Assembly: GCA_033819885.1 (NCBI GenBank)
Contig: JAQYUZ010000047.1
Span: 62,001-126,000 of the forward strand
Direction: 5' to 3'
DNA from: Microbotryomycetes sp. JL201
Lineage: Eukaryota; Basidiomycota; Microbotryomycetes
Length of the DNA stretch: 64,000 nucleotides
Below, piece after piece: positions 1-64,000 of this stretch. Position 1 is the stretch's first letter; the number at the start of each line of letters is the position of its first letter. A model generated the notes under the pieces. That model did not search any database. It was not told the origin of the DNA and was given only the letters and a program-made list of their open reading frames with translations. Position numbers and translations under genes: made by a program.

Positions 1-858
1 GCGTACTTTGCATACGCAGGTGAAATATCGGGGATGAGGCGCATCAAGAGGTCGCCCAGTGCTTTTGGAGAAGCCGGATTCGGACCGATCTCGTCCAGTT
101 TCTGGTGAATATCAACGTCAATACTGACACTAGAAGATGCAACCCTCCCGAACGCACAGATAGAAGGTTCTTATTTGTTCGATACACGCCTTCGATTGCT
201 CGAAACATGGTGTCGAGCGCTGGTGGCGGAAAGTTTGTGCGTGACCAAGCGGCAGCGACGCGCTGAGGCCCGGCAAGTCGCACCGTCAGCTCATGAGGGG
301 ACACAAAATGCTGGTCTCCTCGGCGCTCACCTTGATGATGACGCTGAGATCGTCAACATAGAGAGTCTCTGTCTCGATCAAGTCTTCAAGCGGATTCAGA
401 CGCCTGGCTGCAGATTGCGTCGTCGCTGGTTGCGGCACAAGCGTGGAAGAAGGTGCTGGCTGCTGCGGCACGCGCGGGAGCGGTCTCGCGTCAGGTGTTC
501 TCGGTGGCCCATTCGCAGAAGTTGACCGAAAGCCGTACGATACCGCAGACGACGACATGGGAGAGGCAAAGCGCGTGGCAGACGCTGAGCCGATACCTGC
601 CATGCTGCCAAAGTATGATGTCGGGGCTGCGCTCGTACCAGGCGCACTTGAGGGCGAATTGAAGCCGAGGCGCGCGTGCGTCTGAGCAGGCGGCATACCA
701 CCAGTCGCGCTGAAGGAGGGCCGAGGACGCGTCGATGACATGTACAGTGGCGTTTGCGTTGCGGTCGGTGACCCGACTGAGCCGCCAGGCAGGGGCGGCA
801 GCGCGAGCGAGCTCAGGTCGAGCGGCGGCGGCTTGATCGCGCGCTGCTCGGCCATCAT
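1..858 (-). CDS. Rho guanine nucleotide exchange factor, N-terminal part (runs off left edge)
   Basis: Activates Rho-family GTPases by promoting GDP release, normally at the cell cortex. The start is taken at the tandem ATG codons at 856-858/853-855. About 150 residues of Pro/Ser-rich disordered sequence come first. The Dbl-homology domain then begins at LEDLIETETLYVDDLSVIIK. Exons are 858-331, 262-158 and 101 to beyond the edge, all joining in phase 0. The second exon carries RVAAAWSRTNFPPPALD and the third KLDEIGPNPASPKALGDLL, matching the first helices of fungal DH domains. The rest of DH, the PH domain and any C-terminal domain lie outside the window, so the subfamily cannot be given. The gene is divergent from the Mhf2-like gene. 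Confidence 0.85.
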
Positions 859-1464
859 TGAGAGCAAGCTAGGCCCGCGGCTAGCTAACGACGAAATGCG
901 TCAGCCGTTTTGAGCTTGCTCGCGTCGTCTGCTGCCTAGGTGCGCTCGCGAGCGGCGCGAGTTTGGTCGGACGCGTTTGCGAGCTGCGGCGTCGGAGGAT
1001 AATCCGCCGCCTGCGAGCAAGGCAACGCAGCAGGTCCGAGATCAGTTCAAGTGGACAGCCACGAGAGTCTGGCCGCGTCGTGTGCAGCTTGTGCTGGGCT
1101 GCGGCAGCGTCCGAGCCTCGACTCGAGAGGCGCGTGCGTTCAAAGACGATGTGCGAGGCAACAGATCGCCCGATTCGTGGCACGAACACTGCACCGGGGC
1201 TGTAGAAACCTGGATTGAAAGCGATAGCTGTTTATGTTTCTCCTTTTCTCCTTGAATCTCATAAATGCTGCATTCCAGCCTCTCCACATCTCGTGCGCTT
1301 CCGAACAAATAAAGCAATACAGCCCCTGCTGTTGTTCGTCAGTAGCTTTGGTTCTGACACGGCTTCGAGGACCTTTGCATTGGCCTCGGTCATTGGGCGA
1401 CACGCGCCTCGACGCGTCAAACTCGACGCGGGCGTCATCGAAACGCTGCCACGCTCCTCGGTCA
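859..1464. other. Divergent intergenic region, no gene seen
   Basis: About 600 bp between the start codons of the RhoGEF (leftward) and the Mhf2-like gene (rightward). Open frames here are short, overlapping and unlike any known family. It presumably carries both promoters; no specific element was recognised. Confidence 0.6.
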
Positions 1465-1951
1465 TGGCCGATGGCAGTGCGACGACGGATGCGCCGACTT
1501 ACAAACATGTAAGCAGCACCATCTCTTCATCCTCGAGAGCGCTACTGCTTAGCCGCTCGCGTGCAGGAGCTGATCGAGGAAGTCTTCAAGCTTGTACAAG
1601 ACCGCAATACACGAAGTGAGCTGGCTATGCGCGATCCGCAGGGCGACATCACGTCCCCTGACAGGTACTGCTCGATTCTATTACCATCGTCGTGTAGCGT
1701 CACCGGCCGCTTTACACTTGTCGAGTGAATACCTGCGCCTCTTCACGGTAGAGGCCATCCATCGCAGTGCAGAAGTATTTCAACGAGGAAAAGAGCAGCA
1801 AACTACAGCCGTCGCGGGGCCCCAATTGCTCGAGGTGAGTGGCAGAGCACACAGTGGCACTGAAGATTGGACCTCCGCTCATGTAAGCTTCATGCACAAG
1901 GTCAAGCACCTTGAAAAGATTGTCGCAGGTTTGCTACTCGATTTCAATTGA
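1465..1951 (+). CDS. MHF2: CENP-X / MHF2-like histone-fold protein
   Basis: Small histone-fold protein. In the family it pairs with CENP-S (Mhf1) at kinetochores and in the FANCM DNA-repair complex. Exon 1 (1465-1508) encodes MADGSATTDAPTYK. Exon 2 (1567-1664) encodes ELIEEVFKLVQDRNTRSELA. The third block contains EYLRLFTVEAIHRSAEV and ends at 1834. The last exon, 1901-1951, encodes VKHLEKIVAGLLLDFN, a close match to the CENP-X C-terminus (LEKVLPQLLLDF). The exact acceptor of exon 3 is unresolved: the AG at 1724-1725 keeps frame, while a stronger-looking AG at 1696-1697 does not. About 85-95 residues, typical of the family. Confidence 0.75.
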
Positions 1952-2107
1952 TTGACAAGGAGAGATCTAGAGCCGAATTTCGGTTCAACAGCCAAAGCTT
2001 CTCGCATAGCGTGATTGTTGTTACAAATACTTGCAGGCGAATCCACCCAATTTATCCGGAGCTTTCGTCGGAAAAGCTTTGAATCTTTCATGTAGAGTCT
2101 GGACCGA

Positions 2108-2575
2108 TCAAACTTGCAGCGCCCCAACCAACAATAGCAATGCCACCGCACCGCCTACCACCGCCCCACCGTTCAAATGCAGCCGCGTGCCGGCGGAAGA
2201 AGGCGTAGCGCTAGCTGATGCAGATGCACTTGCACCCGATGATGTTGCCATCGACATGCTTGTCATTCCACTCGTGTTCATGCCGGACGCGGTGCGGCTG
2301 CTTGTCGAGTTCATCGACATTGACATTGTTGAAGATGCGCTTGCAGATTCGGAAGCGCGCGTTGACTTGGACTCTTCTGAGCGAGAGTGTGACGGCGAAT
2401 TGACGACGACAGAACTGAGCGTGGCCAATGAACCATGAACAGAACTTGCCACTGGCGCGAGACCAGAGGGCACTGGAGAGCCTGTCGATTGTTTGAGGGG
2501 GTCAAACGTTGTGGCAGCCGCGACGAGGCTTGCTAAAACTGCTGTAGTGATGAAATAGCGCATGACAAGCTGCAT
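2108..2575 (-). CDS. Small secreted Ser/Thr-rich protein, probably GPI-anchored
   Basis: Intronless, 155 residues (151 if the second ATG, at 2563, is used; that start gives the cleaner signal peptide, MRYFITTAVLASLVAAA). The middle is dominated by Ser, Thr, Ala and Met, as in O-glycosylated wall proteins. The C-terminus is a small-residue stretch followed by a hydrophobic tail (GGAVVGGAVALLLLVGALQV) with no charged end, the usual GPI-attachment signal. No conserved domain is visible. Likely a cell-surface mannoprotein; function unknown. Confidence 0.65.
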   Translation of the reverse strand: MQLVMRYFITTAVLASLVAAATTFDPLKQSTGSPVPSGLAPVASSVHGSLATLSSVVVNSPSHSRSEESKSTRASESASASSTMSMSMNSTSSRTASGMNTSGMTSMSMATSSGASASASASATPSSAGTRLHLNGGAVVGGAVALLLLVGALQV

Positions 2576-3051
2576 CGTAAAGGCTTGAAGGGAGTCACGT
2601 GACTCGGCAAAGCTGTTGGCCGGTTGCGGAGAGCTTCGAGAAGGGAAGAGTCATGTGGGCAGCGGCGAGACACATCGACCTGAGCATGCAGCACAGCCGA
2701 AAAGTATTTCCAGCTTAACCTTGATTTTTCATATCCCCCGTGGGAGACGCCAAAAAGGTCGACTGCCGCTGCTAAGAATAGCGCGATAGGGACGCTAAAG
2801 CGCCGCCGAAACCTCGTTCAGCGAATCAATTGACCCTACCACCATTTCAAAATGGCGTCGGAACCGACTTGAGATACACTTGCGCGTGTCGGCAGCCCAA
2901 TCTCGTGTGGTTCGATCGTAAGAAGCCGAGTGGCGCCGAAAAGCTAGCTTGCTCAACAAGGCCGCGTGGTCAACCAGTCGCGTGCACAAGCAGATAGCAC
3001 CCGTCCACAGCTCTGCCTTTCTCTTTCTTTACCATCAGAGTACTCTCAACG
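2576..3051. other. Intergenic region, no gene seen
   Basis: Divergent gap between the GPI-protein gene (leftward) and the sedolisin gene (rightward). A short minus-strand open frame near 2795-2989 has no family resemblance. A pyrimidine-rich tract just before 3052 (ctttctctttctttacc) looks like a fungal promoter or 5' UTR. Confidence 0.55.
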
Positions 3052-5101
3052 ATGAGCTTGCTAAGAGCTCTGTGCAGCGCATCACTTGCCGCAGCTGCTT
3101 TCGCTGCTCCGCTTCAGGTCTTTGAGAAGCGGTCCAGTGCTCCTCCATCATGGACACGCTTGGGCAATCAGCCCTCACCGGACTTGCTTTTGCCACTCCG
3201 ATTTGGTCTTGCCCAGCAAAATCTCGATCGCATTGACGAAGTGTTGTACTCGGTGTCGCACCCCGACTCTGAAGATTACGGCAAGCATTGGACGGTTGAC
3301 CAAGTTCGTGATTTCTTTGCGGCTTCGGACGAATCAGCCGCGGCAGTCAAAGCTTGGCTCGAAGAGGAGGGCATCAGCAATGCCCAACTGAGTCGCAGCA
3401 AGACGTGGGTGACGGTCAACGTGCCTCTGCACAAGGCCGAGAAGCTTTTGGCCGCCAAGTACCATTCGTACGAGCACGAATCGGGAGAGCAGCGCATCGG
3501 TGAGTGGAGATCTTGGCAATAAGCGGGATTGGCTCTGGTCCTGACACAATCATTGGGCAGCGTGCGACTCTTACTCCGTCCCGGCTCACATTCGCCACCA
3601 CATCGAGTTGGTGACGCCGACCCTGCACTTTGACCGACCTGAAGGCGTAGCTCGCCCCGCCAACCGCCACAACAAGCGTGGCACGCCCCAACCAACCGTC
3701 GCAAACGGCAAAGCTCGTGCGATTGGTCAGCCAGGCTCTGGCACGGAGCCCAAGCTGGCGCCCGGCGGCTTGCGCAAGGCATACCATGACAAAAAGCCCA
3801 ACCTCAAGAATTGCTCCGCGGTTACAACGCTCGACTGCTTGCGAGCGCAGTACAACTACTACTACCAGCCTCAGGTTCCTGAGAAGAACACGTATGGCAT
3901 TGTGGAGTACACGCCTCAAGCGTACGTGCCCAGCGATCTCGACCTCTTCTTTGCAAACTACTCGCCCAGCCTTGTCGGCTCGCGCCCTACACTGTACTCG
4001 ATTGACAATGGCGTCGTCCAGCAAGAAATGCAAGGATTTGATTACAACGGCGAATCGAACCTCGACTTGGAGTACGCCATGGGTCTCGTCGGACCTCAGC
4101 AAAAGATCGGTCTCTACCAGGTTGGCGACGAAGTCCAAGGAGCATCCTTCAACAACTTGCTTGACGGAATTGATGCAGCCTACTGCACTACTGAAGGTGG
4201 TGACGACCCGACTCAGGACGGTATCTATCCCGCCAACGTCAACTGTGGAGTCGCGCCCCGATCATACGTCATTTCGACGAGTTACGGATACAACGAAGGT
4301 GAGCGAGAGTGCAAGGTTTGAGTATATGGGCGAAGCCGGTGTTGACTTGATGAACATGCAGCCGATCTGACGCCTGCTTACGAGCAACGCCAGTGCCGCG
4401 AGTACGCCAAGCTCGGTATGATGGGAACCACCTTTGTTTTCTCTTCGGGTGACTACGGCGTCGCCGGCAACTCTGGCAACTGCATCACGACTGACGGCCA
4501 ATTCTCGCCGAACGGCACCATCTTTAACCCGGCATTCCCTTCAACCTGCCCGTACGTCACCTCAATCGGCGCCACTCAAATTCAGCCTGGCAAGAACGTC
4601 AACGCTCCTGAAGAGGCATGTCAAACCGTCATCTACTCAGGTGGCGGTTTCAGCAACGTGTTCCCGATGCCGTCGTACCAGCAGTCGGCTGTTCAGGAGT
4701 ACTTTGCCAAGCACACACCCTCTTACTCTGCGGCTCAGTACAACAACTCGATGATGACACGCGGTTACCCCGACATTGCGGCGAACGGTGCCAACTACAT
4801 CGTTGCAATTGATGGAGACTTTGCCCTTGTGTACGGCACCTCCGCCTCTGCGCCCGTCGTCGGTGCCATGCTGTCGAGCGTCAACGATGCTCGACTTGCC
4901 GCCGGCAAATCACCCATTGGATTCGCCAACCCAGCCTTGTACAGCAAATCGTTCAAGAATGCTTTCAACGACATTACTAGAGGTGGAAACCAAGGCTGTG
5001 GTACGGCAGGATTCACTGCTGTGCAAGGATGGGACCCCGTGACCGGTTTGGGCACGCCAAAGTTTGACAAGATGTTGAAGGCGTTCCTGGCCTTGCCATG
5101 A
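3052..5101 (+). CDS. Secreted tripeptidyl-peptidase, sedolisin family S53
   Basis: Acid serine protease that releases tripeptides from protein N-termini outside the cell. Exons 3052-3499, 3561-4298 and 4362-5101 give 641 residues. An N-terminal signal peptide (MSLLRALCSASLAAAAFAAP) precedes the large S53 prodomain (about 20-200, including HPDSEDYGKHWT). Catalytic residues are visible: Glu and Asp in GESNLDLEY (about 312-320), the oxyanion Asp in SSGDYGVAG (about 421), and the nucleophile Ser in GTSASAP (about 553). The Ca-binding C-terminus has DPVTGLGTPKF. Length and order are normal. It is expected to work in nutrient scavenging; nothing in the neighbourhood suggests a cluster. Confidence 0.95.
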
Positions 5102-5385
5102 TTTTGGATGAATTCAATCAACAAGTAAAGATCAGCATCAACAAGATAAAGTAGTACATTGAGAAGACGCTCTCCTGAAATTGAGCGAGACATTCCCAAA
5201 GAAGTACTGGAATTTGTGCAAGAGTGTTCTTTGCATTGCGATCAGCATATACAAGGTCGTCACGACTGACCAGTCGTCTGCCGAAGCAAGAGCATGAATT
5301 TGTACAGACGGACTTTGGCGGCGGAGAGCTCGGCGCGATCGACGCTTGCCGTTCACCCTAAAGCTCTCTTTGAGCACTCATCACG

Positions 5386-6570
5386 ATGGCGACATTCTCA
5401 AAGTCGAGCTTTGATGCAGTACGATACGCTGCCAGTCGACCGTCAGTGTTTCGTGCAAGCGTGTGCACGCTCCAGGAGGAGAACGCGCTCGCGCTGAATG
5501 ACGTCAATACCTCACCCACAGGTCTTATCCACCAGCCCTGTACGACCACGTCACATCCTACGCACTAGGACAAACCTCGTCGACACAATCTCGTACGCTG
5601 TTGGATCTCGGATGCGGCCCGGGCTTGTCGACGTTTCCGTTTGCAAGTTACTTTGACAAGTTGATTGGCATTGATCCGAGTCTGAACATGGTCAAAGCTG
5701 CAAGTGACATGGCGCGTGCGCGAAGCGACCAGTTTGAGTGCGAGGTTAGGTTCGAACAAGGCTCGAGCGAGGATCTGAGTGGCGTCGTAGAAGACCACAG
5801 CGTTGACTTGGTCGTTGCCGGTCAGTAAATACCTCAATCTTCGCAACAATAAATACGAACTGAGGGCAAGTCTCAGCTCAAGCGGCACACTGGTTCGATC
5901 CAGCGCGTGTTTATGCAGAAGTCGCTAGGGTGCTCAAGCCGGGTGGCGCTTTCGCATTTTGGGTGAGTGGAACAGTACGAGCTTGCATGCGACCGCAGAG
6001 TGCGTCCCTCATAATTGGCATGCAGGGCTATGGAGAAGCATTTTTCCCAGATCGCCCGGCGCTAAGCGAATTAGTTCCACCATACTCTCATGGCAAGCTC
6101 GGTTCGTCTTTGCAGTTATATCTGTCGGTGACCTAGCCATTTCTCACGTTGACTGAACGTGGTTCAAAGACAAGTACTGGCAGCAACCGGGACGATCGAT
6201 CGTCGAGCACCTGCTCACACCGTTTCCATTGCCCTCGAGTACACCGTCAGATCCAAACTTTGAGCCCGCAAGCTTTCAAAGAACTTTCTTTCTCGCTCCC
6301 GGGGCCAAACCACCAAAGACGATGGACAATCCTCCAGCCAGGACGACGAAAGTTCTACCATTGCTGTTGACGAAGCAATGGACGTTGCAAGAGGTGGAAG
6401 GCTACCTCAGAACATGGTCTTCGGCTCATGCGTATCAAGAAAAACACCCAGACGAAGATCCAGTTGCTGAAATGGTAAAGCAGCTCAAGAGAGCAGGGTT
6501 TACGGCGGACGAGACGGTGCAGGTGGCCTGGGAGCTTGGCATCGTCATGGGAAAGACAAATCTCCGGTGA
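5386..6570 (+). CDS. SAM-dependent class I methyltransferase, trans-aconitate/Crg1-like
   Basis: Transfers a methyl group from S-adenosylmethionine to a small acid or lipid-like acceptor; the substrate cannot be read from sequence. Exons 5386-5441, 5522-5820, 5877-5962, 6026-6101 and 6170-6570 give 305 residues. The order of motifs is that of fungal TMT1/Crg1-type enzymes: FDAVRYAASRPSYPPALYD, motif I LLDLGCGPGLSTFPFA (about 48), the acidic IGIDPSLNM, then AAQAAHWFDP, LKPGGAFAFWGYG, and KYWQQPGRSIVEHLL. The C-terminal helical part (VEGYLRTWSSAHAYQEKHPD) is also typical. Presumably cytosolic. No unusual features. Confidence 0.88.
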
Positions 6571-6913
6571 TTTAAACGTGATGCAATGCTACGAGGTCTG
6601 ATCCGGTCACGTGACCCGGGTTGCGATATTGCATCCGACTTCCAGTAGTCTGATTCTTTCATTCTAGCTCCAAAGAATGCTAGCTGCTTTGCTCATACCG
6701 TGTTCGATGTGATTCATTTCCGCAAATGGCAGGTCAGTCGCGAGCAAGAGCACTCTCGCGACGTTGGTCTGAGCTCTGCGTCTCTGCCAGCTCTACGTCG
6801 TCGGGTCGCATTGCACAGGTTGGTCTACCTTGCGCTGAGGGCTCTGCCTTGCTGACGCGCGTGCACAGGCCTTGTTGTCTCAGTCGCGTCTCTGCGCGCG
6901 AAGGCGTTGAACG
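6571..6913. other. Intergenic region, no gene seen
   Basis: About 340 bp of promoter or 5' UTR for the following large gene. An open frame from the ATG at 6726 (MAGQSRARALSRRW) has no family resemblance and is treated as chance or 5' leader. Confidence 0.5.
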
Positions 6914-9900
6914 ATGGCGTCAGCGCTCACAACAGCGTCCACGGACGAGAACGCGCGACCGCAGGCACATTTGGCCCTCAAGTCACCGCCGCTGAGCGTG
7001 TCGAAAGCGCCAAAGCGCGTTCCGCGGCCGTCGTTGACAGTTTTGGGCGGCGCGGCGCAGCCACACACAAACAAACGCCATTCACACGGCGACAGGCTGC
7101 TGTTGGACCGCCGACAGCTACTGAGGGCCGGAAGTGTTGAGATAGACATTCAACTGCCGACTAGCGATGGCGTTGCAAGCGATGTAGAGCACGCTTTCGG
7201 CGACGAAGACGCGTCAAACAACACGAGCGCTTCTGACGACGATGCTAATGATATGCAAGACGGCACACGCAAGCAGACACAAGCCGTGCCCATGCTTCCG
7301 ACTCCTCCCACGAGTCAGAGCCCGACAAAAGCAGCTCAAGAGGCAGCATCCGTGAGTCCGTGCAACGAGACTAGATGATGTAATTCGTGCTGACTGCCAA
7401 CGCCCAACGTGTCCAGCAACTCGCGCCTCCTGCGCTTCCTAACGTCAAAGCACGGCTCAGGTCGAGATCACCCGCAACCCAGTCACAATCGTCCACAGCG
7501 AAAGCTTTCAACGTCTACCAGCCGCCACCGCTCCGTCGCAAGTCGATCAGCAAGCCAAAGGGTGCTCGCAAAGCAAAAGTCACCGAAGCGCCATTGAAAG
7601 CGAGGCAACCTATTCTTGCCACTACAAAGAAGGCTGCCACTACACAGAAGGCTCCCAAAACTGCTACGGGCGCCAAAAAGGACATCTCGAAACCTACGAC
7701 GACAAAGCCAGCTGGAAAGCACGCACCAAAATCGGCGACAAGAACAACGACGCGTCGAAGATCTTCCACAGCCGCTGTTCGGAAGCCTTCCCCTACAGAG
7801 ACGCTGCCCGAGCCAACTGGCGAAGGATCCGATGGCGACGACCCACTTTTGCTCAAGGATCCTGAAGAATTGCGAGGCTTTGGCGAGGGTCGACCGTTGT
7901 GGTTCAAAGCTCGATCAAGAAGTCAGAGTACAGGTGTCGCTTCCGTCTCGGAGCCAGATGACTCGGACGCATCTCCTTCGGACAGCCTTGACCGAACCGA
8001 GCACAGGCAAGATTCTGTTCATGAAGCGAGCCAGTACGGGTGGGGCAACGAACAGCACGATCTTGGCGGCTACGAAGCCCCAGGCGACTACTCGGATGGT
8101 CCTTACCAGTTCTGTCCGCAAGGTCAAGACAGCGATAGTGACGATGGCGAAGACCGACAACACGACGGCGCATCAGAATCTGACGGAGGCGAAACCGAAC
8201 GCAATCAAGCCGATGACGATGCGGATGAGAGCGAGGCGGAGCCAGTCAAGCAGCGTGGCGGTCGTTTGCAGACAGAAGAAGCCGAAGACGTCGTCGAAGG
8301 CGACTCGCAAGATGTCACTGTTATCCTCGACATCTCAACGGATACTGTGCCATATCCGGAGCAGGAGTACGAGGTGGCGATCCCGCCAATGTCATCTTCA
8401 CCGGCGCGGCACGAACTTGATCAGCGACAGTCTCCTTCCCTGAGCCCACGTGACAAAGAGCATGTCAAGGTTGTGCAAGCGGATGAGTTGCCACAGTCCG
8501 CTACCGGACGTCTTGCGCCATTGCCGCCAGTTTCAAGAGACGTCGGCTGGACCAGAGGTCCAGCTTTTTTCCGTTCAACACCGTCGCCTGCAGCCTCTCC
8601 ATCCCGGTCTCTGCATGTGCTCACCCCACCAAAGGACGCTCCTCCAACGCCACCGAAAGAGAATGGCTCAGGATCGGCTTCCACTCTACGAGCTCGATCG
8701 AATTCCATGGCGACATCCGAGGCGCCGTCATCACCTTCGATCAGACGGTCGAAATCTTCGTCTGCCATGTCTGACGTTTCAATGTCAAGCCCTGCAAGAG
8801 CTGGATCGATCATGGACGTTCTGATGAGCTCGCCTAGTCCAATCAAGCGCTCAGCCCTTGTTGATTCGCCCAAGTCGAGACTCTACCCGGTTTTGCCTTC
8901 TTCGCCTGGGACAAAAGGTATCAGCGATACCACAATGGTGTCTCCAAGCCCTGTCAAACAATCGAATGTCGTTCCTGGCAGTCTTGAAAGATTGAGAATC
9001 GGAGGAATTGTTCAGGCGGGCAGAGATACATTGTCGAGATTGTTGTTTGGCAAAACGAGTCCCAAGGCGTCAACCTTGTCAATGACGACGGTGTCGAGCG
9101 ACTTGCACCCAGAGGCGCAACAGCTTGAGGAGCAAGAGGACAAGTTTGATTCTCAAGAGGATGAGGACGAAGTTTCGGTTTTGGTTAGTTCGACGACGGC
9201 AGAAATCGCGTCAACGGGCGAAGACGAGACGAACGACTCATCATTGGAAGACACTGCTGAAATCGTCGAACCTGAAGATCGTCGACAAGTGACAGGCGTT
9301 GTGACTGGAAAAGTGAGCGATGACGACGATTACGACACAACGGTTTTCGAAACAAGAGCGACCGAGGCTCGTCTGACGCCCGTACCCTCGCGACTCTCTC
9401 TGCCATCGACAACATACGGCCGACTGTCAACTTCGACTGTTCCTAGGAGCGCACCTCGATCGACGACAGGTGCGCCCATCGTATCTGTTTCTTCTACCGA
9501 CCCAAAAGCAGCCGCCCGAGCAGCTGCCATCTTGAAAGTGTACCACGATTATATCGACCAAGGTCTTGAAGTGCCCGAAACTGTTTTGCGAGACGTTGGA
9601 ATCCGAAGGAGTGCCATCAAAGGACGCTACATTGGTAGAGCCGAAGCTGGCAAGGAACTGATCCAGGAGGCCGTCGAGGATTTGATTGGATCACCGAGGG
9701 GATTAGTTGTGGCCATCGCAGCCGCTGACGCAATTGAAGAGGACGCAAAAACTCGTTCGGACGATGTTTGGTCAACCAGCGATTGGCGAAACCTAGAAAG
9801 GACGCTCATTGACGAAGCGAGACAGATGGGCTCCAAGTCGAGCGAAGTGGACGCTGAAGTTGTTGTCGAACGCTTCCTCCGAGGGAAAGCCGGTCATGCA

Positions 9901-11123
9901 GGAGCAGAATGGTCTCGGTGAGCAAAGTGGGCTCGGCTCGGCCTCTCTGCGTTTTGCTAAATTTGGTCGTACTCAGCGAAATGCTCTTCGCGCGAGTGCA
10001 TGCCATTCAAAAGCGCCGCTCTCGTGATGCTCAAAAGCGCGTGGCTCACGAGACCGTCTTTGATTCGACATCGTCAACGCGGTACCGGACCCTCGATAAC
10101 GAGCTCGTAGCGTTCGAGCACGGCCAGCTCTTTCGTGACCGCGAGGGCAAGGAAGAATCTGAGGAAGAAGGCGCATCTGAGGACGACGACAGTGACGAAC
10201 AGGGTTACAACGTCGAAGACGACACGTTCTTTGAGCGCACTCGGCCGTCTGCAAAGCCTGCGCCCGCTCCAGCCCTCGCCGGCAACAGGTTCTCGCACCT
10301 TTTCGATCGACCCGTGAGCAAGCCTACTGCGCCTGTTCCGATCGATTCCTTTGCACAATCGAATGAGGCTGCGACTTCAACTGTCAAGAAGGTGTCATCC
10401 ATGTTTTCGGCTCGAGAATCATCCGAGGTCCAGAAATCGGCGCCGTCCGCACTTGCGTCGAGCGAGCCGCGGAGAATAGCTCCCTTGCGCGCACCTTTAG
10501 CGTCGACATCGGTTTCGACCTTGGCTTTTCCGTCGACGCCACCAGTAGCGTCGCCCTACGTCAGATCTGCTTCGTCAGCCGCCGGATCACGAGGTGCCGT
10601 CGCCTTGCAACAATTTTCTGAAAAAATCTCTCGTCGTCGTCAATCCTTGGCTGTGCTCGACAAACGTAGACGTTCGTCGACCACAACAACGACGACAACA
10701 ATGCCGTCATTGTACCCGTCATTCGTCTTGGATTCAGGACACAGAGATCGAGGCCAAGGCGTTCAAGATCATGGCTCGGGTAAAGTTTGGACGAGGGTCG
10801 TCGAGTTGGAAGAGGCAGAGTCTAGCAGAGAGGAAGAACAAGCTCGAGTACTCGAATTGATGGGTTCGCTCAAGAAGAGTACGAGTCCGAGCCAAGTGCA
10901 ACAGACTGTCAAGAGGAAAGCGAGCTGGACTGTCAACAAGTCGGTTGCTGCCGAACGGGTTGATGAACCTTTGTTTGTTGGTAGCGCAAGAGGGTTGAGA
11001 AGGACGAGTGCTACTTTGGTCGGACAAAGGCGGCAAAGTGCAGGGACAAACACGCCTGTTGCGTTTGTGCCAAACAGTTCGAGCATGCCAGAGGATCGGC
11101 CCAACGAACAAAGTTTTTCGTAG
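6914..11123 (+). CDS. Large, mostly disordered protein of unknown function
   Basis: Not recognised. Three exons (6914-7351, 7417-9917, 9977-11123) join in frame to give 1361 residues. The second intron (GTGAGC...CTCAG) removes what otherwise looks like a stop at 9919, so this is one gene rather than two. The protein is Ser/Pro/Lys-rich with many Ser-Pro and Thr-Pro sites (PMLPTPPTSQSPTK, SSPSPIKR, SPSPVKQ), suggesting phosphorylation by proline-directed kinases, and a basic low-complexity stretch around 150-300. The only ordered-looking part is near 9490-9915, helical, including AAILKVYHDYIDQGLEVPE and LIGSPRGLVVAIAAADAIEE. The C-terminus has a Glu-rich helix (EEEQARVLELMGSLKKS). Probably nuclear, by composition only. 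Confidence 0.75.
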
Positions 11124-11232
11124 ATAGTCTCGGGTTTCCGGTCACAAGTCTTGCTGTCGTACATGTAATCTGAATGATGTGGATTTGCAAATACTATCCC
11201 AAGGAGTTTACGACGTGTGTCTCGAGTGCGTA

Positions 11233-11262
11233 CGCTCGCTTGCTCGCTCGCTCGCTCGCTCA
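11233..11262. repeat. GCTC tetranucleotide microsatellite
   Basis: Imperfect run of GCTC units ending two bases before the glutaredoxin stop codon (TTA at 11264-11266 on the + strand), so it lies in that gene's 3' UTR. Such runs are polymorphic in many genomes. Confidence 0.8.
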
Positions 11263-11263
11263 C

Positions 11264-12296
11264 TTATAGCTTGCCGCCGAGCAGCTTTTTGAGCTCGCCA
11301 CTATCGTGCTTGGCTTGCAAGTCTGATGAGCCGCCGACGCCCTGTTCGGTTTAAATCGGAGAACGATATCACATATAAGTGTTCTGGTCACGTGCAGGAT
11401 CGATGGCAGCGGCGCCGTGACTTGGGGCGTACCTGACCGTCAATGAAAATGTTGGGTACGGTCCTCTGTCCTGTCTTGTCTGCCAGGTATGCCTGCCAGT
11501 CTGAACCTGGTGATGGGTACGAATGTCAGCGACGATCATCGCTGGACAGGTTGACCGATGTGGCCGAAGCCATTGCGAGAGCTAATTTCTCACCTTCGTC
11601 CATCAGGTCGAGCTCAATAGCCTGAGTTGGTCCACTTGTCAGCCAAACAGGATTCAGAGTTGTTTGTGCAGGTGAGCGGGCGTGCTGACCTCGTACTGTT
11701 CACCGAGAGAGTCGAGCAGAGCCTTTGCGCGCTTGCCTGTTTGAGTATGCCCAAGAGTCAGCTGCTAGGCTTACAGTTCCAAGGCGAGCGAAACAATTAA
11801 CTCACAGTAAGGGCAGTACTGTGGTGGGTCGCGACAAGCAAAGCGATTTGTCAGCTACGTCACCGCATGATCCTAGGCGGCATTGCACGCGTGGATAAGG
11901 GCTCACGCTCTTGCTAAAGACGACAATGTGGTTGTTGTTGATCTTGTCTTCGACGGCAGACTTGACGCTCATGGTGGACGATGCGGTGGGAGCAGAAGAG
12001 GTCGTCGAGCCGAGCCGATCGCCCGGCCGCAGCCGCAGCACGTCACTCGCACCCCTGTCTCGCGCACTTGTCGGGCGGCTGAGTGGAGCGGACGACAATG
12101 TGGACAGTGACTGGGTCAAACGCGCAGCCGTCGCCGCTGAGGAGCGCACGGCGAGCCAGGACTGGCCGGCGCTGACCACTTGCAGACCCGCCCGAGACGG
12201 CAGTCTCATCGACGTAGAGTGGGCGGTCGAGACGGTGACGATGACGATGACGGCAAGTGCGGCGAGCAAGGAAGCTGTCCGGCGGAGGCTCGGCAT
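11264..12296 (-). CDS. Dithiol glutaredoxin with long N-terminal extension
   Basis: Reduces protein disulfides and glutathione mixed disulfides using glutathione. Exons 12296-11907, 11818-11806 (13 nt), 11736-11690, 11621-11594, 11506-11433 and 11341-11264 give 209 residues. The glutaredoxin fold starts at MSVKSAVEDKINNNHIVVFS. It has the active site YCPYCKRAKALLDSLG, the cis-Pro loop RTVPNIFIDG and the glutathione-binding GGSSDL. The catalytic CPYC sits on a 13-nt exon, and its second Cys codon is split by the next intron. The extension begins MPSLRRTASLLAALAVIVIV (signal-anchor-like). In-frame ATGs at about 12209 (MRLPSRAGLQVV, presequence-like) and 11972 (core alone, 101 residues) allow secretory, mitochondrial or cytosolic forms. 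Confidence 0.88.
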
Positions 12297-12781
12297 GCAA
12301 CGCGAGAGGCGGAAATGGGGCCCGAGCGCACCACAAAGAGGCGACACTGCAATGCAAACCGTCTTTGAGAGGAACGGTCCAGTATGTGGGTGACTGTCGC
12401 GGCTTCCTGGCACGTGGCGCGAATAGAAGTGCCAAAGTAATCATGCAGGGTGTGTATGTCGCGATCGGCACTGCCCCTATCTCATCAGCTCGCCCTCGCG
12501 CGTCACGTACCACCCACCCGAGTGTTCTCGAATCCACTCGTCACGAGCTGAGCGGAAGCGCTCATCGCCACAGCTCGACAGTTACGGAGATCGCAAGCGA
12601 GGTGGAGCGCCTCGCTCGGATCAAGGCTCGCCCTGCGGCACAGTGCCGACGTGACGACTGTCCCGGCACACGCACAGCTTCTTAGACTACGTTCAAACAT
12701 ACCCGTCCAGGCGTGAACGATTGTGCACGGACGCGCTCGGCCCACGGAAGCGAGCTCGGCGAGCGACGACCACTCACGCCC
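12297..12781. other. Divergent intergenic region, no gene seen
   Basis: Gap between the upstream glutaredoxin start (leftward) and the ATG13 start (rightward). Open frames on both strands extend through it but have Arg/Ser-rich, family-less translations typical of GC-rich non-coding DNA. Confidence 0.5.
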
Positions 12782-15700
12782 ATGCACCAGCAGCCTTCTC
12801 CGAGCAGTCAACGGCGACACACGAGCTCCTCGTACAATGCACCGGCTGACGACGATGCGGCGGCGAGGGCCAAGCGCGACAGCACTGCAGCGAGCGCCGC
12901 AAAGGTCGACCAGATCGTGCAGGTGAATACAGCACGAGCACGCGATAATGCACATATTGAGGCTGACCCGACGTCGCTCTTGCTCCTTGCGACGCCAGCA
13001 CTTCTTTGCGAAAGCATGCGCTGTCATATCGCAGGCACGCATGACTCACGCTCAGGACCCTGCCGAGCCCAGTGGGAATGACAGAGACTCGCTGGCCGGG
13101 CCGAGCAGACGCACAGACTCATCATCCGTGCCAGGAACCTCATCCGGTCAGGCCCCTCCACCAACCAGAAGACCAAGCGCCACGTCGAAATCACGCACAA
13201 ACAAATGGGTCAGCTGTCTACGCCACATGGCGTTTTGCAGCAATTAGCTGATATCGTATGCATCTTCGCGCGTGCGACTAGTTCAACATTGAGCTGCTCG
13301 AGACGGATCACTTTCGAAACGAACTCAAGACGTGGCGGAACGCCTCGGCTTTGCTCGGAGTGCCGCCATCGCCTTCGGCATCGTTCGCCGCATCCTCGCT
13401 CACCGCCCCAGCATACGACGTCGTGCCACCTATGGTACTAGACATTGTACTAGACACTCAGGACATGGCTCCAAACCAGGTTTTGGTACTATCTGATCAG
13501 CGCGGCAAACGGATACGAGTCGACCCTGCCCTCGCCACCGTGCCTCCACTCTCTGCTCCCGCCGTGCGGAGCTCAGGCGGCTCACCCCGTCGCGAATCAG
13601 CATCTGGTCTCAGGTCCCCTATTTCAGGAAGAGCGCCACTGGCGCAAGCACCGGCAACGGTCGTTCTCGAGCGATGGATTATCAAACTCTCATCTCCCTC
13701 CTCACCATCACCTCAACAGCCTTCGTCTTCTGCGCAGAGCTTGCCTTCAAGCATCGCGTCCGAACTTCCTGCCGTGTACAAACACGCTATTGTTCAGTTC
13801 AGGTCCTTGTACTCTCTCGTGCGCCTTATGCCGTCTTGGAACGTGCATAGACGCCTGTCGAGACGAAGGGCAACCCTTGGCGGTTCGGCTCTCAGGATAG
13901 GCTGTCGTATGAGTATGCAAGAGGTTGACGACCCAGTCGAGAGCGAAGTCGACGTAACCACGAGAATCGATTCGACAGAAACAAGTGCGACGGAGACAAT
14001 CAGGTTGCCTCCGGTGCAGACTCCAATTGGGTCAGCCTTTTTTTTGGGCTCTCCTTGCCACGAGCGTGTCCTTGTGTGTGGATCACGGCTGACTCGGAAT
14101 CTTCCTCGGTGCAGCAACTTATCGATCGAGTGCACATACCGCCTCAACGCCGATTTTGCCGTCGAAGAGATCGAGGCGCTGCTCAGCTCCAAATTCATCG
14201 ACGAAGACTTTTTCAAACCTACGCTCGCTCGCTTCCAACAAAACACCGCCTTCGCTGCTGCCAGAGTGCGTCTGCTTGTTCCACCAGCGCGGATTTTAGC
14301 TGACGGACTGCGTTTCTTCACACAGCCTGGATCGCTGCCTTTGAGTGCGAGGCCGATACCGGCTCCCTCGTCTGCATCACCGCCGGCCTCTGATATGGCA
14401 CAGAAAACGTCGTCTGGCTCACTTTCATCGCGACACCAGATCGTCTCGCCTGTCACTGTACGAGAAGCAGCAAGCTCGCCGGCATCGATCCCAATCGAAC
14501 CTGCTGCAATACCTCTTCCCGGCACAAGTCCGGCAGACAGAGGTGATCCTTCCAGCGTGCCGAGCTCTGGAGGACGTCTCGGTGCTCATGGATCGTATCG
14601 GGACGTCGAACCTGCATTCATTAGCCTTTCTCGAGCTCGAGGTACGTCCTATCAAGGCACGATTCAACGAGCGGCGTCGTCTGGATCTTCTGGAACTACG
14701 TCTCATAATCGAAGACCGTCCATGACGATGGGGTCGGCTTCTTCCACCGGCTCACCGGTGTTCCGAGCGAGCTCTTACTTGTCGTCACCGCCAGCTCCGT
14801 TATCTTCTTCCCCCTCGAATTGGAATTCTGGTCCGACGAGCAACATCAACCGGTCGAATCCGAGCCCCTCAAATCTGACATACGGCTTCTCGAGACAACC
14901 TGTTCCTGTGGTTTCAAGCGGGGGACGACCTAGTTTGTTGAGCGCGGCTGCGGGACGTGGGTCGTCATCGGGCGGTAGCGCCGGTGCAGTTGCTACATAT
15001 GGCCATGCTGAATCGTCTGTCGCGAGCGGGTCGTCGCCAACGGCCACAAAGTCGGCCTTGATGACGTCTCCGCGCGCCGTCTCTGGCTCTTCGGGTGTTG
15101 GATCCTCGTCACCCTGGCCGATCCCCTTGCCTGGGGACGGTCCCGGTAGTTCAACCGGCTTGCCGGCGAGCTACGGCAGTGGGGGTAGACAACAGTCGTA
15201 CGGTTCGTACTCCAAAAGTTATGGTCGAGGAGGCTCGTCAGGAGGCAGCGTATCCGGGGGGGATGGACCTGGAGCTTGGCCGTGGGCTGCCGGAGCCGTA
15301 CAGCAACCAAATTCGGGCCAATCGTACCGTTCCTCTCGAGCGAGCTTCGAGAACCGCTTTTCAGGCGGCGGCATCGGGGCGAGTTTGATGCATGGCGTGG
15401 GAGAGGAAGAGCAAGACACGGTCAAGTTTGCGGACGACAGAATAGACGATTCGAACGACATTAACGATTTCCTGAACATGATCGACTCTAGACCTGCCCT
15501 CAAGGCGTCATCTACAGACTTGGGCATCAGAGGTGTTGAAGAAAGAGCCGGAGGTAGACAAACCATGTTGAGCAAGACAAGGGTCGACGAGCAGCTCAAG
15601 ACTTTGAGAGGCAGCGTACTCGGGTCTCTGTCAGCCGTGGGTGTCGAGACGGGCTCGATTAGCTCAGTGTCGAGCTTGTCGTTGAATGCACCAACGCAGG

Positions 15701-16842
15701 ATCCGAGTGGCCTGGGCATTAGCGGACGACCTGTCGGAATCCGTTTGCCTTCCTCGAGGTTGTCTGTAAAAGGAACGGAAAGCGCGACGACGAGCGCGAG
15801 TCCGTCACCTGTGCCAACTTCGCTCGAGCCGTCACCCGGCAAGGCGACCTCTGGCATTTCGAAACTCGCGCTCGCCGCCACACAGCATCACCCGTCTCGG
15901 GACACGCCAGCATGTCCGCCGAATGCGAATAGTTCGACTGCTTCTCGTGTGCCAGCGTCGTTCTACATACCCTCAGACCCTACAGCAACTTCCTCGCTGT
16001 CTTCGTCGCCCGCGACTGGTCCATTGTTTGTACCGTACGTCTCGACGGTTCGCCGCCAGCAAACTGGCGCTGCAGGTGTCGTTTCTCCGACTACAAGGGT
16101 GAACGTGACTACCGGGTTTGTCCCTCGACAGCAAGAGCATGCCGTGCAAGAACAGCAGACTACGAGGACGACTGCCGTTCCGCAGCCAGCAACGGTGGAC
16201 GTTGATTCGACTACCGGCCACCGTACATCTTCTTTGAGGTCATTTGAATCCACTGGTCCAGCCTCGTCTTCGGCTGGCAGCTTTAATGTCAGTGCGTCAG
16301 ATACTGGAAGCGGGCCCGGCGGAGTCGCCACGACAGAATCCGATCGGGCAGTGAGGGGCAGTGGCGGCAAGGACACCGGCATCGAGAGCAGTGGACCTGC
16401 ATTGCCGACGACGGCAAGCTCTACAGAAGTGACTGGTAATGACACGGACTCTGTCATGACCCGTCACACGGCGGACAGCGCTTCAGAAGTCGAAGCGGTT
16501 GGCGCTCTGGAATTGAGTGACTCTTCGAACGTTGGCGAGGGTGCTCAAGAGGACGAAAGGCAGTCGGGCATCGATCAGGACGGAGATGAAGTACGTGGAA
16601 GGTCCATCGGCATATTGCCGCCATCGTCACAACAGCTTCAGCAGCAGCAGCAGCAGCAGCAGCAGCGAGGAGCCTTCGTCACGGTCGGCGCCGCCGCTCG
16701 CAGTCGAGACCGAACGGTTACGAGGCCGATAGGGTACGGCATGTCGCCTTACAGTTCTTTGGTGACGAAGTACGAGTCTGCGTCAAACGACCCATCTTAC
16801 AGACCTGGTCAATCGAGGTCGAGGAGTTGGTCACGGCAGTAA
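12782..16842 (+). CDS. ATG13: Autophagy-related protein 13 (Atg1 kinase complex)
   Basis: Regulatory subunit of the Atg1 complex that starts autophagosome formation and is silenced by TORC1. Exons 12782-12922, 12999-13208 and 13282-16842 give 1303 residues, long for the family. HORMA-domain landmarks appear in order: KVDQIVQHFFAKACAVISQA (about 40-60), KWFNIELLETDHFRNELKTW (about 116, across intron 2), VVLERWIIKL (about 245) and a basic/hydrophobic block around VYKHAIVQFRSLYSLVRLMP. After that it is Ser/Gly/Pro-rich and disordered, except NDFLNMIDSRPALK near residue 845, the short segment that in other Atg13 proteins contacts Atg1/Atg17. A nine-glutamine tract lies near 1236. The start is the first ATG in frame; an upstream coding exon is not excluded. 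Confidence 0.92.
16639..16665 (+). repeat. CAG trinucleotide run encoding polyglutamine in ATG13
   Basis: Nine consecutive CAG codons in frame, giving a glutamine tract in the disordered C-terminal part of Atg13. Likely length-polymorphic between strains. Confidence 0.9.
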
Positions 16843-17458
16843 CCAGTCCAGGAATTTTTTTTTCCAATGCGCTACATACGTAGTAATATGCTGCAATCGA
16901 TGGGCTGCATTGCAATTTAGATCGAGCTCTGGGTTGCATATATCGAGCGACACGTTTTTTGACTCTGCCCAAAACGCAGGCAAGACGTTTCTGCAAGTGG
17001 TCCACTGCAGGGCGCGACTCTTGTGTTCTCGCCAAGGGACTCATTTGCGGCTATTGTGAGTGCAGTCACGGCCGTGCGATGCGATGCGACGCTGGGCGCG
17101 CTCGCGAGTTTCAACTGAAATGCGAAATGCCGTGCATGACGTTTGCAGGCTCGGTGTACTGCGCTGCAGGAACCCCAAAGTTGGATTGAGACGGCATATC
17201 GGACGATACAGGCTGTGATAGACGGTAATTGCGGCCGAATTGCTTACAGGTGAGCTCGCTCGTTCGCTGTCATCGCGACCATCAAATGACACTCGCTCGG
17301 CTACGCTCAACAGCCTGATCACCTGACAACTTTCGATTGGTGAGCTCGCCGCGGCTTGGTGCACACGCTGTCGCCGACGTGGGCACGCTTTCGACGTTTA
17401 ACAAATTCGCGGAAGCTGACATGCTCTTGCAGGCCCTCAGAAGTTCATCGTCGTCGGT
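16843..17458. other. Intergenic region, no gene seen
   Basis: About 600 bp between the ATG13 stop and the FGAM synthase start. It opens with a short T run (16854-16863), probably 3' UTR or terminator sequence. Short frames on both strands show no family resemblance. FGAM synthase promoter presumably here. Confidence 0.55.
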
Positions 17459-20400
17459 ATGCTCGTCTTACAAGGAGCGTCTGTGCTTCATCCGAACCAG
17501 CGCGATGCCCTCGTCGCGCGCGTTCAGGCGGTCGAGCCAGCATTGACTCTGCTTGACGCCGTGTACGTGCATTACATCGCCACGACCTCGACGCAAGCGC
17601 AAAACACTCTCCAAGACACTTCGTCCCGGGACCGTCAGGTATTGGACGCCTTGCTCAAGTATGGCGACGACTATGCGCTCAAAGGCACGCGCGAGGCCGT
17701 CGCCACCGCCATCTCGTCAGCTTCACCCAGCACGAGCGGCAAGGTCATCTTTGTCGTGCCGCGCGCAGGCACGATATCACCTTGGTCGAGCAAGGCCACA
17801 GACATTGCCCGCATGTGCACGCTCGCCGACTTGGTTCAGCGCATCGAGCGCGGAGTAGCGTTCGTCGTTCAAGCGACAAAGTCATTCTCGGCAGCGACCC
17901 TTGGCGACAAAGTGAGCGCATTCTTGCATGACCGCATGACTCAGCTCTTGCTCGACGCCGTGCCCGAAGAGCGCGCCATGTTTGAACGTGGCCAGCCGGC
18001 CCCTCTCAAGACGATCGAGTTGGCCGGCCAAAGCGGCACTCAGGTCTCGCGCGAACAAGCCCGCGAGACACTTGTCAAAGCAAATGTGGAGCTTGGACTG
18101 GCACTCGCAGGCGACGAACTTGACTACCTCGTCGAATCATTCCTATCAACTTCGGCCGCAGGACGCAACCCGACAGACGTCGAACTGTTCATGTTTGCCC
18201 AGGTCAATTCAGAGCACTGCCGCCACAAAATCTTCAACGCTGCGTGGCTCATTGATGGTCAAGCAAAAGACAACTCGCTCTTTGGCATGATCCGCAACAC
18301 GCACAAATTGCATCCGGAGCACACAATCTCGGCCTATTCTGACAATGCGGCTGTAATCGACGGTTCAGTCGCACCTCGCTTCGCCGCTGAACCAGTGAGC
18401 GCTTCTTTGGTAGCATACCGAGCCAGAGAAGAGCACATGCCCATTTTGATCAAGGTCGAAACGCACAACCATCCTACGGCTGTGTCGCCATTCCCCGGTG
18501 CGGCTACCGGATCAGGTGGAGAGATTCGTGACGAAGGCGCAGTCGGACGTGGTTCTCGACCAAAAGCTGGCTTGGCCGGTTTCACCGTTTCGAATTTGCT
18601 TGTGCCCGATTTCATCCAACCTTGGGAGACAGACTTTGGCAAACCTGCTCACATTGCGAGTGCATTCGACATCATGATCGAAGGGCCGCTTGGCGCGAGC
18701 GCGTTCAACAACGAGTTTGGTCGACCTGGTCTGACCGGATACTTCCGCACGTTCTGCGAGGAGGTGCCTGTCAAGTCGTCAGGATCTTTGCTTCCGACGA
18801 AAGCGGCGGAAGTGCGAGGCTACCACAAGCCTATTATGATCGCCGGCGGCTACGGCAATGTACGCCCGCAGTTTGCCATGAAGGACAAGATCACGCCCGG
18901 AGCACTTTTGATTGTCCTTGGCGGTCCTGGTATGTTGATCGGCCTCGGCGGTGGAGCAGCATCGTCAATGGCATCAGGTTCGAGCTCGGCCGCGCTCGAC
19001 TTTGCGTCTGTGCAGCGAGAGAATCCCGAAATGCAAAGGCGATGTCAGCAAGTGCTCGATGCATGCGTCGCCCTCGGCAACGAGAATCCGATTCAATCCG
19101 TGCACGATGTTGGCGCAGGTGGCCTGTCGAACGCTTTGCCAGAACTCGTGCACGATGCCGATCTCGGTGCAGTATTTGAGATTCGGGACGTGCTCGTCGA
19201 CGATCCAGGCATGTCGCCCATGGAGATTTGGTGCAACGAGTCTCAGGAACGCTATGTCCTTGCGATCGGTCCTCAAGACAAGGACCGGTTTGAGGCGATC
19301 GCCAGGCGCGAGCGGTGTCCCTACGCCATCGTCGGTCGCGCGACGAAAGAGCAAGATTTGATTGTCACGGACCGACTGCTTGGCTCGGACGCCGTCAGGC
19401 TGCCCATGTCGACATTGTTTGGCAAGCCGCCACGCATGTCGCGCCGAGCCGAGACGGCATCTCAACCTCGACGCAAATTCGACTCGTCACTCAGATCATA
19501 CTTGCCCAATGTGACGAGCGAGCGCGAGTTGCTCAACCACGCCGTATCGCGCGTGTTGCATTTGCCTTCGGTTGGATCGAAATCGTTCTTGATCACGATT
19601 GGTGACCGTACCGTCACGGGTCTGGTCGCTCGCGACCAGATGGTCGGTCCTTGGCAAGTGCCCGTCGCCGACGTTGCCGTTACGTCGGCATCGTACGGCT
19701 TTGATGTCGTCTGCGGTGAAGCCATGGCCATGGGTGAACGCACGCCATTGGCCCTCTTGTCGCCAGCGGCGTCTGCCAAAATGTCTGTCGCAGAGTCGTT
19801 GACCAACTTGGCCGCCGCGTCTGTGCCATCTCTCGCGCACGTCAAACTGAGCGCCAACTGGATGTGCGCGGCGTCTTACGGTAATGAAGGCGCAGGATTG
19901 TACGAGGCCGTTCAAGCCATCGGTCTTGATCTGTGCCCTGCTCTTGGCGTGAGCATTCCTGTCGGCAAAGATTCAATGTCCATGTCGATGGGTTGGAACG
20001 GTGAGGACGGTCAACGCAAGACGGTCACGGCCCCATTGTCGGGCATCATTACGGCCTTTGCACCCGTCTCTGACGTTGACGCGACATGGACGCCCGAGCT
20101 CAAACTTGTCGACGGGCCAACCGTGCTCGTGTTTGTCGACTTGGCCGATGGCAAGCAACGTCTCGGCGGATCGGCTCTCGCTCAAGTGTTCAAAGAGATT
20201 GGTGACAAAGCGCCTGACGTCGAGGACGCGGCGACTCTCAAAGCCTTTTTCAATGCTTGCCAGCAGATCCGACGGGACAGGCCCGACGTCGTATTGGCAT
20301 ACCATGACAGGTCTGACGGTGGCTTGTTGACGACCGTGTTCGAAATGTGCTTTGCCGGACGACTTGGTGCCGAGATTATGGTCGACGCGTTCAAAAAGGA

Positions 20401-21639
20401 CGATGATGCTGTTGCCGCCTTGTTCAACGAAGAGCTTGGTGCCGTGTTCCAAGTTCGACAGGCTGACGCTGCGACGTTTACTCAATTGTTTGTTCGACAA
20501 GGAGTGCCTGCGACGTCGATCTATCCAATTGGCCTCGTCGGATCGGACCGGGTGGATCAGTCAATCAGCATCGCTTCGGGTGGCGCCATGCTGTGGTCGA
20601 GCACAAGAGGCGAGTTGCAGCAAGCGTGGGCCGAGACTTCATACAAGATGCAATCCTTGCGCGACAGTCCGAAAGGAGCAAAGGAAGAGTTTGACAACAT
20701 TGTCGACGAGCGCAATACAGGTTTGACCTACAGGTTGACGTTTGATCCCAAAGAGAATGTGGCGCAACCTTTCTTGGCAAAGCAAACTAGTTTGGACGCT
20801 CGACCGAAAGTGGCCATCTTGCGCGAGCAAGGTGTCAACGGTCATGTCGAGATGGCTTGGTCGTTCCATGCCGCCGGTTTTGAGGCCGTCGACGTTCACA
20901 TGTCGGACATCATCAGTGGACGCGTCTCGCTTGACGATTTCAAAGGACTGGCCGCTTGCGGTGGCTTTTCGTACGGCGACGTGTTGGGCGCTGGCAACGG
21001 ATGGGCAAAGTCAATCTTGTTGCACGACGGTGCTCGCAAGCAGTTTTCAGACTTTTTCCAGACTCGTCAAGACACGTTTGCATTGGCCGTCTGCAACGGT
21101 TGTCAGTTGTTCAGTCAACTGAAAGAGGTGATTCCTGGCGCCGAAGAGTGGCCCTTGTTCAAGCAAAACTTGTCGGGTCGGTTCGAAGGCCGTGTCTCAT
21201 TGGTTAAAATTGATGACGAGACGGACGACTCGGTGTTTTTGAGAGGCATGCACGGGTCAGTGTTGCCCGTCGCTGTAGCGCACGGTGAAGGTCGGGCAGC
21301 GTTCATCAATAGTGAGCACCTCGAGCGAAGTCTGCTGCTTGGCGATTCTGACGATAACAATTTGTAGGCACCTCGGCATCATCGAAAACGGTCTGCTTGC
21401 GTTACGTTGACCCGGAAGGCGAGAGAACTGAGCGGTATCCGTACAACCCGAACGGCTCGCCAGAGGGTGTCACGGGCGTCAAGGCGCTCGACGGTCGCGT
21501 GTTTGCGCTCATGCCTCACCCTGAACGAGTCACACAACTCATGTCCAACAGCTGGGTCGAGCCTGGTGCAAAGGACAAGTGGCAACGCCGTGGACCTTGG
21601 ATGCGATTGTTTGAGAATGCAAGGGCATGGGTCGGTTAA
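17459..21639 (+). CDS. ADE6: Phosphoribosylformylglycinamidine synthase (FGAM synthase)
   Basis: Fourth step of de novo purine synthesis: converts FGAR plus glutamine and ATP to FGAM, in the cytosol. Two exons, 17459-21311 and 21368-21639, give 1374 residues, the normal size for the single-chain eukaryotic PurL. Landmarks in order: N-terminal domain starting [33 protein letters not shown] (about 249); [20 protein letters not shown] (about 333), followed by [14 protein letters not shown]; a second AIRS-like half with [11 protein letters not shown] and [11 protein letters not shown]; then the glutaminase domain with nucleophile Cys in [11 protein letters not shown] (about 1210) and the His-Glu pair in LMPHPERV (about 1333). 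Only one short intron, near the end, is unusual for this intron-rich window. Confidence 0.97.
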
Positions 21640-21709
21640 GGATAGACAAGTGTGCATCGGGTTTTGTTTCCAAGCTACGTGATCTTGAAAAAGAAAGAGT
21701 CATTGTTCT

Positions 21710-22620
21710 TTATTTGAGGCTTTTGATGAACTCGAGAGCGTTGGTTGGGTCGTCTGCCGGCTTGACGCCAATCTTGGCCTCGAGCAGCTTGCCGCCCTTT
21801 TCAATGACCCAGTGGCATCGCCTGTCCAGCTCACTGTCAGCAATACGGCATTGACCGAAGAGAGGCCCATCCAAGCAACAAACTTTTTCGCCTCTGTGGC
21901 ACCTAGCTGCTTCAACAAGGCGCGGTCCGGATCGCACAAAAAGCTGTACTGCAAGTTTTTCGACGTTTTCCAACTCATTTGCGCCTTGGGTTTGTCCTGA
22001 GACAGGCCGACGACGTTGAAGCCTTGGTCCTTGATGTCGTCGTAGATGTCACGATACCCGCACGCCTGATTCGTGCAGCCAGGCGTGCTGGCTTTGGGGT
22101 AAGAGAAGATGACGAGTCTGTGGGAGTGCGAGCGCGCGCGCGGATAACATGTCAAAACTCGGCCCCACTTGAACACAATATGTGTGGGGGGGCGAAGGGG
22201 ATCGGCAAAGTTGACTGACCCGGATTCGTTATAGAGTGAAGCGAGAGACGTGTCCTTGTCGTCCTCTGCGGCGCGGTATGAGCTCAATCAATGTCACAAG
22301 CAAGTGTGTGCGCGTGCATGCTCACCGTTCTTCAAAGTGATGTCTGGCACAACGTCCCCGACGCTCAACACGCCGCCGTTTGTCTTTGGCTTTTTCGCTG
22401 CAGGCTCGTCCGTGTTTTCGTTCTTGGTCTTTGATTGAGCGGCCTCTGCCTTGCTGGTCGGTGCAGGCTTGCCCTTGCTTGCTGGCTTTGATGACGCGCT
22501 CGCCGCCGCGGCCTTGTCGCTCGTCGCCGTCGACGCTGTCGTAGCAGCACGCGATGACCGGCGCGGTCCGTCTTCAGCCTTTGTCTCGTCGGCTGCCGTG
22601 TCCTTGCGCTTAGGCGGCAT
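21710..22620 (-). CDS. DOT5: Nuclear-type thiol peroxidase (BCP/PrxQ, Dot5-like)
   Basis: Reduces peroxides with a reactive Cys. Exons 22620-22326, 22265-22220, 22117-21884 and 21821-21710 give 228 residues. The first 95 residues are Lys/Ala/Ser-rich, begin MPPKRKD and include KKPKTNGG, a plausible nuclear localisation region as in yeast Dot5. The peroxiredoxin fold follows: SVGDVVPDITLKN, LVIFSYPKASTPGCTNQACG with peroxidatic and resolving Cys five residues apart (PrxQ pattern), then GYRDIYDDIKDQGFNVVGLS. The last splice joins EAKK to RCHWVIEKGGKLLEAKIGV, which restores the strand seen in homologues. Convergent with the FGAM synthase gene, 70 bp apart. Confidence 0.9.
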
Positions 22621-22891
22621 CGTGTGAAGCAAAAAGCGACGAGTGATCGCCGCCTGCGCGTTCAACGATCGGCACAATTTAATTTACAAGTCGGAGAGCA
22701 GGGTGTATGTGATCATTCGCACGTACATGTCATTAATGCAAGCTCTGTCTTGTACGGCCATGGGCACCGCATGGCTCAATGAAAGGAGCTAAATCAGCAA
22801 GCGCCGCGGAGATATCGATAATGCCCGGAAATTCGAATTTCAGACGCTGGGGCTCATGTGTTCGTGTTCCTGCTCTCTCGCCTCGGTCAAG

Positions 22892-24369
22892 ATGCCAGAA
22901 ATCGGTGACGAAACCGATCGAGAGGCGGCGTTCCAAGTGCAAGCATGGTTGAAAGCGTTTGGTCTGAGACAGCTTTTCGGAAGTCGGAAAGAGTTGTGTC
23001 CAAGATTTTGGCAAAAGTTGGGCTACGAGGCGCTGCCGTTGCGATCAGAAAGCCAGTCAAAACAATTCAAATCGGTGATCAACGGATTTTTCGCGCGGTA
23101 CGAGTCACCACCCAATGACGCGCGAGCCAAGTCGTCGCAAGAAGCATTTTGGAAGCTTGACGCCGTGCTTGAGGTGCGCAGGCGCTACCGGCACTGGTAT
23201 TGACAGTCAGGTGCCACGCTCAAGTTGCATTCATCAGCTCACAGGGCAGCACTTTGAGGAGTGTGAGCTGACAAGCTGAAGAGGTCTTGGCCAGTTGACC
23301 CACAAGCGCCGGTTTGACCGTAAAGTCGCTCAAGGATCACCTGCTCGATAACAAAGTATACTCGGCTCGTTACATGGAGTCCATCTTCAAGGTCAAAGAC
23401 AACCAATTGACGACCTTGTCAAGCTTCATCAACATAATCGTCCGTGCTGCTTTCTCTAACGGCGCGAGTCTCTCAAACGAACAACAAGCACTGCGACATG
23501 CCTGCTGATACAAGGGCCTAGCTCTGCAGCACGAGACTTGGTATACTGCTGTCGCTCAAAGAATGCCGGGGGCGCCCTCACTGGAAGAAGTACAGGAAGC
23601 GCGCCGAGGATTGGGCCGAGTTCGGGATCTTGCGAATACTCCTGAAAGGGCGCACAAGGCGAATCCAAGCGACAGGAACACGATGGAGGTGCTTCGGGCT
23701 GAAGAACAGTGCTTTGACATGTGGTCAAGCGTGATTGGCCGAACGGGCGCACTATTTCCGCCAACGGATTGCAGTGATTCCTGTCATTGCTGACTCGGTG
23801 TGTGCTGTACTTGATTGCGTCATATGGATCAAGCAAAACCAACGACCCGACAAGAAAGATCACGCCTGGCTCGATACGGTCATCAGGGTCATATTTGCAT
23901 ACGAACCCGAGCAAAAGTCATGGGCCTCGGGAAGCGCATCGAATCATCAAAATCTTACAAACCAAACTTGCGCGTCCTGTTTCCCCTTCCAAACGTTCCT
24001 TCGCTGATCATGTTGGATCCAGTGAATGAAGCTTTGCGCGCGCTATGTCCGAATCAACCTACGCTGTTCAAGCGGTTGGTCCACCTCGGACGAGCAGAAA
24101 ATTTTCGTACGCGAATCTTGACATGTCTGTAACTGACAACGCTGACAGGCTATTCACAGTTAGCTTGGTCGAGGAAAAACTCACCAAAAGTCGACTTAAA
24201 CAAGCAAATCTTACCGCTCTAGGGGCACTCTATTCACCGCCCCTATCATCATGCTGATAGCCTGTCTATGCGCAGGACCTATCTCTTGGGCAGCGCCGAC
24301 GCTATTTCAAAAACGCTCAAGAGGTCAAAGGCTCAAGAGGTCAAAGGCTGGCAGCAACAATGGCTCTGA
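22892..24369 (+). pseudogene. WQQW-family copy 1, decayed
   Basis: Same exon plan as the intact copies but broken. Block A (22892-23173) is whole: MPEIGDETDREAAFQVQAWL, then LRQLFGSRKELCPRFWQKLG. The 25-nt exon is present (23238-23262). Exon 3 (23321-23463) has exactly the 143-nt length of copies 2 and 4, but the bases before it read CG instead of AG. Exon 4 (23515-23962) needs a +1 shift near 23755-23770 to run from FDMWSSVIGRTGALF into SVCAVLDCVIWIKQ, and ends at LTN without a GT donor. The last exon has a 16-bp tandem duplication that shifts the conserved WQQQWL terminus out of frame. Probably not translated into a full protein. Confidence 0.75.
24315..24346 (+). repeat. 16-bp exact tandem duplication in the last exon of WQQW copy 1
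   Basis: GCTCAAGAGGTCAAAG occurs twice, head to tail (24315-24330 and 24331-24346). Without one unit the exon would be 78 nt, the same as in copy 2, and would end in the family's WQQQWL motif plus stop. With both units the frame is shifted. Confidence 0.95.
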
Positions 24370-24599
24370 TCTGGAGAAGAGAAAGCCGTCAGTCATCTAG
24401 CCAAGCGTCTTTTCGTTTGCAACCCAAACTTGCTCGTCTTAAAGCCGGCAACTTCTGTCAGGAGCTGCTATTAGCACAGCGTCGCGGAATGCTCGTTCAA
24501 CTGTTTGCTCGCTCACAAACTGTCTCCTTTCGACTTGACTTGCCTTCAGACTCGGTGAGCCTGCCTCACCAATTGTTCATCTATCCGTAGAAGAGACAC

Positions 24600-26120
24600 A
24601 TGTCAACAACGCCGCCAGACACGTCCGATCGTATTGGTCTCGCGTGGGCAAGTGTCTGGATTTTCCGACAGCTTTTCGACGTCGAATTGGGCTTTTACTT
24701 AGAGTTCTGGCAGAGGCTCGGATTTGAAAAGCCTACGACGGCGTCTGAGGCTCGCCCGGGTCACAATGGTGACTGGGCAACACGCCAACGAGTGTACGCG
24801 GAGGCGGTGAACAAAATTTTGGCAGCATACGAAGGCGATCGTTCTAGAGCAGCTTTTCGAAGAGAGCAAAGCGTGTGGTCGTCAACGCATGTTCGTGAGG
24901 TATGTGACTCTGTGTGACTGACGCTTCCAATCCTCACGTTTACTTCGACAGCTCACCGGAATTCATTTGACACAATGTACGCATCCTATCCAAAAACCGC
25001 GATGCCATGCTTATGTAGAATAGTGTCGCAGTGAAAAACCTTGCGCACCATCTTGTCTCGTCCGGGCGGGCGAGCTTGGAACGCGTTCAGTCTAAATTCA
25101 TCATTGAAAACGATCAGCTTGTCAGTCTCGGCCCGTTTCTCAAATTGCTCTTCACAATTGCCTTTCCAAACATGGCGAGTGGTTTATAACCTGGAAACCC
25201 GTCAAAGTTGCTCAACAAAGCTTTCTCAGCTCGATTCTTGGCCTCACACTGCGTCACAAAGATCGCATGCCACTCCTGAGCAACTCGTTCGGGCTGCCAG
25301 AGGTCTGAACCGTGTAGAAAAGCTTCTGGACAGCCCTGGAGCACTCAGCCGTACTGGAACGGACCAGCATGATCGTCGATCACAGCTCTTGCTCTGGTCC
25401 GGCCTCTTTGACCAATGGGTAGCAGTGCTGTCTCGTAATGGAGCAAGGGATGGTCGTGGACGGCTCAACTCACTCACCCCGCCAGTCAAGCAGGCTGCAG
25501 CTCTTGCGCGCTGCCTGCTTTGGACCTTGAAAGAACAGTCGCACGAGGACAAAGACTACGCATGGACGGGGATCGTTCTCAGCTTGCTTTTTGCGTACGA
25601 CCCAAATCGCTCCAAGTCGAACGAACCAGCTCGATTCATGACCTTGACGAACGTGAGCACGTTCTCGAAACACTTGGCGCAATTCTACTAATCTCTTATT
25701 CTGCGTAATCCAGCACGATCGTACGTATTCACCCACCTGTTGTCCCAGCAATCAAGCCAGACAATGCTTACTAAATCTATTTAGTCAACCAAGCACTGCT
25801 TGCTCTTTGTCCGCAAGAAGATGACATGGTCAGACGTCTAGTTCGACTTGGTCAGGCGGCGGACTTTGGTCAGCTCGAATTGTGCTTCTAATCTGCCCTG
25901 AAGCGTTGCTGACTTTTGTCTCCTGGATCAGTGAAAGAGGTAGAAAAGAATTTTGTGGAACATCAAAAGGGTCAAATCGCGGGAGTCAGTGGTTTGGGAT
26001 GGCTTTGCTTTGGTATCAACTGACACCTTGTTTCCCAATCAGGAACTGTCTTTGGGACAGCAGCGTCGCTATTTCAGGAGCACCGGAGACCTTGAGCGCT
26101 GGCCTCAGCAATGGCTTTGA
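24600..26120 (+). CDS. WQQW-family copy 2, intact; unknown function
   Basis: Not recognised as any described family. Eight exons (24600-24899, 24952-24976, 25032-25174, 25221-25652, 25714-25720, 25785-25868, 25932-25984, 26043-26120) give 373 residues. Block A has FRQLFDVELGFYLEFWQRLG. Block B has LKNLAHHLVSSGRASLERVQ. Block C/D has EQLVRAARGLNRVEKLLDSP and AWTGIVLSLLFAYDPNRS. Block E has NQALLALCPQEDDMVRRLVR. The C-terminus is GQQRRYFRSTGDLERWPQQW plus Leu and stop. Intron 3 needs a GC donor (GCGAGT at 25175). The fifth exon is 7 nt. No signal peptide or membrane segment; probably a soluble helical protein. Confidence 0.72.
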
Positions 26121-26378
26121 AATTTGATCTGACGCTTCCGTTCACGGCCACTCCTAATATTAATAATTGCAAACACTTCTGCTTCTCAAGCCCTTCGAAT
26201 ACTGTTCGAGGAACAGTATCGGCATAGAAATGGGATGTAAAGAGCACAAGTGATCCTGGACTGAGAATATTGAGGAAAACCGCAGCAGGGCTCAGGAGTC
26301 GAGGCTTCGTTCTCCCGCGGAGTCCGATGAAAGCTCAGTTCTGCTTGGCATACGATTCTTTACCTCTGCTGCACTTCC
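26121..26378. other. Short gap between WQQW copies 2 and 3
   Basis: About 260 bp, AT-richer than its surroundings. No gene seen; presumably the terminator of copy 2 and promoter of copy 3. Confidence 0.5.
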
Positions 26379-28041
26379 ATGGTTCGCTCATTGTACCAAA
26401 AGGAGGCGACAGAGGCTCGAAATTGGACCAGACTCGTCACTTTTCGAGAGCTTTTTGGTCCAATCAAAGACTGCACGGGCTTTTTACGAGATCGCCTCGG
26501 ATTCGGACGTCAGATCGACGTTCAAGAGGGATACGACCAAGCTCTCGAGCGAGTCACCGTCTCTTACATGGCGGCAAGCGCTCCCACTGCTGCGAATCGC
26601 TACTCCCTGCAAGATTCGGCGTACGATCATGCTGTTGTGGGAAAGGTAGAGAGACGTGACTGCGTGATCAATTCGGGCCAACATTGATTTAATCACGTTT
26701 GCAACAGCTGTTCAAGCTGCATGAGGCAGACTGTAAGCTGCTTGCGTCATTTCACCGGAGAACGATACTCTTCACGAATGAATAAATGATGCGCGCATTC
26801 TCAGTGATCCGCTTGCAACATCATTTGGGAGGGGCCGTCACAGCACACGTTAGCAGCAACACAAATTCAAACCTGCATTTCATCGCCGGTGTCTTTGACA
26901 AAGCGTTTCCGAACTTTGTAAGCAGAGAGTCAGGCTCTGAAAAGCGAATTTTGGAACTAAACGAATTCTTGATTACTAGCACGACTCTTGGAAATTCTCT
27001 TCGAGCTCGGAGCAAGCCGAGCAATTACTTGACATTGGGCAAGTGGCAACAGAAAAGGTTCAGGTCGCCCAGGCTGGGCTGCTCAGCCTGCTGCGGCTTC
27101 TGAGGGCTCCTCTTGATCTTGAAGAGCGCACTCAGCTACCTCGGAGCGCGGAAAGCTCAGCTCGACTCGTGGAGCTCGAGAAACGCAAGGCAATTCATGC
27201 AAAGCTGGCTAGCGCACTCACCTTCCGAGGTCAAAGCGGCATCAATAAGTTGAAACGCTTGGTACCGATTGTCCACGCTGCATGGGCGCTTGTCGCCTGT
27301 GCTACCCGGTCAGATCCGGCTTCATCAACAGTGAAGGACCATCTTGCGAAAGAAAATTTGGACAGCACATGGCTTCCATCGGTTTACCGAATGATATTCA
27401 GCTACAGCAAGGAGGGCAGAAGCAACTTTCGTAAATGGACACTTGCAAATGTAAGAGTCCCGTACATGTTGACAATGACCAAGCTGACGGGCGCGCGTGA
27501 GGTTGAAGAATCAGTGTGCGTAGCTCGGAGCTTGCAGAAACAGAAGAAGTTGACGACCACTGTTTGCGCAGTGAATGCTGTCCTTGAAGTGCTCTGTCCT
27601 TCAGAGCTGACAATGTACGCTCGACTCGTTCATCTAGGCTCGATGGAAGACTTTTGTGAGTGGGCAAGAAACATTTGCTCATTGCGGGTTCTCAGTGTCA
27701 AAGACTTTAGTCAGCAAAGTGGTCCAAAACATTGAAACATACGACGAAGCTCGTCGCGCTGAATATATTCCAGTCACTTGTGAGCGAGAAAGCCTTAGAA
27801 ACCCGGAGCTAGCAGCGGCTGACTCGCTCCAAGACCATCGTCGTCCTAACCCTTACAGAAATCGCTCCCCTACTCCTGATCGACAGCGTTCGTCTTCCCC
27901 TCCGCCTGAAGAGCCGGTGAGCTCGGTGGTTGCATCGAGTGCTCTATTGTTGACTGACGTAGAGAGCAGGCCCTTAGCTTTGGCCAGCAACGGCGCTACA
28001 ATATCAAGGATGTCGAGGAGTGGCGCCAGCAATGGATCTGA
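26379..28041 (+). CDS. WQQW-family copy 3, intact; unknown function
   Basis: Paralogue of the copy at 24600. Exons 26379-26645, 26708-26732 (25 nt), 26805-26917, 26980-27450, 27484-27496 (13 nt), 27572-27655, 27696-27916 and 27970-28041 give 421 residues. Block A: FRELFGPIKDCTGFLRDRLG. Block B is shortened and ends VFDKAFPNF. Block C starts HDSWKFSSSSEQAEQLLDIG. Block D: SVYRMIFSYSKEGRSNFRKW. Block E: NAVLEVLCPSELTMYARLVH. Exon 7 is longer than in copy 2 and adds an Arg/Pro/Ser-rich linker (NRSPTPDRQRSSSPPPEEP). The end is GQQRRYNIKDVEEWRQQWI. All splice sites are GT-AG. Sequence identity to copy 2 is modest, so the duplication is not recent. Confidence 0.72.
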
Positions 28042-28712
28042 GCAGGTCGCGAGAGGATTTGCAAATGCCATCGCACGGGGGGGAGACCGAATGTCACAGG
28101 ATGACCTTCTCATAGAAGGCATTACTAACAGTCATTCCGGAGAATGTGTAAATGAGAAGCTTCTTCCTGTCCCGCGGAAATACAAGGTTGCAAGGCTCGT
28201 ATCCGTGGTTTCGAAATGGCCGCGATCGTCGCGATCGTCTTGCTATGCATCTGAAGAGTGGCAGCAACGGCGCGCTCAAGCTACGCTGATTGTCAAGTCT
28301 GATCAACGGCTCAATCGGTCGTTTGCTTGTTTGCGAACAGGCGGCGTCGGGCGAGCACTCACGCGATCATCGACTGTGCTAAGCTTTGAGGGGCGCAGAG
28401 ACGCCGGAAACGGCAGAGTACATTCAAACACCGACAACGACTGGCTGGGACTACATGCAAGCCCGAATTTGGGCGAATTTCTGCGGCGAGAGCCAGCTGT
28501 ACCCGATCGAGTTCGGGCTCGTGTTGCTGCTCGTGTTGCTCGTACAGCTGGGAGACGGCCTGTGATGGCGCGATATATTTTTCGCGCCGGGCGTAAGCGA
28601 TAGCTTGTTCGGGCACATGTGACTGCCGAGCCGAGCACGGGCCCGGTTGCTGATTCAGCAAAGCTTTCTTGAGTTTGGCACACTGCCTGTACTTTGGCAC
28701 GACACGGCAAGA
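28042..28712. other. Intergenic region, no gene seen
   Basis: About 670 bp between WQQW copy 3 and the old yellow enzyme gene. The plus frame stays open for much of it, and contains CYASEEWQQRRAQ near 28240-28275, faintly like the family's C-terminus, but no surrounding block matches. Confidence 0.45.
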
Positions 28713-30093
<1,381 letters not shown>

Positions 30094-30418
30094 TGCAGTT
30101 CATTGCGGCGTTTATCCAGTCTGTTTCATTTTGCATGGGCCGAACACGCTATGTTCCGTGAGCAAGGTCAAGAAGTGACATCTCAACCCAACTTTTGCAA
30201 AAGTTGAAACTTCTCTTCAGGAGTGGCACATGCCACTTCTTTCGACGTAAGCAGACCTTGTGTTGACTTGTAGCCCATGAGCTTGTTCTTCAGGGTCGGC
30301 AGGGTTTTCTATCGGCGCTAAGCGTCAGGAGCCACGTTCTCGGAGTGCACCTAATAACCGCGGTCAGCTTCTTCACTGGTCTCGAAAAAGTACAGCGCTA
30401 CGAGACGCTGCTTTCGTC
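30094..30418. other. Intergenic region, no gene seen
   Basis: About 325 bp between the old yellow enzyme stop and the WQQW copy 4 start. No coding or RNA feature recognised. Confidence 0.5.
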
Positions 30419-31885
30419 ATGGTCGAGCCGCGTGGTTCGACCGACCCATGGGTGGCAATCGCTTTCCAACAGGCGCGGCTGTTTGCCCTGGCTTTCGTCT
30501 TTACTCAAGTTGTGGGAGACAAAGGGCACCGTCAACAGTCGTTCTGGACATTGATAGGTCACAACATGTGGGACAAGGTCCAAAAGGTTCCAACAGACGG
30601 CATGACACTCTCGTGCGAGGTTGCGTTTGCTTCGCTCGTGAGAACTTTGTCATCAGCCAGGGCCAATGGCACAAATTGGGCGGTCCGGGACTCGACAAAG
30701 TGGAAGAACTTGACGGTTCAGGTGGGCAATTTTTGATTTCTTGAATCGGTCTACGACGTGTTTGAAAAGGCTCGAGCCGTGTGCAAGTTGCTTTTAACTG
30801 TCCAGCCGTGCTTTCTTGCTGATGGCCGAGAACGTTTATCAGTTCAAGAACTGGAGATTATCTTACAACATCCAAGAGAGCAGCAGTCTCGGTTGCCTGC
30901 GACGTTTGCACAGTGCCGGGCTGAGCGAGGTCAAACGCTTCGCCGCCTGCTAGAATCTGTATTCGACAAGGCTTTTCCGTACCAGGTAATCTACAGGACC
31001 GGCACGTGAGGTCACCAGCAATGGAAATGTACGGCGCTCAATTTGCAGCGCGAGAGGTGGCGGTCCGTCTGAAGCTCAGTGCAACCGACTTGCGGCCGAT
31101 GACAAAGACTGACGCTGTACACCTTTTGCGCGGTCTGGAGCGGATGAGTCTGATTTATAATCCGAGACACGTTCAGTACGACGCAGCAGTCCCTACGCAC
31201 GTGCAAAAGGATCGCGACGCTCTCCGGGTGGTTCTGGGGGACTACGTGTACGCCATTCTAACAAACCACGTCCTTAAGCGTCAACGTGACCGCTTCAGAT
31301 TCGACGATGGGAAAAAGGCGCAGCTCGGTATGGTATTCACGTCAACTTGCAACCTGTTGAGAATCAGCCTTCAAGCGTACGAATCAGAGACCAACTTTTT
31401 TTCGAAAGAGCTTATCGGCGCCATGTGGACGTGCATAGCAACAAACCTTCACGCCGCACCGGATCAGAGTTCACTCCACAATGTGTGTCTTTACGGTGGT
31501 CGGAGCGATTGTCAGACGCTCATTACCTTGCGCAACTCCCTCTCAGGGTCACTGTGAGCTCGTGGTCTTGGTCAGGTCGTGGAACGTTGACGATTTGCCT
31601 CGTGCAAGGTGCGGTCCTTGTTGACATCCTGAGCGCGCAAGAGAGGATCCCAGAGACGCCTGGCAAGGACACTATTGCCAAGATTTGTAGTCTCGGCGCT
31701 TGCGACGAAGCCGAGTTTTGTGAGCTTTCTGCCCAGTATGCACTAGTTTGGCTCACTTTGCGCTCGCAGGGGAACGCATGCGGTACATCATGCTCACGCA
31801 TGTCGCTTTTGTGTCAAGTCGTCAAATGGCGAGATACAACATTCGAAATGTGGAACAGTGGCGTCAGCGTTGGGTGCAGGATTAA
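30419..31885 (+). CDS. WQQW-family copy 4, intact; unknown function
   Basis: Exons 30419-30721, 30770-30782 (13 nt), 30843-30985, 31057-31482, 31547-31553 (7 nt), 31609-31719 and 31770-31885 give 372 residues. Block A: QQARLFALAFVFTQVVGDKG, then QSFWTLIGHNM. Block B: QELEIILQHPREQQSRLPAT, ending VFDKAFPYQ. Block C: TDAVHLLRGLERMSLIYNP. Block E: AVLVDILSAQERI, then TIAKICSLGACDEAEF. C-terminus MARYNIRNVEQWRQRWVQD. The last two exons of copies 2 and 3 are one exon here, as in copy 5. Intron 2 needs a GC donor (GCAAGT at 30783); the acceptor of intron 3 (GAGAG at 31052-31056) is weak but keeps frame. The stop lies one base from the stop of the convergent BolA gene. Confidence 0.68.
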
Positions 31886-31886
31886 T

Positions 31887-32397
31887 CTATTCGGCGGAAG
31901 TCTTGAGCTGCGTCATGGACTCTTGTTCAGTAATGCACCTTTTATGGTTTGGGGCAGGCATGGTAGACTGACCTGCAGTCCGTGCATGTCCTTGATCTCG
32001 TCTTTGAGCAGCTCGTTGACGAGTCTGTGCTGTTTCATTTTTGTCAAGCCTTTGAATGAGGGATGGGATATCGAGATGGCATAAAATGACCCGCATCCGC
32101 CTGATTGCGAGCATACAGTGTACATCAGCCTGGCGTTCGCAGAGCGAGAGCCGTCGACTTGCCGGACACGTCCTGCACCTGGACCTTAGCGCCGGCGAGC
32201 TCGCCCTCGAGCTTTGACTTGAGTAGCCGTTCGCCGTCCGTCAGCTGCGAGTCTTGCGATGCTGGTGCGGCAGTCGACTGTCGACGGAGGCCAATCACGG
32301 CTCTCGGAGATTGCCACAACGTTGCGGCACGGGCACGGGCGGGTGTGGGTCTCGGCACAGTTGCCAGCAGTCTGAAGGCGGTTCTTGCTGCCGCCAT
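31887..32397 (-). CDS. Mitochondrial BolA-like protein
   Basis: BolA proteins work with monothiol glutaredoxins in Fe-S cluster delivery; this one is probably mitochondrial. Exons 32397-32163, 32100-31973 and 31907-31887 give 127 residues. The N-terminus is Arg/Ala-rich and acid-poor (MAAARTAFRLLATVPRPTPA), a good presequence. The BolA fold follows: LLKSKLEGELAGAKVQVQDV, SGGCGSFYAISISHPSFKGL, and KQHRLVNELLKDEIKDMHGL ending LKTSAE. The first intron can only be joined in frame with a GC donor (GCAAGT, 32162-32157), because the SGGCG motif spans the junction. Divergent from COX15 with 161 bp between start codons. Confidence 0.92.
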
Positions 32398-32558
32398 GCC
32401 TGGGATGTGTCAGGGGGTGCGGGCGACGGTCGAAAAGAGGCCCGGGCGCCAAAGTCCGCCCGGCGCTTTCTGAGTCTTTGCCACACCCAACCCGCGACTT
32501 TTGAGTGCGCGTTCTCAGCGTCAACCGACGACCAAAGATCGCATCTGCCTCGCAGCCA
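32398..32558. promoter_or_regulatory. Shared bidirectional promoter region of BolA and COX15
   Basis: Only 161 bp separate the start codons of two divergent genes for mitochondrial cofactor proteins, so both promoters must overlap or be shared. No specific factor site recognised; the call is from position only. Confidence 0.55.
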
Positions 32559-34440
32559 ATGCCCCGTGCTGCCATGTCGGCGATGCTCGGGCCGCTCGCC
32601 CAATGCTCGCGATCAGCAGCCATATCCGCTCGAACACGAGCTGTGCAGGCACCCTCCGCCTTGCTCAACCTTTCCAAGAGCACGGCACTGGTATCGGCCG
32701 CCCCATCGTATCGCACTCGCTTGCAGGCGCCGACGCCGCTCGCAACCGCGTTTGCATCGTCTTCAAACCGCACATTCTCGTCGTGCACATGCCGTGACTC
32801 ACCGAACAAGTCGACCAGGCAGCCTCTGTCTGCTCTGCTGCCGTCCCAGCGTCGGGCGATCGCGGCGAGCGAGCTTCGAAGCGTGAGTATGAGCCATTCT
32901 CACTGCCGCAAGGCGGCACATTGACGACAATCCATTCTCTTACCGCGTCGCTAGTCATGCACTCGCTTCCAGTCCACCGCAGCGGCTGTGCCTCCGTCAT
33001 CGGCAGCGCAAGTGGCAAACGACACTTCTGCGTTGCATGCAGCACCAGATCCACCAGAAACGCCCTTGACGAAACCTGTTGTCGCCAAGTACCTCTTCCT
33101 CATTGCAGGGATGGTCTTTTGCATCGTCGTCGTCGGAGGAATGACACGGTTGACTGAGTCGGGCCTGTCTATCACCGAATGGAACGTCGTCAGCGGCATC
33201 AAGTACCCCTTGACGGCCGAAGCATGGGAATCGGAATTTGAAAAATACCGTGCGACTCCAGAGTGGCGCATGTAAGGCCGGCTCGGATCGAGCTTGCCAA
33301 TCGACACTGACATCGTCTGTACAGCAACAATTCCCACATCACGTTGGACGAGTTCAAACGGATCTATTTCTGGGAATGGAGCCACCGTATCTTGGGTCGT
33401 GTCATTGGTCTGACATTCCTGCTCCCGATACCGTATTTTGCCATGCGTCGCAAGCTCGGCCAGCGAGCTGCGCTCAGACTGCTCACCATTGGATCGTTGA
33501 TCGGCGCGCAAGGTGCACTTGGTTGGTACATGGTCAAGTCAGGGCTCGATGAAAAGTCAGTGCAGGACCTTGGTGGCGTTCCGCGCGTCAGCCAGTACCG
33601 TCTCGCAGCCCATCTCGGCATGGCCTTTGCCGTATTCGCTGCATGCTTGAGGTTCGGCCTCGGCGTTGGTCGTGACTGGAAAATTCTTTACGGTGGCGCC
33701 GAGAAGCAAGGTGCAGGGCTGGCCGGTCTCGCTTCCCCGGCGGAGACGATCAAGGTGCTCAATTCAAAGGCGGCAGGCAGGATGCGCGTCATTGTCACTG
33801 CTTTGACCGGACTTGTGTTCTTGACTGCCCTCTCCGGTAGGCCGGGTTTCCGGATCTCTGGAAGGCTTTCGCTGACTCAGCCTTGGCAGGCGCCTTTGTT
33901 GCTGGCCTCGATGCTGGTCTTGTCTACAACGAATTTCCTTTGATGGGCGGTCGGCTCGCTCCTCCTTCGTCAGAGCTGTTTGCCAAACATTATACTCGCA
34001 AGACAGATGGCTCAGACTGGTGGCGCAACTTTTTCGAAAATCCGACCACGACGCAATTTGATCACCGTGTTTTGGTGAGCTTCACAGTGCTCTCTGCTGA
34101 CTGTTAGCCGACTCACAGTCTTTTGTAGGCCATGACAACATTCACATCGATCGTCTCGTTGTTCCTCTTTGCTCGTCGCCCTCACATCCGCTCAGCCTTG
34201 CCACCTACGACTTTCCGCTTGATCAAAGGAACAATGCACATGTCTTTTCTTCAAGTCGCTCTCGGTATCTCTACGCTGCTTTACATGGTTCCCATTCACT
34301 TGGCAGCGACGCATCAGGCTGGTAGCTTGGTCTTGCTCAGTTTGAGCTTGGCGACAGGCGCGAGTTTAAGAAGAGTACCCAAGAGCGTTCTGAAAGAGTT
34401 GGTCAAGCTGAGGAGGATCTCGTCAAGTCAAGTGGCATAG
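32559..34440 (+). CDS. COX15: Heme A synthase, mitochondrial inner membrane
   Basis: Oxidises heme O to heme A for cytochrome oxidase. Exons 32559-32882, 32973-33271, 33325-33836, 33890-34074 and 34129-34440 give 543 residues. A long Ser/Arg-rich presequence ([20 protein letters not shown]) precedes the membrane domain. Family motifs are all present: [53 protein letters not shown], then [14 protein letters not shown] with the heme-ligand His, [30 protein letters not shown], and a late [14 protein letters not shown] with the second-half His. Eight hydrophobic segments fit the family. Convergent with WQQW copy 5. Confidence 0.96.
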
Positions 34441-34653
34441 ATCAAGATAGTGGTTTGTAACATTGCACCAATCCCAATTCCTGAACACGCCTCAGCCGGC
34501 AGACGGCCGGAAAACTGTGATGGCGCGACGAGCGGAAAAATGGCCTGGACGGAATAACGAGCTGAACGGAAAACAATCTGAAAGAAGGTTGGCTGTCCTA
34601 CTTGCAACACTCCAAAGGTTTTGTGTGTCTGTTTTTGATAGAGCGACTTCGAT

Positions 34654-36174
34654 TTAAACCCATTGCTGACGCCAACGTTTGACGTCTTGTATGTTGTACC
34701 GCTTCGATTGACGCGGCGAAAGGGAGGCTGCACTCGCCGTGCGGAGTAGAAGACTCATTTGCTGCCCTGCCAGCGTTATATCGCCTGGTTACGAATGACA
34801 GTTTATGAACCTCGAGTTTGCGCTCACAGAAATCTGGCGTAGAGTGAGAGCCAAGTTTGATGACTTGACCGACCACATCGAGATGCACGACTGTCGACTC
34901 GTTCAAACCGCCTTCGAGATGAGCAATGAGCTGTACGCCTGTAACAGCCTCGTCAGGTGAGCGAGCCAGCGATGCTCGGCGTGACAAAAAGCACTTGCAA
35001 TCTTTCTGCAACGCACTACACGCGTAAGCTTTCCAATCAATCGAAATATCGCGTATTCTCACCTGATACAAAGAGAGGTCGTTGCTCGGATGAAGCTTTT
35101 TGCCGCGCACGACATGACTCGCCGCCATTGACCACACTCCTTCGATGCACAAATTCATGAAAGGAAGCTTTTCGTGAGAGTACGTGTGATGCGTGCAAAC
35201 GAAAAGCCGCAGATACGTTGTCAAGACTTTACGTACTGTCTGCAAGTTGGGACGGGGCAGGTTTGCATGTAATTGGTCGCGGATGTGTTCTAACTTGACA
35301 AATTGGTCAGACTTGACGTGGCTGATTCGCTCGCGCATGCCAAGAGTCTGTTCCACGTCAAACTCGAGATCCAGGCTGGGGTCAACGATCTGCACGAGTC
35401 GGTGCAATCCTTTGATCATTGTTACCACTTGATCTTGATTCAACTTGATCATTGTCGCTCCGGGGCACAAGCAGGACTGACTTGTCCACCACATGCTCTG
35501 AGAATGCGCCAATGAAAGTGACGCGTTAACGATGTACACAACAAATGAGGAATAGAGCAGCACACTGACAGTCCCGGGAAGTATGTCGCAAACCGCAGCA
35601 TCAAGCAATTTGAAGAGACCCTCATATTCGTGCGCTGTAGCCGAACTCTGTCTGTACCTCGTTGGCAGGGTGAGTGGCCGGTCGTCACTGGACAGCGTGA
35701 CGCGGATTTCCTCAACTGTACGAGACGCTTTAGATGCCGGAGAAACGCCAACTTTGGGTAGAGGCTATACCATTCACATATTGGTCTGAGGGTATTAACA
35801 GCCTGCGCAGGAAGGAAAAACGATCAATTGACGTGGCTCATTTTGTGAGTCTCAGACTGGCTGACACTGAACGCTTCGTATGCATTCCAGAACTTCTTGA
35901 TGTGATCGTCAACAGTCCACAGCCCTCGGCTGTTCTGGTCCAATTTCGAGGGATCCTGCGAGATTTCGGCGGCAACCTGTGCAATTCGTAGCGATAACGA
36001 TTCGGGCCAGACCTTTTCGCTAGCGACGACTTCTGGCCAATCATCACTGACGAACAAAGGCTGCAGGATGGCGCTTCTTTCTTAGCAGATTTGCCAAAAT
36101 AGCCATACGTGGAGCGCAAAACGAGCTCTGTGCTTCGCAACTAGGAACGGAGTAGCGCTGACAACCGACGGCAT
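34654..36174 (-). pseudogene. WQQW-family copy 5, full length but with one early in-frame stop
   Basis: Exons 36174-35866, 35802-35778 (25 nt), 35715-35570, 35497-35063, 35028-35022 (7 nt), 34938-34828 and 34784-34654 join in frame; every intron is GT-AG. Codon 31 is TAA (36082-36084), inside block A: FLVAKHRARFALHVWLFWQ precedes it and ILQPLFVSDDWPEVVASEKV follows, both aligning to copy 4. The rest is open: VEEIRVTLSSDDRPLTLPTR, DQVVTMIKGLHRLVQIVDP, then IKLGSHSTPDF, and the end SKRYNIQDVKRWRQQWV. With the stop it cannot give a full protein unless there is read-through, an alternative start or a base error. It is the only copy on the minus strand. Confidence 0.7.
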
Positions 36175-36395
36175 CCCAGCGGCTGACCACTTGTCTGGTC
36201 GGAATGCAAGAATCTAGTCTGTCGCCGCTGCGGTGCGACGGTTGACACAACTTGCTCCCTCCCGCGGAATAACCCAAAGCTGTGCCGTGTCGACTCCTCG
36301 ATCTGTTGAATGAATCAGACAAAGGTGGAAGATATGAAATGCAACAGTGAAAATGTTGATCTAAATCAGATGCACATGCGAGTACCTGTCATTGT

Positions 36396-38199
36396 TCAGG
36401 AGCTGCTTCTGCCGACTCGCAGCACGGCTCTCTTCAGTCTGCATGCCCCGACTTCGTCAGCCAAGGCGGCTTGTATGGAGGAAAAGTGCCACACTCACTC
36501 ATACAGCAACACGTTCGCCCACAACCAGCTGCCAGGCACCGCATTCGGATGCAGCAAGTCTCTAAAGTGGTGCTCCTGACCAAGCATGAGCGCCCCACTT
36601 TCATCTATCCTCAGCCGTTCACCGAGTCCGAGGTCCAGACCGTCTTCATCGTCGATAGAGTCTTGCTGCAGTGACGAGATGACGGATCGGGCGAGCGAGT
36701 CCAACGCGAACACGCGCTAAAGTGTACAAAAGTCAGGCCTGCAGCAGCGTTCATGAAGACGGAAGAACCACTGACTGGGAACGGCGCGTAATTATGTCGT
36801 GGCGGATGATGCAAAGTTCTCCAGAGTATGATGGGCCCATTCTTGACGACGCCGTCATTCCTTCCCGGAAAAGCGCGAGCAATGTCTTTGATTGCTTTCC
36901 GCGCCTCGCGCTCCCACGTTGCTTCGCGTTGAGGAGACAGATTTGTGTAAGGGATGGGGGAATCTTCCGGGTATGGCCTGGACAAGTATCCCGCGGCAGT
37001 AAAGTCCTCTAGAAGCGGAAGGATTAGCTCGCATTCGGTTTAGACCGATCCAAAACAAGCCACCTTCTGTGTATTTGCGCAAATCCCAATAGCCAGAATT
37101 GATCTCGATCAGGTCCGGGTGAGCAATCTCGGGCCTATCAAAGTGCCTCGCGAGCTTTTCGAGCAAGGGCACAGTAATGTGATGCAGCCTGTCGACCCAA
37201 GTTGCTGCAAAAGGATTGATTTAGCTCAGATAAACACATTTGATTCAGAAACGCCTTACCCGGCGGATGGTACCACCGTTCCGTCTCAAAGTACTCTTCA
37301 GCACCTTGCAAGCCAAAATTGAACACGTTGACGAGTGTCGTGCCATATTCAGCGACATCACAAACCCAAGGGTTGGTCAATTCCTGTCCCTCTCGAGGTC
37401 GTCTTTCCCATCTGTCCTCTTGCTCCCGCCTTCGTCTTTTTTTTTCAATACTCTCTGCCGTCTCATCGCCCGAGGCGTCCATCTCGGCCCTCAGTTTGAG
37501 CTTGTACGGTCTCGGGGCAGCATCGTGGTCTGTCGTGACGAGCTCGAGCTTGCCGCCTACAAACTCGCAAAAATCTTTGAGGTGGTACCTGTCGATCGAG
37601 TCTCCGTGTAGTACGATGGTCTTGTTTCTGAACCAAGGGAGGAATGCGCGCTTTGGATATGTAGCTGTCAAGTCGCCTTCGTCCGGGATCAGTGGCGTGT
37701 CGTCTCCAGGTGGACGGTACAATGCGTTCAAGTAAGTGCTCGGCTTGCATCGCTTGTCATATGGTGTCCAAACATTGTCTGTCGGGCTTTGTAGGTTCAC
37801 GTGGAGCCTGCCCATTGACGCGAACGGGTCGCATCCAAACTCGGAGTCTTTGAGGCCCGAGCGCAGTGGCGGTTTGCGGTTGTGCGTTCGCCAGCCGTGC
37901 AGCTTGTTGCCAAACTGACCGCCGAGTTCATGAGCATGCTGCACAAAAGCGTGACCTGCGTTGCCGACGTGTTGTGCGTAATCATCCAGGCTGTACTGTG
38001 AGCGAGCAATGTCGTCATCGTCGCTGTCGCCAGCCGTGGACGATGGCGGTGGCCGTGACGCGAGGGCGATGACAAACAAGACTGCTGTGATGAGTGGCAG
38101 GATGACTGCTGGCCTGCGCAAGAGGGAGCGGCGAGCGGTGACGGCGCTGAGCGGAGGCTTGTCGCTCGGGTACCCGCCTAGTTTGGCATAACTAGACAT
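36396..38199 (-). CDS. SGNH/PC-esterase-like type II membrane protein (paralogue 1)
   Basis: Resembles Golgi PC-esterase-type proteins (Cas1 N-domain / TBL-like acyl-modifying enzymes); substrate unknown. Exons 38199-37260, 37204-37064, 37008-36776, 36716-36499 and 36438-36396 give 524 residues. An Arg-flanked anchor (AVILPLITAVLFVIALASR) lies at about 30-50, followed by an acidic stem. The catalytic block I is NKTIVLHGDSIDRYHLKDFC with a proper Gly-Asp-Ser. Later come DLIEINSGYWDLRKY and ILWRTLHHP, and the terminus WLWANVLLYELKRAV. It shares intron positions and all these blocks with the gene at 57111. The family name is inferred from motif pattern. Confidence 0.7.
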
Positions 38200-38653
38200 G
38201 CTTGAAAGGCAGTAGCGAGCCAGAGGCGCGAGTCAAGGGTGATGGTGCCGCTGAGCTTGAATTCAACCTATGTGCAGGTCTGTTGGGCGAGTGTTGGCTG
38301 CTGAGCCGGGAGCCCGCCGGCTGCGAAAGCCTGTAATGAGATCCACAGGCAGGTGAACGAGATAGCAGGAGCGGCAGAGCCGGACAGAATTAAAGGTGAG
38401 CCGTCACAGACGGGTCTCGGCCGGCGAGAGCTTTGCTTTGGTGCACAAGCTTGGGCCAACGCTCGAGAGGCCTGGGCTCGGCACAGTGTCGCAGTTAATC
38501 TCAGGCAGAGACTGTCCGCGGAAAGAGACGAGGCATCTTGTCAGATCCAAAGAAATAGAATTCTCGCGGGTGTGCGACACGTGTGCCAAGACAGGAGGTG
38601 TTGATCGCAAGTTGCGCGTTTGCGAAGCGTCGGCGCGTCTTGCCCAGCACACC
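38200..38653. other. Divergent intergenic region, no gene seen
   Basis: About 450 bp between the PC-esterase-like gene (leftward) and the bL12m gene (rightward). Open frames on both strands have no family resemblance. It must hold both promoters. Confidence 0.5.
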
Positions 38654-39558
38654 ATGGCTGTGAGTCTGGGCGTGACCTGAATGCATGCTTATACTTGTTG
38701 CTGACGACTGGCTGTGCCTGTCTTTGTGCCACTGCCATGTGTGCAGTTGGCGCATTTTACTCTGCGGCACGCGACATCGGCCGCTCGCGCCGCCACCAGA
38801 CCGTAAGCTGATCCTAATCTTGCTCGAATCCGATTATATTGCAATCTGACGCTGTCTTCTGTGCCCGAGCAGCGCTGTGCGATGCTTGTCGAGCTCGGCA
38901 GCACGACGAGCTTCAGCCGCCGCCGCAGACACAACACCAGCAGCAGCGGCACCGACAGCACCCCCAGCAGCAGCAACAGCATCACCTAAAATTCAACAGA
39001 TCGTTGATCAGATCTCGACACTCACCCTACTCGAGGCTGCAGACTTGGTCGAGGCGCTCAAGGCGAGTTGATATTCCACATCGTCAAGCGAGCATACGAG
39101 AGAGAGTCACGACACTGACCTCGTCACGACGTTCACAGTCAAAACTCAACATTGCAGACATTGCCCTGCCGGCAGCAGGCGCAGTCGCAGCAGCACCTGC
39201 AGCGGCAGCAGACGGAGCGGCAGCGCCTGCAGCGGAAGAGAAACCAAAAGAAAAGACAGTGTTCAACGTCACATTGCAAAAGATTGACGCCGCACAAAAG
39301 GCAAAGGCGATCAGGGAGGTCAAGGCACTCATGCCCGGAATGAACTTGGTCGAGGTATGCGCGCTGTCTGTGCAGGCTTTCCACGCACATGTAGCAAACT
39401 TCTTACGTTCTGCTCTTTCGCTCTCTTCCACTGTCTCACAGGCCAAGAAATTCGTCGAGAGCTTGCCAAAAGTTGTCAAGGAAAACGCGACAAAGGAGGA
39501 GGCCGAAAAACTCAAGGAATTGTTCAAAGGCATCGGAGCAGAGACGTCGCTCGACTGA
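38654..39558 (+). CDS. MNP1: Mitochondrial ribosomal protein bL12m
   Basis: Stalk protein of the mitochondrial large subunit that recruits translation factors. Exons 38654-38659 (only ATG GCT), 38747-38802, 38873-39062, 39139-39354 and 39442-39558 give 194 residues. Exons 1-3 build a classic presequence (MALAHFTLRHATSAARAATR, then RCLSSSAARRASA). The mature part has IQQIVDQISTLTLLEAADLV, an Ala-rich hinge, and the CTD: TVFNVTLQKIDAAQKAKAIR, EVKALMPGMNLVEAKKFVES, LPKVVKENATKEEAEKLKEL. The third intron must use a GC donor (GCGAGT at 39063), giving ALK-SKLNI as in other L12 proteins; the nearby GT breaks frame. Convergent with MRC1. Confidence 0.93.
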
Positions 39559-39739
39559 TTGCATCGTCTCGCGTACCTTTGGCGCATTTTCTGTGTTTGT
39601 AACATGGTCGAATTTCCAGGAATCTAGGATCGTGCGGGTATCATGGGTTGATGAGAAAACAAACGAATTGCGAATGGCGAGGTCTGATCAATCTTGGTCG
39701 TACACAACAAAAGGTTCAGAAGACAGTCACGCGGTCTCA

Positions 39740-42700
39740 TCATGCAAAGCCTTGCTTTCTGTATGTTGAAAGACTCGATCTAGCGCGCAGCGGTTGGCCA
39801 CCACCGGCGGCGACCGAGTCTCGTTTCGACAACGCGCGACCGACGCCTCCATTTGAAACGTTCGAACCAGACCGAGAAAGCGGTTTCTTGAACGAGGTGC
39901 TGACAAAGATATTGTCCGATCAGACTGAGGATGAAAGAGAGGGAAGCAAAGACCACATACACTGCGGTGTGTGCACCTGCGGTCGTTCCGTCACCCGTCG
40001 ACCGACTGCCAGAGTCACCGCCTGCAGTCTGATACTTGACGCGACTAGCAAATGCAGGTCGAAGGATGCCCTGCGACTATTGAGCGGTTTGGGTTCAGCT
40101 CAGATTTTCAGATAATAAGCGACATTGTCACTCACATCGAGGTCCGCAAACTCTTCAGCGTCTTGCGACGTTTTGAAAAGCTTGCTCTGATTTTTTTGCA
40201 GAATCGACGCCTTTTTCTTTTCGAGATTGTCGCTGACCTTGTGATTGACAGGCGAAGAGCTGGATACAAAGTGAGACGCAAGACCACCGACGAATTGAAC
40301 CGGATCTTGCACAGCGACGAGGTTGTCCAAATCGACTGACGCTTCTCGCTCGTCGCTAAAGTTGACCAAGTGCGTCTGGCCCTGGGACCCAAATGTCAGC
40401 CAATGGTTCCACTCAAGCTGAAGCTGAAGAACAGATCGACTCACATTCCGACTGACTTCTGCCGCCTGGCGCAACATTTCTTGGTGCGACACGGTGCGTT
40501 GCTTAAGTTCGCGACCGTCCGCTAGGTCGGCATCCACTGACATGTCGTTGTAGCCTTGCTCGTCGTAATCACTTCCCACATCGTCGTCCGAAACAGGGCC
40601 CTTCAGATAATCGTACTCGCCAGCTTTCTCGTCGGCCACTGTGCTCTCCGTCATGCTGTCTGCGAACGCTTTCGTCTTTTCGTTGGCCTCTGTCAATGGT
40701 CTTCAGATTAGCAACTCCATGACGGGAGAGCGAGGGTCTGCTACTGACTGAGTTCCTCGACAGTCGCATTGTCCAGACGAAGTCGTTTTTGTTGGAACTT
40801 TGTTGTTCTGCCATAGTCATCGTCAAAGTCGTCGTCGTCAAGGTCAAGACCGTCCGAACGTCTCTTGCGCTCCTTGCCGTCGACAACACGCTGCGCTCGA
40901 TCCAATGCAGCCTGATCATCCTTCGCCAAATCCTCACTAGAAGAAAACAGCACACATCAAAATTTTGCCCGTCAGAGAGTCAAGCTAGGGAGACTGACGC
41001 ATGACGTTCGCGAGCCAAGAGATCCTGCTCGATCTCTTCCTCCTCGTCAATTTTTTCGTTGTCGACCAACGATTCGAGCTCGGCATCGAGTCCGCCCTCG
41101 TCTTCATCGCCCGACACGCCACCAAACATGCCACCTTCCTCTTCGTCAGACAAGACGGCTTCGCCCTCAATGAAAGCGTTGTTGCCCCTTTTTCGTCGCT
41201 CTTCTTTCGACTGAGCATCCGATTCCGTCTCGTTGCGGTTTTGAGCCGTGGCCATAATCTTGTCGAAAGCGTTCGCATGTTGACTGGCCGGCTCGGAAGT
41301 CGGCTGTGCTGCCGATGGTTCTTGCTGATCCTCACCGTCTTCGTCTTCCGCCTCGTCTTCTTCGGCAATGTCGCCACCCACAGACTGACTGGGACCGTAG
41401 CCGTGAAGCGCGCCTGCTCGACGCAGTTTCTTTGCGCGTTTGTCGAGTTGAGTCGGTGTACGAGGTTGTGTGTCCTCATCGTCCACCAGCTGAGTCTGAG
41501 TAATTGCAATCGGTTGAGAATCGTCTGTCGGGTCGGACAATGTCCGCTTGAGGCCGAGCAATTGAGTGAATCCCCCGGGCGAGTCATCTCCTGGTGACCC
41601 AGTGTACATGTGCGCAGGCCTTGTCTGAGTTAGCATACCAAGCTTGTTGACGTATTGGCGAGGAGCGGCTGCTTCTTTCGGAGTTGCTTCAACGTCGTAC
41701 AGTGCGCCGCCTCGTGCTTCCAGTAAGGCAGCGTCCTCGGCCCGATCCTTGTCACTGATATACAGGTGCCCCATGAGGGTTGGAGCTGGACCATCGCCAG
41801 GTGGCGTCTTTCTGCGGGCAAAGCCAAAGCCCTCCGTCTTGCGAATGGTCCCAGTCAGTAATCGGTCGCGGTCAGACGGGAGCAGGTGTACGTACATCAT
41901 CATTGATGCCAAAATCGGCGTCGAACTGGCTGTCAAAAAACTGAGACAGGCCGCCGCCGCCGTCCCCTTTGTTTTGCATGAAAGAGGGCAGCACAGTTGG
42001 CTCATCGCGGGCCTCTGCCTCGTCTGCTTCGTCATCGCTTGCAATCCTAGCTCTGACCTTCAGTCTTGAGGTGCGTGCAAGCGGTGGTGCGGCGAAAACG
42101 TCTTCTCCGTCTTCCTCATCGTTGATGGGGAGTGCGGGCGCCGCGACCGGTTCATTGACAGTCTCAGCTTCGTCCTCGGCGGCTTCCGTCTCAAACATAT
42201 TATGTTGTTCATCATGCGAGCCAGCATCGTCCTCTGCTCCGCTGCCGAGCTCCTCCCTTTCAAAGTCAACAATCGCTTCGCCCTCGTCTGATCCCATGTA
42301 GTCACCATCGTCCTCGTCTTCATCCTCGTCCTCGACTTTCTGCTTGACGTCCTCTTCTTTCTTAGTCAAGAGCCCGTTGACGTCCACCTTTTGAAGTTCG
42401 CCTTCCCTTGCTTGCTCGCGCTCTTCGAGCTGATGCTTGCGGTAGGCAGCTCGCTTTTGTTGGTTCATTTCGATGTTTTGGTTTCTCGCACGAGTCAGCA
42501 AATTGTAGTTCAGCGCATCTTGATCGATCGTCGCCGGCTGTTTTGAATGGTGAGCGCCCACGATCCGGCTTGTAGGTTTGCGATTGGCGTCTACTCGGTT
42601 GCGAGCGCCAAGGTCTTTGCCAAATACTTTTGCGGCTCGTTCGAACTGACTGTCTGTAATGTCATCCTCTGAAGTGGGGTCGTGCGAGCCGGGCGCCATC

Positions 42701-44645
42701 GTCAACTCTCGAACACGACGCTGCTTCTCGGTCATTGGTCTTGGTGTCGCCACAATCAGACCAACAGATACGGCCCTGCCACTTGTTTGATCCGCTTCGT
42801 GCCCGCCAACGATCTCGATCTCGCTGTCGCTCGACAACGCTGCAACTTGGCCCTTGCGCTCTTTGGCAGCTTGAGCAGCCTTGTACTCTGCAAACTTTTT
42901 ACCTCGGAGGCGCTTTTGCTGCTTCGCGATTTCTTCATCGGCCGTGCCGAGATGGTCGTCATCGTCATTATCGTTGGCCTCTGCGACAGCCTTTCCCTTG
43001 CCGAGCGAGCGTGCACCAGCAATCTCACGAGGAATCCGGATGGCACGCTTCGTCGGGACTCCTGTAGCTATCCGCTGAGTGCTTCGGGATTTTGCTGGTG
43101 GCGTATCGGAGGCGGGTTCTATCGGATCGGACGAAGGCTCTCGTGGTACGGTACTGCCGATGTTGAGTGGCCGGTTCATGCTGGACACGATGAGAGTATA
43201 TCAGGATCTTTGAAACAAGATGAGATGAGTTGATAGTGACCACGCACTGGATTTTGGCGACTTCTGCAGGCTTGAGGACGTGTTTGATACGACCTCTCAA
43301 ACGGTCTTGCCCTGCAGGGAAACGCAAGGAGACTTTAAGATCAGCGCCACCCTGCAGCGCAGCGACTCAATCATAGCTCACTGTTCCTCTCTGCTGCCGC
43401 CAATTGAATCTGAATTTGCTCTTCAGTTTTTCTGCTCAACGACTTTGGCTTGCTCGTGTTCTGGTCGTTTTTCGTTGCTTCAGGCTCGGATTCGTCAGGA
43501 TCGTCCTCGTGGTCGCTGACTTTGGACTTTTGCTTCTGGGTGTCGAACAGGGCCTGTTTTCTCTTGTGTGCGAGGTCTTGCAACCGTTGTCTTCTCGAAA
43601 GCGCGTCACTCTCTGATGAATCGCGAATGCTCGACGGCTTGGGGTGAGCAGCGTTTTCTGGGAAGTCAGTGCTGGGTGGCGCATCTGTGCCGTGTGGATG
43701 CTCGTTCTCGTCTTCAGAATCGAGAATGCGAGGTCGTGTCGCCTTTGTTTGGTTCGTGGTGGCGGGATGGTCTTCTTCGTCGTCAGTGTCTTGATCCTCA
43801 ACGACAGCTGGCACGGACGTGGACGACAACTCCAGAATTTGCTTGTCGAAAATCGGACCTTCAGATGAAGTCGCGCCCAGGACTTCGGACGAGGTCGCGC
43901 CGAGGACGGGCGGCTTGCGCAACGTTTTTGCTGCAGCATCCGATTCGGAGGTATCGACAATAAAGTCGCGCCTGCTCAGGCGTGGCGTGATGGTCTGATC
44001 TGAAGCGAGAGCCAGGTCGGTAAACCCTGTTTCGTGAGCAGCGGCGAGCGTTTCTCGATTGATTCGCGCCACGATCGCCCCCGACTTTTCCGCCACGGCG
44101 CGTGCTTTCTCTACCTCGTCGTAGTGCTCATCTATCTCGGCCAGTGCTTGCAATATCGACTTTTGTTTTGTCACCTCAAGAGCGCCCGAGATTGGGGCTT
44201 CGTCATCCTCGTCCTCGTCTTCAGAACCCATTTCGGTATCCGATGAGGTCATCAGATTCGTCATCCGTTTCTCGACGGTCTTCAAAGTGGGCAAATGGCC
44301 CTCTTCAGATGTCGGGTCCGTGCTTTCGTCATGCGATGGCGAAGAGCACTGAAGCGGGTCGGTCGAGGTGTTGTCAGAGAACGAAGCGACGCGCGCCGGC
44401 AGCCTCTTTGAGGTGTCTGCGGCCATTTGCGCATGGATTGCGAGCCCGTCAGACGATGTTTGTGTGATGTCGGATGGCGCGGCCCCAGCAGGCGCGTCCG
44501 TTGAGCTCGACAACGTCTCTGGCTCAACATCGACAGGCTTTGGGCGACCGTATGTTCTAGTTGCTCCCTTTGCTCGCTTGATCGGCTCGGCGAACGACTT
44601 GCTCGTGCCGCTTGACGGGTTGGTCCGCGCGGCGTCTCCGGCCAT
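39740..44645 (-). CDS. MRC1: Replication checkpoint mediator, Mrc1/claspin
   Basis: Travels with the replisome and passes the stalled-fork signal from Mec1/ATR to the effector kinase. Nine exons (44645-43382, 43311-43248, 43180-41896, 41837-40999, 40936-40749, 40689-40445, 40381-40136, 40070-39961, 39899-39740) give 1466 residues. It is very acidic with many Ser-Gln and Thr-Gln sites. Family features: RLRGRIKHVLKPAEVAKI; KQQKRLRGKKFAEYKAAQAA; GGLSQFFDSQFDADFG; the MRC1 domain with AEDLAKDDQAALDRAQRVVD and DDDFDDDYGRTTKFQQKRLR; and a C-terminus AVTSFKKPLSRSGSNVSNGG ending YRKQGFA. The last splice (GTATGT to GTCAG) was chosen because it restores that tail. Convergent with bL12m, about 180 bp apart. 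Confidence 0.9.
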
Positions 44646-46832
44646 GACTAGACACTCCTGGCGTATGTTGCAGAGCTGCACACGAGCAGCGCATCAGATC
44701 AAAAGCTTGATTCTCTGCTGCGTCACCGCACGCACCTTGGCCGGGACGGGCAGTAGGCCTCACGTTCGCCGTGTCCGACCGCACTACGAGCGAATGGCGA
44801 CGTGCACGTGTACAGAACTCTGACGCGCACGATGCAGTTCGTACGCTTGACGTGTCGATTGGACGGGTGAGTGTGCTGACGGAGGTTCGAGTACCTGACT
44901 CGCGACTTGTTTTGGGCCTCGTCGCGTCTCGGCCGCGGACGCGTCGCGGCGCGTTACTCATCCTCCACTGCCCGCTGTAGAAACTCTGAGTGCACACCAA
45001 ACACCCAGCATACCAAACTGCTTGACAGCACTGAAATTGAATTCGCGGCCTAACTTGCAGCATCAGAACCGAGCAAGGTTTATTCAAATTCGATTCGTAG
45101 TTCTTGTATGACGCGACATCAAAGCTGTTGTCCCATCGCCAGGGAGCATTCTCACCTGGTCCGCCTTCTAATCGTTGCAGCGATAAGTCCTTGCCCAGCC
45201 ACGCAGCAACTTACATCGGAAATCACCAGTGGTGCTGTGCAACTGTGTTGACGTTGTCCGGTCCGGTCGGCTGGCGGTGAATTCTACGAAGAGAAATGGG
45301 CCGGCCAGTCGATCCCGCAGGCATTCGGATGAGCATTCCCGATAGTATGTTATGTGGATACAACGAGGAGAAGGTTGCCGTGTATGAAGCTGCGCGCAAA
45401 CGAAAACGCAGCACGTTTCAAAGCGCAGCTCGACCACCGGAATTTCGATTCTGACGAGTATCACTGACTTCGAGCTTGTCCGTCCACAGCCACACTGCGT
45501 ACTCAAGTTCCACACGCACAGACATCATCACGTCCTACCATAGTGAGCCAAGGCTGTTTTAGCAGAGCCGCCAGGTCGGGCTCCCTCCGCAACTGGAACG
45601 TTGAGCGCTGAGCTTATTTGACCAGGCAATTTCGCGATGAGATGCTGCGCAGCAGGCTCAGCCCCCTAGACTTGAGGCTGAATTTGCAGTCTAGAAACAA
45701 AGGAACCACTTGACAAGCATGCTGCTGTGTGTGCGTACGTCGTTGACGACCTGTCGATGCTCAGATTCCGACTGACGTTCTCTTTTCTTTTGCGACCAAT
45801 GCTGAAAATCTGTCCCGATGCCAATCCAGCTCTCCCATTCGCCACCTGTAGCTTCAAGCCCCAGGTGATCATGTAGAGCGTATGGGTCAGAGACTCAGAG
45901 GCATGGATGCCGTCTTCCTAAATACGAGCCGACGGACAAAGGTAGCTTTGAAAAGTGTTGCCGTTTGCTACAAGACGTGCACGATCTATGGACCGCGACC
46001 CAGTCATCGTCGCACATATGACCGGGGTCCCGATGCAAGTTCCGAGACAGTTCACGAACGGCAACGGCGCAAGCTCAATTGCATGACGTGTGTCGTTTTT
46101 GTCGCGTGGCAACCATGTAGTGCTCGTTCAGTGTGGTTATGAAGTGGAACCCACTATACGGGCTTCCTCGGGCTTTGCCATGATATGGTGCCACGGGTTG
46201 TGCGAGTTTTGTCTCTCCTGCGAGCGAGACAGTGGCGGAACGTATTTCACGCCCAACTCGAGTCGTGTAGAGTTGGTCAAGCACAATGATGCAAATTCAT
46301 CGTTTGTTGATAATGTGACGGTGGCTATGTCATCTCTGCCATGTTGGACTTCAGGCACTTTGCGGGCCGGCAACGAGCCGGCTGGACGGGACATCCTTTG
46401 TGGAGCTCGAGCCCCAGCGGACTGAGTGCTCCAAACCTGCTGCAGCTTTGTTGCGCAGCGAGCATAACCGCGCTTGAGGTGCAAGGCGCGTTGACGACTC
46501 AACTTCTGTACCAGTCAAGTCGCCCCGACACGTTCCTCGACAAGCAAATTTTCGCCCAGACGGACGTGACGACGGACGACTCTGGACGGCTCACGGGCGC
46601 AGCGCAAGCAACTCGCAGCATCTGCTCAAAGGCTGTGATAGAAATACGGTGCAGTTGCCATCGACGTTCACACTCGATTCGTGACCCTGCCATTGGTCTC
46701 CGGCAAACCCCAAGCACTGTGATTGGCAGTCGTGCAGCACACCCGACAGTCTCGTATCCGATCCGGGGTTGAGCGCCGTGCCGCGCGTGCCGTCGGTCGC
46801 GACTCGGGATTTGACATACACAGACAACGGAC
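44646..46832. other. Long gene-free gap (about 2.2 kb)
   Basis: The largest gap in the window, between the divergent MRC1 and heat-shock-factor-type genes. Short open frames on both strands (for example 45168-45515 minus, 46090-46425 plus, 46137-46502 minus) give Cys/Arg/Ser-rich translations without family resemblance and cannot be joined by plausible introns. No tRNA-like cloverleaf, transposon end or long repeat was noticed by eye. Confidence 0.5.
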
Positions 46833-48808
46833 ATGCAGCCAACCCCCATCGTACCGCCTCCACCACCGACAAAGCCTGCCAGGTCAGAGTTCATCCAAAA
46901 GCTGCACGAGTTGAGTCCGACGGGCTCGAAAGTCCGCTACCGGGAGGCTGCCGCGCTGACCCAGCTTTGTGTCCGAATACTCGCAACCTTAGCTTGCTCG
47001 AGCATCCATACGATCCTGACAACATGCGATGGGTCTCTGACACGGCATTCGAGATTACATGTAACGACGCGCTCGCCAGGCGTGCCCTATCTGCCAAATG
47101 GGAATTTCGATCGTGAGCCGACGCAACTTGAGCAACTTGCTCGTGGAATGCTGATTCTGAGACCCGCTGTTGCGGGAACAAACTAGGTTGAGCAGCTTCA
47201 TTCGCCAGCTGTCGTACTACAGCTTCAAGTGAGCCACCTCATTAATTAGATCGACTTTCCATCAGAAGCGCGCGTGCGCCCAATTCAAAATGAAGGCTCT
47301 CGCCGGAGCCATCGCTCGCACGCAGTCTGGGGCGCGCGAGCGCGAGAGGCTGACCCAAGCTTCGCGCTCGGCCAGCGCGAGCTGTACGCCATCACTCTCG
47401 AGCTACATGTGACGTGTCTGGCAAACTGTATTGTGCGAGAGAGCATCGCAGTTGCACGTCAAAAGATAGCCAAGCCTGTCCGAGAGACGGGATAATGAGC
47501 GAAGGGGCTGACTGCGTACAACGCTTATTTCGCTTCAGGCGCCTTTCCGACCGCAGACGCTCAGGTGAACGCAAGAGTGGACAAACAAGCTTCATCGTAT
47601 TTACGTGAGCTGCTTCTTGTTGTCAGACGAGCGTCGCTCTAAACGCTGACTTTTGGCCGCCATGGAAATCGCTCAGGCACCCGAGCGGCTATTTTGTCCG
47701 AGGCGACAACTCGATGCTTCACGGTATCGTCCGCAAGACGCGTACCAAGACTGGCAAGCGACGTGCAAGCCAGACGTCGATAGGCTCGGCCGATCGTAGC
47801 GACGAGTCGCCACCCCCGCTGCCGCAAACTCAGTGGCAACCGCCCCAATTCGCCCCGCAGTATGGCGCTGACCGGAGAACATTGACCTCAATGCTCACAA
47901 AGCAGCCTCACGCCGCTGTTGCGTCGCCATTTGGGCCGCCGCCTGGCGGACTAGGAGAGCAGCTCGCGTCCTGGCGCTCGTACCAGCCAGTGCAGCCAGG
48001 CTGGAACCCGGGTTACGTTCAAGAAGGAATAGAATACGGGCAGCGGAGGATGAGTTTGGGAGATGTGCGACCTACTATGCCGATCTCACCACGTGACTCG
48101 AAGGAGCTCGAATTACCGCCGGCGCCGCTCCCGTCGTCGTCTGGCGTACCTCATCACTTGCGCAAAGCGTCCTCGAATCAGTCCATGTCGGTACACGCCC
48201 ATCATGAAGCAGACGAGCAGCGGCATCCCGGCTACCGCGGCCAAGACCCGTACTCGACTCTCGCTCCAGCAAACATGGCTTACGAGCCGTACCCTGTGCC
48301 TCAGGCTGGCATGGCGAGCGGTCTGACATTACCGTACTCGAGCGGACACGCAGGACCGTCAGAGATTGCGAATCACCCGCAACACGAGAACCTTTCTTTT
48401 CCGTCGTATCAACACTACAGCCACGCGTATCCGTCACGGCTTCCAGCGCCCGCACCTTATGAACATTCGGGTGGTGCAATGGATGGTAATCCACTGCCGT
48501 CGCCGAGCTATTCTGACGGTGGAGAAATTATTTCCGCTCCGGCTCATCACTCGAAAGCAAATTTCGAGCGGGCGCCAGCCTCGCTTGTCGGCAGCGCCGC
48601 CCCTGCCGCCAAGAATATCTTTGCCGCAAGCCACGACGGCAAGAGACGGCCTGGCCCAGAAGGTGGAAGTTACTTTGATGAAGCTGGAGCGTACTCGACA
48701 GCTGTACCGGAGCCAAGGCACAGCAGCCGGGGTTCGAGCTTGAGCTGGGCTCCGCCACCTGTCAAGGCGACATCGCGAACATACGACGCAAGTGTCACGC
48801 ACAAATGA
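46833..48808 (+). CDS. Heat-shock-factor-type DNA-binding transcription factor
   Basis: Sequence-specific regulator with an HSF-type winged helix. Exons 46833-46909, 46993-47112, 47187-47228, 47539-47604 and 47677-48808 give 478 residues. The DNA-binding domain is spread over the first four exons and the start of the fifth: SEFIQKLHDLLEHPYDPDNM, RWVSDTAFEITCNDALARRA, the recognition helix SLSSFIRQLSYYSFKRLSDR, then SFIVFTHPSGYFVRGDNSML and IVRKTRTKTGKRR. The rest (about 330 residues) is Pro/Ser/His/Tyr-rich and disordered. No clear coiled-coil trimerisation domain follows, so it is closer to Sfl1/Skn7-like relatives than to canonical Hsf1. Intron 3 is unusually long (310 nt) and the first donor (GTTGAG) is weak. 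Confidence 0.85.
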
Positions 48809-49940
48809 TTGTTTTGCTGGAGCCCAAAATCTCTTTTTGGTGCTTGACTCTCATGAAACACGCCTGAGTGCGTGCGTGTGCCCGTTTTCAGTGCTTCCTG
48901 TCCAAATTTGTTGTGTGGGTTCATTTTTGTTGCTGGCCGTGTGCTTTCTAGTTGTGCCCTCTCGTATGTATGCTTGCTCGGTAGTGCCATGGTTGTGACA
49001 AACGTCGGTCATGGTCATGTGGTTTTGCGGGTTTTTAATTGCTCTGAGGCAAAAACGATTGTTGTTTACGTATCATTTTCGTCTGTGCGGCAGCTGTTCA
49101 GCATGAAAAGTCATACATGTATACAACGCTTGCATTTCAATGGTCAAAGTTGGAAGTGGGATGGCTGCTTTCACCAGTTGTGCAAATGTGACGTCATTGA
49201 ACCTTTTTTTTTTTTTTTTTTTTGATCCAGCAGTCAGTCAACGCACAGAGGCTGACGACGCAGAGAAGCGGTGGTGCGCCTCATGGAGAGCTCTGATCTC
49301 GTGACTGTAAAGTACGAATAGCGTCTCGCAATCGATGGGTTATCGCTCTGGGAGCTCTCTGGAAATTCGGTTGCGAAATAAGGGCGAGCGAGTTGACTGA
49401 AGTTTTTCGTGTTTTGTTTCACATTCACATCAACCCTTGCTCGTTTTTGGATTGTCAAAGTCGCGACAGTTTTACTCGTCGTAACAAAGTTGCGTTTGGC
49501 ATTGTTCATCAGAAAAGAGAGAGTCGACTCGACTCGGGCGCGCAGCTTGCCCCACCTCCCGAACGTTTGTCTTGCACCCGGCCACACAGTCGTCTGACGC
49601 CCTCGGCCGGTGCTTCTAGCGCCCAAGGTTGTCGTGGACGGTGCGTCGACACGACCCGGTGTCGTCTGGATCTCGTGCAGGGCGCGTCTGTACTGTCGAA
49701 CGGTTGCGCGGACGCGCGGTTCTGCTCGTCTGCGGCTCATCAGTTGCTCCGTCGAGGACATCAGCAGCAGAGAGACGCCGCTCAGGACTGGTTCGACACT
49801 GCGGTTACCCTTTTGCAGCGTGCACAGCCGTTTGTGTGCCAGTGTCGCGGCTGCATCGCCTCGGTTCCGAAGCGCGACCGTCTCGGGCCGCCCGTCACGC
49901 GCCAGCGGCCCGCATCTAGCTCGCACAGCTCACTCGAGGG
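48809..49940. other. Intergenic region with a T20 tract, no gene seen
   Basis: About 1.1 kb between the HSF-type and Rab-like genes on the same strand. The first 400 bp are T/G-rich, like a long 3' UTR. Frames at 49393-50058 and elsewhere are Arg/Ser-rich without resemblance to known proteins and probably represent 5' leader. Confidence 0.5.
49204..49223 (+). repeat. Homopolymer run of about 20 T
   Basis: An uninterrupted run of about twenty thymines, the longest homopolymer in the window. No target-site duplication or coding sequence next to it suggests a retroposed copy; a simple microsatellite or transcription-end element is likelier. Confidence 0.9.
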
Positions 49941-52108
49941 ATGCTCAACTCGTCCACGTACTCGTCCCCGAGCTCGTCACCTGGCTCGCTCACGTCAGCG
50001 TCGAGCACGAGCACGAACGCGTCCGCCGCCGCCGCCGCCGCGCGCGAACCGCTCGTGACGGCCACGACCACTCGGCTCGGAAAGGATCCGACGCTGTTGA
50101 CGCTCGACGCCGCAAAGCTCAAGCTCATGCAGCACAAAGACTCGTGCTCGCCTGACGAACTCGACTCGGACAAACCGAGCAACACTGGCGGTAACCCACA
50201 GCCGTTCTTCCCGGTGGCAACAACTCCGCGCGCGAACGAGAGTCCAACGACGTACCAGTTCCCGGTCATCCTGGACCATCATCAACAAAACCACACCCGA
50301 CGCGGACAGTCACTGCATACCGCAAACGTACAGACCACCCCAAAACAGCCAACAGCCCGGTCGCCGTCCCCACCGAAACCTTTGTCGACTACGAGAGCTC
50401 ATCACAAGTCAATGACGGCGCCGCCATCTGCGTCATCCTTGCCGCCGTCTCTAAGGACGAGAAGGCAGTCAACAACGCACGCCGGCTATACGTCCAGTCC
50501 AGTTGCAGGCGCAGCGAGTGGCAACGCCGCGAGCACCTCTACGCCCATGGATGCAGCAAACCAGCTCGAGGCCAAGGTCGTCATTCGTGAGCTCATTTCC
50601 CGATTCAAACGTGTCAGTACATTGGTCTGACGCAACCTCAATCTTTACAGTCGGCAGCCAAGGTGTCGGCAAAACGAGCATTGTCCACAGATACACGTCA
50701 GGACATTTCAGTTACTCTTTGTCATCAACTATCGGAGCTTCATTCCTAACCAAAAAGCTCGTCGTCGACGGGTGCAAGGTGCGGCTACAGATTTGGGATA
50801 CGGCCGGGCAGGAACGATTTAGATCAATGGGCAAGTCGCAGATCATCTTTTTCGCTCAAAACGTAGCAGGAACTGACTCGGAGTCACAGCGCCTTTGTAC
50901 TACAGAGGTGCGCTGGCCGCGATCCTTGTATACGACATTACAAACGAAGACAGTTTTGACGACATTAAAGTTTGGCTAGACGGTTCGTTGAACGGACCGG
51001 TTGGTTTTCTTTGAGCATCTCGCTCACATAGTTCGACGTGCAGAACTACGGCGCAACATGTCTCCTGATCTCATCATCCATGTCGTGGGATCGAAAGCGG
51101 ACCTCGCCGCCAACCTTCGCCAAGTCGACCTGCAAGAGGCGAAGCGGTCCATCGCCTCCTGGGTCGTTGAAGACTCGGACAAATCGCTCGAAAGCTCTGT
51201 GCACAAGAACGTGCGCGACCTGTCGCCACCATCGCCGTCGCGACCGAGAATATACTCGAGACGGGGTAGCCTCGTTCCGAACAGTAACGGTGGCACGGCG
51301 TCGCATTCTGCTGCATCCTCGAGTCATCGTGTTCCGACGATCACGACGTCCGGACCGACGGCCAACGACAGCTCAAACACAGCCGTCGACGTCGAGTCTG
51401 TCGGGGCACGCGTGCGGACCTTGTCGTCGAAACTGGGTCAGCGACCGACGCTGACTCCGTCTCACTCGACAACTTTGCCGACATCTGCAACCCTTCCGAC
51501 GGGATCTTTGACTCATTCAAACGCGTCTGCGGCATCGAGCGTCAACGACCTCAACGTGCTTACCACTTCGGCTGGATCGCCTGGCGTTACACCGATGACG
51601 CCGCCGGCCGGTTTCACCATGACCGAATTTTCATCTCAGCTCGGCAGTCCTGGTAGTTCGACCGTTCTCAGTCCGCCAGGAACGACGAAAAGCGCCAGTA
51701 GCAAATTTAGTCTCAGTTTCTACGGAGGCGCGGTCGCCACAAATAACAACGACAGAGGACGTAAATCTGCAGAAGAAGAGAGGAAAGCGGCCGAAGAAGC
51801 AGAACTAGCCAGGTTGGACGATTTGGTCGAAAAGTGTGGAGTGAGCGTGACTGAAGTGAGCGCAAAGGATGATTTCGGTGAGTGTGAGCGTGTGTTTCTC
51901 TATGTCTGGTGGCATGCGCTGAACCGCCAGAGGTTTTCTTGTAGGCATTGAAGACGTGTTTCTGACGATCACGACTCGGTTGGTCGAACGCAAACTCAAG
52001 ATTGAACGGGATAGAGTTTTGAGGTCACGAGACAGTATCATGCTCAGGGACTCTTTGGACGACGCAGGGCGCAACAATTCGACTGCCGGCAGTTTTTGTT
52101 GCGCATGA
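49941..52108 (+). CDS. Rab-like small GTPase with long N-terminal extension and internal insert
   Basis: Vesicle-traffic GTPase of the Rab5/21/22-like type, by motif. Exons 49941-50586, 50651-50830, 50890-50982, 51044-51877 and 51945-52108 give 638 residues, about three times a normal Rab. Residues 1-210 are Ser/Thr/Pro-rich and disordered. The G domain then runs: P-loop [20 protein letters not shown], switch [56 protein letters not shown], and G4 [10 protein letters not shown], where Ser replaces the usual Asn of NKxD. About 240 residues of low-complexity insert follow before G5 (EVSAKDDFG). The C-terminus GSFCCA offers a double Cys for prenylation. Intron 2 needs a GC donor (GCAAGT at 50831). 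Confidence 0.88.
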
Positions 52109-52418
52109 CGGGTCTATGCTTTTGTTTTGGTTTATCTATCGTGGGTCTCTATTCTTTGGTTTGTCCCTTTTTTTCTTCTCGAATGTTGTGTCAAGGGGGT
52201 TTCATTCTCATCTATGTGATCCATTTATTTGATTGTTGCTGTACGTTCGTTGACGTCCAACGAATTTTGTGTTCTTTTAAACATTTTTCCCAGTAATCCG
52301 ACTCTTATCTCTGTGTGCATTCGTTTTCTCCATTCCGTGTTTGCTGCCCGATTGATCTGGTGGTTTGTTACAACAAAAAAACAATGCGATTCACGCAAGG
52401 AAAGACGGTGACGACATG

Positions 52419-53671
52419 TCAATAGTACATGACCGAGTGCAACAACTGATGAGGATGCTTTTCCATTTGGTTCTGGAGAATGTTTTGCATCTGTTCGTCC
52501 AAATCTGTCGCTGCTTCAATCTGCTCAGATATTAATGTCGTCAGTCTCACATCGTTTGCAGTGACAAAAGAAGAACAAAAACCCTGGGCGCTCGGACGAG
52601 CAAGAGTCGACGTACGTTGGTACAAAGTTCAAGCAAAGCCTTGCCGGCAATCAAGGCCTCTTCATGATTGTCTTTGATCTCGACGTTGATGACGTGCACA
52701 GGTCTGTTGGCATCGCCTCCTTTGTTGAGCAAGTCTTTGATCGGATCGATGAAAACAAGGTTCAGCGATCCTTGCCGAGAGCAAAAGCACTGCGACAGAA
52801 GAGAATCAAGACTGACCGTCACAGACGGCGTCGAAACAACGTTCTTCGCAAGTGATGACGACGTCGACGACTCTCGGTGTCTCTTGAAACCGTTCTGGAG
52901 CAGATTTGAGTTTGCGGTTGCGGTCGAGCATGTTGAGCAAGCCGTTGGCAGAGTACCTAGTGAGGAACGGTTGCGCCGAGTCAGTCTTTTGAGCGACGTG
53001 CACGTCACACAAGCGCGTACAATCGCTCGTCTTTCGTCTTCAAGTCTTGATACATGTGCTCGTACGGTGTACCGAACGTGTAAATGTTTGGCTTGTCGAT
53101 TGACGGCCCTGGCAACCTGACGGCCGAACCTGTCCCTGCCGACACGACGTTAAAGTTGGCTTGACTGTGGGGAGTGCGACAGAACCGAGTTGAGCTGAAG
53201 TATCACTCGATGGTCTCGAAGAACGCACGCGAGCACCTTGTGTCCTTCCATTGATCTGTTTTGATTTGACGCGCACACGACGCAGAATGACACACGCGGG
53301 TTCGTGCCAGCCTGAGACGTTGCGTCTGATTTCGTGGTGAGCGTATCTGGTGTGGCACGGCCTTGCGTGTATGGTGTAGGCGGTTGAGCTGCCACTGGAC
53401 GTTGCTGCTGCTGACCATAGGGCGACTGCTGCAGCTGCTGCTGCTGCTGCTGCTGAGCGTGGTACTGACTCGTACTGGCATACGCGTTGTGCTGCTGTTG
53501 TGCAAGTTGCACTAGAGGCGTCGACCGGCCGTTGTAGTCGGTCGTGGTGGTCGTCGAGTGCTGTTGGCCGTTAGCATGGCTGCCGCCGCCATCTGACGCG
53601 TGCTGCTGTGCAAACGATCTGGCCAAGTTGCGCGCCCTCAGACGCGGGTCGGCCAAGCGCGGGTCGCTCAT
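52419..53671 (-). CDS. SSU72: RNA polymerase II CTD phosphatase Ssu72
   Basis: Dephosphorylates Ser5/Ser7 of the polymerase II tail as part of the 3'-end processing machinery. Exons 53671-53229, 53164-53021, 52956-52817, 52734-52616 and 52520-52419 give 315 residues. The catalytic loop [12 protein letters not shown] is a proper CX5R. It is followed by [100 protein letters not shown] and the family's aromatic tail [12 protein letters not shown]. About 130 residues of Gln/His/Ser-rich disorder, including a glutamine run, precede the catalytic domain; most Ssu72 proteins lack this. Confidence 0.94.
53428..53457. repeat. CTG/CAG microsatellite in SSU72
   Basis: Imperfect CTG run on the plus strand, read as glutamine codons in the minus-strand Ssu72 N-terminal extension. 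Confidence 0.8.
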
Positions 53672-53949
53672 GATGACCGTCAGTGATGATCAAAGGTGAC
53701 TGTGCTCGGACGCCGTGCGTTCCAACACGGATGCAATACCGTGTCGGAAACGGAGCGGACAGGGCGGGCAATTTGCTTGATACCTTCGTATGTTTTTCTC
53801 GCTCGGTCGAACTGCTTTATGACGGGTTGTTGGACCGCGGTCTTGGCCGTGCCGAGCGCTCGGCCGTTGCCGTCTCGACGCCGGTTGAGCGGCGCCGCGA
53901 TTTTTTGATTCAATCGCGCGCGCCGCCGCCTTGTCTCGCGCCACAGAGC

Positions 53950-56008
53950 ATGACCCTGTCCGCGAAACCCAGTCCGTCGAGCTCGACCGTCGATCTTGAA
54001 CACGAGGCGGCGCTCAAGCAACCTCATGGGGACCTTGTCGCTCGTCACGAGCATGAAACCCCGCGGACTCCGACAAGCGCCGTCGGGCGCGTCTGGCACT
54101 CGCTCAGCAGCCAGGTCGGCCTCGAAGGACATGGCGTCGCTCCTTTGACGGACGCAGAGCGCGCAGACTCCAAGTTCTGGCAAAATTTTACGCTTTGGTA
54201 CGCCGGGCGAGACGGAGGAGCCGCCATCGGCAAGGTTTGACAACACTCGTACACAGGCTCGCTATGAACGGAACAATCTCGTGCTTCTCAACAGGTACGC
54301 CAAACGTGCAGCCGTGCGTGTGCAGTGCGTGACTCATTGACCCTCGTTCCGCTCAGGCACGCTCGGGCCACTCTTGTTTGAACTGTCGCTGCGCGACTCG
54401 GCTCTCGTTATCCTCTTCTTCAACCTGTTCTCATGCTCGTTGCCGGCTTACTTTGCCGTCTGGGGACCGAGATTGGGCATGAGGCAGATGGGCATCGCAC
54501 GGTATTCGTACGGCTACCTAGGAGCAATCCTGCCCGCCGCTCTCAACTTGATCACGTTTATCGGCTTTTGCGCCATCAATGCCATTCTCGCTGGCCAAGT
54601 GCTCGCAGCCGTCAAACCTGGCAGCATTTCGGTCTCGGTCGGCATCGTCATCATCGCAGTCGTCAGCCTCGTCATTTCGTTTTGCGGCTACAGAGTCATG
54701 CACGCATGCGAGAAATGGGCATGTAAGTGTCAAAAGTCGCGCTCTGCTTGAGTGGCGCACAGGGCTCATGCGTTTCTCGACCTCCCAGGGATCCCCGTCA
54801 TCTTTTCCTTTGTCATGCTGGCCGGTTTTGGAGGTCGTCATCTCGACGCTGCACCGGCTTTCCAGCCTGGTCGAGCTAGCGCTGGCGCCATTTTGTCGTG
54901 GGCTAGCTTGATTGTCGGGTTTTCGAGTGAGACACAGGTCTCGACGCTAGGCGAATAGTCTTGCTCACCCACTCGCCTTTTTCAGTTTCATGGACCGGTT
55001 GCGCAGCCGATTTCAACACATGTTAGCACCGGTCTTTGCCACTATCGATTCAAGATTCTGACGGGCAGGCTGCACAGATATGCACCGCAATGTTTCCTCA
55101 ATCAAGGTGTTTGCGTATACATTCGCCGGCCTGTACCTGCCTTGTGTTCTCATTCAGACCATGGGCGCGGCTTTCGCAGCTGCAGCGATGAGTGGCCTTG
55201 TTTCGACGTGGGAAACGGCTTTCACCGAGTCGTCCGTTGGCGGTCTTGTCGGAGTTGCGCTCGAGCCACTGCATTGGTTCGGCAAGGTTCTCCTGGTTTT
55301 CTTTGCATTGGGCATCATCTGTAAGTGCGACCGCCCGAGTATCGACAGAGCAGGGTTGGGCCAAAACTGACTCTTCCGAACGTAGGCAACAACGCGCCAA
55401 CGATCTAGTGAGTCAGGTTTCCTAAATTCTCGCTATCGACATATGAGGCTGACGAGGTTTTCTCAGTGCATTCTCATTGTCGCTACAGATTGTATTCCCG
55501 TACCTTCAAGCTCTCCCTCGTTTCATCTTTCCTGTCGTCGGCACAGCTATTTACCTTCCCATCGCTATCGTCGGCGCCAGTCACTTTGCCACAGCCCTGT
55601 CCAATTTCCTCGGTTTGATTGGCTACTGGGCTTCATTGTTTGCAACAGTTGTTCTCGTCGAGCACCTCGTGTTCAGGAGGAACAGGTGGACCGAGTACAA
55701 TGTTGACGTGTGGAACTCGCTCAAGGGACTACCATGTGGTGTAGCAGCGTTGACGTCTTCTTTCGTTGGCGCCGCTCTCGTTGTCTTGTCAATGGACCAA
55801 GTGGTAAGTTAAGCAAGTGCCTTCCCTTTAGATGACATCTATTGACCCTACCATGTACGTGTAGTGGTGGCGAGGACCCATCGCGAAAGCAGTGACAGGT
55901 CCAGAAGCGACACATGGTGGGGACATTGCCATCTGGACAGGCATGGCCGCGACAGCTGTTGCCTATGTTCCGTTGAGATCGCTCGAGAAGAGACTTACTG
56001 GCCGATAA
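53950..56008 (+). CDS. NCS1-family purine/cytosine permease
   Basis: Proton-coupled nucleobase (or related heterocycle) uptake at the plasma membrane. Nine exons (53950-54197, 54257-54294, 54357-54722, 54789-54926, 54986-55021, 55078-55320, 55386-55407, 55467-55803, 55865-56008) give 523 residues. A 70-residue hydrophilic N-terminus leads into TM1 (FWQNFTLWLAMNGTISCFST, then GTLGPLLFELSLRDS). NCS1 signatures follow: GPRLGMRQMGIARYSYGYLG, SWTGCAADFNTYMHRNVSSI, NNAPTIYAFSLSLQIVFPYL and FRRNRWTEYNVDVWN. About twelve hydrophobic segments are visible. Divergent from SSU72, 278 bp apart. Substrate not decidable from sequence. Confidence 0.93.
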
Positions 56009-57110
56009 TATACGACAAGGTCATTCCGCACTCGAAGCCATAGTTCAATTAGGTCATGCATATTGGGGCAATTCAATGTCTCTGCCTTTCACGCGGATCT
56101 CGGAAACCTGGCGCAAAGGTGGCTGCGGAGCGTGTATAAATATTTACACTTCAGTGCACCAAGATTTGTGACAGTGGTCAGGACGAAGAAGGCGATGTCT
56201 TTCAACAGATTTTCCACGATTCAGAGATCGCAGCCCGACTCAGGAGAGACATTTTTTGTCTTCGCGCGACACTGGCGGTACAGCTTTCCCCTGAATGTCA
56301 ATCTTCACTGCGTTTTATGTTTCTGTGAGGCTTTTTCAAAGGTAAAGAGCGCGCTCTTCCCCTTCTGCACCAGAATGAACCCGTGTAACGTATTGTGTTT
56401 TCAGTGCTTACTTTCCCGCTTCCCGCTGTTTCTGCTGCTTTCTTATCCTGCTTTCGAGTGTCTCTTACCGGGTATGCCTGTAACATAGGATATTATCCTG
56501 GTCATGGATCTTGACCGCGCCGTGCAGATCCAGTTTTGGTTTCCGGATTTGGAAAGTTTGGCGAGCTCGAGAGCGCCAAACCAGGGCGGGTCTGCTGGCG
56601 TGCTATTGAATTCTTTGCAGGCAAGCCACAGTGTGCATCTGTACAGCTCGGTAACCGTAGCCCATTAGCAGCATTCGTGTGTGTCTGATTCGTCAACTGC
56701 AACAAACGAGACATGGAAGCGCTGTGCGCAGCCCAAAAGTGTCTCAGTTTATCTTCTCCGCCGGCGCGACGACGAGCCGGCCTCCAAGTCCAGCCAACGA
56801 CTCTCACTCTCGGTAAACGCACCTCGGACACCTACTCTGCTGTGTTCTCGCATTCAACGCTCGACACTTGGGTACGCCGCACCCTTTTCCTTTCGTTTGT
56901 CTGTCTCGACGCTCGTTTTTTGCGCGTCTGTGCGTTCGTCATTCTGCGCCACGCCGCTCGCTCTACGCCTACCTGAGCCTAGGAGCACCATACCGACGTA
57001 AAAACCGAACGGTTATCAAAAGCATCCAATCGCCTGCGTAGCGGACTTATTCGCGTGCTGCACCCTGGGCTGTCGTCGCAACGTCTGTGCGCGCTCACGC
57101 GAGAGGCGAG
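56009..57110. other. Intergenic region, no gene seen
   Basis: About 1.1 kb between the permease stop and the second PC-esterase-like start. Open frames such as 56681-57001 (plus) and 56979-57308 (minus) have no family resemblance. T/C-rich stretches near 56390-56480 and 56880-56950 look like untranslated sequence. Confidence 0.5.
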
Positions 57111-59046
57111 ATGGCTTTCCGATACCAAGACGAGTCGCCGCGCGGTTCTGCAGCATTCCCGAGCAGGCCGACGTCTAGAAACAGTCACTACTCTGCCGCC
57201 ATGCACCATCCACAGCCGATCAGGTCGACCCAGGGCGTTCATTTGCGAAGGCGCAGCTCGACCAGCGGCACTTCGCCTTTCAGTCTGAGCTCGCCGTTCG
57301 TCCAGCATGGCAGGTACGACGACAGGACGGGGGAAATTGCATTACCTCCATCACCGCCGCTCCCCGTCTGGAAAGAAAAGAACTCGCTCGGGTTGGTCGA
57401 CGATTCCAAAGGCCTCAAAAAGGGTGGCAGGAGATTCGTAGGACCTGTGCCATGGCGACCAGTTTTGGGACTGTGCGCCATGGTCGTCTCATTTTTGACT
57501 TTGTTGTCGTACCTTGTCCCTTCTTCGTGAGTTACCCGGTTTGCTGATATGCTGTGATCGACGCCCTTGCGGTCGCGCTTGGTCCAAGCTTATGGGTCAC
57601 CGCCGCTAAGGCTCATCGGGGCAACTCCTGCGTTAGCGTCGTCTTCTCTCGGCTGACGATCCCTGCTTTGCCTCTTGTGGTTACAACTCGTGCAGATCGC
57701 AATATGCACCAAAACAAATCATCAACAGAATAAGGGTAACAACGCAGTGCGAGCCGTTCTCGTCCTTTGGCACTCTGATCGTAGACCCGAACGAGGCAGA
57801 CAAAAATCAGTGGGTGCCATTTGATCCAACATGCTCTCCGCCTGCGTTCATGGCCAAACTGCGAGACGATCATGCCGAATTGTCCACCGTCCGACGGAAA
57901 CAGGATTTTGCCTGGCTGCGGCACAAGACGGCCCTTCTCATCGGTGACGCCGTCTCTCGCGAACACGTTGAAAACTTTTGTCAACTATTGGGTGAGGAGA
58001 GTCAAGTCATCAGACCGGGACACAAGTACGCTGTGCAAGATACACCGAAGCGAGCGGCAACAAAGGCGCATCACGTCGTAGACAAGCCAAACAGGTTGAA
58101 CGGACGTGCAGTTGTCCGTGACTCTGCCAGACCTCGCATGTGTTACGTCAAAGAGTATGACTTCCTCGTGAGTTGCTCTATCCCTAGGCACCAGCCTCGA
58201 CAAAAGAGCCTCGTTGACAAGTCTGCTTTTGCCAGCTCGTGTCTGTGATGCACTTTGGACTTGATCAAGAAGACTTTTGGCGCGACCGCAACATGCCGCA
58301 ATACACGGCCCCCGGCCATTTCGAACACCGCCTGACAGACATTGTTCAGCCCATGATCAACGCAATTCGGGCAGACGGCCGACCTTCTGCGCCAGACTAT
58401 GTGGAAGTAACATCTGGTGCATGGGACTTGGCTCGATGGGCCGAACAAGATGTCGCATCCGGAACCGCAGCGACTTCTGGGTTGGCTCAAGATCGCGTGA
58501 CTTGGTACCGGTTCAGGGTCGGTCAAGTGCTCGACAAGGTCCGCAAGGCTTTCCCAAACGCGAAAGCCCGCGTGTGGCGAACGATGCATTATCCCACGGA
58601 TCAATTGGCAGAGAAAGATTATTTCATGGTGTGTCCGTCTCCGAAACATACGCGAGGTGAAGCTTACCACGTTTTTCGCACAGGACAAGATATCGCGTAG
58701 AGACGCCACTGGGTCTATCGAGCAACCGTACTTTCCACATAATCGCATCTATCAACTCGACCAAGCGGTACGCACCCTCATGGTGCCCGCTACTCCTGTG
58801 GGCGGGGGCGCAAGTTCATCTTCACCAACAGCGTCACCTGCGCCATATTCTGATTTCAGGATAAGCGAGTGGGGCACAATCATGAAAGGTCACCAGGCGC
58901 ATCATCGGGACCGGTTGCATGGCGATCCATTGCCAGGCGGCTACGTTTGGAGCGATATTATGCTATACGAGCTCTTTCGAGCGGCCAAAGACGTCGACAA
59001 GCCTAGAATGGTCGCGTCGCCGTACGAAAGCTCGAGCTCTCGGTAA
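57111..59046 (+). CDS. SGNH/PC-esterase-like type II membrane protein (paralogue 2), nucleophile Ser replaced
   Basis: Paralogue of the gene at 36396-38199. Exons 57111-57526, 57696-58167, 58236-58628 and 58684-59046 give 547 residues. A cytosolic Ser/Pro-rich tail precedes one membrane anchor (VLGLCAMVVSFLTLLSYLVP, about 120-140). The luminal part aligns block by block: TALLIGDAVSREHVENFCQL (block I, but Gly-Asp-Ala instead of Gly-Asp-Ser), MHFGLDQEDFWRD, YVEVTSGAWDLARWAEQDV, ARVWRTMHYPTD and GGYVWSDIMLYELFRAAKDV. Loss of the usual nucleophile suggests a binding or scaffold role, or an altered mechanism. Family assignment is inferred from motif pattern. Confidence 0.68.
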
Positions 59047-59154
59047 ATGCGTCGCCTGCACACAGACAAACAGCGCTTGGATCGACCAATTCCCTTTCAT
59101 CCAGATGAATCATGCTAGAGCATTTTCGCATATCTCTGTACATTTATCAGTAGC

Positions 59155-60243
59155 ATGGCTCTCTCTGTCTTCTTTGACGAATTTACGACGCATTGCACCC
59201 TCTTTTTTACAGCGGTCACTCGAGCATCATATTTGCATACAGTCGCCGGCCTTTGCATGCGTCTGATTATTCAGGAACTCGTGGCTCTGAGTAGGCGAAA
59301 GTGGGGCCGCACTCTTTCGCTCCAACAAGCGCCCCAGATTGCCATCCCGCAACGAGCGGCACGGCAAATTCTACAGAACTCTTTTGATCAAACGGCTTGC
59401 CGCACGACATTCTACGCTCCGACATTCATGGCCGCGAACGACTCGACTGCGTTGTGCTTTGCACGCGCAGCGGCGACCATCGGTCTTGGACTCGCTGCAG
59501 GATACACAGGCGGAATTGTAAGCAGTCACCGAGACTTTCCCGCAGTGTCTGGGCTCTTTTGGCGCCGGAGAACGAGCTTGGCTCCTGACTGGATCCGTGA
59601 CTGACCACGCATGGAATTCGCCTACTGATGCCATGGTCGTTGTAGACATTTTCAAGCATGCCATCCATCTTCAAGGTCGACACGCTATCCCCTCGTGATC
59701 GCTTGGTAAGCGTGCTAGCCCGACGTACCGAGTGGCGCGCCATTTTGGCTAATCTCAAGTGCGGGCAATGACATGCTGACACGTTGCTTCTAAAGCACTA
59801 CTGGAGCATTCTGTATGACACTGGATTCAAGCACATGCTCCCAACCTTCTTGTCATCGGCCGTTTTCAGCATCACGTCGTGCATTCTGGCACAATCTCCT
59901 GCGGCTTGGGTACCCGCCACTTGGATTGCAAGGAACCGTCGAGCGGTATGGGCTGTTTGTGCGACGAGCGCGTTGGGAGTGACGGCGTGGACGGCACTAG
60001 CCATGGTCCCTACTATCAAGCAGCTCAAGAACGCTGAAGCCCAGATTCGCAAAGGCGAGTCCATCATCAGGCGCCGCTCACTCGTCCGCTACTTACAAAT
60101 TTACGGACGTAGACGCAGCCTCTGGAAACGGTCAACAAGAGACAGACTACTTGATCCAAAAGTGGACAAGTATGCACAATGTGCGAACGGTCTTGGCGAG
60201 CTGTGCTTTTGTTTTGGCCGTGTCCGAGCTCGTTCTCGTTTGA
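59155..60243 (+). CDS. DUF1772 / anthrone-oxygenase-like membrane protein
   Basis: Small multi-pass membrane protein; some relatives are anthrone oxygenases, most have no known role. Exons 59155-59517, 59646-59705 and 59796 onward are clear: ARAAATIGLGLAAGYTGGI, then HYWSILYDTGFKHMLPTFLS and RAVWAVCATSALGVTAWTAL. The C-terminal DUF1772 helix (LIQKWTSMHNVRTVLASCAF) is in another frame. It can be joined either by a 49-nt intron (60006-60054, giving 273 residues but cutting MVPTIKQLKNAEAQ) or by assuming a +1 frameshift near 60055-60070. The second reading keeps a segment that looks native. So the gene is either spliced unusually or damaged. Confidence 0.6.
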
Positions 60244-60446
60244 TCGTCTGGGCTAGCTTTCCGTACCTTTTCAGCAGCTTGAATGGTGGAGTTTGACCTT
60301 GTAACAAGGCTGTGTCGCTTCGAAAGACGCTCGACTAGCCTCAGCACGACTGTCCCGAGAGATTTTTCCGAAAGGGGAGGTTCACAATTCAAAGTGATGA
60401 AGAGAAATAGAAAAACAATATGCAAAAAAAAACTCGCGCGGCGAAT

Positions 60447-61579
60447 TCACCACTCTTTTTTGAGCGAAAACGACCATTCAAAGTCGACTGCAAACGTGCG
60501 GAATAAGTTCTCGATTTGCGGCATACTTGCCATCGAAGCTTACCATAAATCGTCTTGTCGTCGTCAATGACGCGAGAGCGTACACTGTACGAGCCTGACC
60601 GGGCAAGCATACCGGAAGGCGCCTCTTCAGACACAAACCTCTTTGTGACTGGTTCAATAGAAGGTCCGAACGAGCCGATCATAGTCTCCATTTTATCGAC
60701 TATGCGACAGTGGGTTAGGGTCGACGTGCATCAACAATGTTCAGGAGCTTACCGGTGATACCAGCACGACGGACGACCTGCAAGCCAAAGAATGAGTATT
60801 GTATGTATGTATATGATTTAGCAGAACCACAAGCTCTGACCTGAATGTATTTGAGGCCAGTGACGACATCACCTTGTACCTGGAACTTCAGCTCGACTGC
60901 GTACTCGGCGCCCTCCTTGATTACGATAGCTGGTCAATCGAGTAAATCGTATCAGCGATGAGTGAACGAACCATGTTCACGATGGCAGCTCACGCTCTTT
61001 TTTGAGGTTTTGTAATTTGGTCGGATCCGTGAGGTCGAGAACGATTGGCCCGTTTTTACGTGACTCTGATACGAGCGACAATGAGACCATTCTTACTTTG
61101 GGGCCGTCTTAACGCGATCTTGTCAGCTTTCTTCGTAGTTCGTAGGGCGATGATGGCACTTGCCAGCCGCTGTGGCTGCTCCTGCACCAAGTCCGAGGGA
61201 AGCTTTCCACCTGGCGAGCGACTCGTCTTCCTTGTCGAGCTGCATGTCCGCGGCTGTCAACATAAGCCTGCGAAAGGGAGAAGCGGCCCGGGCGGCGCGC
61301 CACGCGCACCGCCAAACTGTCTGCAAGCCGCGTAAAGTGCCGTACACACCTCTGCGTACTCCTGCAATGTCTTCTTTTGGCCAATCTGAGCCATTGCGTG
61401 CGCGTCAGTCTGGCTGTCATGCTTGCGAACGCGATGCAGGCTACGACTTGCCTTGTAGCCAGCCGTTTCACTCGCATCTAGCTCACTATCGTCAATACGA
61501 CTGGGCTCCGTTGTGTGTCTAATCCTCTCAAGAGCATGTAAGCCACCTGAACGAGCCCGAATGCTATGACTGACGACAT
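60447..61579 (-). CDS. RDI1: Rho GDP-dissociation inhibitor
   Basis: Extracts prenylated Rho GTPases from membranes and keeps them GDP-bound in the cytosol. Probable start at 61579 (MSS, then a weak intron to RIRHTTEPSRIDDSELDASE). The body is typical: IGQKKTLQEYAELDKEDESL, ARWKASLGLGAGAAT, PKVRMVSLSLVSESRKNGPI, VIKEGAEYAVELKFQVQGDV, VTGLKYIQVVRRAGITVDKM, FGPSIEPVTKRFVSEEAPSG, MLARSGSYSVRSRVIDDDKT and the end VDFEWSFSLKKEW. Two introns can be joined in frame only with GC donors (GCAAGT): 61386-61451 and 61108-61163. The tiny first exon is the least certain part. Confidence 0.9.
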
Positions 61580-62398
61580 TTCGTGTTCGAACGGCGAGGT
61601 CAGAGCTCAAGCAACTGCGACAAGCAAGAGATGCGCCTCGGCACCCAAAGATGTTCCGATACATGCAGCTTGGGTATCATCAGTGACATCCGACGGCAAT
61701 GGCATGGTTTACGAAAGTCGAAAGGAATCCGACATCACGTGACCGTCACTTGGCGCGCCTGACATTCCGGAAGGTACACGGAAGCGATCTAGCAACCGCT
61801 CCTCGGCCGTGTGAATGGCTCTGTTTGCCTCGCCGGATGCGAGACCCTTCGGTAGATACGTGCATGCCTGCACGTGCCAAGCGCAGCGTCCTTCCTAACG
61901 AGGGGCCAATGGCGCAGCGTTGTGCCCTGAAGCCTCGGCCTTCGCCGACCGCGAGCTGGCGGCGAGTGAGCACGACTTTTCGTGTACTGTATACATAGTG
62001 TTGCAGAGTGTACTTCCGACTCTATCCTTCGTTGGCTTTCATGTGAAGCGAGCTACAGTCGGCAAAGAAAAAGAGTGATTGAATATTTTCGATGAGTCGA
62101 GACCTGTTTCTAATACAAGGCGCGCGAAAACCGCAGGCTGGGACCATCGGACAAGACACTTTGATGCAATTTGTGCGTGTGTCCGAGTCCGCAATGTAGC
62201 CGTCTAAACCCGGCGGTCGCGCCCGGAGTTGCGGAGCCGCTCAGCGAAGTGCGGGCCAGCGCGTGGCCTGGCGCCGATCGAGATTGAGGACGGGACACGG
62301 GAAGGTATTTTTTTCCCTTTGGCGCGGCGTCTCGGACCTTGCTTTCTTTCTCCATTCTCACTCTTTTTCCCTTCCTTCATCCTCGCACCACAACAGCA
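61580..62398. other. Divergent intergenic region, no gene seen
   Basis: About 820 bp between RhoGDI (leftward) and the metalloprotease (rightward). The last 80 bp before 62399 are T/C-rich (a promoter-like pyrimidine tract). Frames inside have no family resemblance. Confidence 0.5.
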
Positions 62399-63676
62399 AT
62401 GCGCACGACTGCATTGCTAGCGGCTGCCGCAGCCTTTTGCCACACGGCGCTGGCCGTGCCCGCTGCTACAACAGAGCAACTGAACGCGATCGTGAAACGC
62501 GCCGAAGCCGACATTCCTACCTGCGCGAGTAAATATGCTCCAGGCGGTGACGCTCAACGCGCTGCCGCCAACTTTCCCCAGTCGCAATCTGCTACGACTA
62601 CCACGACGTGCCCGACGAACCAGACTCAGGTCATCCAGATTCCCGTCTATGTCGTCTTGCCTTACTTTGTCTACCCAAATGGAACAAAGGAAGGCTATAT
62701 CGCCAAGGACGACCTTTTGTCGCCGGTGAAGCGCATGCAAGCCAATTTTGCCAAGTACACTCCCCGCGTCAACTTTACGATCCTCGCGCCGACCTACAAG
62801 CCTATCAAGAATTTGACGCTGTGGCAAGAGATGCACAACTCCGGCACGGACACACAAGCAGACATGGACAGGCTCTTGCGGACAATCGTCAGGCCTGTCC
62901 GTGGCTCGTTCGCGTCGAAACCGGCCGATCACATGCGCCGACTCTACGTGTATCTCCCTCCCTCGTTGTCCTCTGCGACCGCCTTTGCGTTCCTGCCGTA
63001 CGACACAAACCCCTTTGAGGCGGATGGCGTTTACTTTGACGCGCGTGACTGGTTGAGGTCGTACTCGACTTTGACACATGAGACTGGTATGTAAAAGTCT
63101 GGAGTTGCATTTGGATAGGGGTCTGACTAGATTCTCTCCTGATCCAATGTGTAGGCCACTGGATGTCTCTGTTGCACAACTTCCAGGGCGGTTGCCAGAA
63201 CCAGAACGGCGGTGACCTCGTCAACGACACACCGCCGTGGGTCCTGGACGGCAACCTGTACTCTTCCATGTGCATGGACGCTAAAAAGTACTGGGGCTAC
63301 CCATACGGTGAGTCTTGTGAAACTCGCAGAAACGAGCGTCGACTAAGGCGCTTTCTCCGTGAAAAGATTTCAACAAGATTGCCAACCCTTGCGGCGGAAC
63401 CAAAGGACAAGCCATCACAAGTATTGCCAACTTCATGAACGTAAGATCATTCGTGCTACTTGGACCTACGCTTCTTGCAGTTCAAGCTGACACCCGTTTG
63501 GGTCACAGTACTCGTTCGACATCTGCAAGACTTCATTCACGAAAGGTGAGCGGATGTGCTTTCTTCCCCCAATTGAGTCAAACTAATGAATTGTATCACG
63601 CGCAGGCCAGCAGACTCGATACTGGAACGCTTTGACCAAGCTCAGGGGTTTCAAGCCAACTTGCAAGCGCATTTAA
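62399..63676 (+). CDS. Secreted zinc metalloprotease, M43 (pappalysin/cytophagalysin)-like
   Basis: Extracellular metalloendopeptidase. Exons 62399-63086, 63155-63307, 63367-63440, 63509-63545 and 63606-63676 give 340 residues. Signal peptide MRTTALLAAAAAFCHTALAV, then a short pro-region containing the KR pair in IVKRAEADIPTC. The zinc motif HETGHWMSLLH (HEXXHXXXXXH) is split by intron 1 after HETG. The Met-turn is ANFMNYSFDIC. Eight or more Cys in the mature part, including NFQGGCQNQNGGDLVNDTPP and CKTSFTKGQQTRYW, fit the disulfide-rich fungal group. Intron 4 follows only a 37-nt exon. No abnormality. Confidence 0.93.
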
Positions 63677-63706
63677 GCCGCAGAGTGCAGACACAGCGCA
63701 GCGTTG

Positions 63707-64000
63707 TCATACCTTGGTGGTATAGGTTCCTTTTTTTGCTGCATTCTCAGAGTCGCGTTTGCCGAGCGACTGACTGGACCGATCAGACTGGTGAACCGGG
63801 GCATTTTCACGACAATCTTGTGCAACTGGCCAGAACTTGTCGCGCTCAGTGGTCGCCAGGTTGTATCGATACGCATAGACAGCCCGCAGAGGTTTGGGCA
63901 GGCCCGCACTTACTATGGCCGTCGCCACCTGCGATCGCAACTCTGGGGTCGGCAGCCCCATACAAAGAACGACAGCAATCTCGCAGAGACATGGATGCTT
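63707..64000 (-). CDS. Possible C-terminal exon of an unidentified gene (runs off right edge)
   Basis: A minus-strand frame is open from the right edge to a stop at 63707 and reads LPTPELRSQVATAIVSAGLP, then RAVYAYRYNLATTERDKFWP. The composition looks like ordered protein rather than noise, but no family is recognised. The end may be spliced differently: another minus frame ends at 63673. Confidence 0.3.
   Translation of the reverse strand, partial: KHPCLCEIAVVLCMGLPTPELRSQVATAIVSAGLPKPLRAVYAYRYNLATTERDKFWPVAQDCRENAPVHQSDRSSQSLGKRDSENAAKKGTYTTKV

Follow-up and report, generated by a model that had tools for sequence, protein, structure and literature searches.

A Five-Copy Tandem Array of Intron-Rich Genes of an Apparently Lineage-Restricted Family in Microbotryomycetes sp. 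JL201

Introduction

What kind of protein is encoded by an array of diverged genes that resemble one another and no described family, and is such a family old, fast or dying? Tandem arrays of orphan genes are a fairly common kind of locus in fungi. The window analysed here, a stretch of 64,000 nucleotides from Microbotryomycetes sp. JL201, contains five homologous genes (copies A-E) within about 13 kb (22892-36174). Like lineage-restricted tandem arrays of fungi in general it consists of paralogues with no detected homologue and with birth and death of copies; it differs from them in an intron-rich conserved skeleton, a 7-nt microexon and the lack of an evident secretion signal.

Results and Discussion

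Gene Models of the Five Copies

The spliced model of copy B (24600..26120, forward strand) was open from ATG to TGA over eight exons (24600-24899, 24952-24976, 25032-25174, 25230-25652, 25714-25720, 25785-25868, 25932-25984 and 26043-26120), giving a product of 370 aa, with intron 3 of the GC-AG type. Copy C (26379..28041, forward strand) was likewise intact, with eight exons (26379-26645, 26708-26732, 26805-26917, 26980-27450, 27509-27515, 27572-27655, 27711-27916 and 27967-28041) encoding 415 aa, or 414 aa if the last exon begins at 27970, after a neighbouring CAG acceptor. The intron phases of the two copies were identical (0,1,0,0,1,1,0), as were the lengths of their 25-, 7- and 84-nt exons; exon 27711-27916 of C carries a Ser/Pro/Arg-rich insert. 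Intron 2 of C contains an ATG ATG that runs in frame into exon 3, possibly by chance.

Copy D (30419..31885, forward strand) has six exons (30419-30721, 30770-30985, 31057-31482, 31547-31553, 31609-31719 and 31770-31885) and a product of 392 aa. Its frame is kept open by a weak acceptor before 31057 (..CGCGAGAG), which lacks the usual form, and the consensus-like TTTGCAG acceptor leads to stops. Of the three copies that a first-pass annotation had called intact, B and C can therefore be described as such, and D is open only with the non-consensus acceptor. Copy E (36174..34654, reverse strand) was modelled with exons 36174-36109, 36060-35866, 35802-35778, 35727-35570, 35497-35063, 35005-34999 (followed by a GC donor), 34938-34828 and 34784-34654. 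An in-frame TAA (36084-36082) interrupts it unless an extra 48-nt first intron (36108-36061) is removed, in which case the product has 375 aa.

Copy A (22892..24369, forward strand) was traced by six-frame reading, pattern positions and similarity to B (z = 64). Exon 1 (22892-23173), a 25-nt exon 2 (23238-23262) and, up to 23463, part of exon 3 with a GC donor (gcgagt) behind it of the kind seen in B could be read. Exon 4, from 23530, contains a frameshift near 23772-23780, and by eye the GT donor at its end is missing; no microexon was recognised by eye. A remnant of exon 6 starts at about 24023, and the last exon contains an exact 16-bp tandem duplication (24315-24346) ahead of the stop. The frameshift, the missing donor and the duplication bear out that A is decayed and, with it, that copies in the array are born and die.

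Exon Skeleton and Microexon

A 7-nt microexon fits all four remaining copies (B, 25714..25720; C, 27509..27515; D, 31547..31553, forward strand; E, 34999..35005, reverse strand). In B it links exon 4, which ends in phase 0, to exon 6, which starts in phase 1. In C and E the stretch from intron 4 through the microexon to intron 5 is open in frame and a single ORF spans exons 4 and 6, so that B and D alone require the microexon; in E a second AG|7|GT reading lies nearby. When the four regions were shuffled 5000 times, some microexon length shared by all of them and correct in phase arose in 0.023 of the trials; the only common length observed was 7. As to the intron positions and phases said to be shared throughout, those of B and C agree completely in phase, D is without intron 2, both D and E are without the last intron, and exon 6 measures 84 nt in B and C vs 111 nt in D and E.

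Relationships among the Copies

Local protein alignments, each scored against 300 shuffles, gave z = 64 for A-B, 29 for B-C, 24 for A-C and 17 for D-E, followed by C-E (8.4) and C-D (7.7); the remaining four of the ten pairs scored 4.2 (B-E), 2.4 (B-D), 0.7 (A-D) and -0.2 (A-E). Reversed sequences, used as a control for the pairwise alignments, scored 32-45. The copies thus fall into two subfamilies, A/B/C and D/E. The scores of C-D and C-E were carried solely by the last 22-23 residues; beyond the C-terminus the subfamilies are linked because the profile of B and C matched that of D and E in the region of exons 3-4 (hhalign probability 91%, E 1.1e-6) and because the gene structure is common. 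With z-scores, profile comparison and gene structure in agreement, the annotation of five paralogous genes at these positions was confirmed: the array is real, and its genes look real.

B and C are identical in about one third of their amino acids. Identities at codon positions 1/2/3 were 0.47/0.55/0.31 for B-C and 0.41/0.50/0.30 for D-E; the protein was therefore kept while third positions came near saturation, a pattern that indicates past purifying selection in both pairs. In B and in E the coding frame does not stand out by codon usage, frame 1 scoring higher, as would suit weakly expressed or decaying genes.

The C-terminal motif (RRYNIxDVExWRQQW) was found in five of five copies, decayed in A and lengthened to WVQD in D. 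The C-terminal block of B (GQQRRYFRSTGDLERWPQQWL-stop, 26043..26120, forward strand) is the part most clearly common to both subfamilies. The common order of conserved blocks previously ascribed to all copies was seen in A-C and only partly in D and E: the FAYDP- and ALCP-like blocks are clear only in A-C, FW is missing from C, and in E FW lies inside the doubtful intron.

Further Copies in the Window and Genome

Genome protein searches with B, C, D and E as queries returned array matches only, save for a single match (E 0.9) on a different contig. Each query missed some known copies (with B, copies C, D and E went unreported even at E <= 10), so that diverged copies elsewhere could escape and their absence is not proven. 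The family profile, compared with all reading frames of at least 20 aa in the window, gave nothing convincing past A-E (next best E 0.16), nor did it reveal a member in the flanking parts of the contig, 10 kb ahead of the window and 4.8 kb behind it (contig bases 1-52000 lay outside the scored region). A first, tighter pattern recovered C and E only; a C-terminal pattern that recovered five of five copies at 0-1 mismatch also matched one non-member at 1 mismatch. Over the genome, this last pattern gave 16 matches outside the array vs 13 for its reversed control, and another C-terminal pattern gave side matches, with 1 match for the reversed control. The C7 match of one pattern and the 16 non-array matches of the other were rejected after profile scoring (best E 0.26, none a member). 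So far as found, the family is apparently confined to this one 13-kb array. Of the hallmarks of transposable elements, dispersed copies were not seen in these genome searches of limited sensitivity, which located one locus, and direct or inverted repeats of at least 24 nt were absent from 21500-38500.

Known Families and Relatives

None of the four proteins B-E exceeded a Pfam cut-off: three matches had E 0.25-0.28, in one protein each, and the match shown reached 11.6 bits vs a cut-off of 27. HET, NACHT/NB-ARC and gasdermin were not among the Pfam matches of B-E. NCBIfam gave no match for the four proteins, and no PDB sequence matched below E 0.8. Protein searches with an alignment of B-E (8000 candidates) and with residues 1-350 of C (7999 candidates) yielded nothing at E <= 10; these searches were word-limited, several shared 5-residue words being needed, and by estimate could miss relatives under roughly half identity, as well as those whose gene models lack microexons. 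The database searched holds two close relatives with PurL 88-90% identical. That no protein was detected in spite of this somewhat favours fast evolution over age, or suggests that annotation is missing.

The proposal that no recognised family is involved accordingly stands, and lineage specificity holds as far as these word-limited searches can tell. The expansion had also been called old, which is not borne out: fast evolution predicts the same divergence.

Properties and Predicted Structure of the Products

The products of B-E have pI values of 8.1-9.4 and 7-12 Trp residues. Their maximum mean hydropathy over 19 residues was 1.05-1.45, and no clear membrane helix was seen in B-E by hydropathy; no signal peptide was evident in B, C and E, and D is hydrophobic at residues 21-28. 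Joining the open pieces of decayed A gives one 19-residue hydrophobic stretch with a maximum of 2.16. As judged by hydropathy, a clear signal peptide or membrane segment was lacking in B-E, in agreement with the earlier description.

Structures were predicted for single exons. AlphaFold2, given a six-row alignment, predicted a five-helix bundle for exon 4 of B (25230..25652, forward strand), with pLDDT 74 and pTM 0.63 for the best model and pLDDT 49-60 for the other four; the exon 1 model was all-helical and of low confidence. The predicted all-helical bundle of the largest exon had no specific fold match.

Interpretation

Taken together, we favour, with a probability of about 0.55, an undescribed, apparently lineage-restricted family of soluble helical docking proteins that evolves by tandem birth and death. 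Our confidence is high for the family itself and for the way it evolves; that the product is a soluble helical docking protein is an evenly balanced proposal. One intron-rich gene, its exons including one of 25 nt and a microexon of 7 nt, would have been duplicated in tandem and split into the A/B/C and D/E lines, copies of which would now be being lost, A being dead and D and E blemished. The products would be soluble, basic, tryptophan-rich and all-helical, residing in the cytosol or nucleus. Their short Trp/Arg-rich C-terminal tail (RRYNIxDVExWRQQW) may be a docking site for one conserved partner, and the helical body would diverge more freely than the tail. With less weight, body divergence and copy turnover might reflect conflict or non-self recognition instead of housekeeping, a role that we regard as doubtful. 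The bolder notion of a new class of intracellular conflict genes in fungi, active in non-self recognition or drive and marked by a rigid skeleton, the microexon, a docking tail and a body unrecognisable in sister species, appears improbable; the family is new, but of an ordinary kind. If confirmed, it would be an undescribed protein family of unusual gene structure, with a microexon easily missed by standard annotation, and its five copies would offer a tractable locus in which to follow the birth and death of an orphan family.

The same blemishes could mark a formerly useful family in terminal decay, in which selection was relaxed and most copies are now functionless. A is clearly broken, D depends on its non-consensus acceptor, the frame of E is stopped unless one postulates a new intron, and intron 3 of B is GC-AG; weak codon usage points the same way. 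Against this, B and C are each open over eight exons at about one third amino-acid identity, with a codon-position bias typical of constraint; neutral decay over such divergence would erase both, and we therefore consider terminal decay unlikely, if the strongest of the alternatives. Somewhat less probable is a known ancient family diverged past sequence detection, which would suit helical bundles, as these diverge easily, and models that cover single exons only. A domesticated viral or transposon protein would explain the orphan status and the basic helical proteins; it is very improbable in view of shared intron positions, as many as seven per gene, the absence of repeats of at least 24 nt in 21500-38500, the lack of dispersed copies in genome searches of limited sensitivity, and the failure to confirm a related stretch in viral contigs with one peptide pattern.

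Selfish or allorecognition genes of a new type (spore killers or incompatibility factors) would fit the apparent lineage restriction, the tandem turnover and the strong divergence over a conserved exon skeleton. Proteins of the wtf family span the membrane several times; by contrast, B-E are without a clear membrane segment. The wtf meiotic drivers of one Schizosaccharomyces species group are described as multi-exon genes that keep their exon sizes as sequences diverge, include pseudogenised copies and use two start sites (PMC9562144). Multiple exons, kept exon sizes and pseudogenised copies have counterparts in the JL201 array, which is also apparently restricted. HET/TIR, NLR and gasdermin families are described as the main reservoirs of allorecognition genes (PMC10197012); none of the Pfam matches of B-E was to a HET, NLR or gasdermin domain. 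Killing has no specific pointer, and such an origin is rather unlikely.

Within the same class of fungi as JL201, a study of Microbotryum describes clusters of small secreted proteins (PMC4469406). The likeness lies in the clustering; the array products differ in their size of 370-415 aa and in having no clear signal peptide. Relatives of JL201, NB124-2 and JL221, reportedly came from sorghum roots and the Cardamine hirsuta phyllosphere (PMC13413130).

Results and Discussion

Gene Structure and Homology of the Copies

The gene models of copies B (24600..26120, plus strand), C (26379..28041, plus), D (30419..31885, plus) and E (34654..36174, minus) were rebuilt from the DNA, and the decayed copy A (22892..24369, plus) was read piecewise. 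In the spliced models B and C each have eight exons and an open reading frame throughout, with 25-, 7- and 84-nt exons in common. The first-pass annotation had described five paralogues sharing intron positions and phases; the phases (0,1,0,0,1,1,0) are identical between B and C, but D and E lack the last intron and D additionally lacks intron 2. Exon 6 is 111 nt long in both D and E, and an unusual GC donor of intron 3 is common to A and B. In copy A, exon 1 can still be recognised and exon 2 still measures 25 nt, but the gene is disrupted by a frameshift, the lack of a GT donor and a tandem duplication of 16 bp. Similarity and gene structure, taken without a tree, suggest the branching ((A,B),C) and (D,E).

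The paralogy itself was borne out. Inside the subfamilies A/B/C and D/E similarity is strong (z 17–64, alignment scores against shuffles), and between them profile comparison matched the exon 3–4 region (E 1.1e-6). Direct alignment of C with D and with E covered only the C-terminal 22–23 residues, and none of the A–D, A–E and B–D scores exceeded the best of its own shuffles. Thus corrected, the earlier observation is sound.

The shared microexon skeleton is the most distinctive point of the family. Between exons 4 and 6, a microexon of 7 nt is the sole in-phase choice that fits all four of B–E, whereas shuffled sequences offer some common length with a chance of 0.023; the shared microexon adds modest weight to the homology of the two subfamilies. 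Stops in the intron 4–microexon–intron 5 stretch force the microexon only in B and D, because in C (26980–27732, plus) and E (35764–34601, minus) one open frame runs from exon 4 through this stretch into exon 6; retained introns 4 and 5 would therefore keep the frame in C and E. In intron 2 of C, ATG ATG (26786–26804) reads in frame into exon 3, possibly as an alternative start, or by chance.

Identities at codon positions 1/2/3 were 0.47/0.55/0.31 for B–C (322 aligned codons) and 0.41/0.50/0.30 for D–E (313 aligned codons). By these values both pairs of proteins were formerly constrained, with silent sites meanwhile near saturation. For A against B, four open pieces gave 0.50/0.42/0.36, 0.32/0.60/0.28, 0.37/0.49/0.38 and 0.57/0.73/0.35, position 3 being lowest in three of the four. 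Codon usage was weak and did not single out the coding frame of B and E.

Searches for Homologues and Age of the Family

That the family is unrecognised was upheld: the four spliced proteins (B–E) had no match of weight in Pfam, NCBIfam, PADLOC or PDB sequences, and PHROGs gave one weak, unnamed match for one of them. Two protein-database searches (8000 and 7999 candidates scored) returned zero at E ≤ 10. A control query of the same database with the PurL encoded in the window returned fungal PurL proteins, those of Microbotryomycetes sp. NB124-2 and JL221 ranking first.

In the fungus's own genome (92 contigs, 17.15 Mb), searches of limited sensitivity found no members outside the array. One C-terminal pattern matched all five copies and 16 other sites (reversed control, 13); by family profile no member was present at these 16 sites, at the contig C7 hit of another C-terminal pattern (its C47 hit left out) or in the stretches adjoining the window. 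With B as query only A and B were reported. Orphan status would hold within the limits of a protein search dependent on shared words and an insensitive six-frame genome search working exon by exon.

The PurL encoded in the window shares 90% identity with its NB124-2 counterpart and 88% with the JL221 one, and these two are 87% identical to each other; the fungus is therefore probably the third member of their clade, with all three about equally far from one another. PMC13413130 places both strains with Fanglaniella lipolytica and calls them conspecific; their 13% PurL difference argues against a single species.

The expansion had been read as old. Since the family was not found in a database holding close relatives, we lean to fast evolution or missing annotation. 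The data support a hitherto undescribed family, apparently lineage-restricted, that evolves by tandem birth and death and is now partly decaying. Its products would be soluble helical proteins whose conserved C-terminal tail may dock to a constant partner, and conflict or non-self recognition possibly drives their divergence.

Genomic Setting

As a type of locus the array is ordinary among fungal genomes. Housekeeping genes break it up: a flavin oxidoreductase (PF00724; about 28726–30093, plus, ends placed by eye) lies between C and D, and BolA (about 31930–32400, minus, start by eye) and COX15 (about 33311–33940, plus) between D and E. An L7/L12 ribosomal protein gene (about 38818–39555, plus) lies nearby. 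No repeats of at least 24 nt were found in 21500–38500, and the sole homeodomain match found was on another contig. The word CTCCTGA occurs, on either strand, in four of five stretches of 230–300 nt upstream of B, C, D and E, a weak signal.
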